Shown: in pieces, positions 1 to 61,723 of the stretch
Layout of the letters: each line of letters opens with the position of its first letter
Position numbering within the stretch: the stretch's first letter is position 1
Assembly (NCBI GenBank): GCA_001873285.1
Contig: MNYV01000076.1
Coordinates: 1-61,723 of the forward strand
DNA from: Nitrospirae bacterium CG2_30_53_67
Lineage (GTDB): Bacteria > CG2-30-53-67
Direction of reading: 5' to 3'
DNA: 61,723 nucleotides
The notes under the pieces: model-generated
Database searches by the model: none
The model's input: the letters and a program-made list of their open reading frames with translations, nothing else
What the model was told of the DNA's origin: nothing
Position numbers and translations under genes: made by a program

Positions 1-639
1 CCCTTCATCCACGAGGGCCACAATCACCGATGAAGACCCGGTTGCTTGATCCCAGGCCTCCGGGGCGTCGATATCCGCGTCCACGGTCCCTCCGTTATCC
101 CCTGTGTTCTGGAGGCCCCACTGGCTCGAAAAGGAAGCATCATTCGGAACGGCTGTGGTATGAACGATGAAGTTGGGTTCGCTGAACTTCACTTCAGGAA
201 TCCCTTTTAACATCTTTACCGCATCTTCCACCTTGAGGGTATCAGGAATCTTGACCCGGCAGAGATTTGCCGCATTCAGAACCTCCGCCACATACATACC
301 GGATCCGTTCAGAAGACCCGCGATCTTGTCTCTCCCTATCTGCTGAGAAAACTGGACCAGGATTTCATGATCCACATACGGTTTATCTTTGGATGGATCT
401 GTCAGCCCGTTCTGGCCCCGTGCCGTGACCCGCTTCCCATCCTCTGCAGACGAATAGGATACGTCCCTGGCCGCCTCTGAATCCATGGCTTGGCCGGGGA
501 GAGGGGGTCCCGCAATCATCGGTCCCTTGATCACCGGTTCATATTTTTGCTTTAACGGCTCACCGAGTACGGTAACAAAAACAAGCAACGCGATGAAAAC
601 TAAGAGAAACAATCTAGTATTTTTAATTTTTTTATCCAT
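1..639 (-). CDS. Secreted subtilisin-like serine protease (S8), N-terminal 213 residues only
   Basis: The gene runs off the left edge, so only the N-terminus is visible. A signal-anchor-like segment (about residues 9-26, LFLLVFIALLVFVTVLG) is followed by an inhibitor-I9-like propeptide with the pattern DHEILVQF and later VKFSEPNF. Then come PNDASFSSQWGLQN and the start of the catalytic domain, where VIVALVDEG places the first catalytic Asp at residue 211. The His and Ser of the triad lie outside the window. The start is the ATG at 639. A GEMM-I riboswitch, a terminator and a consensus promoter lie directly upstream, so expression is probably set by cyclic di-GMP. Confidence 0.85.
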   Translation of the reverse strand, partial: MDKKIKNTRLFLLVFIALLVFVTVLGEPLKQKYEPVIKGPMIAGPPLPGQAMDSEAARDVSYSSAEDGKRVTARGQNGLTDPSKDKPYVDHEILVQFSQQIGRDKIAGLLNGSGMYVAEVLNAANLCRVKIPDTLKVEDAVKMLKGIPEVKFSEPNFIVHTTAVPNDASFSSQWGLQNTGDNGGTVDADIDAPEAWDQATGSSSVIVALVDEG

Positions 640-652
640 AAACCCCTCAACA

Positions 653-697
653 ATAAAAAAAGCCGAACCTCTAAAGGCAAAGAAGGTTCGGCTTTCT
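653..697 (-). terminator. Rho-independent terminator in the protease leader
   Basis: On the minus strand a perfect 10-bp stem AGCCGAACCT/AGGTTCGGCT (arms 684-693 and 661-670) encloses a 13-nt loop and is followed by a run of T. It lies between the GEMM aptamer and the protease start codon, where a riboswitch expression platform is expected. Whether ligand raises or lowers read-through cannot be told from sequence alone. Confidence 0.8.
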
Positions 698-718
698 TAA
701 AAAAATAGCTTTTAAAAA

Positions 719-808
719 CCTAACTTCGGCAGCCCCTCCACCCCGCACTTACGGGGCAGGCAGCTTTGCGCCTCACCCTCGCGGATGATTTGCCTTTTTC
801 GGTTAGTT
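719..808 (-). ncRNA. GEMM-I cyclic-di-GMP riboswitch aptamer
   Basis: Read on the minus strand, the segment carries the conserved GEMM-I landmarks in order: GGCAAA, then GCGCAAAGC, a GC-rich second hairpin (CCCCGTAAGTGCGGGG) and GCTGCCGAAG. Flanking CTAAC (802-806) and GTTAG (720-724) can form the closing P1 helix. By memory of the Vc2 structure, the base just 5' of GCAAA that contacts the ligand is G rather than A, which favours c-di-GMP over cGAMP; that is inference. The target is the protease gene, and two GGDEF and one HD-GYP protein occur within 20 kb. Confidence 0.85.
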
Positions 809-954
809 TCTTTAACTAATTGTTATTTATATCTTTTCTCTTGCTATGACCTCCTGTTATAAGATTCCGGCCAAAATTTCATCTCCGGATTATTTATCGT
901 CATATTTTAAGTAATCATTAATTGAAATATGGAATATTCTTTCGGTACAGTTAC

Positions 955-983
955 ATTATATGATCTATGGTCTTGTACGTCAA
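955..983 (-). promoter_or_regulatory. Sigma-70 promoter of the riboswitch-protease unit
   Basis: TTGACG (978-983) and TATAAT (955-960) on the minus strand are separated by exactly 17 bases. The only mismatch to consensus is the last base of the -35 box. Transcription would start near 948 and cross the GEMM aptamer about 140 bases later. It lies just past the aspC stop codon, so the protease has its own promoter. Confidence 0.75.
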
Positions 984-1004
984 TAAAATTTTTCTATTTT
1001 TTTG

Positions 1005-2201
1005 TCAAATCAGCCGTTTTAAGGCTTCCTCGATACGATTCAGCCCTTTCTGGATCATCTCCATGGATGTGGCATAGGAGAGCCGGATATACGCATCGGC
1101 TCCAAACGCACTGCCTGGGACTGCGGCCGCCTGAGCGATATTCAGAAGATAGTCGCAGAGATCCACCGAAGATCGGATGGTCTGCCCCTCATGCCTCCTA
1201 CCGTAAAAGGCGCTCACCTTGGGGAATACATAAAAAGCTCCCTCCGGATTCAAACAGGAAATCCCTTCCATGGCATTGAGGCGATCCACAATATATTGCC
1301 TCCTTTGGTCAAACTCTTTGACCATTTTTTCCACGGTATCCTGCGGACCATTGAGCGCCTCTTCGGCGGCTTTCTGGGCAATAGAGTTGGGGTTGGACGT
1401 GCTCTGGCTCTGGATGTCGGACATGGACTTGATCACATCGGAAGGTCCGACCGCCCATCCGATCCTCCATCCGGTCATGGCATGGGACTTGGATACGCCG
1501 TTGATAATGATCGTTCTCTTTCTTACCTCCTCACCCAGTTCGGCAATGGAATGGAACTCGAAACCTCCATAGACCAGCTTTTCATATATCTCGTCCGAAA
1601 TGACGTAGATATCGTGCTCTACAATCACCTCGGCCAGTTCCTTCAGATTCTCCAGGGTGTACCCGCACCCGGTAGGGTTTGAAGGACTGTTGAGGATTAA
1701 GGCCTTGGTCTTTTGAGAAAGGCTTCTTCGCAGCAACTCACCGGTCAACCGGAACTTCTCTGCTTCCCGTGTCTCCACGATTCTGGGAACGGCGCCTTGC
1801 AGCAGGACCTGATCCGGATAGGAGACCCAGTACGGCGCCGGAATGATCACCTCGTCTCCCGGTTCATACAAGGCCTGGGCTGTATTGTACAGGGCGTGTT
1901 TGGCCCCGCAGGAAATCAGGACCTGCGAAGGTTTGTAGTCCAGTCCATTGTCCCTTTTCATTTTCTCACAAACCGCTTTCTTGAGATCCAACGTCCCTGA
2001 TGCAGGGGTGTATTTGGTAAACCCCGCGTTCAGCGCGCGTACGGCCGCCTCTTTGATGTTATTGGGTGTATCAAAATCCGGTTCTCCGGCTCCGAAACCC
2101 ACGATATCCACTCCCTGTGCGCGCAGCTCCTTGGCCTTTGCATCGATGGCCAGGGTCACCGAAGGTTTTATGACGCTCACGCGGCTTGCTTTCGACTTCA
2201 C
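1005..2201 (-). CDS. aspC: Aspartate/aromatic aminotransferase (class I, subgroup Ib)
   Basis: This PLP-dependent transaminase of 398 residues would interconvert aspartate and oxaloacetate with 2-oxoglutarate/glutamate. Visible landmarks are NSPSNPTG (about 171-178), ISDEIYE (201-207) and the Schiff-base lysine K238 in GVSKSHAMTGWRIGW. The length matches bacterial AspC-Ib proteins. The start is GTG at 2201, preceded by AAGGAGGAGG at ideal spacing. It is the last gene of an rsmD-coaD-aspC run. Some Ib enzymes also act on prephenate or aromatic keto acids, so substrate range is open. Confidence 0.93.
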   Translation of the reverse strand: MKSKASRVSVIKPSVTLAIDAKAKELRAQGVDIVGFGAGEPDFDTPNNIKEAAVRALNAGFTKYTPASGTLDLKKAVCEKMKRDNGLDYKPSQVLISCGAKHALYNTAQALYEPGDEVIIPAPYWVSYPDQVLLQGAVPRIVETREAEKFRLTGELLRRSLSQKTKALILNSPSNPTGCGYTLENLKELAEVIVEHDIYVISDEIYEKLVYGGFEFHSIAELGEEVRKRTIIINGVSKSHAMTGWRIGWAVGPSDVIKSMSDIQSQSTSNPNSIAQKAAEEALNGPQDTVEKMVKEFDQRRQYIVDRLNAMEGISCLNPEGAFYVFPKVSAFYGRRHEGQTIRSSVDLCDYLLNIAQAAAVPGSAFGADAYIRLSYATSMEMIQKGLNRIEEALKRLI

Positions 2202-2246
2202 AGATCCTCCTCCTTATGGATGAAACATGCGGAATGGCTGCTCCCT

Positions 2247-2744
2247 CTACTGATTTATTTTCTCCTTGAGTTTATTTTCGACCACGACCGGGACCATGTC
2301 CTTAAGGCTGCCGCCTAATTTTGCGACTTCTTTGATGATGCTGGAACTCAGATAGGTGTACCTTTCGCTCGGCATTAAAAAAACGGTCTCAAAGTTGGGG
2401 TCCATTTTCCGGTTCATCAGGGCCAGTTGAAATTCATACTCGAAATCAGAAACTGCACGCAATCCCCGGATGACCGCCACAGCCTTGTTCTTCCTGACAT
2501 ACTCCACGAGGAGACCCTCGATCACATCGATTTCTATCCTGGAATTCCGCCCAATCACCTCCCGGATCAGATCCACCCGTTCTTCGAGAGTGAAGAAGGG
2601 GGATTTATTCAGGCTCGGCGCAACAGCAATGATGATCCGATCAAAGATACGCAAACCCCGTTCGATCAGATCCACATGTCCGTTTGTAATGGGATCAAAA
2701 GTCCCCGGATAGACGGCAATCTTATTTTTCAATTTCCTCTCCAT
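2247..2744 (-). CDS. coaD: Phosphopantetheine adenylyltransferase
   Basis: Catalyses transfer of AMP from ATP to 4'-phosphopantetheine, the penultimate step of coenzyme A synthesis; it complements coaBC at 28.9-30.1 kb. The nucleotidyltransferase signature YPGTFDPITNGHVD and the C-terminal SSSIIKE motif are both present, and 165 residues is the normal length. The reading overlaps the end of rsmD by 23 bases. An inner TTG start at 2732 with GGAGAGGAAA just upstream would give 161 residues and is at least as likely. Confidence 0.95.
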   Translation of the reverse strand: MERKLKNKIAVYPGTFDPITNGHVDLIERGLRIFDRIIIAVAPSLNKSPFFTLEERVDLIREVIGRNSRIEIDVIEGLLVEYVRKNKAVAVIRGLRAVSDFEYEFQLALMNRKMDPNFETVFLMPSERYTYLSSSIIKEVAKLGGSLKDMVPVVVENKLKEKINQ

Positions 2745-3285
2745 AGAATGAAAAGACCGTATCTTTGACCCGCTTGGCTCTCAACAGACGGAGTTTTCCG
2801 AAGCACTCGGGAAGGGGCCGCCGCCGGTCGTGCTCCGCAATCACCAGGCCATCCTTTCTCAGCATTCCCTGCTCTCCGATCACCTCAATCAGCGCATAGG
2901 CCGAGTGATCACGATAGGGCGGATCTAAAAAGATCAGGTCAAAGGTCTCTTGATCCATGGATGAACGGCGTAACCAAGCTTTGCAGTCCTTTCCATGAAC
3001 CGACACCTTATTCCCGAAACCGCACAGCGCCGTATTCTCCTTCAGAATTTTCAGGGCATCCGATCCGGATTCGATCATGATGACCTCTCCGGCGCCCCTG
3101 CTGGCCGCCTCAAGCCCTATGCTCCCTGTCCCGGAAAAAAGATCCAGGAATCTGCACCCGGGGACCCGGTCGCGAAGCATATCAAAAAGGGTTTGCTTGG
3201 CCCGGTCCGAGGTCGGCCTGACCGTATTCCCCTTCAGGGCGCTAAGCTTCCTCCCCTTACAGTATCCGGAGATAATCCTGACCAC
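2722..3285 (-). CDS. rsmD: 16S rRNA (guanine(966)-N(2))-methyltransferase
   Basis: Methylates G966 of 16S rRNA using S-adenosylmethionine. The Rossmann SAM-binding motif FLDLFSGTGSIGLEAASRGA and the catalytic FLDPPY are present. The frame stays open to 3360, but family members begin at the VRIISG-like strand. A GTG at 3285 preceded by GGGGGG fits and gives 187 residues. Translationally coupled to coaD, an arrangement common in many bacteria. Confidence 0.93.
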   Translation of the reverse strand: MVRIISGYCKGRKLSALKGNTVRPTSDRAKQTLFDMLRDRVPGCRFLDLFSGTGSIGLEAASRGAGEVIMIESGSDALKILKENTALCGFGNKVSVHGKDCKAWLRRSSMDQETFDLIFLDPPYRDHSAYALIEVIGEQGMLRKDGLVIAEHDRRRPLPECFGKLRLLRAKRVKDTVFSFYGEEIEK

Positions 3286-3680
3286 CTGCCCCCCGGTATG
3301 AATCCTATGGCTGGCGCCTTCCACCTGCGCCAAGATACCCAAAAGATTCCTGAATATCAATGAAAAATTTTATTGTCTTCAAAGAGAGGGATCCATAAAT
3401 TCGTGTCTTCTGATTCATACTGTAAATGCCTTCGCTTCGTATCAAAAGAGCGGATGATGACACTGTATCCTGGAACCGTTTCGACAATATCACCACAAAT
3501 ATAAAAATAATTTCATTTTAATCACATATTGTTATAAGTTTTACTTAATGTTATACATTATATAATCTAAAAACCAAACCCCATAAAGATGAAAACCTGA
3601 TATAAAGAGGTTGTCTTCCGGAGGCAAGACCGCTATAATATTCCTGCAAATAAAATAAAACGGATGACAAGGAATCAGCC
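3286..3680. other. Divergent intergenic region between rsmD and the small zinc/coiled-coil gene
   Basis: This stretch of about 395 bases becomes very AT-rich after 3490. It contains the plus-strand promoter listed separately. On the minus strand TTGAAG with an 18-base spacer to GATATT (around 3350-3380) could serve rsmD, but the match is weak. A short open frame (3305-3496, minus) has no family resemblance and I do not call it a gene. Confidence 0.5.
3611..3639 (+). promoter_or_regulatory. Sigma-70 promoter for the 3681 gene and rlmN
   Basis: TTGTCT (3611-3616), a 17-base spacer and a perfect TATAAT (3634-3639). The predicted start of transcription is near 3646, about 35 bases before the first ATG. 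rlmN follows the small gene by 24 bases and is probably co-transcribed. Confidence 0.7.
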
Positions 3681-3992
3681 ATGGGAAACGAAAAAAGAAT
3701 CAAGATCATCTGCCCCGAATGTCAGAGTGAGATCATCGTGGATTCACTCTCCTTTAAAATTCTTTATCACGAACCCAAAAATGACGATGAAGGCTCCCCA
3801 AAGAAAAAATCCATTCAGGAGCTTTTAAAGGAGATGGCGGAACAGCGGGAAAAAACCGCCGCCCGTTTTGAGGAAGAAAAAGAGGCCTTGAAACACCGGA
3901 GCGAATACCTTGAAAATAAATTTGAAGAGATCAAGAAACATGTGGATACCAACGATAAAACACCGCCTCCCCACCCTTTTGATTACGATTGA
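3681..3992 (+). CDS. Small protein with a CPEC metal-binding knuckle and a coiled coil
   Basis: A 103-residue protein not assigned to a named family. Residues 10-16 hold a single CxxC knuckle (ICPECQSE) resembling half a zinc ribbon, so metal binding would need a partner or a dimer. Residues about 45-90 are charged and heptad-like (ELLKEMAEQREKTAARFEEE), predicting a coiled coil. The tail is proline-rich. It has its own promoter and sits 24 bases ahead of rlmN, suggesting co-expression but not a shared function. Confidence 0.7.
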   Translation: MGNEKRIKIICPECQSEIIVDSLSFKILYHEPKNDDEGSPKKKSIQELLKEMAEQREKTAARFEEEKEALKHRSEYLENKFEEIKKHVDTNDKTPPPHPFDYD

Positions 3993-4016
3993 TTCATCTT
4001 TCAGATCCATACACGC

Positions 4017-5069
4017 ATGATGACCGGAAATGAAAAAATCGATCTCATAGGAATCGGCCGCGAAGAACTATGCCGCATGCTTTCCGATTTCGGGATGAAA
4101 CCCTTTCGCGGGAAACAGCTTTTTCAATGGATCCATAAGAACGGCGAGACCTCCTTTGACAGGATGACCGATTTCTCCAAGAGGGACCGGGAAATCCTTA
4201 ATCAAAGGACCCGGATCCTCCTCCCTGCGCTCACCGAACAGATGCATGCATCTGACGGCACGGAAAAATTTCTTTACCGGCTCGCAGACGGACACACCAT
4301 AGAAGGCGTGTTGATCCCGGACAGAAAGAGATTGACGTTGTGCGTCTCCACTCAGGCGGGGTGCGCCATGGGATGCGCTTTCTGTCTCACCGGGCAGGGA
4401 GGCCTGGTTCGTCATCTGACCGCCTCCGAAATTGTTGGACAGGTCCTTCTGGTAAGAAAAATACTCCAGGAAAAACAGCGCTTGACCCATATTGTGCTCA
4501 TGGGCATGGGTGAGCCGCTGGCCAATTACGAAAATACCATACAGGCCGTGAGGATCCTGCTTGACCCCATGGGCGCTGATTTTTCAAAGAGAAAGATCAC
4601 CCTTTCAACCTGCGGGTTGATTCCGGGCATCAAGCGTCTCGCAGCAGAAAAGCTGGGGATCCATCTGGCCGTGTCTCTCAATGCATCCGACTCTTTGAGC
4701 AGAGGCCGGATCATGCCGGTCAACCGGACCTATCCCATGGAAGAGCTGCTCGACGTTCTCCGGAACTACCCCCTTCCTGTCCGAAACAGGATCACCTTTG
4801 AGTATGTCCTGATTCACGGAATCAATGATTCCCTGGACGATGCAACAAGGCTGACGCGGATTCTTCGCGGCATCCGATGCAAGATCAACCTTATTCCCTA
4901 CAACCCGGTTCAGGGTTTGGATTTTGCTTCCCCGCCAAAAAGACGGATAGAGGCCTTTCAGGATATCCTGCAGCAGAACCGATATACGGCCGTAATCAGA
5001 GAGAGCAGAGGACGGGAGATCTCAGCCGCCTGCGGGCAGCTCAGGGAAAGGGAAAGAGCAGGCCTCTGA
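4017..5069 (+). CDS. rlmN: 23S rRNA (adenine(2503)-C(2))-methyltransferase, radical SAM
   Basis: Methylates C2 of A2503 in 23S rRNA and A37 of some tRNAs by a radical SAM mechanism. The 4Fe-4S cluster motif CAMGCAFC (CxxxCxxC) is followed by LTGQGG. MGMGEPLANYE and STCGLIPGI are family hallmarks, and the C-terminal cysteine in SAACGQL matches the methyl-carrying Cys. Length (350) is typical. Two ATG codons lie in tandem at 4017 and 4020; either may be used. Confidence 0.96.
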   Translation: MMTGNEKIDLIGIGREELCRMLSDFGMKPFRGKQLFQWIHKNGETSFDRMTDFSKRDREILNQRTRILLPALTEQMHASDGTEKFLYRLADGHTIEGVLIPDRKRLTLCVSTQAGCAMGCAFCLTGQGGLVRHLTASEIVGQVLLVRKILQEKQRLTHIVLMGMGEPLANYENTIQAVRILLDPMGADFSKRKITLSTCGLIPGIKRLAAEKLGIHLAVSLNASDSLSRGRIMPVNRTYPMEELLDVLRNYPLPVRNRITFEYVLIHGINDSLDDATRLTRILRGIRCKINLIPYNPVQGLDFASPPKRRIEAFQDILQQNRYTAVIRESRGREISAACGQLRERERAGL

Positions 5070-5097
5070 ATACGATGAAGGCCATCAACTTGATTTT

Positions 5098-5141
5098 AAA
5101 AAAAAGACCTCCCGTATGATAGATCCATACGGGAGGTCTTT
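5098..5141. terminator. Bidirectional terminator between rlmN and the selenoprotein gene
   Basis: A 13-bp perfect stem GACCTCCCGTATG/CATACGGGAGGTC (5106-5118 and 5126-5138) with a 7-base loop. On the minus strand eight T follow the stem, a strong rho-independent terminator for the redox cluster; on the plus strand only three T follow, a weaker stop for rlmN. Confidence 0.9.
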
Positions 5142-5185
5142 GCAAGACTTGATCCTGCTTACCTTGCCGGAACGAACATGCCTGT

Positions 5186-6046
5186 TTATGACCTCTTCTT
5201 TTTCAACTCCTCGTCAATCATTGCCTTGAAACCCTCCAGGGAACGATTGGTCAGAATTCGTCCGTTGATGAAGATGGTCGGCGTCCCTCTGACCCCGGCC
5301 CGGCCGGCATCGGATACATCTTTATCGATGGCGTTTTTATGTTTTGGATCTTTAAGACTCTTTTGGAAGGAGTCCATATTCAAACCGAGTTCCCCTGCCA
5401 TGTCGAGGAGCTTCTGATCCGACAGGGCGCTATAATTATTAAAGATCTTTTCTTCATACTCCCAATATTTTCCTTGCTCATTCGCGGCCAAGGCAGCGAC
5501 AGCCGCCTGCCGGGAGAATGCATGCGTGGGGATGGGATAGATCTTGCTCACCAGCTTGACTTGTTTGGGATATTGCCCCAGCACCTGCCGGAGTAGCGGC
5601 AAAAGCCGCGCACAGTAGGGTCACTGGAAGTCTTCGAAGACGGCGATCACCACCGGCGCATCGGCCGGACCTTTAAAGGGAGACCCTTTGACATCGATCG
5701 GCTGGATGAAACTGACATTGATGACGGAAAGGGTCTTGGCCTTTTCATTGGTTACAAAGAGCTGGTCACCCCGTGGAGACACGGCGATTCGGCCGATGTC
5801 CTTGTCCACGGGGATCCGGCCCTCTATCTTTTTCGTCGCCTGGGATTGAACCAGCACTTCTCCGGATGTCAGGATGAAAACCCATTGGCCGTCCGGCGTG
5901 GAGGCAATGTCGATCGGGTTTTGATCCAGATTCAACGTGGATATTTTGCTCCATTCCACTTCCGCCTGAACGGAAAGGGGCAGAAAGCAAACCAAGACAA
6001 AAAACAGCATGGAAAGTAGAACTAAACCCCTTTTTCTTTTTCCCAT
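5186..6046 (-). CDS. DsbA-like thioredoxin-fold selenoprotein (Sec-Pro-Tyr-Cys active site), exported
   Basis: Two abutting frames are one gene split by an in-frame TGA at 5621-5623. The TGA falls on the first position of the thioredoxin active site, giving VFEDFQ-U-PYCARLL, so Sec142 replaces the first Cys of CPYC and Cys145 is retained. The 286-residue product starts with a signal peptide (residues 1-28, ending SVQA), has a YVTN/beta-propeller-like segment (about 30-115), then the DsbA-like domain with GTPTIFING carrying the cis-proline. A hairpin suited to be a bacterial SECIS follows the TGA. The start ATG at 6046 has GGGAGG upstream. The likely role is periplasmic disulfide chemistry; a nonsense mutation is the alternative but would not be expected exactly here. 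Confidence 0.85.
5576..5593 (-). promoter_or_regulatory. Candidate bacterial SECIS hairpin
   Basis: On the minus-strand transcript a 7-bp stem (CUCCGGC with GCUGGGG, two G-U pairs) closes an AGGU loop. The loop begins 34 bases after the UGA, inside the 16-37 base window usual for bacterial SECIS elements, and a G in the first loop positions matches the SelB-binding pattern (E. coli fdhF loop AGGUCU). A second hairpin GCGGC-UUUU-GCCGC lies closer to the UGA but lacks a loop G. Confidence 0.65.
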
Positions 6047-6139
6047 AGTCCGCCTCCCGTGTAAGAAATTTTTTATAACCTATCTTAGTACAGTCATTTG
6101 AGTCAAGGAAATAATTTCTGCAACACCGCACACATCATC

Positions 6140-6727
6140 TTATCGGACCCTCTCGAAGTATCCGCCGAAGGCGCAGGGGCGGCAAAGGATTTTGCCGTGG
6201 ACCTGGACATCCCGCATGTCCTGAACCCAGTCGCCGCATTGATCACAGCGCACGCGTCTGACCGGACGGCCCGGCCTGTCCTGAACGGGAATATGGACCC
6301 GCACTTCTCGTATTTCAAAAAGTTCATCCTCGGGCATGACCTTATACGCCTCCCTCTGCTGGTCGTATTTCTCCTGGATACCGGGCGCGTATTTCCGCGC
6401 AAGCTCCCGTGATGATTCCCTGGCGCGGACCCTGACCGCCCTTCCGGTCTCCAGGTTGACGAAGGTGGCGGCCATGATCCCGTAATCCATGATCTTCACT
6501 GTCCGTTTCCCCACGCGGCATCCGGTAACCGACATAATGGCATCCGAGGCGCATCGGTCCATTTCCACGTAGACGATGATCTTCTTACGTTCCGCTTTGG
6601 ATTTCGGATCCTCGATCCCGATCTCACGGCAGCCGGTGACGGCCATCCTGGTCCCGATGACCTGTCCAGGGCACTCCTCGCCGTGAAAAGCCACCGATTC
6701 CTTCAAACATTCTTCCAGGGTTTTCAT
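6140..6727 (-). CDS. FmdE-family protein with C-terminal zinc ribbon
   Basis: The N-terminal half matches the FmdE domain first described beside molybdenum formylmethanofuran dehydrogenase: AFHGEECPGQVIGTRMAVTG, followed by MDRCASDAIMSVTGCRVGKR. The C-terminal part is a four-cysteine zinc finger (RCDQCGDW about 35 residues before CRPCAFGGYF). In bacteria such proteins accompany molybdopterin enzymes, and the upstream neighbour is MoeA-like. The exact reaction is unknown. The ATG at 6727 (196 residues) is chosen over an upstream in-frame start at 6778 because the domain begins there and AAGGAG lies upstream. Confidence 0.85.
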   Translation of the reverse strand: MKTLEECLKESVAFHGEECPGQVIGTRMAVTGCREIGIEDPKSKAERKKIIVYVEMDRCASDAIMSVTGCRVGKRTVKIMDYGIMAATFVNLETGRAVRVRARESSRELARKYAPGIQEKYDQQREAYKVMPEDELFEIREVRVHIPVQDRPGRPVRRVRCDQCGDWVQDMRDVQVHGKILCRPCAFGGYFERVR

Positions 6728-6767
6728 TCCGATCCATTCTCCTTGATCCCTTTTCGTGTTCACGATC

Positions 6768-7793
6768 CTATTGACCAAAAGGACAGACTGGAAAGCGGCA
6801 GGTCTCGCAGTTCAGACAGAGCCCGCCGTGGCCCAGGGCTGCAAGGGCCTCCCGTCCGATCCGTTCTCCGGCCAAAACCCGGGGGAGTATCAGGTCAAAG
6901 AGGGTGATATCGTGGAACATCCCGCACGCCGGCACACCGATCACAGGAATATCGCCCATATATGCGACCATGAGCATGGCCCCTGGAAGGACCGAAGAGC
7001 CATAAGTGATCTCCTCTGCGCCGGCATCAGCCACAGCAAGACGCGTCACATCGTCCGGATCAACGGACATCCCTCCTGTGGTCACGATGAGATCCGCCCC
7101 TTTTCCTATCAGATCCCGTATATGCCCGGCGATGACTTTCCTTTCATCCGGGGCGTAACGAACATCTACGATACTGGATCCGATCTCCTCCACCTTTTTT
7201 TGTATCACGGGTCTGAACCGGTCCTTGATCCTCCCGTGGTAGACCTCGTTTCCCGTGATCACCACTCCAACGCCGGCTTTCCGAAGCGGGAGGAGATGGA
7301 GGACACCCCCTGCTTCTTTGCAGACGGCAACGGCCTTTTCGATAATCTTCTTATGAATCACCAGCGGAATGGCCCGCGTCCCGGCCAGGATCTCTCCTTT
7401 CTTGACATACGTGTTGGTATGACGCGTGGCGCACATCACCTCGCCTATAAGATTGAATCGATAGAGAGCCTGAACATTGACCTTAAGCAGACCCTCATAC
7501 GCGGCCGTAAGCTCCAGTTTCCCCTCTTTGGGTTCTTTGGAAACCATAATACCCCGGCCGGCCAGCGCCGAGGCCAGCATCACCGCCGCATCATTTTCAT
7601 GGAGGTCCTCACCGCCGATCTCCAGGACATAAAGATGCTCTTTCCCCAGGTTTTTTAGATGTTCGATATCCGATTCGGTAATGATGTGCCCTTTTTTGAA
7701 GGCCCTTCCCTTGAACTGACCCGGGATGATTTCCGTAATGTCATGGGCCAGCACGGTTCCAACGGCATCGTGTACCGGCAATGTCTTCACCAT
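6768..7793 (-). CDS. MoeA/MogA-like molybdopterin-binding protein with cysteine-rich tail
   Basis: Residues 5-20 (VHDAVGTVLAHDITEI) resemble the MoeA N-terminus. The MoCF-biosynthesis/MPT-binding domain spans about 170-300 with VVITGNEVYHG and VTTGGMSVDPDDVT. The last 20 residues form a CLNCETCRFPVCPFG cluster not found in housekeeping MoeA and likely metal-binding. At 341 residues it is shorter than MoeA (about 400). It is probably a specialised molybdopterin handling protein paired with the FmdE-like neighbour. The start ATG has AGGAGGG upstream. Confidence 0.8.
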   Translation of the reverse strand: MVKTLPVHDAVGTVLAHDITEIIPGQFKGRAFKKGHIITESDIEHLKNLGKEHLYVLEIGGEDLHENDAAVMLASALAGRGIMVSKEPKEGKLELTAAYEGLLKVNVQALYRFNLIGEVMCATRHTNTYVKKGEILAGTRAIPLVIHKKIIEKAVAVCKEAGGVLHLLPLRKAGVGVVITGNEVYHGRIKDRFRPVIQKKVEEIGSSIVDVRYAPDERKVIAGHIRDLIGKGADLIVTTGGMSVDPDDVTRLAVADAGAEEITYGSSVLPGAMLMVAYMGDIPVIGVPACGMFHDITLFDLILPRVLAGERIGREALAALGHGGLCLNCETCRFPVCPFGQ

Positions 7794-7905
7794 TTCACCC
7801 TCCTGCTTGATTCATGGGTTCCCGATCCGTGTTGTGCATGTTTTACATAATGTTTTATCAAGAAACCCTTTAAAATTCAAGGTAAATAATCCCTCCGCCA
7901 TTCTC

Positions 7906-9066
7906 CTAAAACAAACCCTTCTTCTGCCTGGAACCCAAACATTGAGGGCAGGTTTCTCCGAGCAGCCCCAGAAAAGGCTCTCCGCAAATCCGGCAGCTCT
8001 TAGCAGATACACACATGAGCTCTCTCTCTTTTCCCTGGAGCAGTTCCTGAAGAACCACTTCCTCTTTAAACGAAACGGCCTTTGGAAGGCAGGCCTCCCC
8101 GCAAATCCGGCATCCGGTGCATTTTGAGGCATTGAAAAAAATGCGTATTTTTTTCCCCTCTTCATCCGGCTCTCTCCGGATGGCCCCGGTAGGACAGAGG
8201 GTCTCACAGACATTACAGCCGATGCAAGCCCCGGAAATCTCAAGGTCGACAACCGGGAAAACCTTAAAAGAGAGCTTCTCTTTTAGGGGTCCTCCCAGCA
8301 AAGGGAGCAATTCAAAGAGAAAGGACCGCATGGGATTCTCCCGGTGAGACCACCGGTTGATACCGGGGTCCTCCCCGGAATCAGGAATCAAATCCCTGGC
8401 GGCATCCAGGGTTCGCTTACGGAAGAAACTGAAGAGTTCCCTGCGTCCCAATCCTTCTCCGGAAGGTCTACTTTTATCCGAATGATCTTCCTTTAAAAGA
8501 TCAAAATCCTCCACTTCTTTGATCCGTTCCCCGGAAATCCCAAAACAAGAAAGCAGTTTACGTGTCCTCACGAGAAGCTGTTCATAGTGTTTCATGGATC
8601 CGAAAAAGGGACAGGTTTCACACCCGGTTCTTTTGATTAAAACCTCTTTCGCTCCCCAGGCAAAGGGGGCGATCAGATAGGCTTCCGACAGCCCGGCAAG
8701 ACAGGGAAGGACCATGACCTCCGCACGATTTTTTCTCTCGTGCATGATACAGGTCCATCGCGCAATGGAATCCGATTCCAGTTCTTTCTTGAGCCGTTCA
8801 CGCCGTTCCATCTCCTTGCGGCCGCTCAACGTGAATACCCCGTTGGGACAAGACGGGATGCATATCTCGCACCCGGAACAGCTCTCTCCGAGGACTACGG
8901 ATTGACCCAGTATATTCACCGCATCGCAAGGACACGCATTGAGGCATATTTTACAGCCTGAACGTGGATAACGGATCCTCGAACAAAGATGGGATCGAAT
9001 CCTGATGTCCGATTCCCTGGCCAACTGTCCCAGCATGCGGTTCAAAATCCCGCTCTGAAATACCAT
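7906..9066 (-). CDS. Multi-cluster 4Fe-4S protein with MvhD-like middle region
   Basis: A cytoplasmic-type electron-transfer protein of 386 residues. The N-terminal ferredoxin part has CKICLNACPCDAV and CSGCEICIPSCP. The middle (about 110-175) contains LPCLAGLSEAYLI and RTGCETCPF, resembling the MvhD/hydrogenase FeS subunit fold. The C-terminal part has CIGCNVCETLCPTGAI and CTGCRICGEACLP, then a zinc-ribbon-like CRICG...CPQC. It heads the FmdE/MoeA-like cluster, so it may feed electrons to a molybdenum or tungsten enzyme encoded elsewhere; that is inference. Confidence 0.8.
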   Translation of the reverse strand: MVFQSGILNRMLGQLARESDIRIRSHLCSRIRYPRSGCKICLNACPCDAVNILGQSVVLGESCSGCEICIPSCPNGVFTLSGRKEMERRERLKKELESDSIARWTCIMHERKNRAEVMVLPCLAGLSEAYLIAPFAWGAKEVLIKRTGCETCPFFGSMKHYEQLLVRTRKLLSCFGISGERIKEVEDFDLLKEDHSDKSRPSGEGLGRRELFSFFRKRTLDAARDLIPDSGEDPGINRWSHRENPMRSFLFELLPLLGGPLKEKLSFKVFPVVDLEISGACIGCNVCETLCPTGAIRREPDEEGKKIRIFFNASKCTGCRICGEACLPKAVSFKEEVVLQELLQGKERELMCVSAKSCRICGEPFLGLLGETCPQCLGSRQKKGLF

Positions 9067-9153
9067 GAGTATCCTTCTTTAAAAAGATCCGGACATACGG
9101 TGTGATTGTATAACAATTTTTCTTGTGTTGGCAACCGGAAGATTTCCGAAGAT

Positions 9154-11244
9154 TTATTTTTCTTCTTGATTCATCGAACGTTTTTCAGGCTTCCTGAAGA
9201 GACTGAGGCGGTTTTTCCCTGAAGCCTTGGCGCGATATAGGGCTTTATCCGCAGCGTCTATCAAGCTCTTGATGTTCCTGGCATCTTCCGGATAGGTAGC
9301 CAGACCCGCACTGATGGTAAAATTTCCGATCGGCTGGTCTTCTTCGTAAGGAAAATAAAATTTTTCCACCTCTTTCAGGAGTCTTTCACCAATGACCACG
9401 GCCTCGCGTTTGGATGTCTGCGGGAGGACAACCGTAAACTCTTCACCTCCGTATCTTGCTACAAAATCAATATTACGGACCGTCTCCCGTATCACGGCTG
9501 CAACACTACGAAGCGCCTCATCGCCGGCCAGATGTCCATGATGATCATTGTACCATTTAAAATCATCCACATCGATCATCATCAGAGAGAGGGGATAACT
9601 ATGCCGCTGTGCCCTGGCGATCTCCTCCGTGGTCCTCTCAAAGAAATAGCGCCTGTTCAGCAGGTTGGTCAGATGATCCGTAATCAAGACCTGCTCCATC
9701 TCCTTGGACCTCTGATAAAGCTGAGTACGCTCCAGGGCTATGGCCACCTGGGAGGCGAATATCCTGACGATTTTGAGATCATCCTCATTGAAAATTTCCC
9801 CGGTGATCTTATCCGAGATGTTCAAAACACCGATGGGGCGGTCATTCATGATCAAGGGGATACTGATGAAGGATTTGGTCTTGTATTTCATTTTCTTTTT
9901 CCGCTTTACCCTCAAATCCTTTTCAATATCCTCCACCAGGAGCGGTTCCCCTTTCTCGACGACCCTGCCTGCTATGCCCTCTCCCACTTTGATGTGCAGG
10001 TTGCGGATGACGTTCTCCGGCATCCCTTTGCAGGCCTTGATGGTCAGTTCCCTGGATGCCTCATCCAGTATCATCAGCGATGCCTGTTCCGCCTTGACGA
10101 TTTCCGTGGACTTGTTCAGAATCAGATGGAAGAGCTCGTTTAATTCGCGTGTCTCACCCACCTCCGTCGTCAGCATCCCTAGGTTCGTGATATCCAGAAT
10201 CCGGTTTTTAAGCCTGATTCTGAGCTCCACATTCTGGATGGCCATGGCCGCTTGATCACAAAAGGCATGGATCATCCGGACGTTATTCTCAGAAAGTCCG
10301 GTATTCACGATGCAGATCAATCCTCTGACCTTCTGGCCCAGATAGATGGGGAAGAGATAAACCGAATGGACCTTTTCGTTAAATACCGATTTCTCGATCT
10401 GAATTCTTTCGCTGGTATACACGGGTTTGTGTTCCTTGAGGATTTGACTGACAAGGCCGTTTTGGATGCCGGGGTTGAAGGATTGGAGTCCCAATTCTTC
10501 TGCCCCGCAATAAGACTGGGTGATGAAATGCTTTCCCGATGGATCGAGAAGAACCAGAGAACACCCCGTCAGATCAAAGAGAATAGAGAGTGAATTGAGG
10601 ATCAGCCCGAAGAGTTCATGACTGTCCATGACCAGGTTGAGATCGTTTCCCAGGTGAAAGAGGCTGAAAAGTTTTGAGAAGTTCCGGCCGAAGTTCTGCG
10701 TCTGTCTGTAGGAGTCCGTCAGGGTCTGCCCCACAGAGGTTAAATAAGTTACGGCATTCTGAACCTCCCTAAACTTCCCTATCCTGAGTTCTCCGATCGC
10801 CTTGAAGAGTTGATCATGATTCAACCCGCATTCCGCCGCCAAGGCCATATACTTTGAAGAAACCGGCGCATCTGTGCATATCTTCCCACCGAAGATGGCG
10901 CCGATCACCTGTTGATCGGCCTTTAAAGGAATCGTGAAACAGAGAAGTCCGGCATAACAGATGAAGGTTACGGGCTCCCCGTCCCGAAGTGAACGGGCAA
11001 TCCGCAGCCCGCATTGCGATCTGCACCTTTGAAGCCCCTTTCCCGTGCCCCGGATCAGCCGGCACAGGTAACGTTCCTCATATGACCTGCCAAGTACCGC
11101 CCCATCGGACCCCACACATTTGATCGTCAAACCTGACAAGCGGGCGAAACCAGCCATAGACCTCTGCCATGAATCCGAAATCAGCAGTTTCCTGAAGTCT
11201 TTTTGTTCAGAAGGTTTCATGATATAACCATCCTGTCTTGACAA
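9154..11244 (-). CDS. PocR-GAF-GAF-GGDEF diguanylate cyclase
   Basis: Cytoplasmic sensor expected to make cyclic di-GMP from two GTP. The N-terminal 170 residues match the PocR ligand-binding domain with conserved cysteines (CRSQCGLRIARS, CYAGLLCFTIPL). Two GAF domains follow (about 205-345 and 365-505). The GGDEF domain (about 520-685) has an intact GGEEF active motif and an inhibitory I-site RNID five residues before it. The TTG at 11244 has GGAG seven bases upstream; an ATG at 11220 is the alternative. It is a single-gene unit with an AT-rich promoter region. Confidence 0.92.
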   Translation of the reverse strand: MSRQDGYIMKPSEQKDFRKLLISDSWQRSMAGFARLSGLTIKCVGSDGAVLGRSYEERYLCRLIRGTGKGLQRCRSQCGLRIARSLRDGEPVTFICYAGLLCFTIPLKADQQVIGAIFGGKICTDAPVSSKYMALAAECGLNHDQLFKAIGELRIGKFREVQNAVTYLTSVGQTLTDSYRQTQNFGRNFSKLFSLFHLGNDLNLVMDSHELFGLILNSLSILFDLTGCSLVLLDPSGKHFITQSYCGAEELGLQSFNPGIQNGLVSQILKEHKPVYTSERIQIEKSVFNEKVHSVYLFPIYLGQKVRGLICIVNTGLSENNVRMIHAFCDQAAMAIQNVELRIRLKNRILDITNLGMLTTEVGETRELNELFHLILNKSTEIVKAEQASLMILDEASRELTIKACKGMPENVIRNLHIKVGEGIAGRVVEKGEPLLVEDIEKDLRVKRKKKMKYKTKSFISIPLIMNDRPIGVLNISDKITGEIFNEDDLKIVRIFASQVAIALERTQLYQRSKEMEQVLITDHLTNLLNRRYFFERTTEEIARAQRHSYPLSLMMIDVDDFKWYNDHHGHLAGDEALRSVAAVIRETVRNIDFVARYGGEEFTVVLPQTSKREAVVIGERLLKEVEKFYFPYEEDQPIGNFTISAGLATYPEDARNIKSLIDAADKALYRAKASGKNRLSLFRKPEKRSMNQEEK

Positions 11245-11532
11245 AACCTAACTCCCCGATTGTTTTATATGCAAAATTCATGCTAAATACCCTATATTAC
11301 AAAAAAATAGATTATTTTATGAAGACCTTATAACTGATTGTTTTTTCAAAAAATTAACAAAAACTGAAAGTCATTTGTTTCATAACATAAAACTGATTTT
11401 ATGCTGTTTTATGAAAAGTGGAAAAAATTTACATAAAATAGGCAATCTTTTTCCAAAAATGGAAAACTTTTTCCACTTTTCCTTTTTTTTGCTGATTTCA
11501 AAGATAATCGGCCATTTGAACACGTTGACCCA
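11245..11532. other. AT-rich regulatory region upstream of the PocR-GGDEF gene
   Basis: About 290 bases with no gene. It includes a 14-bp perfect inverted repeat (GAAAAGTGGAAAAA at 11413-11426, its complement at 11468-11481) and a nested TTTTCCAAAAATGGAAAA palindrome, either of which could be a protein-binding site or a leader hairpin. No promoter close to consensus was found for the minus-strand gene. Confidence 0.45.
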
Positions 11533-11574
11533 TCCAAAAAAAAACCTCACCAATGTGCCCCATCGATGAGGTTA
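11533..11574 (-). terminator. Terminator of the long minus-strand gene run
   Basis: On the minus strand AACCTCATCGATG pairs with CATTGGTGAGGTT (two G-T wobbles, 5-base loop), followed by nine T. It lies downstream of the DUF465 gene and is the first clear terminator met going left from 26.3 kb. Confidence 0.88.
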
Positions 11575-11634
11575 CACCCCCGCTTCCGTACATGGAGAAA
11601 GATCGCATCGCAGGACCAATCTTCTCACGCGGGT

Positions 11635-11856
11635 TTATTTCTTTTTATACCGGTCGATAATATACTGCATGTGATCCTTGGCAATCAGCTTCTGTTTTTG
11701 CAATTTTTTTCTTTCCAGATCCTCCTCTGAACTCATGAATTTCAACCTTTTCAAGTCCGAAAGCCTGCTTTCAATCTCATGATGCAATCTCGCCCATTTC
11801 TTAAAATCTTCATTTTCCGACTTCAACCGATCATATAGACCCTTCTCATTGACCAT
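11635..11856 (-). CDS. DUF465 (YdcH-like) small coiled-coil protein
   Basis: A 73-residue helical protein typical of DUF465: a paired-helix pattern with HHEIESRLSDLKRL and the C-terminal ERKKLQKQKLIAKDHMQYII. Function is unknown in the family. The frame opens further upstream to 11907, but the ATG at 11856 has a perfect GGAGG six bases upstream and gives the usual family length of about 70. It is the last gene before the terminator at 11533. Confidence 0.88.
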   Translation of the reverse strand: MVNEKGLYDRLKSENEDFKKWARLHHEIESRLSDLKRLKFMSSEEDLERKKLQKQKLIAKDHMQYIIDRYKKK

Positions 11857-11942
11857 ACTGTTCCTCCATGACCGCAGATGCAAATCAATCAGGTCAGCAT
11901 GAATCATTCATACCATAATTTTTTGAATAACTCAAGAAAAGC

Positions 11943-12416
11943 TCATTCGGATTTCAGAGAGAATTTCATGACCAAGGCGTCTTCTTTGGTGTCGGCGTAG
12001 TATTTTTTTCTGACGCCGATTAATTGAAAGTTCGATTTTTTATAAAGGGTGATGGCTGCATGATTTCTCTCCCTGACTTCAAGAAAAATATGCCTCCCTT
12101 TCATTTTCTCAACCCTTTGGATAAGAACTTTCAATAATGCAGCGCCCACTCCCCGCCGGCGATGTGAAGGCGCCACACAGAGGTTAGTGATAAAGGCCTC
12201 GTCCAAGATGACAAAAGACGTGAGATATCCGACTAAATCCCCTTCATATCTGCAGACGAGGTTGATCCCACGGCTGTCTCGAACGGCGCTCACGAAAGAT
12301 TCTCTGCTCCACGGAGTGAGAAAGGCAGACCTTTCCATTCCGAGGATCCACTCGATATCCTTCTCGCACATATCGTGAATACGGCCGTACCCTTCAGAGA
12401 TAGGCGGCTCCATCAT
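11943..12416 (-). CDS. rimI: Ribosomal protein S18-alanine N-acetyltransferase (GNAT)
   Basis: Acetyl-CoA-dependent N-terminal acetyltransferase; RimI classically modifies S18. The GNAT acetyl-CoA loop is seen as VAPSHRRRGVGAALL, followed by LEVRERNHAAITLYKKSNFQLIGVRKKYY, the typical RimI C-terminal pattern. Length 157 is normal. It overlaps the end of tsaB by 4 bases, the very common tsaB-rimI coupling. Tandem ATGs at 12416 and 12413 are possible starts. Confidence 0.93.
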   Translation of the reverse strand: MMEPPISEGYGRIHDMCEKDIEWILGMERSAFLTPWSRESFVSAVRDSRGINLVCRYEGDLVGYLTSFVILDEAFITNLCVAPSHRRRGVGAALLKVLIQRVEKMKGRHIFLEVRERNHAAITLYKKSNFQLIGVRKKYYADTKEDALVMKFSLKSE

Positions 12417-13102
12417 GCGCGATTCCGGTAAAAAATTTCCGCCTCGGGTCTCCTGATATAGTTCGGGACCAGCGATTCATGGCTGACCGTCTGTCCGAGC
12501 TTATATTTTTGAACGGCAACCTCGCCGACAGCCGCTGCGGAAAGGAGGTTCGATGATGGAGGGACAAAAGACGCAAAAGAGCGGAGATGTTCTTTGATGA
12601 TGGATTGGTATTTTACAGCCCCTTCCCCGACAAAGAGCGTGGGCTCCTTGATGCATTCACAAAAGCGGGCCGGAGCAATGACCACCTCAGGAGAAATAAG
12701 GTTCATTTCCCCATTGATGGACCTAAATAGTCCCGCATAAACCTCTTTTTTACGCGCATCCAGCATGGCGCATATCGGAAGCCCCACCCCGCCGAAACCA
12801 TAGGCCAGGCCTAAAAGCGACGAAACCGGGATCAGGGGTTTGTTATCGGCAAAAGCCAACCCTTTCGCCGTGCTGACCGAGACACGAACGCCGGTAAAGG
12901 ACCCGGGGCCCACCGAAACAGCCACGGCATCGACCTGTTTCATGCTGAAGTCCTGATCAGAGAGGATCCTTTGTATTGCGGGAAGGAGTTTCCGGCTGTG
13001 CTTCACCTTGGAGCAGAGACTGTATTCCGAGATGAGCCCCGACTCTCCCATGAGGGCGACACTGCTGACCTCAGTGGATGCTTCAATGGAGAGAATAACC
13101 AC
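12413..13102 (-). CDS. tsaB: tRNA t6A37 threonylcarbamoyltransferase subunit TsaB
   Basis: Partner of TsaD in transferring threonylcarbamoyl to A37 of ANN-decoding tRNAs. The ASKHA-type N-terminus ILSIEASTEVSSVAL and the VSVGPGSFTGVRVSVSTAKG motif identify TsaB. The protein has 229 residues and starts with GTG. The other t6A gene, a Sua5/TsaC-type synthase, is at 56.2-56.8 kb; tsaD and tsaE are not in the window. It follows a small kinase gene and couples to rimI. Confidence 0.95.
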   Translation of the reverse strand: MVILSIEASTEVSSVALMGESGLISEYSLCSKVKHSRKLLPAIQRILSDQDFSMKQVDAVAVSVGPGSFTGVRVSVSTAKGLAFADNKPLIPVSSLLGLAYGFGGVGLPICAMLDARKKEVYAGLFRSINGEMNLISPEVVIAPARFCECIKEPTLFVGEGAVKYQSIIKEHLRSFASFVPPSSNLLSAAAVGEVAVQKYKLGQTVSHESLVPNYIRRPEAEIFYRNRA

Positions 13103-13162
13103 GGGACCCTTTCTGTGATCTTACGGGGCTCTTTTTTATAAGCCCGGATGCCTGATGATGTT

Positions 13163-13846
13163 TCATCTTTTCCATTTATGTTTCCTGGAAAAGAGCCTGT
13201 ATATCGATTGATAAAGGCGCCCTGAACGTTCCATGAAATTACGTTTGAGAAGATTCTGTTTGTCCTCATCGTCCGGATTCCCGTGAACGAAACGGTTTCT
13301 TATCTTGGAAAGGGCCTTCAAGTCAATTTCGGAAAACTGTTTGTACAGCCAGTTTCCTAAGGGATTCCAGGTGCCGCCCAGGATCATGGAGGCGCCGAAA
13401 TCAACCAGATAGGGCCGGTATCCTTTTGAGACCAGGATGTTTTTTTTGTGCTTCAGATCCGAATGGACGACCCCATGGTCATGCATACGCCGTATCAGAT
13501 CGTCAAGCGCATCAAAAAAAACCCGAGGGATGGGGGCATCCTTGGAAAACTTGGACAGAGGCACGCCATCGATAAATTCGAAGATGAATCCGTCTTTGTC
13601 TATGACTTTGTACAATTTCGGGATACCGGAGAGACCGAGAAGCTGCTGGTAGACTTTGCACTCTCGGGAGAGGAGCCACCTTCCGAAAAAAAAACGGTAA
13701 AAAAGGTTTCTTTTTGCGATATCCTTCAGAGCGGCGATGCGCCCATCCACGGAGATTTTATAGATATCCCCCTGATTCCCTTCTCCGATCACACTCACCT
13801 TGTAGGTTTCAAGGTTCCGGCGGTCTACCTGATCAAATACATCCAT
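13163..13846 (-). CDS. Small protein kinase-fold protein (RIO/Bud32/WaaP-like)
   Basis: A 227-residue kinase fold with all catalytic landmarks: glycine loop IGEGNQGDIYKI, ATP-lysine in AALKDI, catalytic loop HGVVHSDLKHKKNILV (HxDLKxxN) and metal-binding VDFGAS. The compact size and absence of a long activation segment fit RIO/Bud32 or lipopolysaccharide kinase (WaaP/InaA) relatives rather than Hanks-type kinases. It lies between an MglA-like GTPase and tsaB; in archaea and eukaryotes a Bud32 kinase works with the TsaD homologue, so a t6A link is tempting but unproven. An LPS or glycan substrate is equally possible. Confidence 0.75.
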   Translation of the reverse strand: MDVFDQVDRRNLETYKVSVIGEGNQGDIYKISVDGRIAALKDIAKRNLFYRFFFGRWLLSRECKVYQQLLGLSGIPKLYKVIDKDGFIFEFIDGVPLSKFSKDAPIPRVFFDALDDLIRRMHDHGVVHSDLKHKKNILVSKGYRPYLVDFGASMILGGTWNPLGNWLYKQFSEIDLKALSKIRNRFVHGNPDDEDKQNLLKRNFMERSGRLYQSIYRLFSRKHKWKR

Positions 13847-13877
13847 GCTGGCTCGACTCCATGGACGAAGTCAACTT

Positions 13878-14879
13878 TTACCTGAACCTGTTCCAGAATA
13901 ATCCCCTCTTTTTCTTTTCATGATCTTTCAGCACAAGCGGTTCTTCCGTTCCCGCCGGGTATTCCGCTTTCTCAGTTTTTTGGGATTCAAGTTTGACGTT
14001 GATCTGCTCAAGAAGTTTCTGAATCATTTCATCCTTGAATAAAAGCGTATGCAGCTGTTCTTCTATATTCTTGATCTGCTTTTGAATCTCGTGCACGGTT
14101 CCTGCAAGGCGATCACCGCCGATTTCCGAGATCTCCTTGTCTTTGAAGGATGGCGTTGATGCCGCCTGCAAATCCCCGGCGGTCTGTTTCTCTGCCGGGT
14201 CCGCACGCGGATCATGCTCGGAAATCACCGGCGCCTCGTCTGCCGAGGAAGGTTTTTCCACTTCAGATTCCGATTCCTGAAACTCTTGAATGTCATGTTT
14301 CTTTCGGAGGTTCAACATAAGTTCTTTCGTGATCATCTTGAATGTCGGGAGGACCCCCTCTCCCGTCACTGCAACCGAGGCATAAAAGGGGACATGCCGG
14401 TGGTTGAGCCTCCGGTTCAGTTCCTCAAGGTCCATGAGATTAGGCAAATCCTGTTTGTTGTACTGCAAAACGAGAGGCATGGTCTCAGGATCCATTCCAT
14501 TGATGACCAGGTTCTCCTTCATGTTCTCAAGACTCTCCAGGTTTTTCTCCATCATCTCAACCTGCGAGTCGGCCACAAAAACCACGGCATCTGCGCCTTT
14601 GAGAACCAGTTTTCTGGTTGCATTGTAATAGACCTGTCCCGGAACCGTATAGAGCTGGAATCGTACCGTAAACCCGCGGATTTTGCCGAGATTGACAGGG
14701 AGAAAATCAAAAAAAAGCGTGCGGTCCGTGTCGGTCGCCAGAGAGAGAAGCTTTCCTCTGGTATCGGCGTTCATCTTGCTGTGGATGTACTGAAGATTCG
14801 TGGTCTTTCCGCCAAGCCCCGGACCGTAATAGACGATCTTTGCCGTGATCTCCTTATTCCCATAATTAAACAGGACCAT
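13878..14879 (-). CDS. MglA-like Ras-family GTPase with long C-terminal coiled-coil extension
   Basis: Bacterial MglA GTPases set cell or motility-machine polarity. Residues 1-195 match MglA: P-loop GPGLGGKTTNL, switch/PM region QLYTVPGQVYYNATRKLVLKGADAVVFV, and QYNKQDLPN for guanine recognition. Ordinary MglA ends near residue 195; here about 140 more residues follow, a charged linker and a coiled coil (IQKQIKNIEEQLHTLLF). The ATG at 14879 has AAGGAGGAG ideally placed; a GTG at 14894 would put that site inside the gene. A Roadblock-domain protein (MglB class) is encoded 10 kb upstream in the same direction. Confidence 0.88.
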   Translation of the reverse strand: MVLFNYGNKEITAKIVYYGPGLGGKTTNLQYIHSKMNADTRGKLLSLATDTDRTLFFDFLPVNLGKIRGFTVRFQLYTVPGQVYYNATRKLVLKGADAVVFVADSQVEMMEKNLESLENMKENLVINGMDPETMPLVLQYNKQDLPNLMDLEELNRRLNHRHVPFYASVAVTGEGVLPTFKMITKELMLNLRKKHDIQEFQESESEVEKPSSADEAPVISEHDPRADPAEKQTAGDLQAASTPSFKDKEISEIGGDRLAGTVHEIQKQIKNIEEQLHTLLFKDEMIQKLLEQINVKLESQKTEKAEYPAGTEEPLVLKDHEKKKRGLFWNRFR

Positions 14880-14963
14880 TTTCTCCTCCTTCACAACCCA
14901 TGGAGCTTGCCGTCGGCCGTCTACGGATTTGGTTGATAGATCCTTTCCATGAGAGAATGAGTC

Positions 14964-15779
14964 TCATGGCATTCCCTGACCCGGTATGCGGCTTCCTTCC
15001 TTGATCAGGCTCATGGCTTTTTCATTCTCACCGATCCAACGATAGACTGTGACAAGATGCGACCGGACGGCATTTTCACCGGGTTTCAGATCCAGGGCCT
15101 TCCGCAGATATTCCGTTGACTGATCGAAGATCCCCCTTTTGAAATAAACCCAGCCGAGGGTATCCAGCACGATGCCGTTCTGCGGTTCTGCCTTCAGAGC
15201 GTCCTTGCATAATTTCAACGCCTCATTCAAGAAGTCATTGGATTCTGCATAGGCGTAGGCCAGGTTGTTGTAGAAGAGGGGATTCGGTCCCTGAATATCT
15301 ATGGCCTTTCGAAAATGTTGAATCGCCTTTTGAATATTCCCTCGCCTCAGTTCGCAGATACCCAGTCCATTCTGAAGTTCGGCATTTTCAGGATACGGCT
15401 TCAGACCTTCCTGCAGCATCTGCAAGGCATCCTCAGTCTTTCCCTGTTTTAATAATATCACAGCCAGATTCACTCTGGCAATGAGATAACCTGAATTGAG
15501 TTCCAGCGCCTTCCGATACTGCATCCCGGCCTTGTCGATTTCCCCTTTTTTAAAATAGAGGTTTCCTAAATTGTTATAAGATCTTGGATTCCTCGGCATG
15601 CTTCGTATGATCCAAAGAAATTTTTCCTCGGCCCGGCGAAGATCTCCTTCTGAAACCAATCGGTTCGCTTCTGTAAAGACACGGTCCGCCGTTTCGTTTC
15701 CTATACCGAGTGAACCGCACCCTGAGTATAAAAAACAGAGCAGAAAAACCCTGATCATCTTCTTGGCGCAGGAAGACAT
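14964..15779 (-). CDS. TPR-repeat lipoprotein
   Basis: A 271-residue exported protein. A short signal peptide ends in the lipobox LYSGC, giving a lipid-anchored Cys21. The mature part contains about six tetratricopeptide repeats (for example NLGNLYFKKGEIDKAGMQYRKAL and NNLAYAYAESNDFLNEALK). TPR lipoproteins of this kind (PilF/NlpI-like) are scaffolds for pilus or envelope assembly. It lies 12 bases after the FecR protein gene. An inner start at 15758 would give a more compact signal peptide. Confidence 0.85.
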   Translation of the reverse strand: MSSCAKKMIRVFLLCFLYSGCGSLGIGNETADRVFTEANRLVSEGDLRRAEEKFLWIIRSMPRNPRSYNNLGNLYFKKGEIDKAGMQYRKALELNSGYLIARVNLAVILLKQGKTEDALQMLQEGLKPYPENAELQNGLGICELRRGNIQKAIQHFRKAIDIQGPNPLFYNNLAYAYAESNDFLNEALKLCKDALKAEPQNGIVLDTLGWVYFKRGIFDQSTEYLRKALDLKPGENAVRSHLVTVYRWIGENEKAMSLIKEGSRIPGQGMP

Positions 15780-15791
15780 AACCGAAAGACT

Positions 15792-17129
15792 CTATGGATT
15801 CTGGACGGTTTTTTTAACGATCTTTCTGTTCCCGACTCTGTCAACCGCCACGATGGTGATCTCCGTGTCCGAAGAAATTTGGGAAAGAACATACTTAAAA
15901 CGTCCGGTTTTGTCGGGTAAGACAGGAACATCATTGATCGTGACTGCAGCATCCGGTTCCGTCTGGCCGCTGATCTGGGCATTCACTTTGCCGGAAACCT
16001 TGAGCAGGAGGAGATCATCCAGAACAATATCCGGAGGCGTCTGGTCAATGGTGATCTTGAATACGCTGTAATCACTGAAATCCCCTTCATTCCCCTCGGA
16101 TGTAATCGAACTCACACGCCAATAATAGATCCCGCTTTTTAATCCCTGGACCACCACTCCCTTCTCAGACAAGCCCGTACGGACAATGACGAGGTCCGTA
16201 AAATAGGGATCCAGCGCCACCTGTATCCGGTAGGTGACTCCCGACAGGGAATCATCCCACTTCAACACCATCTTCATCTCACTCAGATTCTTGAAAAAGA
16301 ATTCGGCCAGATTTTCAGGACTCCCCAATTTGGGAGGCGCCGGAAGATCCTTAATCTCACGGATCTTCTTCTCCTTGGAAATATCAACCGACTGGTTTCG
16401 CACAACCTCCATGGACTCCCCTCCAACCTTTACGTCTACTGCGCCGCTGAAAACCTTCAATTTGCTCTCCTGTTCCTTAGAGACCTGAACGGCCACCTTG
16501 GCCTCGGATATCTTCGCCAGAGCCGTGGGGGTCACGATCACAAACTCCGAGCCTTCGATCTTGGGGCGGCGTACAACCGCTTCCACGTCGCTTTGCAGAA
16601 GATTGATGGATGACTTTCTGATCTTGGTCAGACGGTTCTCCTTCATATCATGGATCACGACCAGTGAGTCCGGCTTGATGGTCAGCTTGTTTCCTTCATC
16701 GAAGAGAACCTCGGCATAACCGCCTGAATAGGTCCGGATAGTGTCCCCTTCTCTCAGGATCTGGTCCTTTTCCGCCTTCTGGAACTTCAACTCCTTCTGG
16801 CTCTTGACGTTCACGTCCCCTTTGACATAGACGAGCCTGGCAAAGTAGACATCCATGACATTGCTGTCGGGTTCATCCTGCTTTTTCTCAGGACTTGCCT
16901 GGAGCCCGAAAAAGGATCCTATCTTGACAAGAAAAGGAAACCGTCCTCCCTCCTTTTTCAGAAAGATGGGAAAGGATACGGCAAGGACCAGGATCAAAAT
17001 GAAGATGACAAAGACCCTCACGAGGACGCGGGGAATCCGAATCATCTTCCAGTCGAGGAGTGGTTTCCTCTCTTTTCTCATCTCTTTTCTTGTCATGACT
17101 CTATCTCTTTTCGTCCATGTCCGCGTCAT
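15792..17129 (-). CDS. FecR-domain membrane protein with Ig/FN3-like C-terminus
   Basis: A single N-terminal membrane anchor (about residues 35-58, VFVIFILILVLAVSFPIF) is followed by a FecR domain (REGDTIRTYSGGYAEVLFDEGNKL, VVIHDMKENRLTKIRKSSI). A fibronectin-III-like segment (YRIQVALDPYFTDLVI...YYWRVSSI) and a C-terminal Ig-like domain (ISGQTEPDAAVTINDVPVLP) follow. FecR domains in such proteins bind glycans or envelope partners; no iron-sigma partner is present. The ATG at 17129 is preferred over a TTG at 17141. Function unknown; the HD-GYP gene upstream suggests envelope signalling. Confidence 0.82.
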   Translation of the reverse strand: MTRTWTKRDRVMTRKEMRKERKPLLDWKMIRIPRVLVRVFVIFILILVLAVSFPIFLKKEGGRFPFLVKIGSFFGLQASPEKKQDEPDSNVMDVYFARLVYVKGDVNVKSQKELKFQKAEKDQILREGDTIRTYSGGYAEVLFDEGNKLTIKPDSLVVIHDMKENRLTKIRKSSINLLQSDVEAVVRRPKIEGSEFVIVTPTALAKISEAKVAVQVSKEQESKLKVFSGAVDVKVGGESMEVVRNQSVDISKEKKIREIKDLPAPPKLGSPENLAEFFFKNLSEMKMVLKWDDSLSGVTYRIQVALDPYFTDLVIVRTGLSEKGVVVQGLKSGIYYWRVSSITSEGNEGDFSDYSVFKITIDQTPPDIVLDDLLLLKVSGKVNAQISGQTEPDAAVTINDVPVLPDKTGRFKYVLSQISSDTEITIVAVDRVGNRKIVKKTVQNP

Positions 17130-17137
17130 TCCGCCGG

Positions 17138-18871
17138 TCAAGCGATGTCGGGACGGACCGATGCAGGATGATGATATGGCTTTTCCTCGAGCATTTTTCT
17201 CTTGATGCCTTTGATCCGGTTGTTACGGAATGCCTGGATGAAGGCCTCGCAGACCTTGGGATCGAACCTCGTACCGGCCCAGGATTTGATCAGTTCCATC
17301 ACCTCTTCCTCGTCGGTCGCCACCTGGTAAGGTCTGTCGGATGTCATGGCATCAAAAGTGTCCGCCACGGCGATAATCCGGGCCGGCAACGGGATCTCCT
17401 CACCGCGGATCCCATCGGGATAACCCTCCCCATCGTATCGTTCGTGATGGTGGCGCATGGATGGAATGATCTTTTGGAGCTGTTTGATGGGCGCCATGAT
17501 ATTGGCCCCCTTGCCGGGATGCTGTTTGATCAGATTATACTCGGCCTTGCTCAGGCCGCTCGGCTTTCTCAGAATGCTGTCGTCGATCCCGATCTTGCCG
17601 ATATCATGGAGCAGGGCGGCAATATGGAGGATTTCTCTCGTCTTTAAATCCAGCTTCATTTCATCCGCTATGACCAGACTGTATTCCGTGACCCTCTCCG
17701 AGTGGCCGCGCGTGTAAGGATCCCTTTCGTCGATGGCTGCGGCAAGCGATGAAATCGCGCTCATGAACAGCCGCCTCATGTTCTTGTCATACAAGTCCAG
17801 CTGCTTAACCATGTAATTGAAGGTTTCGGCCAGCTGCCCGATCTCATTTTTTGCGCGTACGGTAATCTTTTCCTTGAAGTTTCCCTGGGCAATGACTAAT
17901 GCGCTCTTTGTAAAATTGATGATGGGGACACTGATCTTCCTGGCAAAAAAGATACCGATCCCGCAGACCAGGATGCCGGTGATGCCCCCCCAGACCAGGA
18001 TCTGCCGCTTCATCTCGGCCACCATGGTATAGGCATCCACACGGGGTTCCTGCACGACCACGCCCCATCCTTCAAAATCCAACGGCGCATAAGCTCCAAG
18101 CATTTCTTTCCCATTTTTGTCCGCAAAGGGGATGGCCCCTCCGGTTTTTCCCAAGGAAAGATACTTCCCGACGATCTCCACGTCCTTCATGTTTTCCTGC
18201 CGGAGAACCCCGGGACGATCCTTGCCGGCGATCAGACGGCCCAGACGGTCTATCAGATAGGCTTCACCGGACTGCCGGAAGGAGACCTTGTCCACGATCT
18301 CCCATATCTTATCCATGGACATGTCGGCAAGGAGGATCCCGGTCATGTTGTTTTCCTGAAAGACGGGAAGACCGATGGTGACGATGGCGGTTTTCTTCTC
18401 AGAAATACTCAGGGGATCGGCCACGAAGACATTCCCCTGCATGGATTGATCAAAGACCTGGTCCCGTATTTTTTTGCGTTCTTCCAAATAAAGCCCGCTC
18501 ATATCCGGCCGTACGACCTCGGCAATGGAGTTTCTCTGTGTGTCCAGCAGGGTGATGCTGATCAGATCCTTATATTCATCGAGGAAGAAGAACAGGAGCT
18601 GATATTTCTGGATATCCGAAAAGGATTGGGTCAGGGGGAGGAGCCGGGCGATGATCTCCAGTTTCTCGATGGTGTGCCTGAGGTGGCCGGAAACCTCGTC
18701 GGCGGTCTGCCTGGCCCGCTGGGCATGGGAATCCAAGAGGTCGTTTTCCAGGTATTCCTCATTGATCTTGACAAGATTTCTGTCGGATATGATCAGAGGC
18801 GCCAGGGAGATCATCAGCATCACGATGATTAACTGGAGCATCAATCGTCTTTTAGGCCTTATTTTTTGCAC
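17138..18871 (-). CDS. Membrane dCache-HAMP-HD-GYP cyclic-di-GMP phosphodiesterase
   Basis: Expected to degrade cyclic di-GMP in response to a periplasmic signal. Order: TM1 (about 12-30), a Cache-type sensor domain (35-285), TM2 (290-310), HAMP (312-365, PIINFTKSALVIAQGNFKEK) and HD-GYP (375-560). The catalytic features are complete: LLHDIGKIGI, HHHERYDGEGYPDG and VADTFDAMTSDRPY. The start is GTG at 18871 with GGAGGGATAG upstream, directly after the stop of the GGDEF gene, so a maker and a breaker of c-di-GMP are translationally adjacent. Confidence 0.93.
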   Translation of the reverse strand: MQKIRPKRRLMLQLIIVMLMISLAPLIISDRNLVKINEEYLENDLLDSHAQRARQTADEVSGHLRHTIEKLEIIARLLPLTQSFSDIQKYQLLFFFLDEYKDLISITLLDTQRNSIAEVVRPDMSGLYLEERKKIRDQVFDQSMQGNVFVADPLSISEKKTAIVTIGLPVFQENNMTGILLADMSMDKIWEIVDKVSFRQSGEAYLIDRLGRLIAGKDRPGVLRQENMKDVEIVGKYLSLGKTGGAIPFADKNGKEMLGAYAPLDFEGWGVVVQEPRVDAYTMVAEMKRQILVWGGITGILVCGIGIFFARKISVPIINFTKSALVIAQGNFKEKITVRAKNEIGQLAETFNYMVKQLDLYDKNMRRLFMSAISSLAAAIDERDPYTRGHSERVTEYSLVIADEMKLDLKTREILHIAALLHDIGKIGIDDSILRKPSGLSKAEYNLIKQHPGKGANIMAPIKQLQKIIPSMRHHHERYDGEGYPDGIRGEEIPLPARIIAVADTFDAMTSDRPYQVATDEEEVMELIKSWAGTRFDPKVCEAFIQAFRNNRIKGIKRKMLEEKPYHHPASVRPDIA

Positions 18872-20308
18872 CTATCCCTCCGGAATTTCCATGGACAGGG
18901 AATTCTTCTGCCTTCCGATCATAAAGACCGCGTTCCTTGTCCCTTCCTTGACCCGATACATGGACTGATCCGCCAGTTGGATCAGTTCGTTCTTATCCTT
19001 CACGTGGTTTGGGTAGGAGGCGATGCCGAAACTGGCCGTGAGGTGAAACGCCTCGCCTGTATCCGAATAAAACGTATACTCCTCCATGGTCTTCCTGAGG
19101 CGTTCAGAAGTGCCGAAGGCTGCTTCAGGCCCCGTCTCCGGCAGGACGGCGATGAACTCATCACCGCCATACCTGCAGATGACGTCCATGGGCCGGAGAT
19201 GATTCTTCAATATGGTCCCGATCTCCACCAGGAGCTGGCTCCCGACCAGATGTCCGAAACGATCGTTGACGCGCTTGAAATAATCAAGATCCAGGAAGAT
19301 CAGTGAAACCTGGGTATGGTACCGGTTTGCCCTTGAAATTTCGATATCAAGAGACTGATGCAGATATCTGAAGTTATAAAGCTGCGTCAATCCGTCGGTA
19401 ATGGCCAGCTCCGTCGCCTTCTTATAGAGGAGAGAGTTTTCAATCGCGATGGAAGCCTGGTCGACAAGGGTCAAAACAAGATCCAGGTCTTTCCGGTCAA
19501 AAGGCTTTCCATCAATCTTGTTGATGACCTCCAGAACGCCCAGGATCTTCCCCTTGCTGCGCAGCGGCACGCAGAGAATGGAACGCGTCTTAAAATCCAG
19601 GGAATCATCAATCTTATGGCAGAACCGTTTGTCCGTGGCGACGTCCTCCACAATGATGGGCTCACCATGAAGGGCCACCCATCCGGCGATCCCCTCCCCT
19701 ACCTTAAGCCGGAACCTCTTGATATCGTGTTTTTTCTCTCCCTCGGCCAATTCAAAGTAGAGTTCGTTCTTTTCCTCATCCAGCAGCAGCACGGAGCCGG
19801 CCTCGGCCTTGACCAGTTCATTGGTCTTTTCCATGATGATGTCGAGAATGCTTCCTGTGTCCAGTGTGGAAGTCAGGGCCTTGCCGACCTTGATGAAGTA
19901 GGAGAGTTCCCTGGTGGTTTGATCCCGTTCAGAGGTGGTGCGGATCAGATCTTCAAACTGCGCCTTGCGGTCCTCGGCCTTTCCAAGAGCAAAAATAAGC
20001 CTCTTGGCATGGATGGATAAAATGAGATAGTCGTCTATCTGTGTGATCTTCTGCTGAAAAATCGTTTCGAGATCGTCTTCGAACACCGCCAGGATCACCT
20101 GGGTCGCGGGATTCCCTTTCTTCAGGTCTTTGATCCGGTCCGTATCCCATGACGATTTCCCCACAATCAGAATGGAACCTGGTTCAGGTTGAGGGCCTTG
20201 GTTGCGGCATACCAGCGGATCGAATCTGGACCCCTGCATGAAACCCAGCAAGGCATCCTCTTCCTGACGGTTAAGACCGTGCAGATAGACCCGAACGTTT
20301 TTATTCAT
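18872..20308 (-). CDS. GAF-GGDEF diguanylate cyclase with N-terminal receiver-like region
   Basis: A soluble 478-residue protein. The first 110 residues resemble a degenerate receiver fold (VRVYLHGLNRQEED...ILIVGKSSWD) without a clear phospho-Asp. A GAF domain spans about 155-300 (SVLLLDEEKNELYFE, VGEGIAGWVALHGEPIIVED). The GGDEF domain (310-470) has an intact GGDEF and an I-site RPMD five residues before it, so it should be active and product-inhibited. The ATG at 20308 is chosen: the domain begins there, and the longer frame to 20365 has no better site. Confidence 0.9.
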   Translation of the reverse strand: MNKNVRVYLHGLNRQEEDALLGFMQGSRFDPLVCRNQGPQPEPGSILIVGKSSWDTDRIKDLKKGNPATQVILAVFEDDLETIFQQKITQIDDYLILSIHAKRLIFALGKAEDRKAQFEDLIRTTSERDQTTRELSYFIKVGKALTSTLDTGSILDIIMEKTNELVKAEAGSVLLLDEEKNELYFELAEGEKKHDIKRFRLKVGEGIAGWVALHGEPIIVEDVATDKRFCHKIDDSLDFKTRSILCVPLRSKGKILGVLEVINKIDGKPFDRKDLDLVLTLVDQASIAIENSLLYKKATELAITDGLTQLYNFRYLHQSLDIEISRANRYHTQVSLIFLDLDYFKRVNDRFGHLVGSQLLVEIGTILKNHLRPMDVICRYGGDEFIAVLPETGPEAAFGTSERLRKTMEEYTFYSDTGEAFHLTASFGIASYPNHVKDKNELIQLADQSMYRVKEGTRNAVFMIGRQKNSLSMEIPEG

Positions 20309-20376
20309 GGTACCGTCTTTCCTAAAGAATGATCCCGATCCCGGCTGACCTGTCTGCCGTCGCACAGGCAGGCCGG

Positions 20377-21045
20377 TCAGTGACTCCCTGCATGACTGTC
20401 TCCCGATTCCGTGGAGAGTCCCCGTATAGGCTTCAACAGCGCCCGAACGGCCCCGCCCGGATGGGACGATCCGGAAACGAATGAAAGAACGGCCGCGCCG
20501 GCCGCACGGGCCTTGAAGACTTCCCTGATATTCATCGGGGTGATCCCTCCGATGCCGATCACCGGAACGCCGACCTTTCGGACCGCTTCTTCGAGCGCCT
20601 CGACGCCCGACACAGGGACCCCCTTCTTGGACCGGGTGGCAAAAACCGACCCGAAACCGATGTAGTCAGCCCCGTCTTTTTCTGCCTGCCGCGCCTCATA
20701 GAGCGAATGGGCTGTGGCGCCGATCATTCTGCCGGGATCGAGGAATCTTCGCGCCGCAGGAACAGGAAGATCCTCCGCTCCCAGATGGAGACCATCCGCA
20801 TCGGAAAGCATCGCGATGTCCAAACGGTCGTTGATCACCAGATCGGCACCATATTGCCGGGTTAAAACCCGAAGTTCCGCGGCTTCCCTGAGCTGTACCC
20901 TTCCGGGTTTTCCTTTCCCGCGATATTGAATCACCCCGGCCCCTTCCTTAAGGACGGCCTCCGCAGTCTGATGGGGGTCGGCCTCTCCGCCGACAATCAC
21001 GCAGAGTTTCCACTTCGTGCCGTTCCTTGGCATCCTCTCCTTCAT
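20377..21045 (-). CDS. thiE: Thiamine-phosphate synthase
   Basis: Joins the hydroxymethylpyrimidine diphosphate and thiazole phosphate moieties to make thiamine phosphate. The TIM-barrel shows VIQYRGKGK, LVINDRLDIAMLSDADGLHLG (pyrophosphate/pyrimidine site), IGATAHSL, YIGFGSVFATRSK and IGIGGITPMNI, all typical of ThiE. The 222-residue product overlaps accC by the shared stop/start. No TPP riboswitch was seen ahead of it, as expected for an internal operon gene. Confidence 0.93.
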   Translation of the reverse strand: MKERMPRNGTKWKLCVIVGGEADPHQTAEAVLKEGAGVIQYRGKGKPGRVQLREAAELRVLTRQYGADLVINDRLDIAMLSDADGLHLGAEDLPVPAARRFLDPGRMIGATAHSLYEARQAEKDGADYIGFGSVFATRSKKGVPVSGVEALEEAVRKVGVPVIGIGGITPMNIREVFKARAAGAAVLSFVSGSSHPGGAVRALLKPIRGLSTESGDSHAGSH

Positions 21046-22382
21046 CAGATCTGCACCTTCTCCAAAAACGTCGTATAGACCTCACCGGCGAGAAATTCCG
21101 GCGCCCTCATCACTTTTTTATGAAAAGGGATCGTGGTCTTGATCCCCTGTACCACAAATTCATCCAAGGCCCTCTTCATGACGGCGATGGCTTCTGAACG
21201 GTCCTTGCCTTTCACGATCACCTTGGCGAGCAGGGAGTCGTAATTCGAGGGCACCCGGTACCCGGAATAGACCGCCGTATCCACCCGGACGTTCGGACCT
21301 CCAGGCTGAATGAACATCTCGATCAGGCCGGGGCACGGAGTAAAGGTTTCGGAATCCTCGGCGTTGATCCGGCATTCGATACTGTGACCCAGGATATGGA
21401 CCTGATCCTGCATGAAGGATAGAGGTTCGCCGGACGCAATCCTGATCTGTTCCTTGATCAGGTCAATCCCCGTGACCATTTCCGTAACCGGGTGTTCAAC
21501 CTGAATTCTTGTATTCATCTCCATAAAATAGAATTCGCCCTGGTCATCGAGAATGAATTCCACGGTCCCCGCATTGGTGTAACCTACAGCCTTCGCCGCA
21601 CAAAGGGCTGCATCACCGATCCGTTTTCGCAGGTCTTCATCCAAGGCAGGAGACGGAGATTCCTCAATCAGTTTCTGATGCCTGCGTTGAATGGAACAAT
21701 CCCTCTCACCGAGCTCAACCATGTTCCCCATTTCGTCGGCTAAGATCTGGATCTCGATATGACGGGGCTTTTCTATGTACCGCTCGATATAGACGGACGC
21801 ATCATTGAACACGGCCGCCGCCTCGGCCTTGGCCATGGCAAAAAGATGCGGCAGAGAGGCCTCGGAATGGACCACCCGCATCCCCTTGCCTCCGCCGCCT
21901 GCTGAGGCCTTGATGATGACCGGAAGACCGATTTTTCTTGCAATCTCAAGGGCTTCACGTTCGGTCTCTACGACACCTTCACTACCGGGGATCACCGGCA
22001 CCCCTGCTTGTTTCATGGTATTCCTGGCTTGGGCCTTGTTTCCCATCAATCGAATATGATCGGCGCTCGGACCGATAAACTTGATACCCGACGAGGCACA
22101 GATATCCGCGAATTCAGCATTCTCCGATAGAAACCCGTAACCGGGATGTACGGCCTCTACGTCCGTCATCTCACAGGCGCTCAGGATGTTGGGCACATTC
22201 AGATAACTCTGCCCGATGGGAGGAGGTCCCACGCAGATACTCTCGTCCGCATGTTGGACATGCAGGGAATGGGCGTCCAGATCCGAATGAATCGCCACGG
22301 TTTGAATCTCCATTTCCTTGCAGGCTCGGATGATCCGTACCGCGATCTCTCCCCGGTTTGCAATCAGGATCTTCTGAAACAC
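21045..22382 (-). CDS. accC: Acetyl-CoA carboxylase, biotin carboxylase subunit
   Basis: Carboxylates biotin on AccB using ATP and bicarbonate, the first half of the acetyl-CoA carboxylase reaction. Signatures: KILIANRGEIAVRIIRA, the ATP-grasp glycine loop KASAGGGGKGMRVV, ERDCSIQRRHQK, and FMEMNTRIQVEHPVTEM. The GTG at 22382 with GGAG six bases upstream fits the family start; the frame also opens at a TTG at 22394. Product 445 residues, typical. It follows accB. Confidence 0.96.
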   Translation of the reverse strand: MFQKILIANRGEIAVRIIRACKEMEIQTVAIHSDLDAHSLHVQHADESICVGPPPIGQSYLNVPNILSACEMTDVEAVHPGYGFLSENAEFADICASSGIKFIGPSADHIRLMGNKAQARNTMKQAGVPVIPGSEGVVETEREALEIARKIGLPVIIKASAGGGGKGMRVVHSEASLPHLFAMAKAEAAAVFNDASVYIERYIEKPRHIEIQILADEMGNMVELGERDCSIQRRHQKLIEESPSPALDEDLRKRIGDAALCAAKAVGYTNAGTVEFILDDQGEFYFMEMNTRIQVEHPVTEMVTGIDLIKEQIRIASGEPLSFMQDQVHILGHSIECRINAEDSETFTPCPGLIEMFIQPGGPNVRVDTAVYSGYRVPSNYDSLLAKVIVKGKDRSEAIAVMKRALDEFVVQGIKTTIPFHKKVMRAPEFLAGEVYTTFLEKVQI

Positions 22383-22418
22383 ATCAGTCTCCAATGATGG
22401 GGGTGAATGCTCTTTGTT

Positions 22419-22892
22419 CTACGGCAAGGGTTCCAGGATGAAAAGAGGTTCGCCGTATTCCACAGGAGACTTGTCCTCCTTCAGGATCCGGAGCACACTC
22501 CCTTTCACATCGGCTTCGATCTCATTCATCAGTTTCATGGCCTCGATGATACAAAGAGGCTGTCCTTTTTCCACGGCGCTCCCCACTTCTACAAAGGGAG
22601 GCGAATCCGGGGCAGGACACCGATAAAAGGTCCCGACCATAGGGGACTTCACCACGATTTGACCGGGGACCATCTCGGGAACGGAGGTCTCGGCGGATGC
22701 AGGGGGCTTCTCAGCATCTTCCTCTCCGGTCCGGGGAGAAGACTTGGAAGGCGCCGGTTCTTTGACGGAATGTACGCGGTGTGCCTCGCCCAGGATGATC
22801 CGGACTCTGAATCCTTCACGTTCCAATTCGATTTCTGAGATCCCGGTTCCCTGAACCATCTCGATCAATTCTTTGATCTCTTTAAGGTTCAT
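22419..22892 (-). CDS. accB: Acetyl-CoA carboxylase biotin carboxyl carrier protein
   Basis: Carries biotin between AccC and the carboxyltransferase. The C-terminal biotinyl domain (about 80-157) includes the biotin lysine in EAMKLMNEI and the opening SPMVGTFY. An Ala/Pro-rich linker (50-75) joins it to the N-terminal helix, as in E. coli AccB. Length 157 is normal. Encoded between efp and accC. Confidence 0.96.
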
Positions 22893-22913
22893 TTCTCTCC
22901 CCTTTGAACCACG

Positions 22914-23489
22914 CTATGGCTTCTCGGTTTCCCTGGCACGTTCTATGAATTCACCTGTCCTCGTATCGATCTTCGCCGACTCCCCTTCATTCAAATAAAG
23001 AGGCACCTTGACCACAAAACCGGTTTCCATGACCGCAGACTTGCTCCCGCCTGATGCCGTATCTCCCTTGACGCCGGGTTTGGTCTCCACGACCTTAAGC
23101 ACGACAAAATTGGGGAGTTCCAATCCGATCGGGCGCCCGTTATGAAAAAGGATCTTTGCCTGGATATTTTCCTTGAGAAAGTTTTTATTATCACCCAGCT
23201 GCTCCTCGGTCAGATAGAGCTGCTCAAAGTTCGATGTGTCCATGAAGCAGTACTGTCCCTCGGACCTGTAAAGATATTGCATCTCCCGCTCATCCAGATC
23301 GGGTTTCTCCACTTTCTCGCCTGATCGGAATGTCCTGTCGATGACCGCGCCGGTCTTGAGCCGCTTCAACCGGGTCCGGACAAATGCCCCGCCCTTGCCG
23401 GGTTTGACATGCTGAAACTCCACGATGATATAGGGCTCTCCATCCAACTCAATCTTCAATCCATTTCTGAAATCCGCCGTCGAATACAC
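22914..23489 (-). CDS. efp: Translation elongation factor P
   Basis: Relieves ribosome stalling at polyproline. Domain I contains the modification loop HVKPGKGGAFVRT with a lysine at the tip, so it could be lysylated by EpmA or otherwise; no epmA/epmB is in the window. The C-terminal VPLYLNEGESAKIDTRTGEFIERA is the family signature. Length 191 is standard. It follows pepP by about 65 bases. Confidence 0.97.
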   Translation of the reverse strand: MYSTADFRNGLKIELDGEPYIIVEFQHVKPGKGGAFVRTRLKRLKTGAVIDRTFRSGEKVEKPDLDEREMQYLYRSEGQYCFMDTSNFEQLYLTEEQLGDNKNFLKENIQAKILFHNGRPIGLELPNFVVLKVVETKPGVKGDTASGGSKSAVMETGFVVKVPLYLNEGESAKIDTRTGEFIERARETEKP

Positions 23490-23554
23490 TGATTCCTCCT
23501 TGAGATCCTATCCCGTCAAACTATTTTATAATGAAATATCAGAAAAATCCAACA

Positions 23555-24643
23555 CTAAACTTCTCCTTCCACGGCCTTCCATCCCTTGGAAAGGGTAGTC
23601 AAGACACGGCACCCGTCCACGGTGACCTGAACCATGTCTTCAATCCTGACCCCGCCCAAACCCGGGATGTAAATCCCAGGCTCCACGGTGAAGACCATCC
23701 CTTCACGGATGCGCATCCGGTTCTTCGGAGCCACATGAGGCAGTTCGTGGACCTCCAAACCGATACCGTGTCCGGTTCCATGACCGAAATATTTACCAAA
23801 GCCCGCTTTTTGAATCATTTTTCTTGCTGTTGCATCAATTTCTGCCAGATATTTACCTGGTTTAATCGCACGAATCGCTTCATTTTGCGCATCGAGGACC
23901 GTCTCGAAGATCTTCCGTTTCTTGCCGGCGAACCGTTTCCCGATAAACAAGGTTCGAGTCATGTCGGAAAAATAACCGCCGCATTCCGCCCCGAAATCCA
24001 CAACCACAAGATCCCCTTGCATCAACCTCTTTTCCGATGCCGTGCCGTGCGGCATGGCCGACCGCTCGCCTGATGAAACGATCAGGTCAAATGCAGCACG
24101 GGCTGCCCCCGCCCTGCGTATCAATCCCTCCATGGAAAGTGCGATCTCCCTTTCGGAGATGCCGGCACGAATCTTTTTTCTTACCGTTTTGAATGCCTCT
24201 TCCGCCCGGCGTACGGCCTTAAGGATCTTCCGGACCTCTGCTTCGGATTTGATCATCCTGATGGATTCCAGACCCGCTGTCACCGGAATGAGACGAATCG
24301 GGGAGATTTTTTTCCTTAATTCCTGGAAGGACTGAAACCTCAGATCTTCAGGTTCAAAACCGAGCCGGCCGATCCTTGTTTTTTTCAGCAGACGGAGGAT
24401 CCGTTCCGGAACTTTCTCGTTCTTTTTAAGAACCTGGATATGGAAACCGGCGATTTCCTGCTCCGATTGGACGGCATATCGTGAATCGGTGATGAAATAA
24501 TCATGAGAGGATGCGATCAGGATGACCCCGGCCGAACCTGTAAATCCTGAAAGGTATCGGACATTCTCCCTCTTGCTCACCAGAAAGGCATCCACCCGGT
24601 TTTTTTGAAGGAGTTCATGGACAGCATCCATTGACCTCTTCAT
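23555..24643 (-). CDS. pepP: Xaa-Pro peptidase (M24 family)
   Basis: Metal-dependent aminopeptidase acting on peptides with proline in second position. The N-terminal creatinase-like domain (1-130) precedes a pita-bread domain with the ligands in [17 protein letters not shown] (two Asp), [14 protein letters not shown] (His), [11 protein letters not shown] (Glu) and VRIEDMVQV (Glu). Length 362 matches PepQ/PepP-like enzymes of Desulfuromonadales. It overlaps aroQ by 4 bases. The symbol could equally be pepQ. Confidence 0.92.
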
Positions 24644-25092
24644 GGATGACGTCCCCGGCTTTCAGAAACCAGGGTTACGGCTGCTCTCAACCCGAGAACA
24701 TAACTTTCCCTGCCGAACCCCGAAATTTGTCCTTTTGCCACCGGCGCGATAAAAGAATGCCGGCGGAAGGGTTCCCTGGCATGGATATTGGAAAGATGAA
24801 CCTCTACCGTAGGAATTTCCACGGCTGCGACGGCATCCCGGATAGCGATACTGGTGTGCGTGAATGCCGCCGGATTGATGACGATGGCCTGAAATGAACC
24901 GGGCGCCTGCTGGATCCAGTCAATGATCCTGGCCTCTTCATTGGATTGCCGGGTGGTCACCTGCACACCGAGAGATTTTGCGGTCTTCTTGAGATCCCGA
25001 TCAATCTCCCGAAGGGTCAGCGTGCCGTAGATTTCCGCCTCGCGGGTCCCCAGAAGATTCAGATTGGGACCATGTATCACAAGAACCTTCAT
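24640..25092 (-). CDS. aroQ: 3-dehydroquinate dehydratase, type II
   Basis: Third step of the shikimate pathway, dehydrating 3-dehydroquinate. The type II signature [18 protein letters not shown] includes the catalytic Tyr region, [16 protein letters not shown] holds the active-site loop, and [18 protein letters not shown] carries the catalytic His. 150 residues is the standard length. It opens the aroQ-pepP-efp-accB-accC block. Confidence 0.96.
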
Positions 25093-25107
25093 AAAAGCGT
25101 GTCCATT

Positions 25108-25464
25108 TTACTCGAATTCCGATGCCATGCGGGGCACCAGGATGCGTAATTTAAAACGGCCTTTACCGAGATTTCCGGTCCCGTTCAGAATCAAAGCCAC
25201 AAAATATTCTTCGTTGATCTTGCGTGCAATGGCGGTCTTTTCCCTGTTGACCATCATCATTTCACCCATGGGCCCCGTGTCCATGGATAGGGCGGCACGA
25301 TTCATTTCTTTGACAACGCCGGATAACTCGATGCCGATCAACTGAAGGTCCAGATTCTCGTCCCCGAGGTATTCTTCGACCGAAATGCCGTCCATCCCCA
25401 TGATGACGGCCCCCAATGCGCCATCCACGGAACAGACGACCTCCTTCAGCAGTTCTTTGAACAT
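25108..25464 (-). CDS. Roadblock/LC7-domain protein (MglB class)
   Basis: A 118-residue Roadblock fold: VVCSVDGALGAVIMGMDGIS at the start, then a helix-strand pattern ending in YFVALIL. Such proteins are GAPs or scaffolds for MglA GTPases. An MglA-like GTPase is encoded in the same directional run at 13.9-14.9 kb, making a pair plausible. The start overlaps the TPR protein gene by 19 bases. Confidence 0.85.
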   Translation of the reverse strand: MFKELLKEVVCSVDGALGAVIMGMDGISVEEYLGDENLDLQLIGIELSGVVKEMNRAALSMDTGPMGEMMMVNREKTAIARKINEEYFVALILNGTGNLGKGRFKLRILVPRMASEFE

Positions 25465-26279
25465 CGCTTCTCCTTTTCGTCACGGATCCGTTCGAGCCAG
25501 TTTTCAAGATGGTGAATCACGGACGTCCTGGATACAGGCCATACTTCGGCCGGAGGATATTCTTCCTCCTTTTCCTCTGCGGTTTCACGCATAGGAGCCT
25601 GCATCATCGTTTTCTTCAGTTCATCCAATCTCTGCTGATAGGTCTGATTCCAAGGCTCATCTTGAAGTAAATTCTCATAAATTTCCACGGCTTTTTCATA
25701 GTGACCCTGCCGTGCATAAAGCTCTCCGAGAGTCGGGGTATGGATCTCCCCTCGATCCGTCTGATCATCGGATTTCCGACCGGAAGGCAAACCGGCGTCT
25801 TCATCACAGGGCTGCTCCATCACTCCAGGATCACGCCCCGGTTCTTCCACGGCCCTTTCTTGACTGATCATCTCGCCAAGGTAGCGGTCATCTTCCTGCA
25901 GGTCGTCAGTTTCTTCCGGCCGTTCGGAAAACCCTCCGCTCATGGAAACCGTTTCCGAGCCGTCATCCGGATGGGCAGCAGAAGATGCAGGCAGGACCGC
26001 CGGCCCTTCTTCGTCTTTGACCTCCTGAATGATGTCGACTTCCTCAAGGAAGGCATCATCCAGGTCCATGCCGGAGAAGTTCGAATCGGAATCCACAATC
26101 TCTATCTCAACATGGAGAGAAGAGATATCGATCTCTTCAGAACTCAGTCCGGATACCGGTTCTCCTTTTACAGAGGGTTCCTTCTGATCCGCTTTGCTTA
26201 AAAAAATATCCTTTTCTATTTTATTCTGGACCTCATCAAAAAAATCCGGGCCGTTTTGTTCCTGATTCTCTTTCACCAT
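25446..26279 (-). CDS. Acidic TPR-containing protein of unknown function
   Basis: A 277-residue cytoplasmic protein, strongly acidic from about 20 to 180 and probably disordered there. A single TPR unit is clear near residue 190 (TLGELYARQGHYEKAVEIYENLL), followed by a basic C-terminal helix. It overlaps the Roadblock gene and is the first gene after the promoter at 26340, so it is likely a partner or scaffold for it. The ATG at 26279 is preferred to the longer frame starting at 26327. Confidence 0.75.
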   Translation of the reverse strand: MVKENQEQNGPDFFDEVQNKIEKDIFLSKADQKEPSVKGEPVSGLSSEEIDISSLHVEIEIVDSDSNFSGMDLDDAFLEEVDIIQEVKDEEGPAVLPASSAAHPDDGSETVSMSGGFSERPEETDDLQEDDRYLGEMISQERAVEEPGRDPGVMEQPCDEDAGLPSGRKSDDQTDRGEIHTPTLGELYARQGHYEKAVEIYENLLQDEPWNQTYQQRLDELKKTMMQAPMRETAEEKEEEYPPAEVWPVSRTSVIHHLENWLERIRDEKEKRCSKNC

Positions 26280-26339
26280 AAGGGTTCTTTCTTTGATAAA
26301 GCAAGGAGTTTTCACAAGAAAATTCATCTAACTAATTAA

Positions 26340-26367
26340 ATAATAACAAAAAACTCTTAAAAGTCAA
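26340..26367 (-). promoter_or_regulatory. Sigma-70 promoter for the TPR-Roadblock-aroQ run
   Basis: TTGACT (26362-26367) and TATTAT (26340-26345) on the minus strand with a 16-base spacer, in an AT-rich divergent intergenic region. It faces the plus-strand promoter at 26382. Confidence 0.6.
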
Positions 26368-26381
26368 GGTTAAAATTTTTC

Positions 26382-26410
26382 TTGATTTTCATAAAAAGGA
26401 ATGCTAAATT
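26382..26410 (+). promoter_or_regulatory. Sigma-70 promoter for the NtrC-like pair
   Basis: TTGATT (26382-26387), a 17-base spacer and TAAATT (26405-26410) preceded by TGC, an extended -10. Transcription would begin near 26417, about 40 bases before the ATG at 26458. Confidence 0.6.
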
Positions 26411-26457
26411 GTCATAATATTGTTGTTCAGAATACATCAGAATCCACGGAGAGAATC

Positions 26458-27813
26458 ATGGAGCAAAGAAAAATTCTTATTGCAGATGACGACCACATCG
26501 AAAAAGAATCGTTGGCCACGATCCTCCATCGCGAGGGTTATGAAACCATCACGGCAGGGGACGGCAAGGAGGCATGGGAAAAGATACAGCAGTCTCCTCC
26601 GGACCTAGTGCTGACCGACCTGAAAATGCCTTATCTGAACGGGTTGGAACTCTTATCCGAAATCAAGGCCCATTATCCGGAAATCGAAGTCGTCATTATC
26701 ACGGGTTATGCCACGGTGGAGTCGGCCATCAACGCCATGAAGGTGGGCGCCATAGATTACATCTCCAAGCCTTTTAATGTGGAAGAGGTAAAAATCATCA
26801 TCAAAAAGACCTTGGAAAAAAAGGAACTCCAGGAAGAGAACATACAACTCCGCAAACAGTTGAAGGAGTATTATCAGTTCAAGAATATCATAGGGAGCAG
26901 TCACGCCATACAAGAGGTCGTGAGGATCCTGAAAAAGATCGTCAACGGCATGAGCCCTGTATTGATCACGGGCGAGGAAGGCAACGGCAAGGAACTTCTG
27001 GCTAAGAGCCTTCATTACAACAGTCCGAGAAAAGACCGGCCCTTTATCACCGTCAACTGCGGCGCTTTTCAGCAGGATCAGATGGAGCGGGAGATCTTCG
27101 GAGGCCCGAACGGAAAGGGGGTGCTCGAACAGGCCAACCATGGAACCCTTTTTATAGACGAAATAGAAAGCCTCCCCATTCCTCTCCAGGTCAGACTCCT
27201 GGAAAGTTTGAAGGATAACATGATCCGGGTCACGGAAAAGAATCAGCGGATCCCTCTCAACATCCGTTATATCACCGCAAGCACGGTAGACTTGGGGCGG
27301 GAGACCGAACTGGGAAATTTCCGGGAGGATCTCTACTACCGGCTTTCCGTCATACCCATATTTATCCCCCCCCTGCGGGACCGTAAAGAAGACATCCCTC
27401 TGCTTTTAAATCATTTCTTAAAGCAGTTGAACAAGGAGCATAACAAGAAAATCAGGTTCATCGATTCTGAGGCCATGGATGATCTCATGACCCACACCTG
27501 GCAGGGAAACGTCACCGAACTTTATAATGTGATTCAACGAGCCGTGATCCTGACCGAGGGCGAGGTGATTAACACGGATGTCTTCCCTGACCGCCTGAAC
27601 GAGGTTCGGGAAGAAGAAGTCCTGGTCATTCCCAAAATCCCCAAACACGGGATCAACCTGAAAGAAGAAGTGGAAAAATTCGAGACCCAGCTGATCAATC
27701 ATGCGCTCAAACGAACCAACGGCGCCATCACTTTGGCGTCTGAGATGTTGAAATTGAAGCGAACGACTCTTGTGGAAAAGACCAAACGGTTGAAGGATAT
27801 CGCAGAGTATTAA
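26458..27813 (+). CDS. NtrC-like response regulator lacking the GAFTGA loop
   Basis: 451 residues: receiver domain (1-118, phospho-Asp in DLVLTDLKMPYLNG), AAA+ domain (about 143-370) and a Fis-type helix-turn-helix (about 410-450, LASEMLKLKRTTLVEKTKRL). The Walker A is altered to GEEGNGKE, Walker B GTLFIDEIE is intact. Where sigma-54 activators have GAFTGA, this protein reads EIFGGPNGKGVLEQANHG, so the loop is missing. The sensor I position reads ITASTVDL without the usual Asn. Such a protein should not activate sigma-54 and may act as a repressor or sigma-70 regulator. Start ATG with GGAGAG upstream; an in-frame ATG at 26401 overlaps the -10 box. Confidence 0.9.
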   Translation: MEQRKILIADDDHIEKESLATILHREGYETITAGDGKEAWEKIQQSPPDLVLTDLKMPYLNGLELLSEIKAHYPEIEVVIITGYATVESAINAMKVGAIDYISKPFNVEEVKIIIKKTLEKKELQEENIQLRKQLKEYYQFKNIIGSSHAIQEVVRILKKIVNGMSPVLITGEEGNGKELLAKSLHYNSPRKDRPFITVNCGAFQQDQMEREIFGGPNGKGVLEQANHGTLFIDEIESLPIPLQVRLLESLKDNMIRVTEKNQRIPLNIRYITASTVDLGRETELGNFREDLYYRLSVIPIFIPPLRDRKEDIPLLLNHFLKQLNKEHNKKIRFIDSEAMDDLMTHTWQGNVTELYNVIQRAVILTEGEVINTDVFPDRLNEVREEEVLVIPKIPKHGINLKEEVEKFETQLINHALKRTNGAITLASEMLKLKRTTLVEKTKRLKDIAEY

Positions 27814-27847
27814 AGAGCGGGAAAGCCTTTAATGAAAGGAAAGATAG

Positions 27848-28861
27848 ATGAATGAACGCTGCCGACTGTCCGAGATCATAGGCGAAACACGGGGGATCAA
27901 ACTCTCCCGGCGGTTGATCACCCAGGCCTATAAGACCGATACACCGGTTCTTCTGCAGGGAGAACCGGGTACAGGCAAAGATCTGATCAGCAAGATCATC
28001 CATGATAACAGCAGCCGGGCCGGCAAGCCCCTGATCACCATGAACTGTGCCGCCCTGGATGAGGCGGCCTTGCAAAGGAATCTTTTTCATGAAGAGGAAG
28101 GTTTCAAGAATGTTTTCCAGCAGGCCCAAGGCGGGACCCTTTTTCTGAAAGAGATCGATGCGCTCCCTCTGAATCTGCAGATTAAGTTCCTGAACAAAAT
28201 CAAAAAGGATCTTTTCAAATCGACCAGCGCCCTCAATCACGTTGTGCCGCAAGCCCGGATCATGACCTCGACCGAAGACGAGTTGGAAAGACTCATCCGC
28301 AAGAAACGATTTCGGGAGGATCTATATTACCAGCTCAATGTCATTCACATCTACCTGCCCCCGCTTCGGAAAAGAATCAAGGACTTTCCTTTGCTGGCCG
28401 AATATTTTGTCCGGATGTTCAGTTCGAAACTGGATAGACATCCGCCCGAAATCTCAAAAGAGATCTATCCGATCCTTCGGTCTTATGAATGGATGGGGAA
28501 CATCCAGGAGTTTGCCAACGCCATGGAATACGCTGTAAACATGGCCGGGGAAGGGAAGCTGATCTCGGCCGAAGAACTTCCACAGCATATCCTGGAATCC
28601 AAAGGGTACGACATAGCAAACGAAATCCTCTTCCCGCAAAAAGGCATTGATCTGAAGAACGCCGTCAAGAAATTTGAACGGAACCTGATCCTTCAGGCGC
28701 TGGAACAAACCGACGGAATCATCAGCAACGCCGCGGAGATCCTGCGTGTCAAGAGAACCACCCTCGTGGAAAAAATCAAGCGGGAAAAGATCAATTCGGA
28801 ACGGTTCAAAAAACGTCGGCGCCTGCACAAGAGTCTGGAGAAAAAGAAGATCGTCAACTGA
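27848..28861 (+). CDS. Second degenerate NtrC-like AAA+ regulator, no receiver domain
   Basis: 337 residues: AAA+ domain from residue 8 to about 245 and a Fis-like HTH (about 290-315, AAEILRVKRTTLVEKIKRE) nearly identical to that of its neighbour, followed by a basic tail. Walker A is canonical (GEPGTGKD) but the Walker B aspartate is Lys (GTLFLKEID), GAFTGA is absent (LFHEEEGFKNVFQQAQGG) and sensor I lacks Asn. ATP hydrolysis is therefore doubtful. It lies 34 bases downstream of the first regulator with AAAGGAAAG upstream; the two probably act together, perhaps as a hetero-oligomer. Confidence 0.88.
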   Translation: MNERCRLSEIIGETRGIKLSRRLITQAYKTDTPVLLQGEPGTGKDLISKIIHDNSSRAGKPLITMNCAALDEAALQRNLFHEEEGFKNVFQQAQGGTLFLKEIDALPLNLQIKFLNKIKKDLFKSTSALNHVVPQARIMTSTEDELERLIRKKRFREDLYYQLNVIHIYLPPLRKRIKDFPLLAEYFVRMFSSKLDRHPPEISKEIYPILRSYEWMGNIQEFANAMEYAVNMAGEGKLISAEELPQHILESKGYDIANEILFPQKGIDLKNAVKKFERNLILQALEQTDGIISNAAEILRVKRTTLVEKIKREKINSERFKKRRRLHKSLEKKKIVN

Positions 28862-30067
28862 TCAGGGTTTCTCTTGAAGAAAATCCCTGCATAAACGATT
28901 GAGGATTTTTCGAGCTATTTCGCTTTTCGGCAGGATATCGGTTTCTTCCACATGCCCTTTGCGGTCCAGGATGATCACCCGGTTCTGGTCGGAACCGAAT
29001 CCGGTCCCATGGCCGCTGATATCATTGGCCACGAGCAGGTCAACCCCTTTCTCGTTCATCTTCCTTAGAGCCTCATCCATAGGATGACCGGTCTCTGCGG
29101 CAAAACCGACCAGGATCTGCCTGGTTCGCTGTTTTGAAAGCTCCTTGATAATATCCGGATTGGGCGCCAGCGCCAGGTTGAACGGCTCGGTCCCTCTCTT
29201 GATCTTTTCAGGATGGACGGATGCAGTCCTGAAATCTCCAACCGCTGCGGCCATCATCAAGATATCCGTATCCTGGAAATATCCCATAACCTGCTCCCGC
29301 ATCTCCAGGGCCGTCTGAACCTGGACATAGTTCACCCCGGCAGGAGGGACAAGCATGGTCGGCCCGCTGACCAGTGTGACGGAAGCTCCCATGCGCCTGG
29401 CTTCCCGGGCAAGCGCATATCCCATCTTCCCCGATGAACGATTGCTGATGTAACGGACCGGATCGATCGGTTCTACGGTCGGACCTGCGGTAATCAGAAC
29501 TTTTTTCCCTAAAAGAGGACCGGAGGAGACCAGAATCGTTTTAACCGTCCGGATGATCTCCTCTACCTCGGCCATTCTGCCGATCCCTTCTTCTCCGCAA
29601 GCCAGTTCCCCGACTCCCGGCTCCAGGATATGCGTGCCATACCCACGAAGAATCTCCATGTTCCTGACCACGGACGGGTTTTTGTACATTCTAACGTTCA
29701 TAGCCGGAACGATCAGGATAGGGGCGTCCACGGCAAGAACCATGGTGGAGAGGAGATCATCAGCGATCCCACCGGCCATCTTTCCGATAAAATCGGCCGT
29801 GGCCGGTGCGATCAGCATCATCTGGATATCTGAAGCCAACTCGATGTGGGATAGGGGAGACCCTTCTCCGGTTTTGTACATCTCCGTCAATACAGGAGCC
29901 CCGGTAAGGGTTTGGAGGGTGAGAGGCGCAACAAAATGAGCGGCGTTTCGGGTCATGACCACCCGAACACTCATCCCCTGCTTGATCAGCCCCCGGACGA
30001 GGTACGGGGTCTTGTACGCTGCAATCCCTCCGGTGATCCCTACCAATATTCGCATGCCGCTCAACAT
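28862..30067 (-). CDS. coaBC: Bifunctional phosphopantothenoylcysteine decarboxylase/phosphopantothenate-cysteine ligase
   Basis: Two successive steps of coenzyme A synthesis. The CoaC flavoprotein half (1-185) has GITGGIAAYKTPYLVRGL, SHIELA with the catalytic His and PAMNVRMY; the CoaB half has ITAGPTVEPIDPVRYISNRSSGKMG and AAAVGDF. The open frame continues to 30169, but that extension is encoded by a repeat element and is not real. The ATG at 30067 (GGAG nine bases upstream) or 30055 are the credible starts. It ends directly against the convergent NtrC-like gene. Confidence 0.95.
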   Translation of the reverse strand: MLSGMRILVGITGGIAAYKTPYLVRGLIKQGMSVRVVMTRNAAHFVAPLTLQTLTGAPVLTEMYKTGEGSPLSHIELASDIQMMLIAPATADFIGKMAGGIADDLLSTMVLAVDAPILIVPAMNVRMYKNPSVVRNMEILRGYGTHILEPGVGELACGEEGIGRMAEVEEIIRTVKTILVSSGPLLGKKVLITAGPTVEPIDPVRYISNRSSGKMGYALAREARRMGASVTLVSGPTMLVPPAGVNYVQVQTALEMREQVMGYFQDTDILMMAAAVGDFRTASVHPEKIKRGTEPFNLALAPNPDIIKELSKQRTRQILVGFAAETGHPMDEALRKMNEKGVDLLVANDISGHGTGFGSDQNRVIILDRKGHVEETDILPKSEIARKILNRLCRDFLQEKP

Positions 30068-30088
30068 CGGTTGAGACTCCTCATGAAT

Positions 30089-30258
30089 CTTAGCGGCCCT
30101 ATTCGTAAATACGGCGGCATTCGAGTGCCGTAGGGCGGGCTCATCGGCGTTCCGCTCCTTGCGGCGCACCAGAGGGGTACGCCTCAGTCGCGCGCGGGGA
30201 TGCGCCCGCCCTACGACCCTCTCGGTACGTTACCCTATTTACGAACAGGACCACTTAG
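30089..30258. repeat. MITE-like palindromic element, copy 1
   Basis: A 170-bp imperfect palindrome bounded by CTTAG on both sides. Terminal inverted repeats read C/TGGCCCTATTCGTAAATA at one end and the complement of TGGTCCTGTTCGTAAATA at the other. The core arms GTAGGGCGGGC and GCCCGCCCTAC also pair. It sits between rpoZ and coaBC and its CTTAG border provides the TAA stop codon of rpoZ (30255-30257). No coding capacity for a transposase. Confidence 0.85.
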
Positions 30259-30578
30259 TCCGGTTCTTTTGAGGTCTTGGCCCGGGCGGTTTCTTTTTCC
30301 TTTTCCTGTATCACCTTCACCTCGGCTTCCTCTTTTTCCCTTATCCGTTTCTCCAGGTCATCCCGGATTTTCGCGGTCTCTTCCGGACCGTAGTAGGAAA
30401 CCTTGCCCGCTTTGATCTCTTCCAAAGCGATGCTGATGGGTTTTTTATAAGATGTCTCAATCAGAGGTTTTGCCCCCCGGATCAGCATCTTGGCCCTTTG
30501 TGCCGCAACCTGAGCCAGCCGGAATCTGCTGGTCTCGATCTTCTTCTCCAGAATCTCCAAAGGAGACAAAATTGCCAT
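30255..30578 (-). CDS. rpoZ: DNA-directed RNA polymerase omega subunit
   Basis: Small RNA polymerase assembly subunit. Omega features: ILEKKIETSRFRLAQVAAQRAKML and the alpha-helical KKPISIALEEIKAGKV. The 107-residue product has a charged C-terminal extension (KRIREKEEAEVKVIQEKEKE) longer than in E. coli. The ATG at 30578 has AAGGAGGAGG upstream. The stop codon lies in the border of the adjacent repeat element, so insertion may have altered the original end. Next to gmk, as in most bacteria. Confidence 0.92.
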   Translation of the reverse strand: MAILSPLEILEKKIETSRFRLAQVAAQRAKMLIRGAKPLIETSYKKPISIALEEIKAGKVSYYGPEETAKIRDDLEKRIREKEEAEVKVIQEKEKETARAKTSKEPD

Positions 30579-30623
30579 GCTTCCCTCCTCCTTGAAAAAA
30601 GTCCGCACTTCATCTATCCGGCC

Positions 30624-31241
30624 TTAGCCTCCTAAAAATTCCTTTTTGATCCAATGACGATCGACTCGATTCACAGAACGGCGTGAGGCCGTCAGGATGG
30701 CCCCGAGATCTTCAAGGGTCCGGTCGAAATCATCGTTGACCAGCAGATAGTCATATTTCTCGAACTGAGCGATTTCCTCCCGCGCCTTTTCCAGCCGTTT
30801 CTGAATCTCTTCCTCCGGATCGGAACGCCTGTTCCTAAGCCTTGCTTCGAGCTCGGAAAACGTGGGGGTGACCACAAACACAAAGACGGCATTGAGTTCC
30901 TTCAGGGACATCAATTTCCGCGCACCCTGCGCATCAATATCGAGAATGGCATCCGAGCCTTGTTGATGAATTTCGTCAAGCATGCTTTTGGACGTGCCGT
31001 ACAGATGCCCATGGACGCGTGCCCACTCGATGAACTCCCCTTCACGCTTCATGCCTTCGAAGGTCTCTTCATCCACAAAGAAATAGTCACGGCCATGGAT
31101 CTCTCCAGCCCGCGGGGGACGGGTTGTGTAGGAAACCGAATGCATAAGACGCGGGAACTTTTTAACCGCAGCCTGACAAAGGGAGGTCTTTCCAGCTCCG
31201 GAAGGCGCGGAAAGAACCAGCAAGATCCCCTTCCAGTTCAC
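30624..31241 (-). CDS. gmk: Guanylate kinase
   Basis: Phosphorylates GMP to GDP. P-loop LSAPSGAGKTSL, GMP-binding SVSYTTRPPRAGE and GRDYFFV, and LDIDAQGA are canonical. 205 residues. The start is GTG at 31241 with AAAGGAG upstream. Part of the remA-gmk-rpoZ-coaBC run. Confidence 0.96.
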   Translation of the reverse strand: MNWKGILLVLSAPSGAGKTSLCQAAVKKFPRLMHSVSYTTRPPRAGEIHGRDYFFVDEETFEGMKREGEFIEWARVHGHLYGTSKSMLDEIHQQGSDAILDIDAQGARKLMSLKELNAVFVFVVTPTFSELEARLRNRRSDPEEEIQKRLEKAREEIAQFEKYDYLLVNDDFDRTLEDLGAILTASRRSVNRVDRHWIKKEFLGG

Positions 31242-31369
31242 TCACATCTCCTTTTACCATCTCTGTTCGTGAAGACGATCCTGATTGAATGCCAAAGCAT
31301 AAGAAGTATGAAGAGAGGCGAAGACTGCGATCCATTCGCACGCCCGGCATGGGGGCGTTCTGAACGGCT

Positions 31370-31651
31370 TTATTCTCCGCCTTTATCGACTTCAAACATC
31401 TCTTTTTCAGCCTTGGTGAAAAACCTCTGGCTGATGGTTTCAGCCTGGACGGCGGAAAGGATGACATGGTCACTATCCGTAACCAAGATGGCTCGGGTTC
31501 TCCGCCCCTGCGTGGCATCGATCAGTTTTCCTGATCCTTTCGCAACCTCTTTGAGCCTCTTCATAGGAGCAGAACTCGGGGTCACCACAGCGACAATCCG
31601 GTCTGCAACAACCACGTTACCATAACCGATGTTGATGAGATCTTTTGCCAT
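31370..31651 (-). CDS. remA: RemA-like DUF370 DNA-binding regulator
   Basis: 93-residue member of the DUF370 family; Bacillus RemA is a DNA-binding activator of matrix genes. Motifs: [42 protein letters not shown] and [12 protein letters not shown]-like core. In Desulfuromonadales it sits, as here, between yicC and gmk. The target in this organism is unknown. It has its own promoter. Confidence 0.9.
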
Positions 31652-31735
31652 AGGCGCATCTCCCTCTTTAGTTACGATCCGATATAGCCGGCTGTTTATT
31701 TATACCTTCCAGGCCGCCATTGCAAAACCTGGGTT

Positions 31736-31764
31736 ATCATAAACAAAAAAAATCAATGTTGCAA
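31736..31764 (-). promoter_or_regulatory. Sigma-70 promoter for remA-gmk-rpoZ-coaBC
   Basis: TTGCAA (31759-31764), a 17-base spacer and TATGAT (31736-31741) on the minus strand, about 85 bases upstream of remA. Confidence 0.65.
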
Positions 31765-31785
31765 GTTTATTCTACTTTTATTCCA

Positions 31786-32655
31786 TTATTCCACATTTTG
31801 AATCTGTTCGCGTATTTGCTCCAATTCGCATTTGCATTCCACCACCCACTGACTCATCATAAGATCATTTCCTTTGGAACCGATGGTATTGACCTCCCGG
31901 TTCATTTCCTGCAGAAGAAATTCCAGCCGCCTTCCATGGGGCCCATCTCCATCCATGGCCGCATGAAACTGCTGGATGTGGCTCATCAGCCGGGTCAACT
32001 CCTCTTCGATATCGCTTCGATCCGCGAAGACCAGGACCTCCTGCAACAAACGCCCCTGGTCTATCGTGTCCTCAGGAAGGAACTCGTTCAGCCGTTTTAA
32101 AAGCCTCTCCCTGTACATCTCCACAACCTGAGGAGAGCGCTCCATAAACTTCCGGCACGTCCCCCCGATCACCCGCAGGGATTCTTTGATCCCCTCGGTG
32201 AGGTTCCCCCCTTCAAGAAGACGCATCCGATCCAGAGAGTCAAGCGCCGCGTCCAAGGATGGATGGACCGCCTCCCAGATTCCTTCGATATCCTGACTTT
32301 CCTCTTGAGACCTGAAGATCTCCCGGAATGCCGCAAGGTCCTTCAAGTCCGGATCCTGCCGTAACCCGTACCGATCCTTAAGACGATTGAGAAGCTGATA
32401 GACCTGATCCGACAGGGCTTCATCCAAAGAGAAAGTGAATGCCTCGCTCTTGCGGGGGTTTTCCGGGCTGCAACTGAGATCCAGCCGGCCTCGTTTAATT
32501 CTTTTTTTTATCTCTTCCCTGAATCGGCTCTCTAAGGATGCGAGATTTCGAGGTATTCTAAAAGAAACCTCTCCAAAACGGTGATTAACCGAGCGTAACT
32601 CAGTCACCCAGCCTTCAGACTCCCCCCTGCCGAACCCGGTCATGCTTTTAATCAT
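31786..32655 (-). CDS. yicC: YicC/YloC-family endoribonuclease
   Basis: Family members are RNA-cleaving enzymes involved in sRNA and mRNA turnover. The N-terminus MIKSMTGFGRGE and LRSVNHRFGEVSFRIPR, and the C-terminal GRRLEFLLQEMNREVNTIGSK are diagnostic. 289 residues is normal. It is transcribed from a consensus promoter and precedes remA. Confidence 0.93.
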   Translation of the reverse strand: MIKSMTGFGRGESEGWVTELRSVNHRFGEVSFRIPRNLASLESRFREEIKKRIKRGRLDLSCSPENPRKSEAFTFSLDEALSDQVYQLLNRLKDRYGLRQDPDLKDLAAFREIFRSQEESQDIEGIWEAVHPSLDAALDSLDRMRLLEGGNLTEGIKESLRVIGGTCRKFMERSPQVVEMYRERLLKRLNEFLPEDTIDQGRLLQEVLVFADRSDIEEELTRLMSHIQQFHAAMDGDGPHGRRLEFLLQEMNREVNTIGSKGNDLMMSQWVVECKCELEQIREQIQNVE

Positions 32656-32684
32656 CCGTTAACCTTTTCCCTTTGAATTTTTTG

Positions 32685-32713
32685 ATTATAGACAGCATAG
32701 TGAAATTTGTCAA
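32685..32713 (-). promoter_or_regulatory. Perfect-consensus sigma-70 promoter of yicC
   Basis: TTGACA (32708-32713), 17 bases, TATAAT (32685-32690) on the minus strand. Transcription would start near 32678, only about 23 bases before the yicC ATG, giving a very short leader. Confidence 0.85.
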
Positions 32714-32819
32714 ATTATATTTTGTTTTTTCAATAAAAACCCGCTTTTAATATGGATTTTATCCATTTCATCCCCAATGAAGGTCCTTCAATAGATTGGA
32801 TCAGGACTCCCCTGCCGGA

Positions 32820-32990
32820 CTTAGTGGTCCTATTCGTAAATACGGTCGCATTCGAGTGCCGTAGGGCGGCCTCATCTGCGTTCCGCTCCTTGCGGCGTAC
32901 CACAGTGGGTACACCTCAGTCGCGCGCGGAGATGAGACCGCCCTACGACCCTCTCGGTACGTTACCATATTTACGAACAGGACCACTTAG
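32820..32990. repeat. MITE-like palindromic element, copy 2
   Basis: 171 bp, CTTAG at both borders, terminal inverted repeats TGGTCCTATTCGTAAATA / TGGTCCTGTTCGTAAATA (17 of 18 matches). It is nearly identical to copy 3 except for a short stretch in the right arm near 32919-32940. It occupies the gap between the yicC promoter and the MFS gene, 48 bases before the MFS start. The short open frames inside are by-products of the repeat. Confidence 0.88.
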
Positions 32991-33038
32991 GAGATTAATG
33001 TCTTTAAAGAGGATCGGCATCTGTGATATATTTTTTTT

Positions 33039-34343
33039 ATGAATTCCATGGAACAATTCCAGCATTCCGTCAACCGCCACCACCGGTGGAACCTATCCAT
33101 CGGCTGGCTGGACGGCATCTTCTTCGCCCTGGGCGGGAGCATGATCTCCCATATCACCGTGCTCCCCGTCTTTTTGAGGATGTTCACGGAGAGCAAACTG
33201 ACCATCTCCGTGGTGCACTCGCTGACCATGATCGGCATCTTTGTCCCCCAGATTTTCTCCGCTCATTACATCGAATCCATGCCCATGAAGAAAGGGATGG
33301 TGATCCTTCTGGGGGGCATCATGCGCCTCCCCTGGCTGATCCTCGCCCTGATTCTTCCGATGATCGTGCAGCTTCCGTCCCCTTATCCTCTGGTCATCTT
33401 TTTTTCCCTATACCTGATATTCACCACAGGATGGGGGCTGATCATCCCCCCTTGGCTGGACATGATGGGAAGGATCATTCTTCCCAATAAACGCGGGATC
33501 TTCCTTGGAATCCGTTTCACCCTGGGGAGGGTCTTGTCTATTCCAGGCGCCATCCTCACCTTCTTTATCATTAAGGGATTCCCATTCCCATACAACTTCG
33601 CCCTCTGTTTCGCAACGGCCTTTATCATTCTGAATCTCTCCCTGTTTTTCTTTTCCCTGACACGAGAGATCCCCTACCCGGTCGTCAAGAAGAAGATCGC
33701 ATTGTTCCCTTTTCTGAAGTCTCTGCCAGGCATCCTGCGGAGAGACACCAACTTCCTCTATTACAACATATCCTACACCTTGATCGCTTTTACGAATCTC
33801 TCCCTCTCGCTTTATTCAGTTTATGCCGTTGAACATTTTCATCTTCCCAGCAGCTATGCCGGCATTTTCACGGCACTGTTCTTGGGATCACAAGCACTGA
33901 CCGGACTGCTCTGGGGCGCCATCGGCGACCGATACGGGCACAAACTCAGCATGGTCATATCAGCACTAATGAGCATCCTGGCCGCCCTCACGGCCCTGAC
34001 CGCCCGCTCCCAAACCCTTTTTTATGCCGTCTTCCTCTTCGCCGGCGGCTATATCAGCGCCACCCTCATCTCCAACATGAACATCGTCCTGGAGTTCTGC
34101 CCCCCCGAAGAAAGGCCCCTTTATATCGGACTTTCCAACAGCTTTGCCGCTCCGGTCTTCGCGCTCTCCCCGATCATCGGGGGGATGATCGTGGATCACT
34201 TTTCCTATCAGACGGTCTTCATGGCCGCCGCATTGCTCACCGGGATCGGCCTCCTCGTTCTTGTTTTTCTGGTCAGGGATCCCCGTTTTTCGGCGCCCCA
34301 AGGGCCGGAGGGAGCGAACTCGTTCAGCGCACAAAAGCAATAA
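33039..34343 (+). CDS. Major facilitator superfamily transporter
   Basis: A 434-residue membrane protein with about 12 hydrophobic segments and the MFS loop motif LLWGAIGDRYGHKLSM between TM8 and TM9. The N-terminal loop motif is degenerate (IESMPMKKGMV). The substrate is unknown. No good ribosome binding site precedes the ATG at 33039, and a repeat element lies 48 bases upstream, so the natural promoter may have been displaced. Downstream is a fragment of an HD-GYP gene. Confidence 0.85.
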   Translation: MNSMEQFQHSVNRHHRWNLSIGWLDGIFFALGGSMISHITVLPVFLRMFTESKLTISVVHSLTMIGIFVPQIFSAHYIESMPMKKGMVILLGGIMRLPWLILALILPMIVQLPSPYPLVIFFSLYLIFTTGWGLIIPPWLDMMGRIILPNKRGIFLGIRFTLGRVLSIPGAILTFFIIKGFPFPYNFALCFATAFIILNLSLFFFSLTREIPYPVVKKKIALFPFLKSLPGILRRDTNFLYYNISYTLIAFTNLSLSLYSVYAVEHFHLPSSYAGIFTALFLGSQALTGLLWGAIGDRYGHKLSMVISALMSILAALTALTARSQTLFYAVFLFAGGYISATLISNMNIVLEFCPPEERPLYIGLSNSFAAPVFALSPIIGGMIVDHFSYQTVFMAAALLTGIGLLVLVFLVRDPRFSAPQGPEGANSFSAQKQ

Positions 34344-34355
34344 CTTCAAGGAAAG

Positions 34356-34440
34356 GATCTGGACCTTCTGACATGCATCATCACGGCTGCCGACAGCTAT
34401 GATGCCATGACCTCCGTAAGGATTTACAGGCAAGGTCTTA
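34356..34440 (+). pseudogene. Fragment of an HD-GYP domain gene
   Basis: Reading plus-strand from 34356 gives CIITAADSYDAMTSVRIYRQ, which matches the conserved HD-GYP stretch ARIIAVADTFDAMTSDRPYR. Nothing else of the domain remains on either side. It begins just after the MFS stop and ends at the 3' end of a truncated histidine kinase on the other strand, so it marks a rearrangement scar. Confidence 0.65.
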
Positions 34441-35706
34441 TTCGATCCGGGTACGCTCCTGGTAATCGTCAATCAGCTTCCCGAGTCTGATCGTCTCGCT
34501 GTAAATGATGCGCAGAAATTCATCCCGGGTCGACTCGGATTCATCCTTATACTTCATGAGCAGTTCGGCATAGGAACGGATGGAGGTGAGAGGCGTTCTG
34601 AGATTGTGGGCTGCCCTGTTCAGGTCATCCGCCTTCTTCTTGTTCAGATCAACCAAGCGCCGGTTGGCTTGATCGAGTTCCTGGGTTCTCTCCTTGACTC
34701 TCTCCTCAAGCGACTGATTGAAGCTGTTCAATTCCTGGTTTCTCATCTCCAGCGCCCGGTAGGCGTTTTCGAGTTCCAGGAGTTTGTACTCGAGTTTGCT
34801 GACCAGCCTCTCGTTGTATTCCCGGTAATATTTGACTTCATCACCCAGGAGGGCATCATGATCGACGCCAGGCATCTCCCCTCCGCGCTCTTTTCTCTCC
34901 CTGAACACTTCCTTGATGATCTCCAGGAGACGTTTTGCGGGGATGGGACGGATGATATACCGTTCTGCTCCCAGATCCAGTCCGAACCGGATATCTTTGT
35001 TGTCCGCGTAGGTGGAGGTATAAAAGACAAAGGGAATATTCATCAGGGCGCCTGAAGTCTTGACCATGCGGCAGAATTGATAGCCGTCCATGCCCGGCAT
35101 GAGAATGTCGGAAAGGATGATATCCACTGGATTGTCGGTTTCGAGAATCGTCATGGCATCTTTCCCGTCCACGGCCATCATCACATTCATGCCGGCGTGG
35201 GTCAGAACCTTGGCGCCCAGCCGGAGGTGCATGGGGTTGTCATCCACCAGCAGGACCTTCCTGCCTGCAAGCTCTTCATCCTTCATCAGAGTTTGATCTT
35301 CGTCGTAAGAAGTAAAACTGATTTCAGGATTGAGTATTCGTTCCACCTCCTCGATCAGCATGAGCCGTTGTATCGGTTTGGATAGGTATCCATGATATCC
35401 GGATTTGATAATCCGTTCCCTGTCTCTCTCCATCCCGCTTGCCGTTATCGCTATGGCAGGGACTTCGGTGAGTTCCGGAACCTCGTGGATCCGGTTCAAG
35501 GCATCGAAGCCGTCCATAACCGGCATGAGAAGATCCATGAGGATCAAGTCAGGCCTTTCAGAGGATGCCTTTTGAACGGCTTCCAATCCGTTTACCGCCT
35601 CGCTGACCACAAACCCCTCGGACTCCAGGATCTTCCGCACAAGGATCCTGCTCTTTTCGTCGTCATCCGCATAGAGGATCTTGTTCCGGACATTTCCCTG
35701 TTCCAA
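34438..35706 (-). CDS. Double-receiver histidine kinase-like protein lacking the ATPase domain
   Basis: 422 residues: receiver 1 (about 10-125, Asp in DLILMDLLMPVMDG), receiver 2 (about 150-270, DIILSDILMPGMDG), a coiled coil (290-355) and a DHp-like helix pair with AAHNLRTPLTSIRSYAELL. The protein stops right after the DHp helices; no HATPase boxes (N, G1, G2) follow. It cannot phosphorylate itself unaided and may be a truncated hybrid kinase or a phosphotransfer scaffold. The start is TTG with GGAG upstream, 11 bases after yraN. Confidence 0.85.
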   Translation of the reverse strand: MEQGNVRNKILYADDDEKSRILVRKILESEGFVVSEAVNGLEAVQKASSERPDLILMDLLMPVMDGFDALNRIHEVPELTEVPAIAITASGMERDRERIIKSGYHGYLSKPIQRLMLIEEVERILNPEISFTSYDEDQTLMKDEELAGRKVLLVDDNPMHLRLGAKVLTHAGMNVMMAVDGKDAMTILETDNPVDIILSDILMPGMDGYQFCRMVKTSGALMNIPFVFYTSTYADNKDIRFGLDLGAERYIIRPIPAKRLLEIIKEVFRERKERGGEMPGVDHDALLGDEVKYYREYNERLVSKLEYKLLELENAYRALEMRNQELNSFNQSLEERVKERTQELDQANRRLVDLNKKKADDLNRAAHNLRTPLTSIRSYAELLMKYKDESESTRDEFLRIIYSETIRLGKLIDDYQERTRIE

Positions 35707-35717
35707 TATCTCCGCTC

Positions 35718-36104
35718 CTATTCAGAAGACTCGACAAAGGCATCCCGGATCAGCTCTATTTCCCGGGTGCGGCCGGCGGCCCCGATCAGAACCGCCACCA
35801 CATCAAAACGGCAGGTCATCCCCTGATCACCCCGGTCATTGAGAAAGGCATGAGCCATTCTGATCAGACGATGCTGCTTGCGCCGGTCCACGGCTTCCTG
35901 AGGAAGCCCGTAACCGTCGTTCGACCGGGTCTTGACCTCGATGAAGACCAGCGTATTCTCTTCTCTGGCGATAATATCGATCTCCCCTAAGGGGGTCCGG
36001 TAATTCGTAGTGAGAATCACATAGCCGTGTTTGCGAAGGTATCGTATCGCTTTTCTTTCACCGATTTTGCCGAGGATCAGATTGTGCATAGGAATTTTCA
36101 TCAT
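35718..36104 (-). CDS. yraN: YraN/UPF0102 family nuclease-fold protein
   Basis: 128 residues with the restriction-endonuclease-like core GEIDIIAREENTLVFIEVKTRS, in which Asp, Glu and Lys are positioned as in PD-(D/E)xK nucleases. Cellular role unknown, often beside rnhB. It overlaps rnhB by 4 bases, the usual order in this block. Confidence 0.93.
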   Translation of the reverse strand: MMKIPMHNLILGKIGERKAIRYLRKHGYVILTTNYRTPLGEIDIIAREENTLVFIEVKTRSNDGYGLPQEAVDRRKQHRLIRMAHAFLNDRGDQGMTCRFDVVAVLIGAAGRTREIELIRDAFVESSE

Positions 36105-36769
36105 CTTCTAAAATCCGCGCAATACTCTCTGACCCTCCGGAACGTCTTCCTGTGGATCGGACTCGGACCGAATATCCGAATCTTCATGAGGTGCTCGGGA
36201 GTTCCGTATCCCTTGTGCCTCCTGAAATTGTATACCGGATAAGTCTCGTGATATTCATCCATGATCCGGTCGCGTGTGACCTTGGCGATCACTGAAGCAG
36301 CAGAAATGGATTGGGATCTTACGTCTCCTTTAACAATCCCGAGTTGAGGAATCGTGGATCTGATCTTAACCGCGTCAATCAGGAGGTAATCGGGTCCGGG
36401 GTTGAGATGAAAAACGGCGTCTTCCATGGCTCTTCGCGTGGCCTCCAGGATGTTGATGCGGTCAATGACGGTGGAATCAGAGATGCCTACGGCCAGACAA
36501 ACCGCTTGTCTTTGGATTTCTTTGAAAAGAACTTCGCGTTCGGAAGGGGTTAATTGTTTGGAGTCGGTAAGATTCCGGATCCGGCATCCCTCGGGCAGCA
36601 CCACAGCAGCGGCCACCACGGGCCCGGCCAGGGGGCCCCGGCCCGCTTCATCAATCCCGGCTACCAGACGGTATCCGGATCGGCGGGCCTCATTCTCGAA
36701 AAACAGGACGTCGGCTTCATGCTCCCGGATGAAGAGTCCGCCCCTGCCGGCAATCGGTTTCCCTTGCAT
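36101..36769 (-). CDS. rnhB: Ribonuclease HII
   Basis: Removes ribonucleotides from DNA and RNA from hybrids. The catalytic motif AGIDEAGRGPLAGPVVAAAV (DEAGRGP) is present, with the second Asp in LLIDAVK and SISAASVIAKVTRD. 222 residues with about 30 extra N-terminal residues. Preceded by rplS with a 133-base gap that holds nothing recognisable. Confidence 0.95.
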   Translation of the reverse strand: MQGKPIAGRGGLFIREHEADVLFFENEARRSGYRLVAGIDEAGRGPLAGPVVAAAVVLPEGCRIRNLTDSKQLTPSEREVLFKEIQRQAVCLAVGISDSTVIDRINILEATRRAMEDAVFHLNPGPDYLLIDAVKIRSTIPQLGIVKGDVRSQSISAASVIAKVTRDRIMDEYHETYPVYNFRRHKGYGTPEHLMKIRIFGPSPIHRKTFRRVREYCADFRR

Positions 36770-36902
36770 GAGATGCCGTCTCCTTGGGTTGAAGCTCCCT
36801 GCAACAAGGCGCAGGAAATCTTTCAGATCTCAGGATCACACAGCATGAAAACGGGATCGCAAGGCCGGACCTCTATCTGGAAAAAACAAGGGAAGGCATG
36901 CC

Positions 36903-37289
36903 TCACTCTGAGGATTTCTCTTTGGGTTTTCCCTTTTCCTGTTTTTCCCTGGAGATTTCATGAAGCCTGGCAGCCTTGCCGGAAAGATCCCGGAGATAAT
37001 GGAGTTTCGCCCTTCTCACTTTTCCCCTCTGCACCATCTCGATCCGATCAATGATGGGAGAATTGAGGGGGAAGACCCTCTCCACCCCGACCCCGTTGGA
37101 AATTTTCCGCACGGTCATGCACCTTCGTGCGCGGTTTCCTTTGAGCCCGACAACAACCCCTTCGAAGACCTGGATCCTTTCCTTTTTCCCTTCAATCACA
37201 CGGACGTGTACCCTGACCGTGCTTCCTGGTTGAATGACAGGGAGATCCTCCTTCACGTCCCGTTTTTCCAGCATTTCCAAGATATTCAC
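36903..37289 (-). CDS. rplS: 50S ribosomal protein L19
   Basis: Located at the 30S/50S interface. PVIQPGSTVRVHVRVIEGKKER and VQVFEGVVVGLKG-like core, VERVFPLNSPIIDRIEMVQRGKVRRAKLHYLR match L19. 128 residues including a lysine-rich tail. It overlaps the upstream SPOUT gene by 4 bases. Confidence 0.97.
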   Translation of the reverse strand: MNILEMLEKRDVKEDLPVIQPGSTVRVHVRVIEGKKERIQVFEGVVVGLKGNRARRCMTVRKISNGVGVERVFPLNSPIIDRIEMVQRGKVRRAKLHYLRDLSGKAARLHEISREKQEKGKPKEKSSE

Positions 37290-37900
37290 TCTAAGCTCTC
37301 CTTTTCAAACGTGTTCTTTCCTGTGCTTTTTATGGGATCTGACCGATCCCCGGCCAACCGATCGATCACGATGGAGACCGCGCTCCTCACTGAAAGATGG
37401 TTATACCCGTTTTGACCTCGAATAGGCTCCAAAACCTCATCCGCCTCGTCCAGGATATCATCCGTCAGCCCCCAGCCTGTGCCGAAGAGAAGCAGATAGG
37501 GCTCTTCTCCATCACGGATCTTGGTCCTGAGATCCGCAAACCCGATCGTCGGCTGAAAACGTCCGGCAGCCGTGATCACCACTCTCGGTGATCTTCCGCC
37601 GTTTTCTTCGCGCACCCGGTCAACCGCCTCCTTTAGGGTCCCGCAAAGCGCCATCAGACCGAAGGCCTCTTTGCGTGTGGCATTGTAGCCTGCGCCGAAA
37701 CCCTCCTTCCAATGATGAACGATTCTCCGAACCAACGCCGCCTGGGAAGGGACCGGCTGGACCACAAAGAACCGGCTGACATGATAGGTCCTCGCCACCC
37801 TGGCGATATCATGCAGGTCAAGATTGGTGATGCAGGTCGTCACCACGTGACCTTGTTTATCATAAACCGGATAATGGAGCAGCGCAATATATAAGTTCAT
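37286..37900 (-). CDS. SPOUT-type RNA methyltransferase found beside trmD
   Basis: 204 residues resembling the SAM-dependent RNA methyltransferase family (Pfam RNA_Me_trans, from memory) encoded between trmD and rplS in many deltaproteobacteria. It has an N-terminal LYIALLHYPVYDKQG and a knot-like LLLFGTGWGLTDDIL followed by GYNHLSVRSAVSIVIDRLAG. The substrate RNA is not established. Translationally coupled to rplS. Confidence 0.85.
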   Translation of the reverse strand: MNLYIALLHYPVYDKQGHVVTTCITNLDLHDIARVARTYHVSRFFVVQPVPSQAALVRRIVHHWKEGFGAGYNATRKEAFGLMALCGTLKEAVDRVREENGGRSPRVVITAAGRFQPTIGFADLRTKIRDGEEPYLLLFGTGWGLTDDILDEADEVLEPIRGQNGYNHLSVRSAVSIVIDRLAGDRSDPIKSTGKNTFEKESLE

Positions 37901-37939
37901 GGCCGGAATCTTCCACCCACTGCCCGCTTCTTTATGTCC

Positions 37940-38704
37940 CTATACAGGCTCGGCTCCCCCGTCATCCCCTCTTCGGATTCTCTCCAGCATCTCCAGATCC
38001 TCCCCGGTCAGCCCGGCTCGCTCCAGGAGATCCGGCCGGTTTCGGAATGTCTTCTCCAGGGCCTTGAACCTTTGGAACCGGCGGATCCTTTCATGGTGCC
38101 CCGAGAGGATCACCTCCGGAACCTGCATCCCCCGGTAGGATTCAGGCCTGGTGTACTGGGGATGTTTCAGGATGCCTTGAGAGAAGGAATCCGTGTTCAC
38201 CGATCTTTCATCTCCCACCACCCCGGGAAGGCAGCGGGAAACCGCGTCCAGGACCACCAATGCCGCCAGTTCCCCCCCGGAAATCACATAATCTCCGATG
38301 GAGATCTCATCGTCCACCAGGTGTTCCGTCACCCGAGCGTCCACCCCTTCATACCGGCCGCAGATCAGCGTCACCGCTCTCGATCCTTGGGATAACGATC
38401 TGGCCGCCTCCTGGTCAAAGGGTCTTCCCTGAGGCGACATCAGGATCAGCCGGGTCTCCGGGCTCAAGTCCCGTATCCGGTCAACCGCCAGGAAAAGCGG
38501 CTCAGGCTTCATGACCATCCCGGCGCCTCCGCCGTAAGGGTAATCATCTACGGTACGGCGCTTGTCCTCCGTATAGTCCCGGAGCTGATGGATCCGGACG
38601 GTGATCTTTCCATCCTCCAGCGCCCTCCCCAGGATTCCTGAATGGATATAAACCGAAATGATCTCCGGAAAGAGCGTGAGCACGTCCCAGACAAAATTAC
38701 TCAA
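37940..38704 (-). CDS. trmD: tRNA (guanine(37)-N(1))-methyltransferase
   Basis: Makes m1G37, preventing +1 frameshifting. FDVLTLFPE-type N-terminus (VWDVLTLFPEII), YGGGAGMVMKPEPL, CGRYEGVDARV and ISIGDYVISGGELAA are diagnostic of the trefoil-knot enzyme. 254 residues. It overlaps rimM by 8 bases. Confidence 0.97.
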   Translation of the reverse strand: MSNFVWDVLTLFPEIISVYIHSGILGRALEDGKITVRIHQLRDYTEDKRRTVDDYPYGGGAGMVMKPEPLFLAVDRIRDLSPETRLILMSPQGRPFDQEAARSLSQGSRAVTLICGRYEGVDARVTEHLVDDEISIGDYVISGGELAALVVLDAVSRCLPGVVGDERSVNTDSFSQGILKHPQYTRPESYRGMQVPEVILSGHHERIRRFQRFKALEKTFRNRPDLLERAGLTGEDLEMLERIRRGDDGGAEPV

Positions 38705-39206
38705 GGAGTCCCTCCACCTCGTGGACGATCAGCCTTTGGTTTTCAAGGTCTATCTTCCGGATCACCTCCCGAATGGCGGGAATCAGGACTTCCCTTGCCT
38801 CTCCCCTGACCACATAGACATCGTTGCTTCCGGTCTCCAGGATATCCTCCACCCGGCCAAGATATTCCTCCCGGTCGGTATAGACGGAAAGACCGATGAC
38901 GTCCGAATAATAATACCTCCCCTCCGGCAGGCGCACGGCCTCTGCCCGATGGATGAGGATCCGGGACCGCATGAAAGGCGCCACATGTTCCGGCGTGTCC
39001 TTCCCTTCAAAATGAAGGATCACCCGGTCCTGCTGGAATCGGACCCGGTCAATCCGGACGGGGTGTCTCTCCCCTGCTGAATCCTCGATGACCACATCAT
39101 GCAGGTCTAAAAACCGCTTCGGGGAATCGGTCAGGGGAAAGACCTTGACCTCTCCCTGGATACCGTGCTTGCGAAAAATGATCCCGACTTCGATCCACTC
39201 GACCAT
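38697..39206 (-). CDS. rimM: 16S rRNA processing protein RimM
   Basis: 30S assembly factor binding S19. N-terminal GIIFRKHGIQGEVKVFPLTD and the PRC-barrel C-terminal half with YYYSDVIGLSVYT, VYVVRGEAREVLIPAI are typical. 169 residues. Positioned between khpA and trmD. Confidence 0.96.
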   Translation of the reverse strand: MVEWIEVGIIFRKHGIQGEVKVFPLTDSPKRFLDLHDVVIEDSAGERHPVRIDRVRFQQDRVILHFEGKDTPEHVAPFMRSRILIHRAEAVRLPEGRYYYSDVIGLSVYTDREEYLGRVEDILETGSNDVYVVRGEAREVLIPAIREVIRKIDLENQRLIVHEVEGLLE

Positions 39207-39232
39207 GATATCATGACAACAGCATGGCGCCT

Positions 39233-39463
39233 CTACTCGATGATTTCGAGGACGCAGCGCTTGCCCAACTTGGTTCCGGCGGCATTCAGGATGGTCCTGA
39301 GCGACCTCGCCGTCCTCCCCTGTTTGCCGATCACCTTTCCCAAATCCTCCTGGGCAACCTTCAGTTCAATGACCGTTGTCTTCTCTCCTTGAAGTTCTTG
39401 TACTGCCACGGATTCAGGATGATCCACCAGCGCCTTCACCACATATAGGATGAGATCTCTCAT
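39233..39463 (-). CDS. khpA: KH-domain RNA-binding protein
   Basis: 76-residue single KH domain with the GxxG loop in [16 protein letters not shown]. KhpA proteins bind RNA with KhpB/Jag and influence sRNA function and cell division in some bacteria; no khpB is seen here. Standard position between rpsP and rimM. Confidence 0.95.
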
Positions 39464-39513
39464 ATTCCGTTACCCCCACACTTGAGCCGTACTGAAACCG
39501 GGCGTTTAAGCCT

Positions 39514-39777
39514 TCATGCAGTCTTTAAGTATTTCCGCCAGACCCCTGATTTCTTCAGGAATTTTTTCACCGTTTCCGTAGGTTGTGCGCCGGACTCCAG
39601 CCACTTAAGAACGGCTTCTTCCTTGAGTTTGATCACGGAAGGATTTTTGCCGGGATCATAGGTCCCGACCTGTTCAATGAACTGACCATCTCTTGCCTTG
39701 CGTGAGTCCATCACCACAATCCTGTAATAGGGGAATTTTTTTGCGCCGAAACGACTCAGTCGTATGGAAACAGCCAT
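39514..39777 (-). CDS. rpsP: 30S ribosomal protein S16
   Basis: Structural 30S protein of 87 residues. [22 protein letters not shown] is the S16 signature, with [10 protein letters not shown] following. It lies between ffh and khpA. Confidence 0.97.
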
Positions 39778-39804
39778 GTCTTCACCTCCCTTTCATGAAA
39801 CCCA

Positions 39805-41211
39805 TCAACGTTTGATCTTCCGCTTCTTTTTTAACTTGTTCCTAAACCGTCCGCCGCCCATCATGTCCAACGGATTCCCCTGGCCCATTCCCGGATACCC
39901 TGACGGCATGGCCGGAGTCCCACCATTCCCGAAGAGACGGAACATCTTCTGCATCTTTGCAAACTGCTGCAGGAGGCGGTTGATTTCCTGCACCGTGGTC
40001 CCGCTCCCACGGGCGATCCGTTTGCGGCGGCTTCCGTTGATCATCTGATAGGATCCCCGTTCATCGGGTGTCATGGAACCGATGATCGCCTCGATACGAG
40101 TCAGTTCCTTCTCATCGGGTTTCGCCGAATTCAGTTCCTTGATTCTCCCGAATCCCGGAATCAGCTTGATGAGCTGTTCCAGAGATCCCATCTTCCTGAT
40201 TTTTTTTAACTGATCCAGAAAATCGTTCAGGGTAAACTGTTGTTTCCGGATCTTTTGCTCCAGCTTACCGGCCTGTTCCTCGTCGTAGGATTCCTGGGCC
40301 TTCTCGACAAGGGTCAATAGGTCCCCCATTCCGAGAATCCTGGAAACCATCCGTTCCGGGTGGAAAACCTCAATTTGTTCCAGCTTCTCTCCGGTCCCCA
40401 CAAACTTGATCGGTTTCCGGGTCACATAGTTGATGGAAAGGGCCGCACCGCCTCTCGCATCCCCGTCCAGCTTGGTCAGGATCACCCCGGTGATATCGAG
40501 ACGCTCATTAAAGCGCTGTGAAGTATGGACGGCATCCTGGCCGGTCATGGCATCAGCCACGAAAAGGATTTCATCAGGGGCCGTCTCTTGCTTGATCCGG
40601 TCCAACTCTTCCATCAAGGCTTCATCGATATGGAGCCGTCCGGCCGTATCTAAAAAGAGGATATCGAACCCCTGGGATTCGGCCCTTTTTTTGGCCTCTT
40701 TGCAGATGGCCACCGGGTCCTGACTCTCGGAACTGTGGACCGGGATCCCCAACTGTTCTCCGAGAACCTGGAGTTGCAGAATGGCTGCAGGCCGCTGGAC
40801 ATCCGCTGCGGCCATCAGCGGACGATGCCCCTTGTTCTTGTACATCCTGGCCAGTTTGCCTATGGTCGTGGTCTTTCCGGACCCTTGAAGGCCCGCGACC
40901 ATCACCACTGTGGGAGGCCTTGAAGAAAGCTTCATCCCGCTTTCTTTGGATCCCATCATAGCCGTCAGTTCCTGCTGGACGATCTGGATAAACTGCTGGC
41001 CGGGATTCAGACGCTGGTGAACCTCGATATTCAAAGAGCGTTCCTGAATACGCTCAAGAAGGTCCCGGACCACCTTGTAGTTGACGTCCGCTTCCAGCAG
41101 GGCCATCTTCACGTCATTGAGCGCCTGCTGGATATTCTCCGCAGAGAGTCTCCCTTTCCCCGTGATGTTCCTGAAGATCGAGTTCAGTTTATCAGTCAGC
41201 GTATCAAACAC
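39805..41211 (-). CDS. ffh: Signal recognition particle protein Ffh
   Basis: GTPase delivering ribosomes with signal peptides to FtsY. The N domain begins VFDTLTDKLNSIFRNITGKG; the G domain has AGLQGSGKTTTIGKLA, DTAGRLHID and TKLDGDARGG; the methionine-rich M domain ends in GMGQGNPLDMMGGG. The frame extends upstream to 41433, but the extra 74 residues are not SRP-like. GTG at 41211 with AGGAG eight bases upstream gives 468 residues, the normal length. Confidence 0.96.
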   Translation of the reverse strand: MFDTLTDKLNSIFRNITGKGRLSAENIQQALNDVKMALLEADVNYKVVRDLLERIQERSLNIEVHQRLNPGQQFIQIVQQELTAMMGSKESGMKLSSRPPTVVMVAGLQGSGKTTTIGKLARMYKNKGHRPLMAAADVQRPAAILQLQVLGEQLGIPVHSSESQDPVAICKEAKKRAESQGFDILFLDTAGRLHIDEALMEELDRIKQETAPDEILFVADAMTGQDAVHTSQRFNERLDITGVILTKLDGDARGGAALSINYVTRKPIKFVGTGEKLEQIEVFHPERMVSRILGMGDLLTLVEKAQESYDEEQAGKLEQKIRKQQFTLNDFLDQLKKIRKMGSLEQLIKLIPGFGRIKELNSAKPDEKELTRIEAIIGSMTPDERGSYQMINGSRRKRIARGSGTTVQEINRLLQQFAKMQKMFRLFGNGGTPAMPSGYPGMGQGNPLDMMGGGRFRNKLKKKRKIKR

Positions 41212-41302
41212 GGAACATACTCCTACACCAACCCGTAAATCCTGTTTTTTTCGGTTAATTTCAATAAACCATACAGGATTCCGATAGGAATTAAAGATAC
41301 TA

Positions 41303-41331
41303 ATATTATTTTTTTTTCTTTTGTCTGTCAA
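41303..41331 (-). promoter_or_regulatory. Sigma-70 promoter of the ffh-rpsP-trmD-rplS run
   Basis: TTGACA (41326-41331), a 17-base spacer and TAATAT (41303-41308) on the minus strand, giving a leader of about 85 bases before ffh. The downstream genes are closely spaced or overlapping through trmD and from the SPOUT gene to rplS. Confidence 0.75.
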
Positions 41332-41417
41332 GATAATAATGGGATAATAATGGGGATAATAGCAATGTCCCAAATCCACCATCAAGCAGTATAAAGTTCC
41401 AATCTTTAATAAGCATT

Positions 41418-44078
41418 TTATCCAATCTTCCACCGCCTTATTAACTTCTCAATCTCCACGGCAAAGAATACCCCGGATGACAATGCAATCGTAAATATCA
41501 GTTCATTCAGGGTCAACGGTTCTGTCTTAAATATCGGGTTTAAAAAAGGTGCGTACAACGTGACCATCTGAAGGGCAAAGGTCAATGCGACTGCGCCAAG
41601 GAGGTATCGGTTAGATAACAACCCTATCTTAAACAGAGACTCTTTTTCCGATCGTATGGCAAGAACATGCCCGAGCTGGGTCAGACAGAGCACGGTAAAT
41701 ACCATGGTCTGCCAGTGAGCATGCTCTGTATTGATGGACCAGGCCTGAACAAAAAGGACGATGCCGGCCATCAAGAGGCCTACCCATATCGCATGGGCGC
41801 CGAGACCGTGGCTAAAGATGCTCTCTTTGGGATGCCGCGGCGGTCTGCTCATGACATCGCCCTCGGCAGGCTCCGCGGACAGGGCGAGGGCGGGAAGCCC
41901 GTCTGTCACCAGATTGATCCAGAGTAAATGGATCGGAAGAAGCGGGATCGGAAGGCCGGCCAGCGGCGCAAGGAAGAGGGTCCATATCTCTCCCGAATTC
42001 GTTGTGAGGAGATACTTGATGAATTTTCTGATATTATCATAGATCTTTCTCCCCTCCCTCACCGCCTTTACGATGGTGGAAAAATTGTCGTCCAGGAGGA
42101 TCATGTGGGCGGCTTCTTTTGATACGTCCGTTCCGGTGATGCCCATGGCAACGCCGATGTCCGCCCTCTTTAATGCCGGCGCGTCGTTTACCCCGTCCCC
42201 GGTCATGGCGACAAACTGGCCTTTGTCCTGGAGAGCTTTTACTATTTTCAGTTTTTGCTCGGGGGCGACCCGCGCGTACACCCGGATATGCTCGACCCGT
42301 TCCTCGAATTCCTCTAATGATAACTTCTCCAGCTCTTGTCCGGTCATGAGCGCTTTTGAATCATCGTCTACGATGCCCAGACGCTGGGCTATTACCCGCG
42401 CGGTGATGGGATGGTCGCCGGTTATCATGACAGGCTTTATCCCCGCTGCCTTGCACAGGGCAACCGCTTCCCCGGCTTCTTCCCGGGGCGGGTCCAGCAT
42501 GCCGGTAAGGCCGATGATCGTCAGGCCGGTCTCAACATTCCCTGAGGACATATCATCAGGCAGGGCGTCCCACGTTCTCATTGCAATACAGAGGACCCTC
42601 AGGCCGTCCGCCGCCATCCGTTCATTAATCCTGCTTATCTCTTCACTATCAACGGCCCTTAATCCTCCCGATGTTAATATATTGTCCGACTGGTCTATCA
42701 GAACATCTATTGCCCCCTTGGTAAAGGAGATGAATCCCCCCTCGCCCCCCTTTGAGAAAGGGTGGGTGTGGGGGATTTTATGGAACGTCGTCATACATTT
42801 TCTTGCAGAATCGAACGGTATTTCCGTTACTCTCGGGAAGTCGTTTTCCAGTTCTTTTTTCTCAAAACCCTGTTTCTTTGCCATGTCATAGAGTGCAATT
42901 TCCGTAGGGTCTCCTATGACAGAGCCATCAGCGCCCGTCTGCGCGTCATTACTTAAGGCAAGGGCATTCAATAGATGGTGGAGGGGTGAATGGCCGGCCT
43001 GACGTTTCGCTTTAACAAATTCCATCTCGGCACTCCGAAGTATTTTACCATCAAGATAGATCTCTTCAACGGTCATCTTATTCAGCGTGAGCGTTCCTGT
43101 TTTATCAGAACAGATATACGTCACAGAACCGAGGGTCTCTACAGCAGGCAGTTTTTTTATTAGGGCATGTTGCATGATCAGCTTCTTTGCCCCCAGCGCA
43201 AGGGATATGGTTATGACCGCGGGAAGCGCTTCAGGGATCGCGGCCACTGCCAGAGAGATCGCTGTGAGGAGCATGAGCATGGGCGGCTCTCCCCTCAGAA
43301 TGCCGATGACGAGAACAATGGCGCATATAGCAAGCACGGCAAGCGCGAGTTTCCGGCCGAACACGGCAAGCCTTTTTTGAAGGGGCGTCTTTACCTCCTC
43401 CTCTTCCTGAAGCATTGCGGCAATCCTGCCAAGTTCCGTATCCATGCCGGTCCCCGTGATAACGCCGACACCGCGGCCGGAGGTCACAAACGTGCCTTTG
43501 TACGCCATGTTTTTTCTGTCGCCCAGGGGCAGGTGTTCGTCGTGTAGTTCCTTTGTTGTTTTTTCAACCGGCACGGATTCGCCCGTTAGGGCGGCCTCTT
43601 CGACCTTAAAAAGAGCTGCTTCGATCATGCGCATATCAGCGGGGACGATCTTCCCCGCCTCAAGCAGAACGACATCGCCCGGCACAAGCCGGGACGCTGA
43701 GATGGTTTCCGGCATACCGTTCCTCATCACCGTTGCGGATGGCGCTGCCATCTTCTTAAGGGCCGTCATGGCCTTTTCCGCCCTGTATTCCTGGATAAAC
43801 CCGACAGCCGCGTTCAGGACAACAATGACAATGATGGCAATGGTGTCCGACACCTCGCCGATAAACCCTGAAATAAAAGCGGCGGCAATGAGGACAAGGA
43901 TCATGAAGTCCTTGAACTGGTCAAGGAACATCATGAAAGGGGTCTTTTTCTTTTTCTCTGTTAATTCGTTCGGGCCGTGCTCCAGGAGCAGTTTTTGTGC
44001 ATGTGCCGCGGAAATGCCCTGGAGAGACGACCCGAGTTCCGCCATGACGTCTTCGATGTTCTTTTGATGCCAGCGCAT
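41418..44078 (-). CDS. P2A-type cation-transporting ATPase (calcium pump-like)
   Basis: An 886-residue membrane pump of the PacL/SERCA-like class. N-terminal cation ATPase domain; actuator motif LTGESVPVEK; TM4 ion site AAIPEALPAVITI; phosphorylation motif CSDKTGTLTLNKM; hinge MTGDGVNDAPALKRADIGVAMG; four C-terminal helices. TM5/6 contains TNSGEI and PIHLLWINLVTDGLPALAL, matching calcium or manganese pumps. In the nucleotide domain a repeat-derived segment (HTHPFSKGGEGGF) is inserted in frame near 42734-42778. A CaCA exchanger gene follows the same direction upstream. Confidence 0.92.
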   Translation of the reverse strand: MRWHQKNIEDVMAELGSSLQGISAAHAQKLLLEHGPNELTEKKKKTPFMMFLDQFKDFMILVLIAAAFISGFIGEVSDTIAIIVIVVLNAAVGFIQEYRAEKAMTALKKMAAPSATVMRNGMPETISASRLVPGDVVLLEAGKIVPADMRMIEAALFKVEEAALTGESVPVEKTTKELHDEHLPLGDRKNMAYKGTFVTSGRGVGVITGTGMDTELGRIAAMLQEEEEVKTPLQKRLAVFGRKLALAVLAICAIVLVIGILRGEPPMLMLLTAISLAVAAIPEALPAVITISLALGAKKLIMQHALIKKLPAVETLGSVTYICSDKTGTLTLNKMTVEEIYLDGKILRSAEMEFVKAKRQAGHSPLHHLLNALALSNDAQTGADGSVIGDPTEIALYDMAKKQGFEKKELENDFPRVTEIPFDSARKCMTTFHKIPHTHPFSKGGEGGFISFTKGAIDVLIDQSDNILTSGGLRAVDSEEISRINERMAADGLRVLCIAMRTWDALPDDMSSGNVETGLTIIGLTGMLDPPREEAGEAVALCKAAGIKPVMITGDHPITARVIAQRLGIVDDDSKALMTGQELEKLSLEEFEERVEHIRVYARVAPEQKLKIVKALQDKGQFVAMTGDGVNDAPALKRADIGVAMGITGTDVSKEAAHMILLDDNFSTIVKAVREGRKIYDNIRKFIKYLLTTNSGEIWTLFLAPLAGLPIPLLPIHLLWINLVTDGLPALALSAEPAEGDVMSRPPRHPKESIFSHGLGAHAIWVGLLMAGIVLFVQAWSINTEHAHWQTMVFTVLCLTQLGHVLAIRSEKESLFKIGLLSNRYLLGAVALTFALQMVTLYAPFLNPIFKTEPLTLNELIFTIALSSGVFFAVEIEKLIRRWKIG
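42734..42778. repeat. Short palindromic repeat inside the ATPase gene
   Basis: Plus strand AATCCCCC ... GGGGGATT arms enclose CTCGCCCCCCTTTGAGAAAGGG, a widely seen type of dispersed genomic palindrome that translates as PFSKGGEGGF. It keeps the frame of the ATPase, adding a loop in the nucleotide-binding domain. Confidence 0.65.
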
Positions 44079-44123
44079 AGTTATCCTGATCCTTTCCTCT
44101 CCACGAGTACTCGATTAAAAAGT

Positions 44124-45119
44124 TTACCGCATGCTATACAGCAGCACAAAATTGACCATAAACACGAACACTATCATGACGGAATCCCACGCCAAAAGCA
44201 TAGGTTTTTTCTCCGCGCGATAGGTCAGTCCGATCACTGCGATGGCCGTCATCATGACGGCGGAGAGGGCAGAGATGGTGTGATTTTGATTGACAAAGGA
44301 AAGCAGGGGGCCGTTGACATAGAGAATATCGTCAATGCCGAGGATGAGAATGTTAAAGATGTTGCTTCCGAACAGATTGCCGATCGCAAGGTCCACGGCC
44401 CCCATTTTCACCGCTGCCGATGAGACCACCACCTCGGGAAGGGATGTGGACATCGCAATGAAGATATTGCCTACGAAACTCTGCCCCAGGCCGGTCGATT
44501 CCGCTATCCCTTCGCCGATCTTCGGCAGGAACATAGCGGCAACGATGACGATAGCGGCATTGACCGCGTAATTGATAACAGCGGTTCTCGTCGGGATGTT
44601 TCCATATTGAAGTACAGCCACGTTATTGATATACAGGATGATCTGTTTTTTTTCGTAGAAATAGACCATTCTCATGGCGAAAAAATAGATGCCGATGAAC
44701 ACCAGACTGTAAACGCCGATCCAGCCCAGCGAAAACGCGTGGTTTGCGAAGAAAAGACTCAACGCAACAGCACCCAGGAGAAGTATCCCAAACGCGGCGG
44801 CGAGGGCATGGCCCTGGTGCGCTTTTGCGGATATCGGCATCGGCCTATACACCGCGTCCAGGACAGCAAGGATCAGCATATTAAAGACGCAGCTTCCCAG
44901 CACATCACCGACCGCAATATCCGGGACCCCTGCGTAGGTGACCGAGCTTATCCCGGTCACCAGCTCCGGCAGCGAGGTGACGGTTGCCATAAGCACAACG
45001 CCGATCCAGGTCCTCCCCATCCCGGTCTTTTCAGCGATGATGTCGCCGTACCGGGAAAGCCTTGTGCCTGCATAGACAATTGCCGCTGTGCAGAGGATAA
45101 ACGCAATCCAGAGAAGCAT
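44124..45119 (-). CDS. CaCA-family sodium/calcium (cation/proton) antiporter
   Basis: 331 residues with about ten membrane helices and the two alpha repeats of the CaCA family: VTSLPELVTGISSV followed by GDVLGSCVFNML, and STSLPEVVVSSAAV followed by GNLFGSNIFNIL. The Glu and Asn of both repeats are kept. Similar to E. coli YrbG/ChaA-type exchangers; calcium or other divalent export is likely. Next to the P-type pump, 45 bases away. Confidence 0.9.
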   Translation of the reverse strand: MLLWIAFILCTAAIVYAGTRLSRYGDIIAEKTGMGRTWIGVVLMATVTSLPELVTGISSVTYAGVPDIAVGDVLGSCVFNMLILAVLDAVYRPMPISAKAHQGHALAAAFGILLLGAVALSLFFANHAFSLGWIGVYSLVFIGIYFFAMRMVYFYEKKQIILYINNVAVLQYGNIPTRTAVINYAVNAAIVIVAAMFLPKIGEGIAESTGLGQSFVGNIFIAMSTSLPEVVVSSAAVKMGAVDLAIGNLFGSNIFNILILGIDDILYVNGPLLSFVNQNHTISALSAVMMTAIAVIGLTYRAEKKPMLLAWDSVMIVFVFMVNFVLLYSMR

Positions 45120-45315
45120 GATTATCTTCCTTTAAATACCGTGGTTCATTCCGACTGGACCACCCCGCAGCAAACTGAGCGGTATCTGATCATTAACGTC
45201 TCTCCTCCTTAGGATCGGAGGGGATTAAGGGGAGGGTGAAGCATCCGGCATTTTTCATTTTACCCCCACCCCTGACTAAATCATTCAAGAGCAGGCTAAG
45301 CGGTAATCCCGCTAT

Positions 45316-45615
45316 TTATTTTTTAAACACGTTGAAAAGCTTATTAAGTCCGGTCTTGTCCATCTTCGCCACCTGTTCCATCTCTCCGGCATCGAGCCAG
45401 ACGCCGGCACACTCGGAACATTTGTCGATCTTTATTTCCTTGTAGTCGATTTCGATCAGTTCCATCCCGCACTTCGGACACATCATATAGTGCAGTTCTT
45501 TCCGTTTTTTCTTTTCTTCCGCCGCAAGCCGCTTGTGTTTTTCCTCCTCGATCTTCTTCTTGCCCTCAAATTCCATTCTCGCAAAATACTCTGCTTCTTT
45601 TTCACTTGGTCTCAT
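45316..45615 (-). CDS. Zinc-ribbon (TFIIB-type) small protein
   Basis: 99 residues: a charged N-terminal helix (MEFEGKKKIEEEKHKRLAAE), a zinc ribbon MCPKCGMEL ... CSECAGVWLDAGE and a short helical tail. This zf-TFIIB arrangement is common in uncharacterised bacterial proteins. Role unknown. The 196-base gap to the antiporter holds GC-rich direct and inverted repeats but no gene. Confidence 0.85.
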   Translation of the reverse strand: MRPSEKEAEYFARMEFEGKKKIEEEKHKRLAAEEKKKRKELHYMMCPKCGMELIEIDYKEIKIDKCSECAGVWLDAGEMEQVAKMDKTGLNKLFNVFKK

Positions 45616-45717
45616 TTGAATTACCCCCTTCTTTTGTTTTTTGGAATTTACTTTTATTGGAATGTTAAACAGTTACGACCGACTTTAACATGATTCTGCT
45701 GCTAATAATGAAGTTCT

Positions 45718-46371
45718 TCAGGAAAGCGCTTCTCTGAAAAGGCGGATCGTTTCCTTGTAATTTTTCGTCTCGAAGATGGCCGAACCGGCCACCAGGATAT
45801 CGGCTCCGGCCTGAGCGATTTTTCCGGCATTTTCGATCTTGACCCCTCCGTCCACTTCGATGGCCGTATTCCGTCCGTGAGCCTTGATCATCTCTTTGAG
45901 ACGGGAGATCTTGGGGAGGACCGCCTCAATAAAACTCTGCCCGCCGAAACCTGGGTTGACCGACATGATCAGGACCTGATCCAGATCCTTTAAAACATAC
46001 TCTAATACATGGATCGGCTGATGAGGATTCAAGGCCGCTCCCGCCTGTATCTTGAGATCCTTGATCTGCTGGATGGTCCGGTGCAGATGGATGCAGGCCT
46101 CGGCGTGGACGGTCAGGATATCCGCACCGGCCTTGACAAATTCCAGGATGTATTTCGAGGGGTCTGAGATCATCAGGTGGACGTCCAGGGGGAGGCGCGT
46201 CACCGCACGGATCGCCTTGACCACCGGAGGACCGATGGTGATATTCGGGACGAAGTGCCCGTCCATGACATCCACATGAATAAAGTCCGCCCCGGCTTCT
46301 TCCACGGCCCGGATCTCTTCCCCGAGCCTCACGAAATCCGCTGAAAGAATCGAGGGCGCTATTTTGACCAT
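45718..46371 (-). CDS. rpe: Ribulose-phosphate 3-epimerase
   Basis: Interconverts ribulose-5-phosphate and xylulose-5-phosphate. [58 protein letters not shown] and EVDGGVK are all present. 217 residues. Confidence 0.97.
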
Positions 46372-46417
46372 GGTCGGCGCCTATTCAATAGTGGGTTGAA
46401 AAACTTGAGTTCGAGAC

Positions 46418-46446
46418 AATGTAACGAATATCACTCTGCATGTCAA
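46418..46446 (-). promoter_or_regulatory. Probable sigma-70 promoter of rpe
   Basis: TTGACA (46441-46446), a 17-base spacer and TACATT (46418-46423) on the minus strand, about 40 bases ahead of the rpe ATG. The -10 has two mismatches. Confidence 0.55.
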
Positions 46447-46531
46447 GCTGGTTTGACGATGGGTCCGTTTCGAAAACCTCAATAAACTCCATATCATCTT
46501 TTGTCCCCGAAACCCTATGCCGGACAGCCCT

Positions 46532-47557
46532 TCAGAGATTCATATCCTGATAAGCCATGAGCCGGCTGAAATCAAAGAGCGCGCCCATGGCCAGATTCTC
46601 CGTATGAATGCCTGACTCCTCGACCGCTGCCAGTGGATTGAGGCCGCCGGCCACAATGATGCCGGCCCGTCCTTCCACCACCGGGATATCGAGCAGCGGC
46701 TGGTTGGGCTTTCCTGCCATCAGGACGGCGCCCAATCCGATACCTTCGAGCTGCCTGACAAGCCTTCGGATCTCAGGGAGGGCCACGGCCGGAATCTCCC
46801 TGAAGCTCGCCCCGATCAGGCCGCGTCCCGTGCGGACGGCATCAAGAACGCTGGTCATATGCCCTTTGATAAAGATCTCCAAAGGATCCAGCGAGGAACC
46901 GTCATAATGAATAATCTGTGTAAATCTGTGCGGCTCGCCTTGATAGATATCGAGGAGCCCTCCGAACTTTGAAACCACGGGAATGCCCGCATGGATGAAG
47001 ATGCCGTTCAAGGTCACACTGCAGATCGTGCCGATAGCGGTTTTCCCTTCAGGAACGAAAAAATCACCCATCGGCGTCCCAGGGCCGGAAATGGTGATGT
47101 ATTGCCCCATCCCCAGTCTCTTTTCAAAAACCGGGGTCATGATTTTTAACGCATCTTTTATGAACCGGGTATCGATCAGGGAAATATTCAACAAGACCGG
47201 ACCGGATTTCTTTTTGATAGAAAAATTCATCCTGTAAGAAAGAGCGTCTATTTTAGAGGAAATCAACCCCACCTTATCAACCACCAGAGCATTTTGCAAC
47301 TCCTCTTCACCCTTAGCCGTGATCTTCCGTCCCAGTCTTTCGGATCTCTTGCATGTCAGGCCCAACTGATCGGTCAGCGCCAGGTAATGACGTACCGTCC
47401 TGTGGCTGAGATTGATCCCGAAAGACTGAAGGGTCTCCGCAAGATGGGTGCTCCCCAGCGGTCGTCTTGCGTTATTAAGGGCCTTAAGGATGGCCACGAT
47501 TTTTCGTTCTTTATTGATATCCATCTCGCGTAAAACCCTGAATGGTCTGTCATCCAT
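46532..47557 (-). CDS. nrpR: NrpR-type transcriptional regulator (HTH plus one NrpR/DUF128 domain)
   Basis: In methanogens NrpR represses nitrogen-assimilation genes and is released by 2-oxoglutarate. The N-terminal winged helix (about 15-80, ILKALNNARRPLGSTHLAETL, SHRTVRHYL) is followed by a DUF128 domain (about 95-325, MGDFFVPEGKTAIGTICSVTLNGI, PLLDIPVVEGRAGIIVAGGLNP). It has only one regulatory domain, whereas some archaeal forms have two. It lies divergent from a split glutamate synthase cluster, a coherent target. The ATG at 47557 is used; an inner ATG at 47524 is possible. Confidence 0.88.
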   Translation of the reverse strand: MDDRPFRVLREMDINKERKIVAILKALNNARRPLGSTHLAETLQSFGINLSHRTVRHYLALTDQLGLTCKRSERLGRKITAKGEEELQNALVVDKVGLISSKIDALSYRMNFSIKKKSGPVLLNISLIDTRFIKDALKIMTPVFEKRLGMGQYITISGPGTPMGDFFVPEGKTAIGTICSVTLNGIFIHAGIPVVSKFGGLLDIYQGEPHRFTQIIHYDGSSLDPLEIFIKGHMTSVLDAVRTGRGLIGASFREIPAVALPEIRRLVRQLEGIGLGAVLMAGKPNQPLLDIPVVEGRAGIIVAGGLNPLAAVEESGIHTENLAMGALFDFSRLMAYQDMNL

Positions 47558-47783
47558 TCACTTCCCAGCCTGACCCAAGAGCGGTAAAATGTAGGATCAG
47601 TGCTTGAAAATGAACTTCTTATAAACACCGGCATCATCAACAGGCCGAGATTAGGAAATCTTACCATAAGAACCCGCGTAGATCAAGATTTTAACGGCAA
47701 TATTGCCTATATTTTTAAAACGTCTGTTTTAGGGTACATTGTAGAATCAGGCGCATTTTTTGTTTCATACAATTATTAAATCT
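47558..47783. promoter_or_regulatory. nrpR upstream region with perfect 12-bp palindrome
   Basis: The region holds GGCAATATTGCC at 47696-47707, a perfect palindrome and possible operator (NrpR or another dimeric regulator), next to AT-rich sequence. No good -35 box was found for nrpR. The palindrome does not match the methanogen GGAA-N6-TTCC operator. Confidence 0.35.
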
Positions 47784-48092
47784 GGTTCTTCTCCCATATA
47801 GCGGGTAAAAAGGGTTCGAGGGTTGAAGATCCATAGGGTTCCAGGGGTCGAGGGGTCAAGGGTTCAAGTGAAGTGCTAAAAACATAAAGAGCCGAGGGCC
47901 ATAGGGTTACACTTCGCGTGTCCTGCTTTTTATATAATTGCCCTCTGCTAAGGCTAATACACTAAGGCATCTTGGGTTCAAGGGTTCCAGTGTTTTTCTC
48001 TGGAGATTTTGCTTGCGTTTAAGTATTTCACTTGAATCCTTGACCCCTGGAATCCTTGACCCCTTATTACCCATTAAATGGGAGGAGAACCA
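47784..48092. repeat. Large palindromic intergenic repeat, copy A
   Basis: About 309 bp bounded by TGGTTCTTCTCCC and its near complement. Inside are repeated words such as AGGGTTCCAGGGGTC and GGGGTCAAGGGTTCAAG in one half and their complements in the other. The left arm (GATCCATAGGGTTCCAGG) is shared with copy B. No coding capacity. Confidence 0.8.
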
Positions 48093-48111
48093 AGTTTATT
48101 AAAGTTTTTTG

Positions 48112-48140
48112 TTGACAGACCTTTTCCTCATGATTATAAT
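48112..48140 (+). promoter_or_regulatory. Perfect-consensus sigma-70 promoter of the glutamate synthase cluster
   Basis: TTGACA (48112-48117), 17 bases, TATAAT (48135-48140). Transcription would start near 48147, leaving a 218-base leader before the first ATG. An imperfect palindrome CGGTCATGATATGCCG (48154-48169) lies just past the start, a suitable operator position for repression by NrpR. Confidence 0.85.
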
Positions 48141-48364
48141 ATTAAAAATTAATCGGTCATGATATGCCGGTAAATAAAAGGGCGCTGACTGGGCTATAAT
48201 CATAAAATAACTTCCTCGTCAGGGGCATAACCTCCCATAAGCAATCACCATTGACCTCCGAATTATAGATGACGCGCTGATGGATGCAGGTTGATCGGGG
48301 GATTTTATCCAGCCAGAAGCCTCGTTACCATCTGTATGATGATCAGAAGAAAAAGGGCGGAGAG

Positions 48365-49480
48365 ATGTGCCGTTTAAGCGCAATGACATGCCGAGATTAT
48401 TTCTCCCCCATGGAGAATATCCTGGCCCTGGAAACCATGAAGGAAGGCCACGACGGGTCCGGCCTGGGACTGTTGCTCAAAGACCTGGGCGGGGCTTTCA
48501 AGGACATGAAGGGATACCCTATTCTCTCCGGAATCTGTTCCAATCATGGGCTGGAGATCTTGGACCAGTATATGAAGGCACGGGGGTTCAATGAACTCAT
48601 GGCCTGGGAGCCTGAAATCCGCAGGGTTCCCGGTTCAGAGATCCAAAGACGGGACCACTATTTTGCCAAGGTCTATGACTATCCTCTGGATGTGCGGGAG
48701 GCCCCCATGCCGGGAAAAGAGGATCTGCTCATGAAGACCCGCATCGCCCTGCGGAGCAGAGGAGAAAGAGATGAATCGATTTTTGTCTTCTCTTTCTATC
48801 CGGATATCATCACGATCAAAGAAGTTGGAGACCCTTTGCATCTGGGAGAGTTTTTCAGTCTGGACCGAGACGAGCTTAAAGCCAAAATCATCTTTGCGCA
48901 GGGCCGGCAGAATACGAATTATGCGATCTACCTCTATGCCTGCCATCCCTTTTTCATCCAGGGATACGGCACCATGACCAACGGGGAGAACACGGCCTTT
49001 GTCCCCATCCGTGAATTCCTGACAAGCCGGGGCTTCCCGGGTTATATGGGTTACAACAGCGACAGTGAGGTTTTAACCCACATCCTTCACTACTGCCACA
49101 GACAGTTGAAATATCCGCTGATCTATTACAAGGATGTGATCACACCGCTCAAAAATGCTGAGATCAACGGCCGCCCGGACGGCAAGGCCCTCCGTCTCAT
49201 CAGGAATTCGCTTCGCCCGCTCTGCATCGACGGGCCGAACTGTGTGATCGGATTCACTCCTGACGGCACGGTCTTCATGACCCAGGATTCCAAGAAACTC
49301 AGGCCGGGCGTGGTCGGAGGCGCACCGGGAAAGTTTGCGCTCATGTCTGAAGAATGCGGACTGGACAAGGCCATCCCGGACCGGGACAAGAGCGTGGATT
49401 TCGCCCCCATGAAATATGACATGGCCATGGTCACGCCCGATGCCAAGGAGTTAAAAAAATGGAACCAGCTGAACGTTTAG
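48365..49480 (+). CDS. Glutamate synthase glutaminase (class II amidotransferase) subunit, split type
   Basis: Supplies ammonia from glutamine to the synthase subunit. The ATG at 48365 places Cys directly after Met (MCRLSAMT), the N-terminal nucleophile of class II amidotransferases; GGAGAG precedes it. An in-frame start at 48284 would bury the Cys and is rejected. At 371 residues it corresponds to the GATase part of GltB alone, as in archaeal-type glutamate synthases. It overlaps the next gene by 22 bases. Confidence 0.88.
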   Translation: MCRLSAMTCRDYFSPMENILALETMKEGHDGSGLGLLLKDLGGAFKDMKGYPILSGICSNHGLEILDQYMKARGFNELMAWEPEIRRVPGSEIQRRDHYFAKVYDYPLDVREAPMPGKEDLLMKTRIALRSRGERDESIFVFSFYPDIITIKEVGDPLHLGEFFSLDRDELKAKIIFAQGRQNTNYAIYLYACHPFFIQGYGTMTNGENTAFVPIREFLTSRGFPGYMGYNSDSEVLTHILHYCHRQLKYPLIYYKDVITPLKNAEINGRPDGKALRLIRNSLRPLCIDGPNCVIGFTPDGTVFMTQDSKKLRPGVVGGAPGKFALMSEECGLDKAIPDRDKSVDFAPMKYDMAMVTPDAKELKKWNQLNV

Positions 49481-51117
49481 ATCAAAATCACCAACTCTCT
49501 CTCAAAGAGTTTCCCTATATCATCCGGTGGCGGGAAGACCGCTGCACCCGCTGCGGCCGCTGTACGGCCGTCTGCCCCGTCAATGCCATTGAACCTTCGG
49601 TCTTTTCCCAGCGGCTGGTGCAGTCAGAGGGAAGCACCCCCTTCCCCGCCGTGGTTCGAAGGATCACGCACGGAATCCGGCAGGTCACGGATATGGAAAG
49701 GCACTGCACCGGATGCAGCGCCTGCGCCCTGGTCTGTCCGAACGTCGCGATCGAACCGGAATACAACCCGCATCACAAGTTCCTTTTTTACAAGAACAAG
49801 GGGGGCGTTCCCTACAAGAGGGGCGGCCGGAGAAACGATCCAAGCCCATCCACCGTGGACCAATTGAAATTCACCCGGATCTCCATGCTCACGGACCCGG
49901 CGCTGGATGCCGGACGCCACGAATTCCACATCCGAACCCTCCTCGGAAGGAACCTTCCACCGGAAAAGCTCCCTCTGGAGGTCGAAGACGGTCTTCTTGC
50001 GGTCAAGAAGGATTCCGGATTCATCCCGCCGGTCAGGGAGATCTATCCGATTCGTATTGCAAGCATGTCCGTAGGCGCCCTCTCCCCGCACATGTGGGAA
50101 GGGCTGGCCATGGGGGTTGCTTACCTCAATGAAGTGGAAGGGCTTCCTGTGGTCATGTGCACCGGCGAAGGAGGCATACCGCCCAGGCTCCTGACCTCTC
50201 GTTTTGTGAAATATTTTATCATTCAGATCGCATCGGGTTATTTCGGCTGGGACGAGATCATCCATGCCATTCCGAAGATGGTGGAAGATCCCGCGGCTAT
50301 CGAGATCAAATACGGCCAGGGCGCAAAACCCGGAGACGGCGGCCTGCTCATGGCCTACAAGGTTCTCAAACTCATCGCAAAGATCCGGGGCGTGCCTGAA
50401 TACGTGGATCTCGCGTCTCCGCCCACCCACCAGACCCAGTATTCCATCGAGGAGGCCGTGGCCAAGATGATCCAATCCATGTCCATGGCCTGGGGGTTCC
50501 GTGTCCCGGTCTATCCCAAGATCTCCGGGACCAAGACGGCCAGGGCGGTCCTCAACAATCTGGCAAGAAATCCCTATGCGGCGGCCCTCTGCATCGACGG
50601 CGAAGACGGGGGGACCGGCGCGGCCTACAATATCTCCATGGACAAGATGGGTCACCCGATCGCATCCAACATCCGGGACTGCTACCTCGACCTGGTTAAA
50701 CAGGGGAAACAGAACGAACTCCCCCTGATCGCCGCAGGCGGCATGGGAAAGACCGGCAGCCTCGCGGCCAATGCCGCGGCCATGATCATGCTGGGAGCCT
50801 CGGCCGTGGACATCGGGAAATATATCATGCAGGCCGCGGCCGGCTGCCTTGGGAATGAATACAACCGCTGCAACCTCTGCAATACGGGACGGTGTCCCAG
50901 GGGGATCACCACGCAGGATCCCAAACTCTACAGGCGGCTCGACCCGGATAAGGTTGCGGAACGGGTGGTGGAGGTCTTCAAGTCCGCGGACGTGGAACTC
51001 AAGAAGATCTTTGCACCCATGGGGCGCAGCACTCAGCTCCCCATCGGCATGTCAGACGGCCTGGGTGTTGCGGACAAGGAGATCGCCGAACGGCTGAATA
51101 TCAGCTACGTCTGTTGA
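49459..51117 (+). CDS. Glutamate synthase FMN/ferredoxin subunit (GltB2-type)
   Basis: 552 residues. An N-terminal ferredoxin domain carries CTRCGRCTAVCP and CTGCSACALVCP for two 4Fe-4S clusters. The FMN TIM-barrel domain has GEGGIPPRLL, KYGQGAKPGDGG, CIDGEDGGTGAAY and IAAGGMGKTGSLAANAAAM. Near the end CNLCNTGRCPRGI gives the 3Fe-4S-type cysteine set. It reduces 2-iminoglutarate, using ammonia from the glutaminase subunit. The separation from the glutaminase is typical of the archaeal-type enzyme. Confidence 0.93.
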   Translation: MEPAERLDQNHQLSLKEFPYIIRWREDRCTRCGRCTAVCPVNAIEPSVFSQRLVQSEGSTPFPAVVRRITHGIRQVTDMERHCTGCSACALVCPNVAIEPEYNPHHKFLFYKNKGGVPYKRGGRRNDPSPSTVDQLKFTRISMLTDPALDAGRHEFHIRTLLGRNLPPEKLPLEVEDGLLAVKKDSGFIPPVREIYPIRIASMSVGALSPHMWEGLAMGVAYLNEVEGLPVVMCTGEGGIPPRLLTSRFVKYFIIQIASGYFGWDEIIHAIPKMVEDPAAIEIKYGQGAKPGDGGLLMAYKVLKLIAKIRGVPEYVDLASPPTHQTQYSIEEAVAKMIQSMSMAWGFRVPVYPKISGTKTARAVLNNLARNPYAAALCIDGEDGGTGAAYNISMDKMGHPIASNIRDCYLDLVKQGKQNELPLIAAGGMGKTGSLAANAAAMIMLGASAVDIGKYIMQAAAGCLGNEYNRCNLCNTGRCPRGITTQDPKLYRRLDPDKVAERVVEVFKSADVELKKIFAPMGRSTQLPIGMSDGLGVADKEIAERLNISYVC

Positions 51118-51140
51118 GAAAAAAGTGGATTATCTCCAAA

Positions 51141-51370
51141 AGAGTGGGTGAAAACATCAGGGGTCCAGGGGTCAAGGATTCCAGGGGTCAAGTGAAGTGT
51201 TAAAATCATAAGGGGCCGAGGATTATAGGGTCCAAGGGTTCCAGTGTTTTTCTCTGAAGATTTTGCTTGCGTTTCAGTATCTCACTTGAACCCTTGATCC
51301 CTCGACCCCTGGAACCCTATGGATCTTCAACCCTTGACCCCTTTTTACCCACTAGATGGGAGAAGAACCA
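51141..51370. repeat. Large palindromic intergenic repeat, copy B
   Basis: About 230 bp, sharing the words AGTGAAGTG, AGGGTTCCAGTGTTTTTCTCTG and the right end ATGGGAGAAGAACCA with copy A in the same order. A deletion relative to copy A removes about 80 bp. The two copies bracket the first two glutamate synthase genes. Confidence 0.8.
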
Positions 51371-51416
51371 AAAAAGCAGACGGAATACAGCAGACAGCCT
51401 ACAGGGAAAAAAATGA

Positions 51417-51620
51417 TCGTTCGCTTTGGGTCTGCGACAAATTTATGGGTAACCATTTCTCTAAGAGCGTCATTCCCCGACTTGATCGGGGAATCCAGAC
51501 AATTAAGGAACTGGATTGTCCGGTCAAGCCTGTCCTACGACTTGATCGGGGGACCGGACAATGACAACCATATGTAATCCTGATGTGTACCCACAAATTT
51601 GTCGCACACTCGTTCGCTTT
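51417..51620. repeat. Inverted-repeat element with 11-bp direct repeats
   Basis: Terminal inverted repeats TGCGACAAATTTATGGGTA (51433-51451) and TACCCACAAATTTGTCGCA (51588-51606) match at 18 of 19 positions. TCGTTCGCTTT is repeated directly outside each end (51417-51427, 51610-51620). The core contains two hairpin-forming units with GACTTGATCGGGG, a well-known dispersed palindrome type whose translation gives VIPRLDRGIQ. No transposase. Confidence 0.75.
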
Positions 51621-51660
51621 TCTGATTGCTGACCGCTGAAAGCTTTTTTGTGAGAAGACA

Positions 51661-53979
51661 ATGATCATTCATGGAAACATAAAAGGCAAGAGAGTCTCTT
51701 CCCGTGAACTCGAGGAACAAATCCAGAAAGCGGTCCGGGACGGACAAAGGGCGCTCTCCATCCGGGCGGACGGGCAGCACGGCATCGGCGGCCGCATCTG
51801 GCCCACCGGGCAGAAGGTCCGAATCACGGTGGAAGGTCCCGTGGGACAGCGTCTCGGAGGCATGGGCATGGACGGCGCCGAGATCATCGTAAAGGGAAGC
51901 GCCTCCGATGACGTGGGCTGGATCAACTGCGGGGCCAGGATTACGGTTCTTGGGGATGTGACCAACGGCGCCCACAATGCCGGCGCCCAGGGACTCCTCT
52001 ATGTCCAGGGAGGAGGCGGCGCCCGTTGCGATACCATGACCAAGGCCAACCCTCGGTTTGAACCGTTGCAATCCTGGTACTTCCGGGATGTAGGGGACTC
52101 TTTCGCAGAGTTCAAAGCAGGGGGCATCGCGGTGGTCTGCGGTGTGCATCCCAAAAATCCCGATAACATTCTCGGTTACCGTCCCTGTGTCGGGATGGTC
52201 GGAGGAAGCATCTACTTCCGGGGCCCCATTCAGGGATACAGTGAATCAGACGTCAAGTGCGTTGATCTCACCCCCCAGGACTGGGACTGGCTGTGCAAGA
52301 ACATCAAGCCGTACCTCAAGGCCATCGACCGGATGCCCTACCTTGGAGAATTGACCCGATCTCCCAAGGACTGGAAGAAACTCATCGCCTATACCCCGGC
52401 GGAAAAGGCCGAGCGCAAAGGAATGAAGATATCCACCACGGCGTTTAGGGCCCAAACCTGGGAGCCCACCGTGGGTAAAGGGGGCATCTTCGGCGAATAT
52501 CTGGATCACGATCAGACCCTTCTCCCCTATATTACAACCGGTGAGAATCGGCGGTTCCGCCCTGTCTGGAACCATCAGAAATATCTGCCCCCCTGTGCCT
52601 ATGCCTGTCCTTCACGGATCCCCTCCCACAGGCGGGCCTCCCTGATCCGTCAGAACAAGCTGCAGGAGGCCCTTGAACTGGCGCTTCAGTACAGTCCCTT
52701 CCCTGCCAGTGTCTGCGGCCAGATCTGCCCGAACCTTTGTATGGATGCCTGCACCCGGGGAAGGCTGGACAAACCCCTGGATATCAAAAACCTCGGAGCA
52801 TTGAGCCTGGATCTCCCCGCGCCCAAGAAGGCCCGGTCCACAGGGAAGAAGGTCGCGGTGATCGGGGCCGGTCCAGGCGGGCTTTCCGCGGCCTGGCAGC
52901 TGGCGCTCAAGGGACACAACGTGAGTCTTTATGAGACATCAGAAAGACTCGGCGGGAAAATGGAGTGGTGCGTCCCTCGTAACCGCCTGCCGCAGAAGAT
53001 CCTGAAAAAGGAGATCTCCCGTTTTGAAGAGCTGGGGGTCGGAATCCATCTGAAAACCAAAGTGACCGGGAAACTGTTCAAGGAGATTTACAGAAAACAC
53101 AACATCGTGGTCGTGGCCTGCGGCGCGCAGGAGGCCAGAACTATGCCCTTCCAGGGATCGGAACACGTGGTTCCCGGCATTGAATTCTTAAAACAGGTCA
53201 ACTACGGCGAACCCATGGACCTCGCAAGGAAAAAGGTGGTGGTCATCGGCGCCGGGAACGCCGGCATGGATATCGCCTGCCAGTCTTATAACTTGGGGGC
53301 CGAGTCCGTGACGGCCGTGGATATCCAGCCGCCCGCAAGTTTCAGCAAGGAACAGGAACTGGCAAAGGCCATGGGCACCCTGATCCTCTACCCCAAGATC
53401 GCGGAGAAATACGATCCAAAGAAAAAAAAGATCTATTTCCGGGACGGCGCCTCTTTAAATGCCGACGTGGTGATCATCTCCATCGGCGAGACCCCGGTCC
53501 TCGGCTTCCTGCCTCCGAGCGTGCACACGGAACGGGGGTTCATCACCGCCGATGAACACGGCCGGACATCGGATATAAAAGTATTCGCCGTGGGAGACGC
53601 CGCCCGGCCGGGACTCGTCACCCACGCCATCGGTCAGGGCCGTCTCACCGCAGAAGCGATACACGCCCAGATGATGAACTTTGATCTGATCCCGGAAATC
53701 AAGCAGGTCATTCCTTACGATAGGATCAGGACCGTCTATTACGAAAGATCCCTGCTCGATGAATTTGTGCCGCAAAAAGAAGCGGACCGCTGTATGTCCT
53801 GCGGATCATGCAGGGACTGCCGCATGTGCGAGACCGCCTGTTATTACGGGGCCATCACGCGCAAGGAAACCGAAGACGGCGGATTTGAATATGTGGCGGA
53901 CCCCAAACTCTGCATCGGCTGCGGTTTCTGCACAGGCATCTGTCCCAGCGGGGTTTGGGAGATGGTTCAAAACATCTGA
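51661..53979 (+). CDS. Glutamate synthase GXGXG domain fused to the NADPH-oxidoreductase (GltD-like) and ferredoxin domains
   Basis: 772 residues in three parts. Residues 1-250: GXGXG beta-helix domain of GltB (GQRLGGMGMDGAEIIVKG, GDVTNGAHNAGAQGLLYV). Residues about 300-690: GltD-like FeS/flavin oxidoreductase with CAYACPSRIP, CGQICPNLCMDAC, FAD motif VAVIGAGPGGLSAAW, NAD(P)H motif VVVIGAGNAGMDIAC and VFAVGDAARPGLV. Residues 700-772: ferredoxin CMSCGSCRDCRMCETAC and CIGCGFCTGICP. Together with the two preceding genes this completes a glutamate synthase. Confidence 0.92.
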   Translation: MIIHGNIKGKRVSSRELEEQIQKAVRDGQRALSIRADGQHGIGGRIWPTGQKVRITVEGPVGQRLGGMGMDGAEIIVKGSASDDVGWINCGARITVLGDVTNGAHNAGAQGLLYVQGGGGARCDTMTKANPRFEPLQSWYFRDVGDSFAEFKAGGIAVVCGVHPKNPDNILGYRPCVGMVGGSIYFRGPIQGYSESDVKCVDLTPQDWDWLCKNIKPYLKAIDRMPYLGELTRSPKDWKKLIAYTPAEKAERKGMKISTTAFRAQTWEPTVGKGGIFGEYLDHDQTLLPYITTGENRRFRPVWNHQKYLPPCAYACPSRIPSHRRASLIRQNKLQEALELALQYSPFPASVCGQICPNLCMDACTRGRLDKPLDIKNLGALSLDLPAPKKARSTGKKVAVIGAGPGGLSAAWQLALKGHNVSLYETSERLGGKMEWCVPRNRLPQKILKKEISRFEELGVGIHLKTKVTGKLFKEIYRKHNIVVVACGAQEARTMPFQGSEHVVPGIEFLKQVNYGEPMDLARKKVVVIGAGNAGMDIACQSYNLGAESVTAVDIQPPASFSKEQELAKAMGTLILYPKIAEKYDPKKKKIYFRDGASLNADVVIISIGETPVLGFLPPSVHTERGFITADEHGRTSDIKVFAVGDAARPGLVTHAIGQGRLTAEAIHAQMMNFDLIPEIKQVIPYDRIRTVYYERSLLDEFVPQKEADRCMSCGSCRDCRMCETACYYGAITRKETEDGGFEYVADPKLCIGCGFCTGICPSGVWEMVQNI

Positions 53980-54038
53980 TCCATCAACTGATCCTGTCTG
54001 AAAATAGTCTATAACCTTATTCCCTGTTGAGGAGCGCC

Positions 54039-55022
54039 ATGAGAACAATAAAACCCCTGATGCGTTGTCTGATCCTGATCATCCTGTTTATGCTCCCCGG
54101 GTGCATCACAGTCCAGGTGGGGATGCGGTCGCCCCAGGACAGACTCAGAGAGACCGTGGTCCAGGACAAGGGATGGAACAAGATCCTGATCCTGGACATC
54201 AACGGATTCCTGAGTGATGTGGGTCCCTGGAAGCCCTATTCCCCCCCGGTGACCGTGCTCAATGACGTGAAAGAGAAACTCCGCAAAGCCGAAAAGGACA
54301 GCCGGATCAAGGGGGTGATCCTCCGGATCAACAGCCCCGGCGGAACCGTGACCGCTTCGGACAGCATCTACGACGAAATCAAACAATTCAAGGAGAAAAA
54401 GCGCGTCCCCGTAGCGGCCCAGATGATGGACACCGCGGCATCAGGAGGCTATTACGTGGCCTTGGCCGCGGACCGGATCGTGGCCCAGCCGACCAGCATC
54501 ACCGGAAGCATCGGGGTCATGGTTCAGAAATTCGACGTGCATGAACTGCTCGCCAAGATCGGCGTCATGAACACCCCGGTAAAATCCGGCGAGCACAAGG
54601 ATATCGGTTCCCCGTTCAGGCCCCAGACCGAAGAGGAACAAAAACTGCTTCAGAAGACCATTGATGAACTCTACGGCCGTTTTGTGCAGACCGTGGCTGA
54701 TAACCGGAAGGGACTCACGCGGGATGAAGTCCTGGCCCTGGCCGACGGGAGGATCTATACCTCTGAACAGGCCCTGAAGAACAGGCTCATTGACCGGATC
54801 GGTTATTTAAACGATGCCATTGATGAAGTAAAAAACATGGCCGGTCTGGAAACGGCCCGGGTGATCATCTACCACGTCCCATCCGCCTATACGGAGAACA
54901 TCTATTCGTCCGTTCCCCTTCCCCCGGTCAGTGAGATTCATCTCCTCAATCTGAACCGGGACCTTGCAGGATTGGGGAGTCCGTTCCTCTATCTGTGGGA
55001 GCCAGGGTTTCAGGGCTGGTGA
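54039..55022 (+). CDS. sppA: Signal peptide peptidase SppA, lipoprotein-type N-terminus
   Basis: Membrane serine protease that degrades cleaved signal peptides. The signal sequence ends FMLPGC, a lipobox. Catalytic Ser is in DTAASGGYY and the general-base Lys in VKSGEHKDIGSPF, as in the short Gram-positive-type SppA. LRINSPGGTVTASD is also conserved. The ATG at 54039 follows GAGGAG; a TTG at 54027 is part of that site. The 3' end overlaps the convergent M23 gene by 77 bases. Confidence 0.93.
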   Translation: MRTIKPLMRCLILIILFMLPGCITVQVGMRSPQDRLRETVVQDKGWNKILILDINGFLSDVGPWKPYSPPVTVLNDVKEKLRKAEKDSRIKGVILRINSPGGTVTASDSIYDEIKQFKEKKRVPVAAQMMDTAASGGYYVALAADRIVAQPTSITGSIGVMVQKFDVHELLAKIGVMNTPVKSGEHKDIGSPFRPQTEEEQKLLQKTIDELYGRFVQTVADNRKGLTRDEVLALADGRIYTSEQALKNRLIDRIGYLNDAIDEVKNMAGLETARVIIYHVPSAYTENIYSSVPLPPVSEIHLLNLNRDLAGLGSPFLYLWEPGFQGW

Positions 55023-55983
55023 TGCCCCGTGCAGCCGCACCCGAGGAAAGCGGAAGAGAGACCAGGGAGAAGGGATCCACCCTGGCGCCGTTGAGTTTCA
55101 CGCCCCAGTGCAGGTGGGGTCCGGTCACGCGTCCCGTGGCGCCCACGTGCCCGATGACCTCCTCTCTACTGACAGAAGACCCCTTCCCGACCGTCATGTC
55201 ATTCAGATGCGCATACAGGGTATAGAGCCCGAATCCGTGGTCCAGAATCACGGTATGGCCGCTGAAGAAGAGATCGCCGGCAAAAACCACCCGACCGGCA
55301 TTGGAGGCATGGACCTCTGTCCCGGAGGCGGCCTTAAGGTCGGCGCCTGAATGCGGGTTCCTGGGTTCCCCGTTGATGATCCTCCGGAGCCCGAACCGGC
55401 TTCCGCTTTGCACATCAAGCGGCACGGCAAAACCCTGATCGAAGATCCGATCAGGATTCTGTATACTGAAAATGGCGTCCTGCAGTTTCTGTTCCTCTTT
55501 ATACCGTTTCAGGTCCTTGCCGGACAGGTGGACGTACTTCTCGTCCACGGTGATCCGTTCCACGGGAAATTCTTTTTTCTGAATTTTCAGGATCATGGTT
55601 CCCGATGACTCGATGCCGTCAGGGAACTCCGCCCGATAAGTGAGGGTCTGCTCTCCGGGCGGGATATCCAGGTCGATCCCGGCCAGCCCCATCCAGACCT
55701 TTTTGTCCTCGGCCGGGAAGAACAGGATCTTCTGTTTGCCGAGGGAGGCGCTCACCCTGGCAATCTCCCGAGGGGATCCGACCCGGATTAGGACCGCCTC
55801 CCCGGGAAAGAGTTCCTTGGGTAATGTTTCGAACTGCAGATCTCTCTTCGGGACTTCCTTCGAAACCATGGAAGACGGGTCACGCTCAGGGAGGTCCGGT
55901 GCGCCGTGACCGATGACGGTCATCCCCAAGGCGGCGAGCATGGCCCCCATAAAAAACAGAAGGGTAAAACCGGGACGCGGCAT
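54946..55983 (-). CDS. M23-family (LytM) peptidoglycan endopeptidase
   Basis: An exported 345-residue protein with an N-terminal signal segment (PGFTLLFFMGAMLAALGMT). Zinc ligands of LytM are seen: His and Asp in NPHSGADLKAASGTEV, and HLHWGV; YTLYAHLNDMTVGKGSSV is typical. It cuts peptide cross-links or may activate amidases if inactive. The ATG at 55983 has AAGGAG upstream. The last 35 residues are low-complexity and are read from sequence antisense to sppA, suggesting loss of an earlier stop codon. Confidence 0.9.
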   Translation of the reverse strand: MPRPGFTLLFFMGAMLAALGMTVIGHGAPDLPERDPSSMVSKEVPKRDLQFETLPKELFPGEAVLIRVGSPREIARVSASLGKQKILFFPAEDKKVWMGLAGIDLDIPPGEQTLTYRAEFPDGIESSGTMILKIQKKEFPVERITVDEKYVHLSGKDLKRYKEEQKLQDAIFSIQNPDRIFDQGFAVPLDVQSGSRFGLRRIINGEPRNPHSGADLKAASGTEVHASNAGRVVFAGDLFFSGHTVILDHGFGLYTLYAHLNDMTVGKGSSVSREEVIGHVGATGRVTGPHLHWGVKLNGARVDPFSLVSLPLSSGAAARGITSPETLAPTDRGTDSPILQGPGSD

Positions 55984-55984
55984 T

Positions 55985-56126
55985 CTATTCTTCACTCCTT
56001 CCGGAAAGGCCGCAGCGGATATACTCAATCTTGATGCACCGGTCCATGACCACCTCGATCCCGGCCGCTTCCAGTCTCCTCGCGGCCTCAACAACCACGG
56101 CCTCCCCGTCTTTGACTTTCCGGATC
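55985..56126 (-). pseudogene. C-terminal remnant of a CoA-binding domain protein
   Basis: About 47 codons encode EAARRLEAAGIEVVMDRCIK and IEYIRCGL, matching the C-terminal end of CoA-binding (YccU-like) proteins, in which VVMDRCIKIE is a hallmark. The preceding two thirds are missing; a hairpin repeat and the tsaC-type gene take their place. The stop overlaps the M23 start region (TAGAATG), as in an original operon. Confidence 0.7.
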
Positions 56127-56138
56127 TTCTTTTCACAC

Positions 56139-56176
56139 GTGAAATTCCGCCGCCCTTTGGGGGGGCGGAATTTCAC
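56139..56176. terminator. Strong hairpin after the Sua5-type gene
   Basis: GTGAAATTCCGCC (56139-56151) and GGCGGAATTTCAC (56164-56176) form a perfect 13-bp stem that can extend through CCC/GGG. The TGA stop of the upstream gene lies within it. No T-run follows, so it is a pause, a weak terminator or a repeat rather than a classic rho-independent terminator. Confidence 0.55.
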
Positions 56177-56793
56177 TGCATGAAGAACTTCAGATCCCCA
56201 GACCCTTCCCGCATGATCTCGATCTTGTTGTCCACGAGGGAGATGACGCTGGAAGGAAGGACGGGCAGGATGCCGCAATTCAGGATCAGATCCACTTGCC
56301 CACCGAATTGTTCAAGAAGTTCTTCCGGGTCCGAGATGACTTCCTCTGTGCTCCGGTTGGTGCTGGTGCTGATGATGGGGTTCCCCAGTTCCTTCACGAG
56401 CAAAAGAGGGACGGGATGTTCCGGGATCCGGATCCCGACGGTCTTGCTCCTGCTCCGGAGCAGCCTCGGAGTCTCTCTGCTGGCCGGAAGAATGAAGGTG
56501 TAAGGCCCCGGCAGAAACCGCTTCAGAATGCGGTACGCAAAATTGGAGACCATGGCATACCGGCTGATATGGGTCAGATCCGAGCAGACAAAAGACATGG
56601 GTTTCTTGGGATCTCTCCCTTTGATACGGATGATGCGGTTGACCGCATGAATGTTGGTAATGTCGCACCCCAGACCGTAAACGGTATCGGTGGGATAGAT
56701 GATGACGCCGCCGGAACGCATGACTTCAACCGCCCGCTGAATGTGTCGTCCCTGGGGATTCTTAACATGGATATGGAGGACCGGAGCGGCCAT
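56173..56793 (-). CDS. tsaC: L-threonylcarbamoyladenylate synthase (Sua5/YwlC/YciO family)
   Basis: Makes threonylcarbamoyl-AMP from threonine, bicarbonate and ATP for t6A tRNA modification. GGVIIYPTDTVYGLGCDI, KGRDPKKPMSF, FLPGPYTFILPA, VGIRIPEHPV and ISTSTNRS are family motifs (KxR...SxN). 206 residues, single domain. The YciO branch has an uncertain function, and this sequence could belong to it; the symbol is therefore tentative. Confidence 0.85.
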   Translation of the reverse strand: MAAPVLHIHVKNPQGRHIQRAVEVMRSGGVIIYPTDTVYGLGCDITNIHAVNRIIRIKGRDPKKPMSFVCSDLTHISRYAMVSNFAYRILKRFLPGPYTFILPASRETPRLLRSRSKTVGIRIPEHPVPLLLVKELGNPIISTSTNRSTEEVISDPEELLEQFGGQVDLILNCGILPVLPSSVISLVDNKIEIMREGSGDLKFFMQ

Positions 56794-56940
56794 AAATGCT
56801 TTATCCTTTGGGAAAGGATTATACCCAAACCATGGAATCTTGTACAGTCAAAAAGGCGGGCCGGGCCGGGCCGGTTATGCTCCGGAATCCTGTATATCAA
56901 GGGGATGAAGGCGGCGCTCAATCAAGAAAAATCAGGGCCG

Positions 56941-57507
56941 TTAAGAAACAGATCGGGGACTTGCAACTAGGGTCCGCCCGTCCGGGTCGACCGCATCACA
57001 GATGAGGTCGGAAAAATCGTCTGCCAGTTTTTCTTCCTCATCATGATCCATGGCGATCCCGGAGGCATCTCTTAAAAAATGAAAATATTCATGCACCAGG
57101 GTCTTGATATCATAATCCCTGGTGATATAAATGGTCTTACTCTCGGAATCATAAAGGCCGTCTACAGGGAGAAGCAGCCCGTACCGGCCGATCACCCTGC
57201 TGTTCATGGTCTGGTCCGAGATGATCTGGATCTCCAGTTCTCTCCGACCGCTTTTGAACTGATCATCCTTGAGACGCAGACCGACCCGCTTCTCAATGAA
57301 GCTTGGATAGACTTTGAACGAGACCTCCAGATACTTGTTGATCTCGTCATACTTGTTATACTCATGGTAGATCTGGGTCCTGCAGAACTCATTCTCCAGG
57401 GCCATGAACTTGACCAGTTCCACCCCCCCGTTGCTGTAACGGGCTCCGAGCATGTCGTTTTGGAGAAGGATCAGCACAAAGGATATCAAAAAAACTGTGC
57501 GTTTCAT
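56941..57507 (-). CDS. Small exported HEXXH metallopeptidase-like protein
   Basis: 188 residues with a signal peptide (MKRTVFLISFVLILLQ). A zinc-protease motif LVHEYFHFLRD (HExxH) is followed about 15 residues later by EEEKLADDFSDLI, where the acidic residues could provide the third ligand as in gluzincins. No named family was recognised. The ATG at 57507 is one codon inside a TTG. Unknown substrate; neighbours are envelope-related. Confidence 0.65.
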   Translation of the reverse strand: MKRTVFLISFVLILLQNDMLGARYSNGGVELVKFMALENEFCRTQIYHEYNKYDEINKYLEVSFKVYPSFIEKRVGLRLKDDQFKSGRRELEIQIISDQTMNSRVIGRYGLLLPVDGLYDSESKTIYITRDYDIKTLVHEYFHFLRDASGIAMDHDEEEKLADDFSDLICDAVDPDGRTLVASPRSVS

Positions 57508-57611
57508 CAAACAACTTCCTGCTTCATTCTCTGCCTATGGCAGGGGCTCTTAAATGCATTTCCTGTCTTATTTTTCGGCATTTTATAAAAATACTTTAAT
57601 ATTTTTTAAAC

Positions 57612-59786
57612 TCATTCCCCCTCTTTTTCCAAAATGGACAGTTTAGTCAGACGATAAAGGAAATTGCAGACCTCGAAATCCACCAGGGTGGACCGGGCGC
57701 AGATCTCACTGATGGTCCTTTTGCCGTTGATCAATGAGAGGATCAGCTGCTGGTCATTATTCAGTTCGGTCCCGTTGAGTTTCTCTTTGCCCCCCTTGGC
57801 AAAGGCAAAGACGATGTCCATGGAAGGGATGGCATGGCGCATCTTTTCCCATTCATCCTCCCTGCGCGCCCCTTCCATGAGAAGATTCATGACATCCAGT
57901 GAAAGATCTTCGGCCGGATCGATGTTCGGTTCCTTGTTGATGAACTCAAAGCGCCCTTCCGGGAAGAGGAAAAGGGAATAAACGATCTCCGTGGCCTGGA
58001 CCTTGAGGGCCGCTCGAAGGTCCTCTTTGCGGACGGCGCCGATTCCGATCAAGGCCTTGCCGAGCCGTTTCGTGGGATCCTCTGCGCACAGGGTCAGCGC
58101 CCGCTCCCTCTCCTTTTCCGTGATCATCCCAAGCTTGATCAGCAGATAACCGAGTTTGTTCTTGTTGTCCTTGTCCATACAGGAGGCTGAAGAGATCTTC
58201 CCCTCACGAAAATAGAGACATTTCTCATCATGCCTGCTCTGGATCACCAGGGTCCCTGTGTTCCTGCAAGAGGCCATGAGCTGAAGGAGGTCAGGCACCC
58301 GGATGGTCTTCAACTCACCTCTCAGTTCCACCAGGGCGGAAGGCGCATTTTCGGAATCAGGGGCCGGCGCCGGAGGCTTCTCATCTTCCCCCTGCTTCAG
58401 CCCGGCGCTCAGAGGCTCACCCTCGCCGCCGGATCCGGGCGCGTCATGTTCCCGCTCCTTGGTCTCCTTCAAAGACGGTTTTGCTTCCGGGAGATCGGTT
58501 TCCTGCGCTCCTTTCCGCCTTAGGATCAAAAACAGGATGATCAGGAACAATACAAGAAGCAAGACCGCAGCGCCCAGTGACAGGATACCGTAATAGGCCT
58601 TCCGGGGCGCGCCTTGAACAGGACCCGTCGCTTCGATCTTTGAGAGATCGGCCTTCACCTCCTCCGCTTTCCCGGTCTTGTCCGCATCGGCTCCTTTCCC
58701 TCTCTCCCCCTGTCCCTTGCTCTCAGGCTCTTCATGCACGATCTTTTCAGGAGGCGCTTGCTGAGGGAGAGTCGAACTCCGGGCCTGGGCCTCTTCGTTC
58801 TTCTTGACGGGAGGCTTCGGCTCATCCGGCTTGGCTGTTGTCCCGATCTGAGCAGGGCCTGGGACAGGCGCCTTCAGGTCTGCCGCGACTTTCTCTTTTC
58901 CCGCAGGGGCCTGTACCGTCTCTTTGGCAACGGTGATGCCGGTCTCCTCCTTCACCGGCTTCTGATGCTGATCCCAACGTACCGGCGCCGGGTAAAAGGA
59001 GATATGGCTGACCGGCTGCACAAACCGAGAGATCTTCAATCCCAGAAGGATCTGCTGGCCGTCCGAATCCGAACCCATGCCGAGCAGCAGATTCTTGACC
59101 TTAACGATCAGGTCCGGCTGAAGCCCCTTTCTCGACACAACCGGGTCGGACGCAAATGACCTGGAGGTTTTGAGCACCACCACGTTCTGCATCACCCCGG
59201 TATCAAAATGCTTCACTGCGTCCAACAACCCGCTCTCCACACAGGCCGCATCGTAAGTCCCGTTGATCACCCCGGAGATATTGTCGGCGAAATGGGATGA
59301 GACACTTATTTTTTGAAATATTTTTTCCGGATCGTCCTCAAGGGCCTCCATCAGAAAGGACCATCTCGACCGGCTCTTCTCATCCATCACCAGACGCCGA
59401 TTCCCCCTTTTCAGATCAGAGATCGAATGCACGGACCCGTTCCTGGCCGAGATCAGCAGGAGATTGTGAGTCTCTTCCTCAGACCGGGTAAAGTTCGAAA
59501 TGAGCTGCAGGGCCCCGTCATGTTCATAATAAAAGACATTACTGACAACAGCCAGATCAGCCTCTTTGCTATCGAGGGCTCGGAACAGAGCATTCTCAGT
59601 CTGAAACGGGCGAACCGCGATTTTCTCATCCATACGGTCCTGGAGATAGCCGCAGAGAAGATTTGCCTCTTCTTCGGACCGGACCAGGGAGTTGTTATTC
59701 GGCACAAAACCGAAAGTCAACTGGGCCTGCGCCGATCCCGCCATCACCCATGTCATTATGAATCCGATCAAGAACGCTCGTTTCAT
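57612..59786 (-). CDS. Transmembrane sensor: PhnD-like binding domain joined to DUF4388 domain
   Basis: 724 residues. Signal peptide 1-21; periplasmic PhnD/substrate-binding-like domain (about 22-270, LTFGFVPNNNSLVRSEEEANLL, ADLAVVSNVFYYEHDG, VINGTYDAACVESG); Pro/Lys/Glu-rich linker (275-395); one TM helix (about 400-425); then cytoplasmic DUF4388/PATAN region (about 490-600, LKTIRVPDLLQLMASCRNTG, LYFREGKISSASC) and a further helical region ending in a winged-helix-like segment (INGKRTISEICARSTL). It probably passes a periplasmic ligand signal inward. Start ATG at 59786. Confidence 0.85.
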   Translation of the reverse strand: MKRAFLIGFIMTWVMAGSAQAQLTFGFVPNNNSLVRSEEEANLLCGYLQDRMDEKIAVRPFQTENALFRALDSKEADLAVVSNVFYYEHDGALQLISNFTRSEEETHNLLLISARNGSVHSISDLKRGNRRLVMDEKSRSRWSFLMEALEDDPEKIFQKISVSSHFADNISGVINGTYDAACVESGLLDAVKHFDTGVMQNVVVLKTSRSFASDPVVSRKGLQPDLIVKVKNLLLGMGSDSDGQQILLGLKISRFVQPVSHISFYPAPVRWDQHQKPVKEETGITVAKETVQAPAGKEKVAADLKAPVPGPAQIGTTAKPDEPKPPVKKNEEAQARSSTLPQQAPPEKIVHEEPESKGQGERGKGADADKTGKAEEVKADLSKIEATGPVQGAPRKAYYGILSLGAAVLLLVLFLIILFLILRRKGAQETDLPEAKPSLKETKEREHDAPGSGGEGEPLSAGLKQGEDEKPPAPAPDSENAPSALVELRGELKTIRVPDLLQLMASCRNTGTLVIQSRHDEKCLYFREGKISSASCMDKDNKNKLGYLLIKLGMITEKERERALTLCAEDPTKRLGKALIGIGAVRKEDLRAALKVQATEIVYSLFLFPEGRFEFINKEPNIDPAEDLSLDVMNLLMEGARREDEWEKMRHAIPSMDIVFAFAKGGKEKLNGTELNNDQQLILSLINGKRTISEICARSTLVDFEVCNFLYRLTKLSILEKEGE

Positions 59787-59837
59787 AACGGTCTGTTCCT
59801 CAATTTTCTATCGGGGTCGGAACGGATTGCAGCGGGT

Positions 59838-61199
59838 TTATCTGAAGGGATAAACCTCCTGCCCTACCACCTGATTCAACCTGGCGATCGCTTTCACATA
59901 ATCGAGTTTCTTGAAGAGCCAATGGGCATCGGACCAGCGTTTCTGAACCTGGGAGTCGTTCACATCCTTCACGGTCGTCATCCCGTACGGGTACCCCTGC
60001 CGCACAACCTTGACCTGCCGGATGGCCTTTTCCCTGGCTTCTTCCCGGATCTTGAGCTGCTCGTAGAATTCATTGACCTCCGTCAGAGCCTGCTGTACCT
60101 GAAGGGCGATCTGTTTTTGCAGATACTCATACTGATTCTCAAGCTCCACCATGTGGTGCGAGGCTTCCTTGTATTCCCCGTAACCTTTGAAGCCGTCAAA
60201 CAGATTCATACGAGCGCCGATTCCGACCGTGCTCACAGAGTCCTGGTTGGCGTCGAAGTCGTCGCTGGTCCAGGTCTTCTTGGCGAACGCCGCGATCATG
60301 GGAAGGTTCGAAACGGCCGCCACCTTCCTTTGAAGCTTGGCGCTTTGAACCGCGTCCTTCAGCATCCGGATTTCCGGGCGGTTCTTCATGGCCGTATCCA
60401 CCATGGCCTGCAAATCCTGGCGGAAGTCCGGATAATTCAGTTTGTCCCCCACGATGTTGATGGTCGCCGAGACATCCACGCCCATGGTGATTTTCAGGGC
60501 CTCCAGACTTAACGTCTCCCACTTGTTCAGCTCCGGGAGCCAGGTCCGCATATCGTCCAGGTCATACTGGACCTGAATCACATCCTTCTCCGGCGCGTTT
60601 CTCGCCCCCTTCTTGAAATCCGCATCCGCCGTCTTATAAAAGAGCTCCATCTCCGAGATCGTCTCCAAGAGGATCTTCCTCGCCTCACGGGCCAGCACCG
60701 CCTGCTGGTAAGAGGTCACCACGGTGAGCAGGAGCTGATTGCGGACGTCTTCTCGTTTGCTCTCGGCTACATTCACACCGAGTTTGGCCAGGCGGTTCAT
60801 GTTGGTGATCCGGCCCCAGGTAAAAAGCGGGAGTTCAACCCCGGCCTCGGTCACGATCATCTTGTCATCGGTTAAATCGAAACGCTCCACCGTCATAGGC
60901 GAGGCATAGCCCACGACAGGCAGAGAAAAGTTTTGCAGATTGATGGGTTCGTCCAATTTGATGGAACTCGAACTCACCATGACCTGAGGGTAATACGCCG
61001 ACCGGGCCTGCATGAGCACGGCCTTGGCCTTTTTCACCGCCGCTTCAGAGGCGATCAGCCCCTGGTCCTTTTCCATCGCGGCCTGAATGCAAGCGGCCAG
61101 ATCCAGACTCTGGAGATCCACAGCGTATCCCGTCCCAGCCGTCATAATAAAAATAATTAAACCGATGATTCCCTTTCTCCACGTTTCACATTCTCCCAT
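59838..61199 (-). CDS. TolC-family outer-membrane channel protein
   Basis: 453 residues, exported (signal ending AGTGYA). Two outer membrane efflux repeats: LDLAACIQAAMEKDQGLIASEA with SAYYPQVMVS, and the second near NRPEIRMLKDAVQSAKLQRK with long coiled-coil helices (YEYLQKQIALQVQQALTEVNEF). TolC-like proteins pair with RND, ABC or MFS exporters; none is adjacent here. The ATG at 61199 with GAGGAGG upstream is chosen over 61223. Confidence 0.88.
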   Translation of the reverse strand: MGECETWRKGIIGLIIFIMTAGTGYAVDLQSLDLAACIQAAMEKDQGLIASEAAVKKAKAVLMQARSAYYPQVMVSSSSIKLDEPINLQNFSLPVVGYASPMTVERFDLTDDKMIVTEAGVELPLFTWGRITNMNRLAKLGVNVAESKREDVRNQLLLTVVTSYQQAVLAREARKILLETISEMELFYKTADADFKKGARNAPEKDVIQVQYDLDDMRTWLPELNKWETLSLEALKITMGVDVSATINIVGDKLNYPDFRQDLQAMVDTAMKNRPEIRMLKDAVQSAKLQRKVAAVSNLPMIAAFAKKTWTSDDFDANQDSVSTVGIGARMNLFDGFKGYGEYKEASHHMVELENQYEYLQKQIALQVQQALTEVNEFYEQLKIREEAREKAIRQVKVVRQGYPYGMTTVKDVNDSQVQKRWSDAHWLFKKLDYVKAIARLNQVVGQEVYPFR

Positions 61200-61391
61200 A
61201 ACGCCTCCTCTCTTAAAATCCACATAGACTACAGACTATCAATAGGTCCGCTGCCGTTAAACCGAGTACAAGTCAGAGAACCCCAATATGCTCTCCCACA
61301 GAGGTAATTAACGCATGGCTTTTAGTGCCGTTCGTAAAAGAGGCTCAAAACTCGGCAAGCATTTGAAACCAAAGCTCTAATCTGCTATTTA

Positions 61392-61420
61392 AGTATCTCC
61401 CGGTGTGCTTTTTCTGTCAA
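61392..61420 (-). promoter_or_regulatory. Possible sigma-70 promoter for the TolC-family gene
   Basis: TTGACA (61415-61420), 17 bases, GATACT (61392-61397) on the minus strand, about 190 bases upstream of the ATG. The -10 has two mismatches. The rest of the 61200-61469 gap shows nothing further except AGTGCCGTTCGTAAAA (61325-61340), faintly like a repeat-element end. Confidence 0.4.
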
Positions 61421-61469
61421 TGGGAATTTGACATATATACTGCTTTTCAATCCGTCCCGGATGGGAGCG

Positions 61470-61640
61470 CTTAGTGGCCCTATTCGTAAATACGGTCGCA
61501 TTCGAGTGCCGTAGGGCGGCCTCATCTGCGTTCCGCTCCTTGCGGCGTACCACAGTGGGTACACCTCAGTAGCTCGCCTTGATGAGACTGCCCTACGACC
61601 CTCTCGGTACGTTACCATATTTACGAACAGGACCACTTAG
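61470..61640. repeat. MITE-like palindromic element, copy 3
   Basis: 171 bp with CTTAG at both ends and the same terminal inverted repeats as copies 1 and 2. Over most of its length it is identical to copy 2; the stretch AGCTCGCCTTGATGAGACTG differs. The small open frame across it is a repeat artefact. Confidence 0.88.
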
Positions 61641-61684
61641 GCAGGGTCCTTCAAAGAATAAACCTATCCAGTGAGTGAAAAACC

Positions 61685-61723
61685 ATGACGGATCTTCGTC
61701 GGAAGGTGATCGCTGAAGTGGAC
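61685..61723 (+). CDS. Possible start of a plus-strand gene running off the right edge
   Basis: ATG at 61685 begins MTDLRRKVIAEVD and stays open to the window end (13 codons). It lies 45 bases after the repeat element. No strong ribosome binding site is seen and 13 residues are too few to identify a family. Confidence 0.3.
   Translation, partial: MTDLRRKVIAEVD

Follow-up and report, generated by a model that had tools for sequence, protein, structure and literature searches.

A probable DsbA-like selenoprotein with a two-bladed beta-propeller fragment in Nitrospirae bacterium CG2_30_53_67

Gene structure and domain architecture

The window investigated here, i.e. the whole 61,723-nucleotide stretch of contig MNYV01000076.1 (C76) from Nitrospirae bacterium CG2_30_53_67, contains on its minus strand a gene of 286 codons with a single in-frame TGA at codon 142 (Table 1). 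The candidate phylum CG2-30-53-67 is known for its dissimilatory sulfite reductase genes (PMC11406059). Translation of the minus strand from 6046 to 5186 with TGA read as selenocysteine (Sec, U) is open from ATG to TAA, and the residues around codon 142 are VVIAVFEDFQ-U-PYCARLLPLL; the plus-strand reading of the same interval is meaningless. The initial annotation had described one frame broken by TGA alone, without stating its strand, with the TGA in the place of the first Cys of a CxxC motif (Sec-Pro-Tyr-Cys) and with the second Cys and the cis-Pro region intact, and all of this holds. It had also foreseen that automatic annotation would split the gene, and ORF calling with translation table 11 indeed yields two ORFs, 5621-6046 (141 aa) and 5186-5602 (138 aa, TTG start). 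Among the TGAs of the window that are flanked by at least 70 open codons on each side, the one at codon 142 is the only one whose surrounding frame reads as a single protein domain, and none of the others makes a convincing second selenoprotein.

Table 1. Features of the putative selenoprotein locus, with positions in the window
Feature	Position	Strand	Basis or remark
Whole gene of the putative selenoprotein	5186..6046	-	ATG 6046-6044, TAA 5188-5186; 286 aa
Predicted signal peptide, residues 1-28	5963..6046	-	KRKR, hydrophobic helix, AxA-type site VQA
Two-bladed YVTN-type beta-propeller fragment, about residues 29-112	5711..5962	-	Profile match, AF2, Foldseek
DsbA/Thioredoxin_4 domain, about residues 113-286	5189..5710	-	PF13462, PF01323, fold comparison
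Putative Sec codon 142, in-frame TGA, position 1 of UPYC	5621..5623	-	TGA=U translation and homologue alignment
Ribosome-binding site GGGAGG	6053..6058	-	6 nt before ATG
Hairpin 1, GCGGC-UUUU-GCCGC	5596..5609	-	Folding; directly precedes hairpin 2
Hairpin 2, probable bacterial SECIS element	5576..5593	-	7-bp stem, AGGU loop; folding and bSECIS model
Terminator-like hairpin with U-run	5095..5141	-	Fold -27.7 kcal/mol, z -7.2

The GGAGG before the ATG is retained in all four other Sec orthologues examined. The terminator-like hairpin is placed 3' of the full-length TAA and not 3' of the TGA at codon 142. It consists of an almost perfect inverted repeat of 17 bp and a U-run between the convergent rlmN and selenoprotein genes, and it is probably a terminator, which is perhaps bidirectional.

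The AlphaFold2 (AF2) model of the protein has a mean pLDDT of 93.4 and shows the helix of the signal peptide at residues 3-20; the AxA-like cleavage site is similar in all six Sec orthologues. The C-terminal domain matches PF13462 with 95.1 bits (cut-off 23.2) and PF01323 with 73.9 bits (cut-off 25.6), and it contains the UPYC active site as well as the cis-Pro loop GTP at residues 254-256. Its closest folds are 3GYK, BdbD, Wolbachia alpha-DsbA2 and ScsC (Z 21-23.5 over 163-173 residues). Since the Foldseek matches of the whole model were of the DsbA type, a separate prediction and search were made for the N-terminal part. It has a profile match to residues 107-186 of 1L0Q (E 1.1e-14) and is modelled as two blades with seven strands (pLDDT 95.7). 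Foldseek retrieved 1L0Q (TMq 0.81) and, lower in the list, 6R5X (E 3.7e-3), and the score for the TIGR02276 repeat lies below its cut-off (17.1 vs 27.85). The N-terminal part had initially been called propeller-like; its propeller identity stands, with the correction that it is a true propeller sequence comprising two blades. The two-part architecture is common to the whole family, including 13 homologues with Cys at the active site that stem mainly from Desulfobacterota, so that the initial description of the fusion as less usual overstated its rarity. Within the family, conservation is lower in the N-terminal than in the catalytic part.

The outcome of ORF calling corresponds exactly to a pair of separate proteins, namely a half-propeller ending at the UGA and a DsbA fragment restarting at a TTG or GTG codon, and a TTG start does occur soon after the TGA in the window. 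Yet the split would lie inside the thioredoxin fold, between the strand of residues 132-138 and the helix of residues 143-158, and would thus leave a downstream piece without the first strand and the CxxC motif. Moreover, the downstream start codons are located at differing positions among the orthologues, the terminator follows the whole frame, and the Cys homologues are continuous. We accordingly reject the reading as two proteins, which has hardly any probability left.

Conservation and decoding of the in-frame TGA

The TGA at codon 142 is present in six of six orthologous species, including the one investigated here. Four orthologues from the same genus or family, with protein identities of 75, 59, 58 and 55% to our protein, each contain one TGA at the same site, and the orthologue of a further Nitrospirae-labelled MAG (L052) also has TGA in this column. 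The MAGs with orthologues are labelled Nitrospirae or bacterium, and one is named FCS_M_CG2-30-53-67. In the 13 more distant full-length homologues the same column is invariably Cys (12 CPYC, 1 CRYC); one of them comes from Desulfosarcina widdelii, whose genome is complete. The initial annotation had proposed such an alignment and had named other stop codons or a frameshift in close relatives as counter-evidence; neither was found at codon 142 among the close relatives.

As a single substitution converts TGC or TGT into TGA and the distant homologues have Cys, a nonsense mutation in a Cys gene, i.e. a pseudogene or a sequencing error, would be a simple explanation for the interruption. It is already contradicted by the recurrence of the same TGA in six species, whose genomes were assembled independently and whose proteins diverge down to 55% identity, without any other lesion. 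The substitution rates were estimated for four pairs, in two of which dS is saturated after the TGA. For the pair L021/L022, dN and dS are 0.18 and 1.33 before the TGA and 0.12 and 1.0 after it, and for L024/L025 the values after the TGA are 0.095 and 1.3. Wherever dS can be estimated, dN is thus much smaller than dS both before and after the TGA. Decay following a nonsense mutation is thereby excluded, and this explanation becomes exceedingly improbable.

In the maximum-likelihood tree, all six Sec proteins cluster together (support 99/96). This topology is compatible with a single switch between Cys and Sec, the direction of which is not given by the tree because the root is not fixed. A plasmid collection contained no record that covers 80% of the protein.

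Five further DsbA-like proteins with one in-frame TGA each (L029 of G004, G002:C148:2146-2646, L042, L047 and L049) were observed, all of the single-domain or short-N-terminus type. The four loci that were read have the motif UPHC or UPFC, in each case followed by a different predicted hairpin, and Sec-containing DsbA may have arisen more than once. Another unusual architecture is that of tandem DsbA-like domains, with two and three CPYC/CPFC domains per chain in L030 (G006:C67) and L027 (G035:C72), respectively; it is found in the sister family and elsewhere.

Two adjacent hairpins are predicted downstream of the UGA. The initial annotation had noticed a hairpin with an AGGU loop and had placed the start of the hairpin 34 bases after the TGA; this distance is correct for the start of the loop (5586-5583), the stem of hairpin 2 begins after 27 nt, and the preceding hairpin 1 had been missed. 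The AGGU loop is invariant in the six orthologues. According to the 2026 selenoprotein catalogue, the bSECIS model specifies a G at position 1 or 2 of the apical loop, often followed by G or U, at a distance of 16-37 nt from the UGA, and hairpin 2 fits this model with respect to both its loop and its distance (PMC13188914). The same two-hairpin structure is the MFE and centroid structure of all five distinct orthologue sequences that were folded. The SECIS loop of Escherichia coli fdhF also contains AGGU. The loop sequence of hairpin 1 is not conserved, and its outer pair is GC, GU or AU in four orthologues and broken by a G-A mismatch in L024 and L025.

Selection on this region can be traced at the codon level. 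At invariant residues, the same codon is used in 0.84 of the species pairs for codons 143-158, compared with 0.435 elsewhere (permutation p 5e-5), and this excess of codon identity argues for selection on the RNA and not on the protein only. The hairpin pairs are retained at 98.3% across the orthologues, compared with 17-58% when the partners are slid. Covariation is thin, with one two-sided change, by which the outer pair of helix 1 turns from G-C into A-U, and solely one-sided changes of the G-C/G-U type in helix 2; the shuffle control for hairpin covariation was not significant (218/500), and the z-scores of single-sequence folding are modest (-0.3 to -1.75). Since covariation is too sparse for a stand-alone proof, the argument rests on synonymous conservation. 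A covariance model of the hairpin region gives high scores for the selenoprotein gene alone in the genome of the window and four relatives (87.8-90.5 bits; next match 23 bits), and a search for sister SECIS elements with this model retrieved only weak matches outside the known gene (E 0.05-1), one of which, in G006, sits in a Cys-type DsbA paralogue.

The machinery for Sec insertion, for which the initial annotation had suggested a search, was found in the 2.36-Mb draft genome (95% complete). It comprises selA (530.9 bits), a complete selC encoding tRNA-Sec with the anticodon TCA (UCA in the RNA; 73.9 bits), the first 285 codons of selB, which run into the end of contig C62, and the second half of selD, truncated at the end of contig C108. 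Complete selB genes are present in four relatives, and tRNA-Sec scores above the cut-off in every family member searched. A second candidate for tRNA-Sec on contig C84 was discarded, as ARAGORN calls it tRNA-Leu.

A full-length protein would likewise result if the UGA were decoded as an amino acid other than Sec, either by a general recoding (genetic code 4 or 25) or by near-cognate readthrough. TGA is, however, the commonest stop codon of the long ORFs in the window (20 of 38), none of which contains an internal TGA, so that it serves as an ordinary stop and is not generally recoded to sense. Furthermore, the column corresponds to the catalytic Cys of the homologues, where Cys or Sec alone is expected, and both a bSECIS-type hairpin and the machinery for Sec are present; decoding as another amino acid is therefore very improbable. 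The conserved TGA, the Cys homologues, the Sec machinery and the synonymous conservation after the TGA together with the hairpins make a selenoprotein very probable. Judged from this comparative sequence evidence, we estimate a probability of about 0.93 that the gene encodes one exported protein with Sec at the UGA of codon 142.

Relationship to known proteins and possible function

DsbA-like and DsbG-like proteins with Sec in a UxxC motif have already been catalogued (PMC1088965, PMC2398784, PMC9312934, PMC13188914), for the DsbA-like ones in agreement with the initial annotation. The Sargasso Sea set contained the first DsbA-like selenoprotein with UxxC (PMC1088965), which is named 'DsbA-like protein form 1' (PF01323) in the 2026 catalogue (PMC13188914). 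Our protein is similar to it in the DsbA fold, in Sec as the first residue of a CxxC-type motif and in the existence of Cys homologues, but adds the N-terminal two-bladed propeller fragment. The term 'beta-propeller' is absent from the accessible portion of the 2026 catalogue (PMC13188914), and the domain fusions given for the Global Ocean Sampling data, as far as the text is accessible, are others than a propeller-DsbA fusion. The subfamily and its propeller fusion are hence absent from the catalogued selenoprotein lists within the open-access texts available to us, and an earlier description may exist.

A second relative is the DsbG-like or Rcas_1661 family thioredoxin-like (seleno)lipoprotein (NF041057; PF13462), which shares the Thioredoxin_4 domain and the UxxC motif. 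All 19 members of the alignment, our protein included, match NF041057. With the catalytic domain alone, our protein scores 73.4 bits against the curated cut-off of 190, and it differs from the (seleno)lipoprotein in its N-terminal part and in having no visible lipobox. The scores for the DsbG and DsbC equivalogs NF008657 and NF008129 are likewise below the cut-offs (23.3 and 12.9 bits vs 124 and 215).

A further comparison is that with the trimeric disulfide isomerases ScsC of Proteus mirabilis, ScsC of Caulobacter and alpha-DsbA2 of Wolbachia, whose catalytic folds match with Z values of 21.8, 22.2 and 23.0 and superimpose with an rmsd of 1.9-2.0 A over 164-173 residues. Each of these proteins, like ours, has an N-terminal extension before the DsbA-like domain. 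Their extensions are helical and confer oligomerisation and isomerase activity (PMC6450060), whereas that of our protein consists of two propeller blades, and they use Cys instead of Sec. With regard to the sequence and fold of the blades, the counterparts are 1L0Q, a YVTN propeller from an archaeal surface layer, and 6R5X. The former belongs to a longer propeller chain, the latter is an eight-bladed propeller made of four two-bladed fragments alone, and neither is combined with a thioredoxin domain. The assembly of such fragments into rings of six or eight blades is known (PMC7734218; 6R5X).

From these analogies the following mechanism can be proposed. SelB would bind the AGGU hairpin and bring Sec-tRNA(Sec) to the UGA, as in established bacterial Sec decoding, and the signal peptide would direct the protein to the periplasm. 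Outside the cytoplasm, the Sec-Pro-Tyr-Cys site, judged from its domain, would perform thiol/selenol-disulfide exchange. The two-bladed fragment could self-assemble, with three or four copies completing six or eight blades, and the assembled blades would hold several catalytic domains together. We propose a trimer or tetramer because two blades are too few to close a propeller and such fragments are known to assemble; that the N-terminal part in fact makes one is possible, with at best even odds. A membrane protein of the DsbD/CcdA type might keep the protein reduced, so that it could act as a disulfide isomerase or reductase in the manner of the oligomeric isomerases with a DsbA-like domain. 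A gene of this type (DsbD_TM) is present in the genome, and searches of the 95%-complete draft with the Pfam models gave no match for DsbB and VKOR. This combination makes an isomerase or reductase kept in the reduced state more likely than an oxidase, although the absence of DsbB and VKOR is a weak argument as the genome is a draft. We give about an even chance to the assignment of our protein as an oligomeric disulfide isomerase or reductase.

A different role of the same selenoprotein also has to be considered. It may be a thiol oxidase similar to DsbA or BdbD, or a reductase for detoxification or metal handling, whose blades bind a partner or substrate and do not self-assemble. The closest folds include BdbD and a DsbA-like oxidoreductase, ScsC has a copper role (PMC5524982, PMC8900818), and the lower conservation of the N-terminal part is as in a binding module. 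Against an oxidase stands that neither DsbB nor VKOR was found for its re-oxidation, whereas a gene for a DsbD/CcdA-type reductant is present, and against partner binding that isolated two-bladed fragments are known to assemble. Binding of a partner or substrate is the main rival to self-assembly of the N-terminal part, and this set of alternative roles is a plausible possibility somewhat short of even odds. More speculative, and rather doubtful as a whole, is the full extension of the isomerase model, in which the family would consist of periplasmic disulfide isomerases oligomerised by a split propeller, with the attacking Cys replaced by Sec in one clade.

The locus adds a probable selenoprotein whose support is unusually strong and which stems from a bacterial lineage about which little is known; automatic annotation would turn it into two false proteins. 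The gene speaks for a use of selenium in periplasmic disulfide chemistry. It also suggests a new way to a multivalent DsbA-like enzyme, based on a half-propeller that needs copies of itself. If this is true, it would represent a third route to a multivalent isomerase, besides the beta-sheet dimer of DsbC and the helical trimer of ScsC.

Gene neighbourhood

The genes upstream on the same strand (6140-9066, minus strand) encode FmdE-type, molybdopterin-binding (MoCF) and 4Fe-4S proteins. Genes of similar size with matching starts are located upstream in L051, whereas L052 and L054 have none there, and the neighbourhood is thus not conserved. In a distant part of the window, the minus strand carries a gene for an NrpR-type regulator (46532-47557; PF01995, E 7e-78). 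NrpR is a nitrogen regulator best known from archaea, and the gene found here, in a bacterium, adjoins glutamate-synthase-like genes at 49459-53979.
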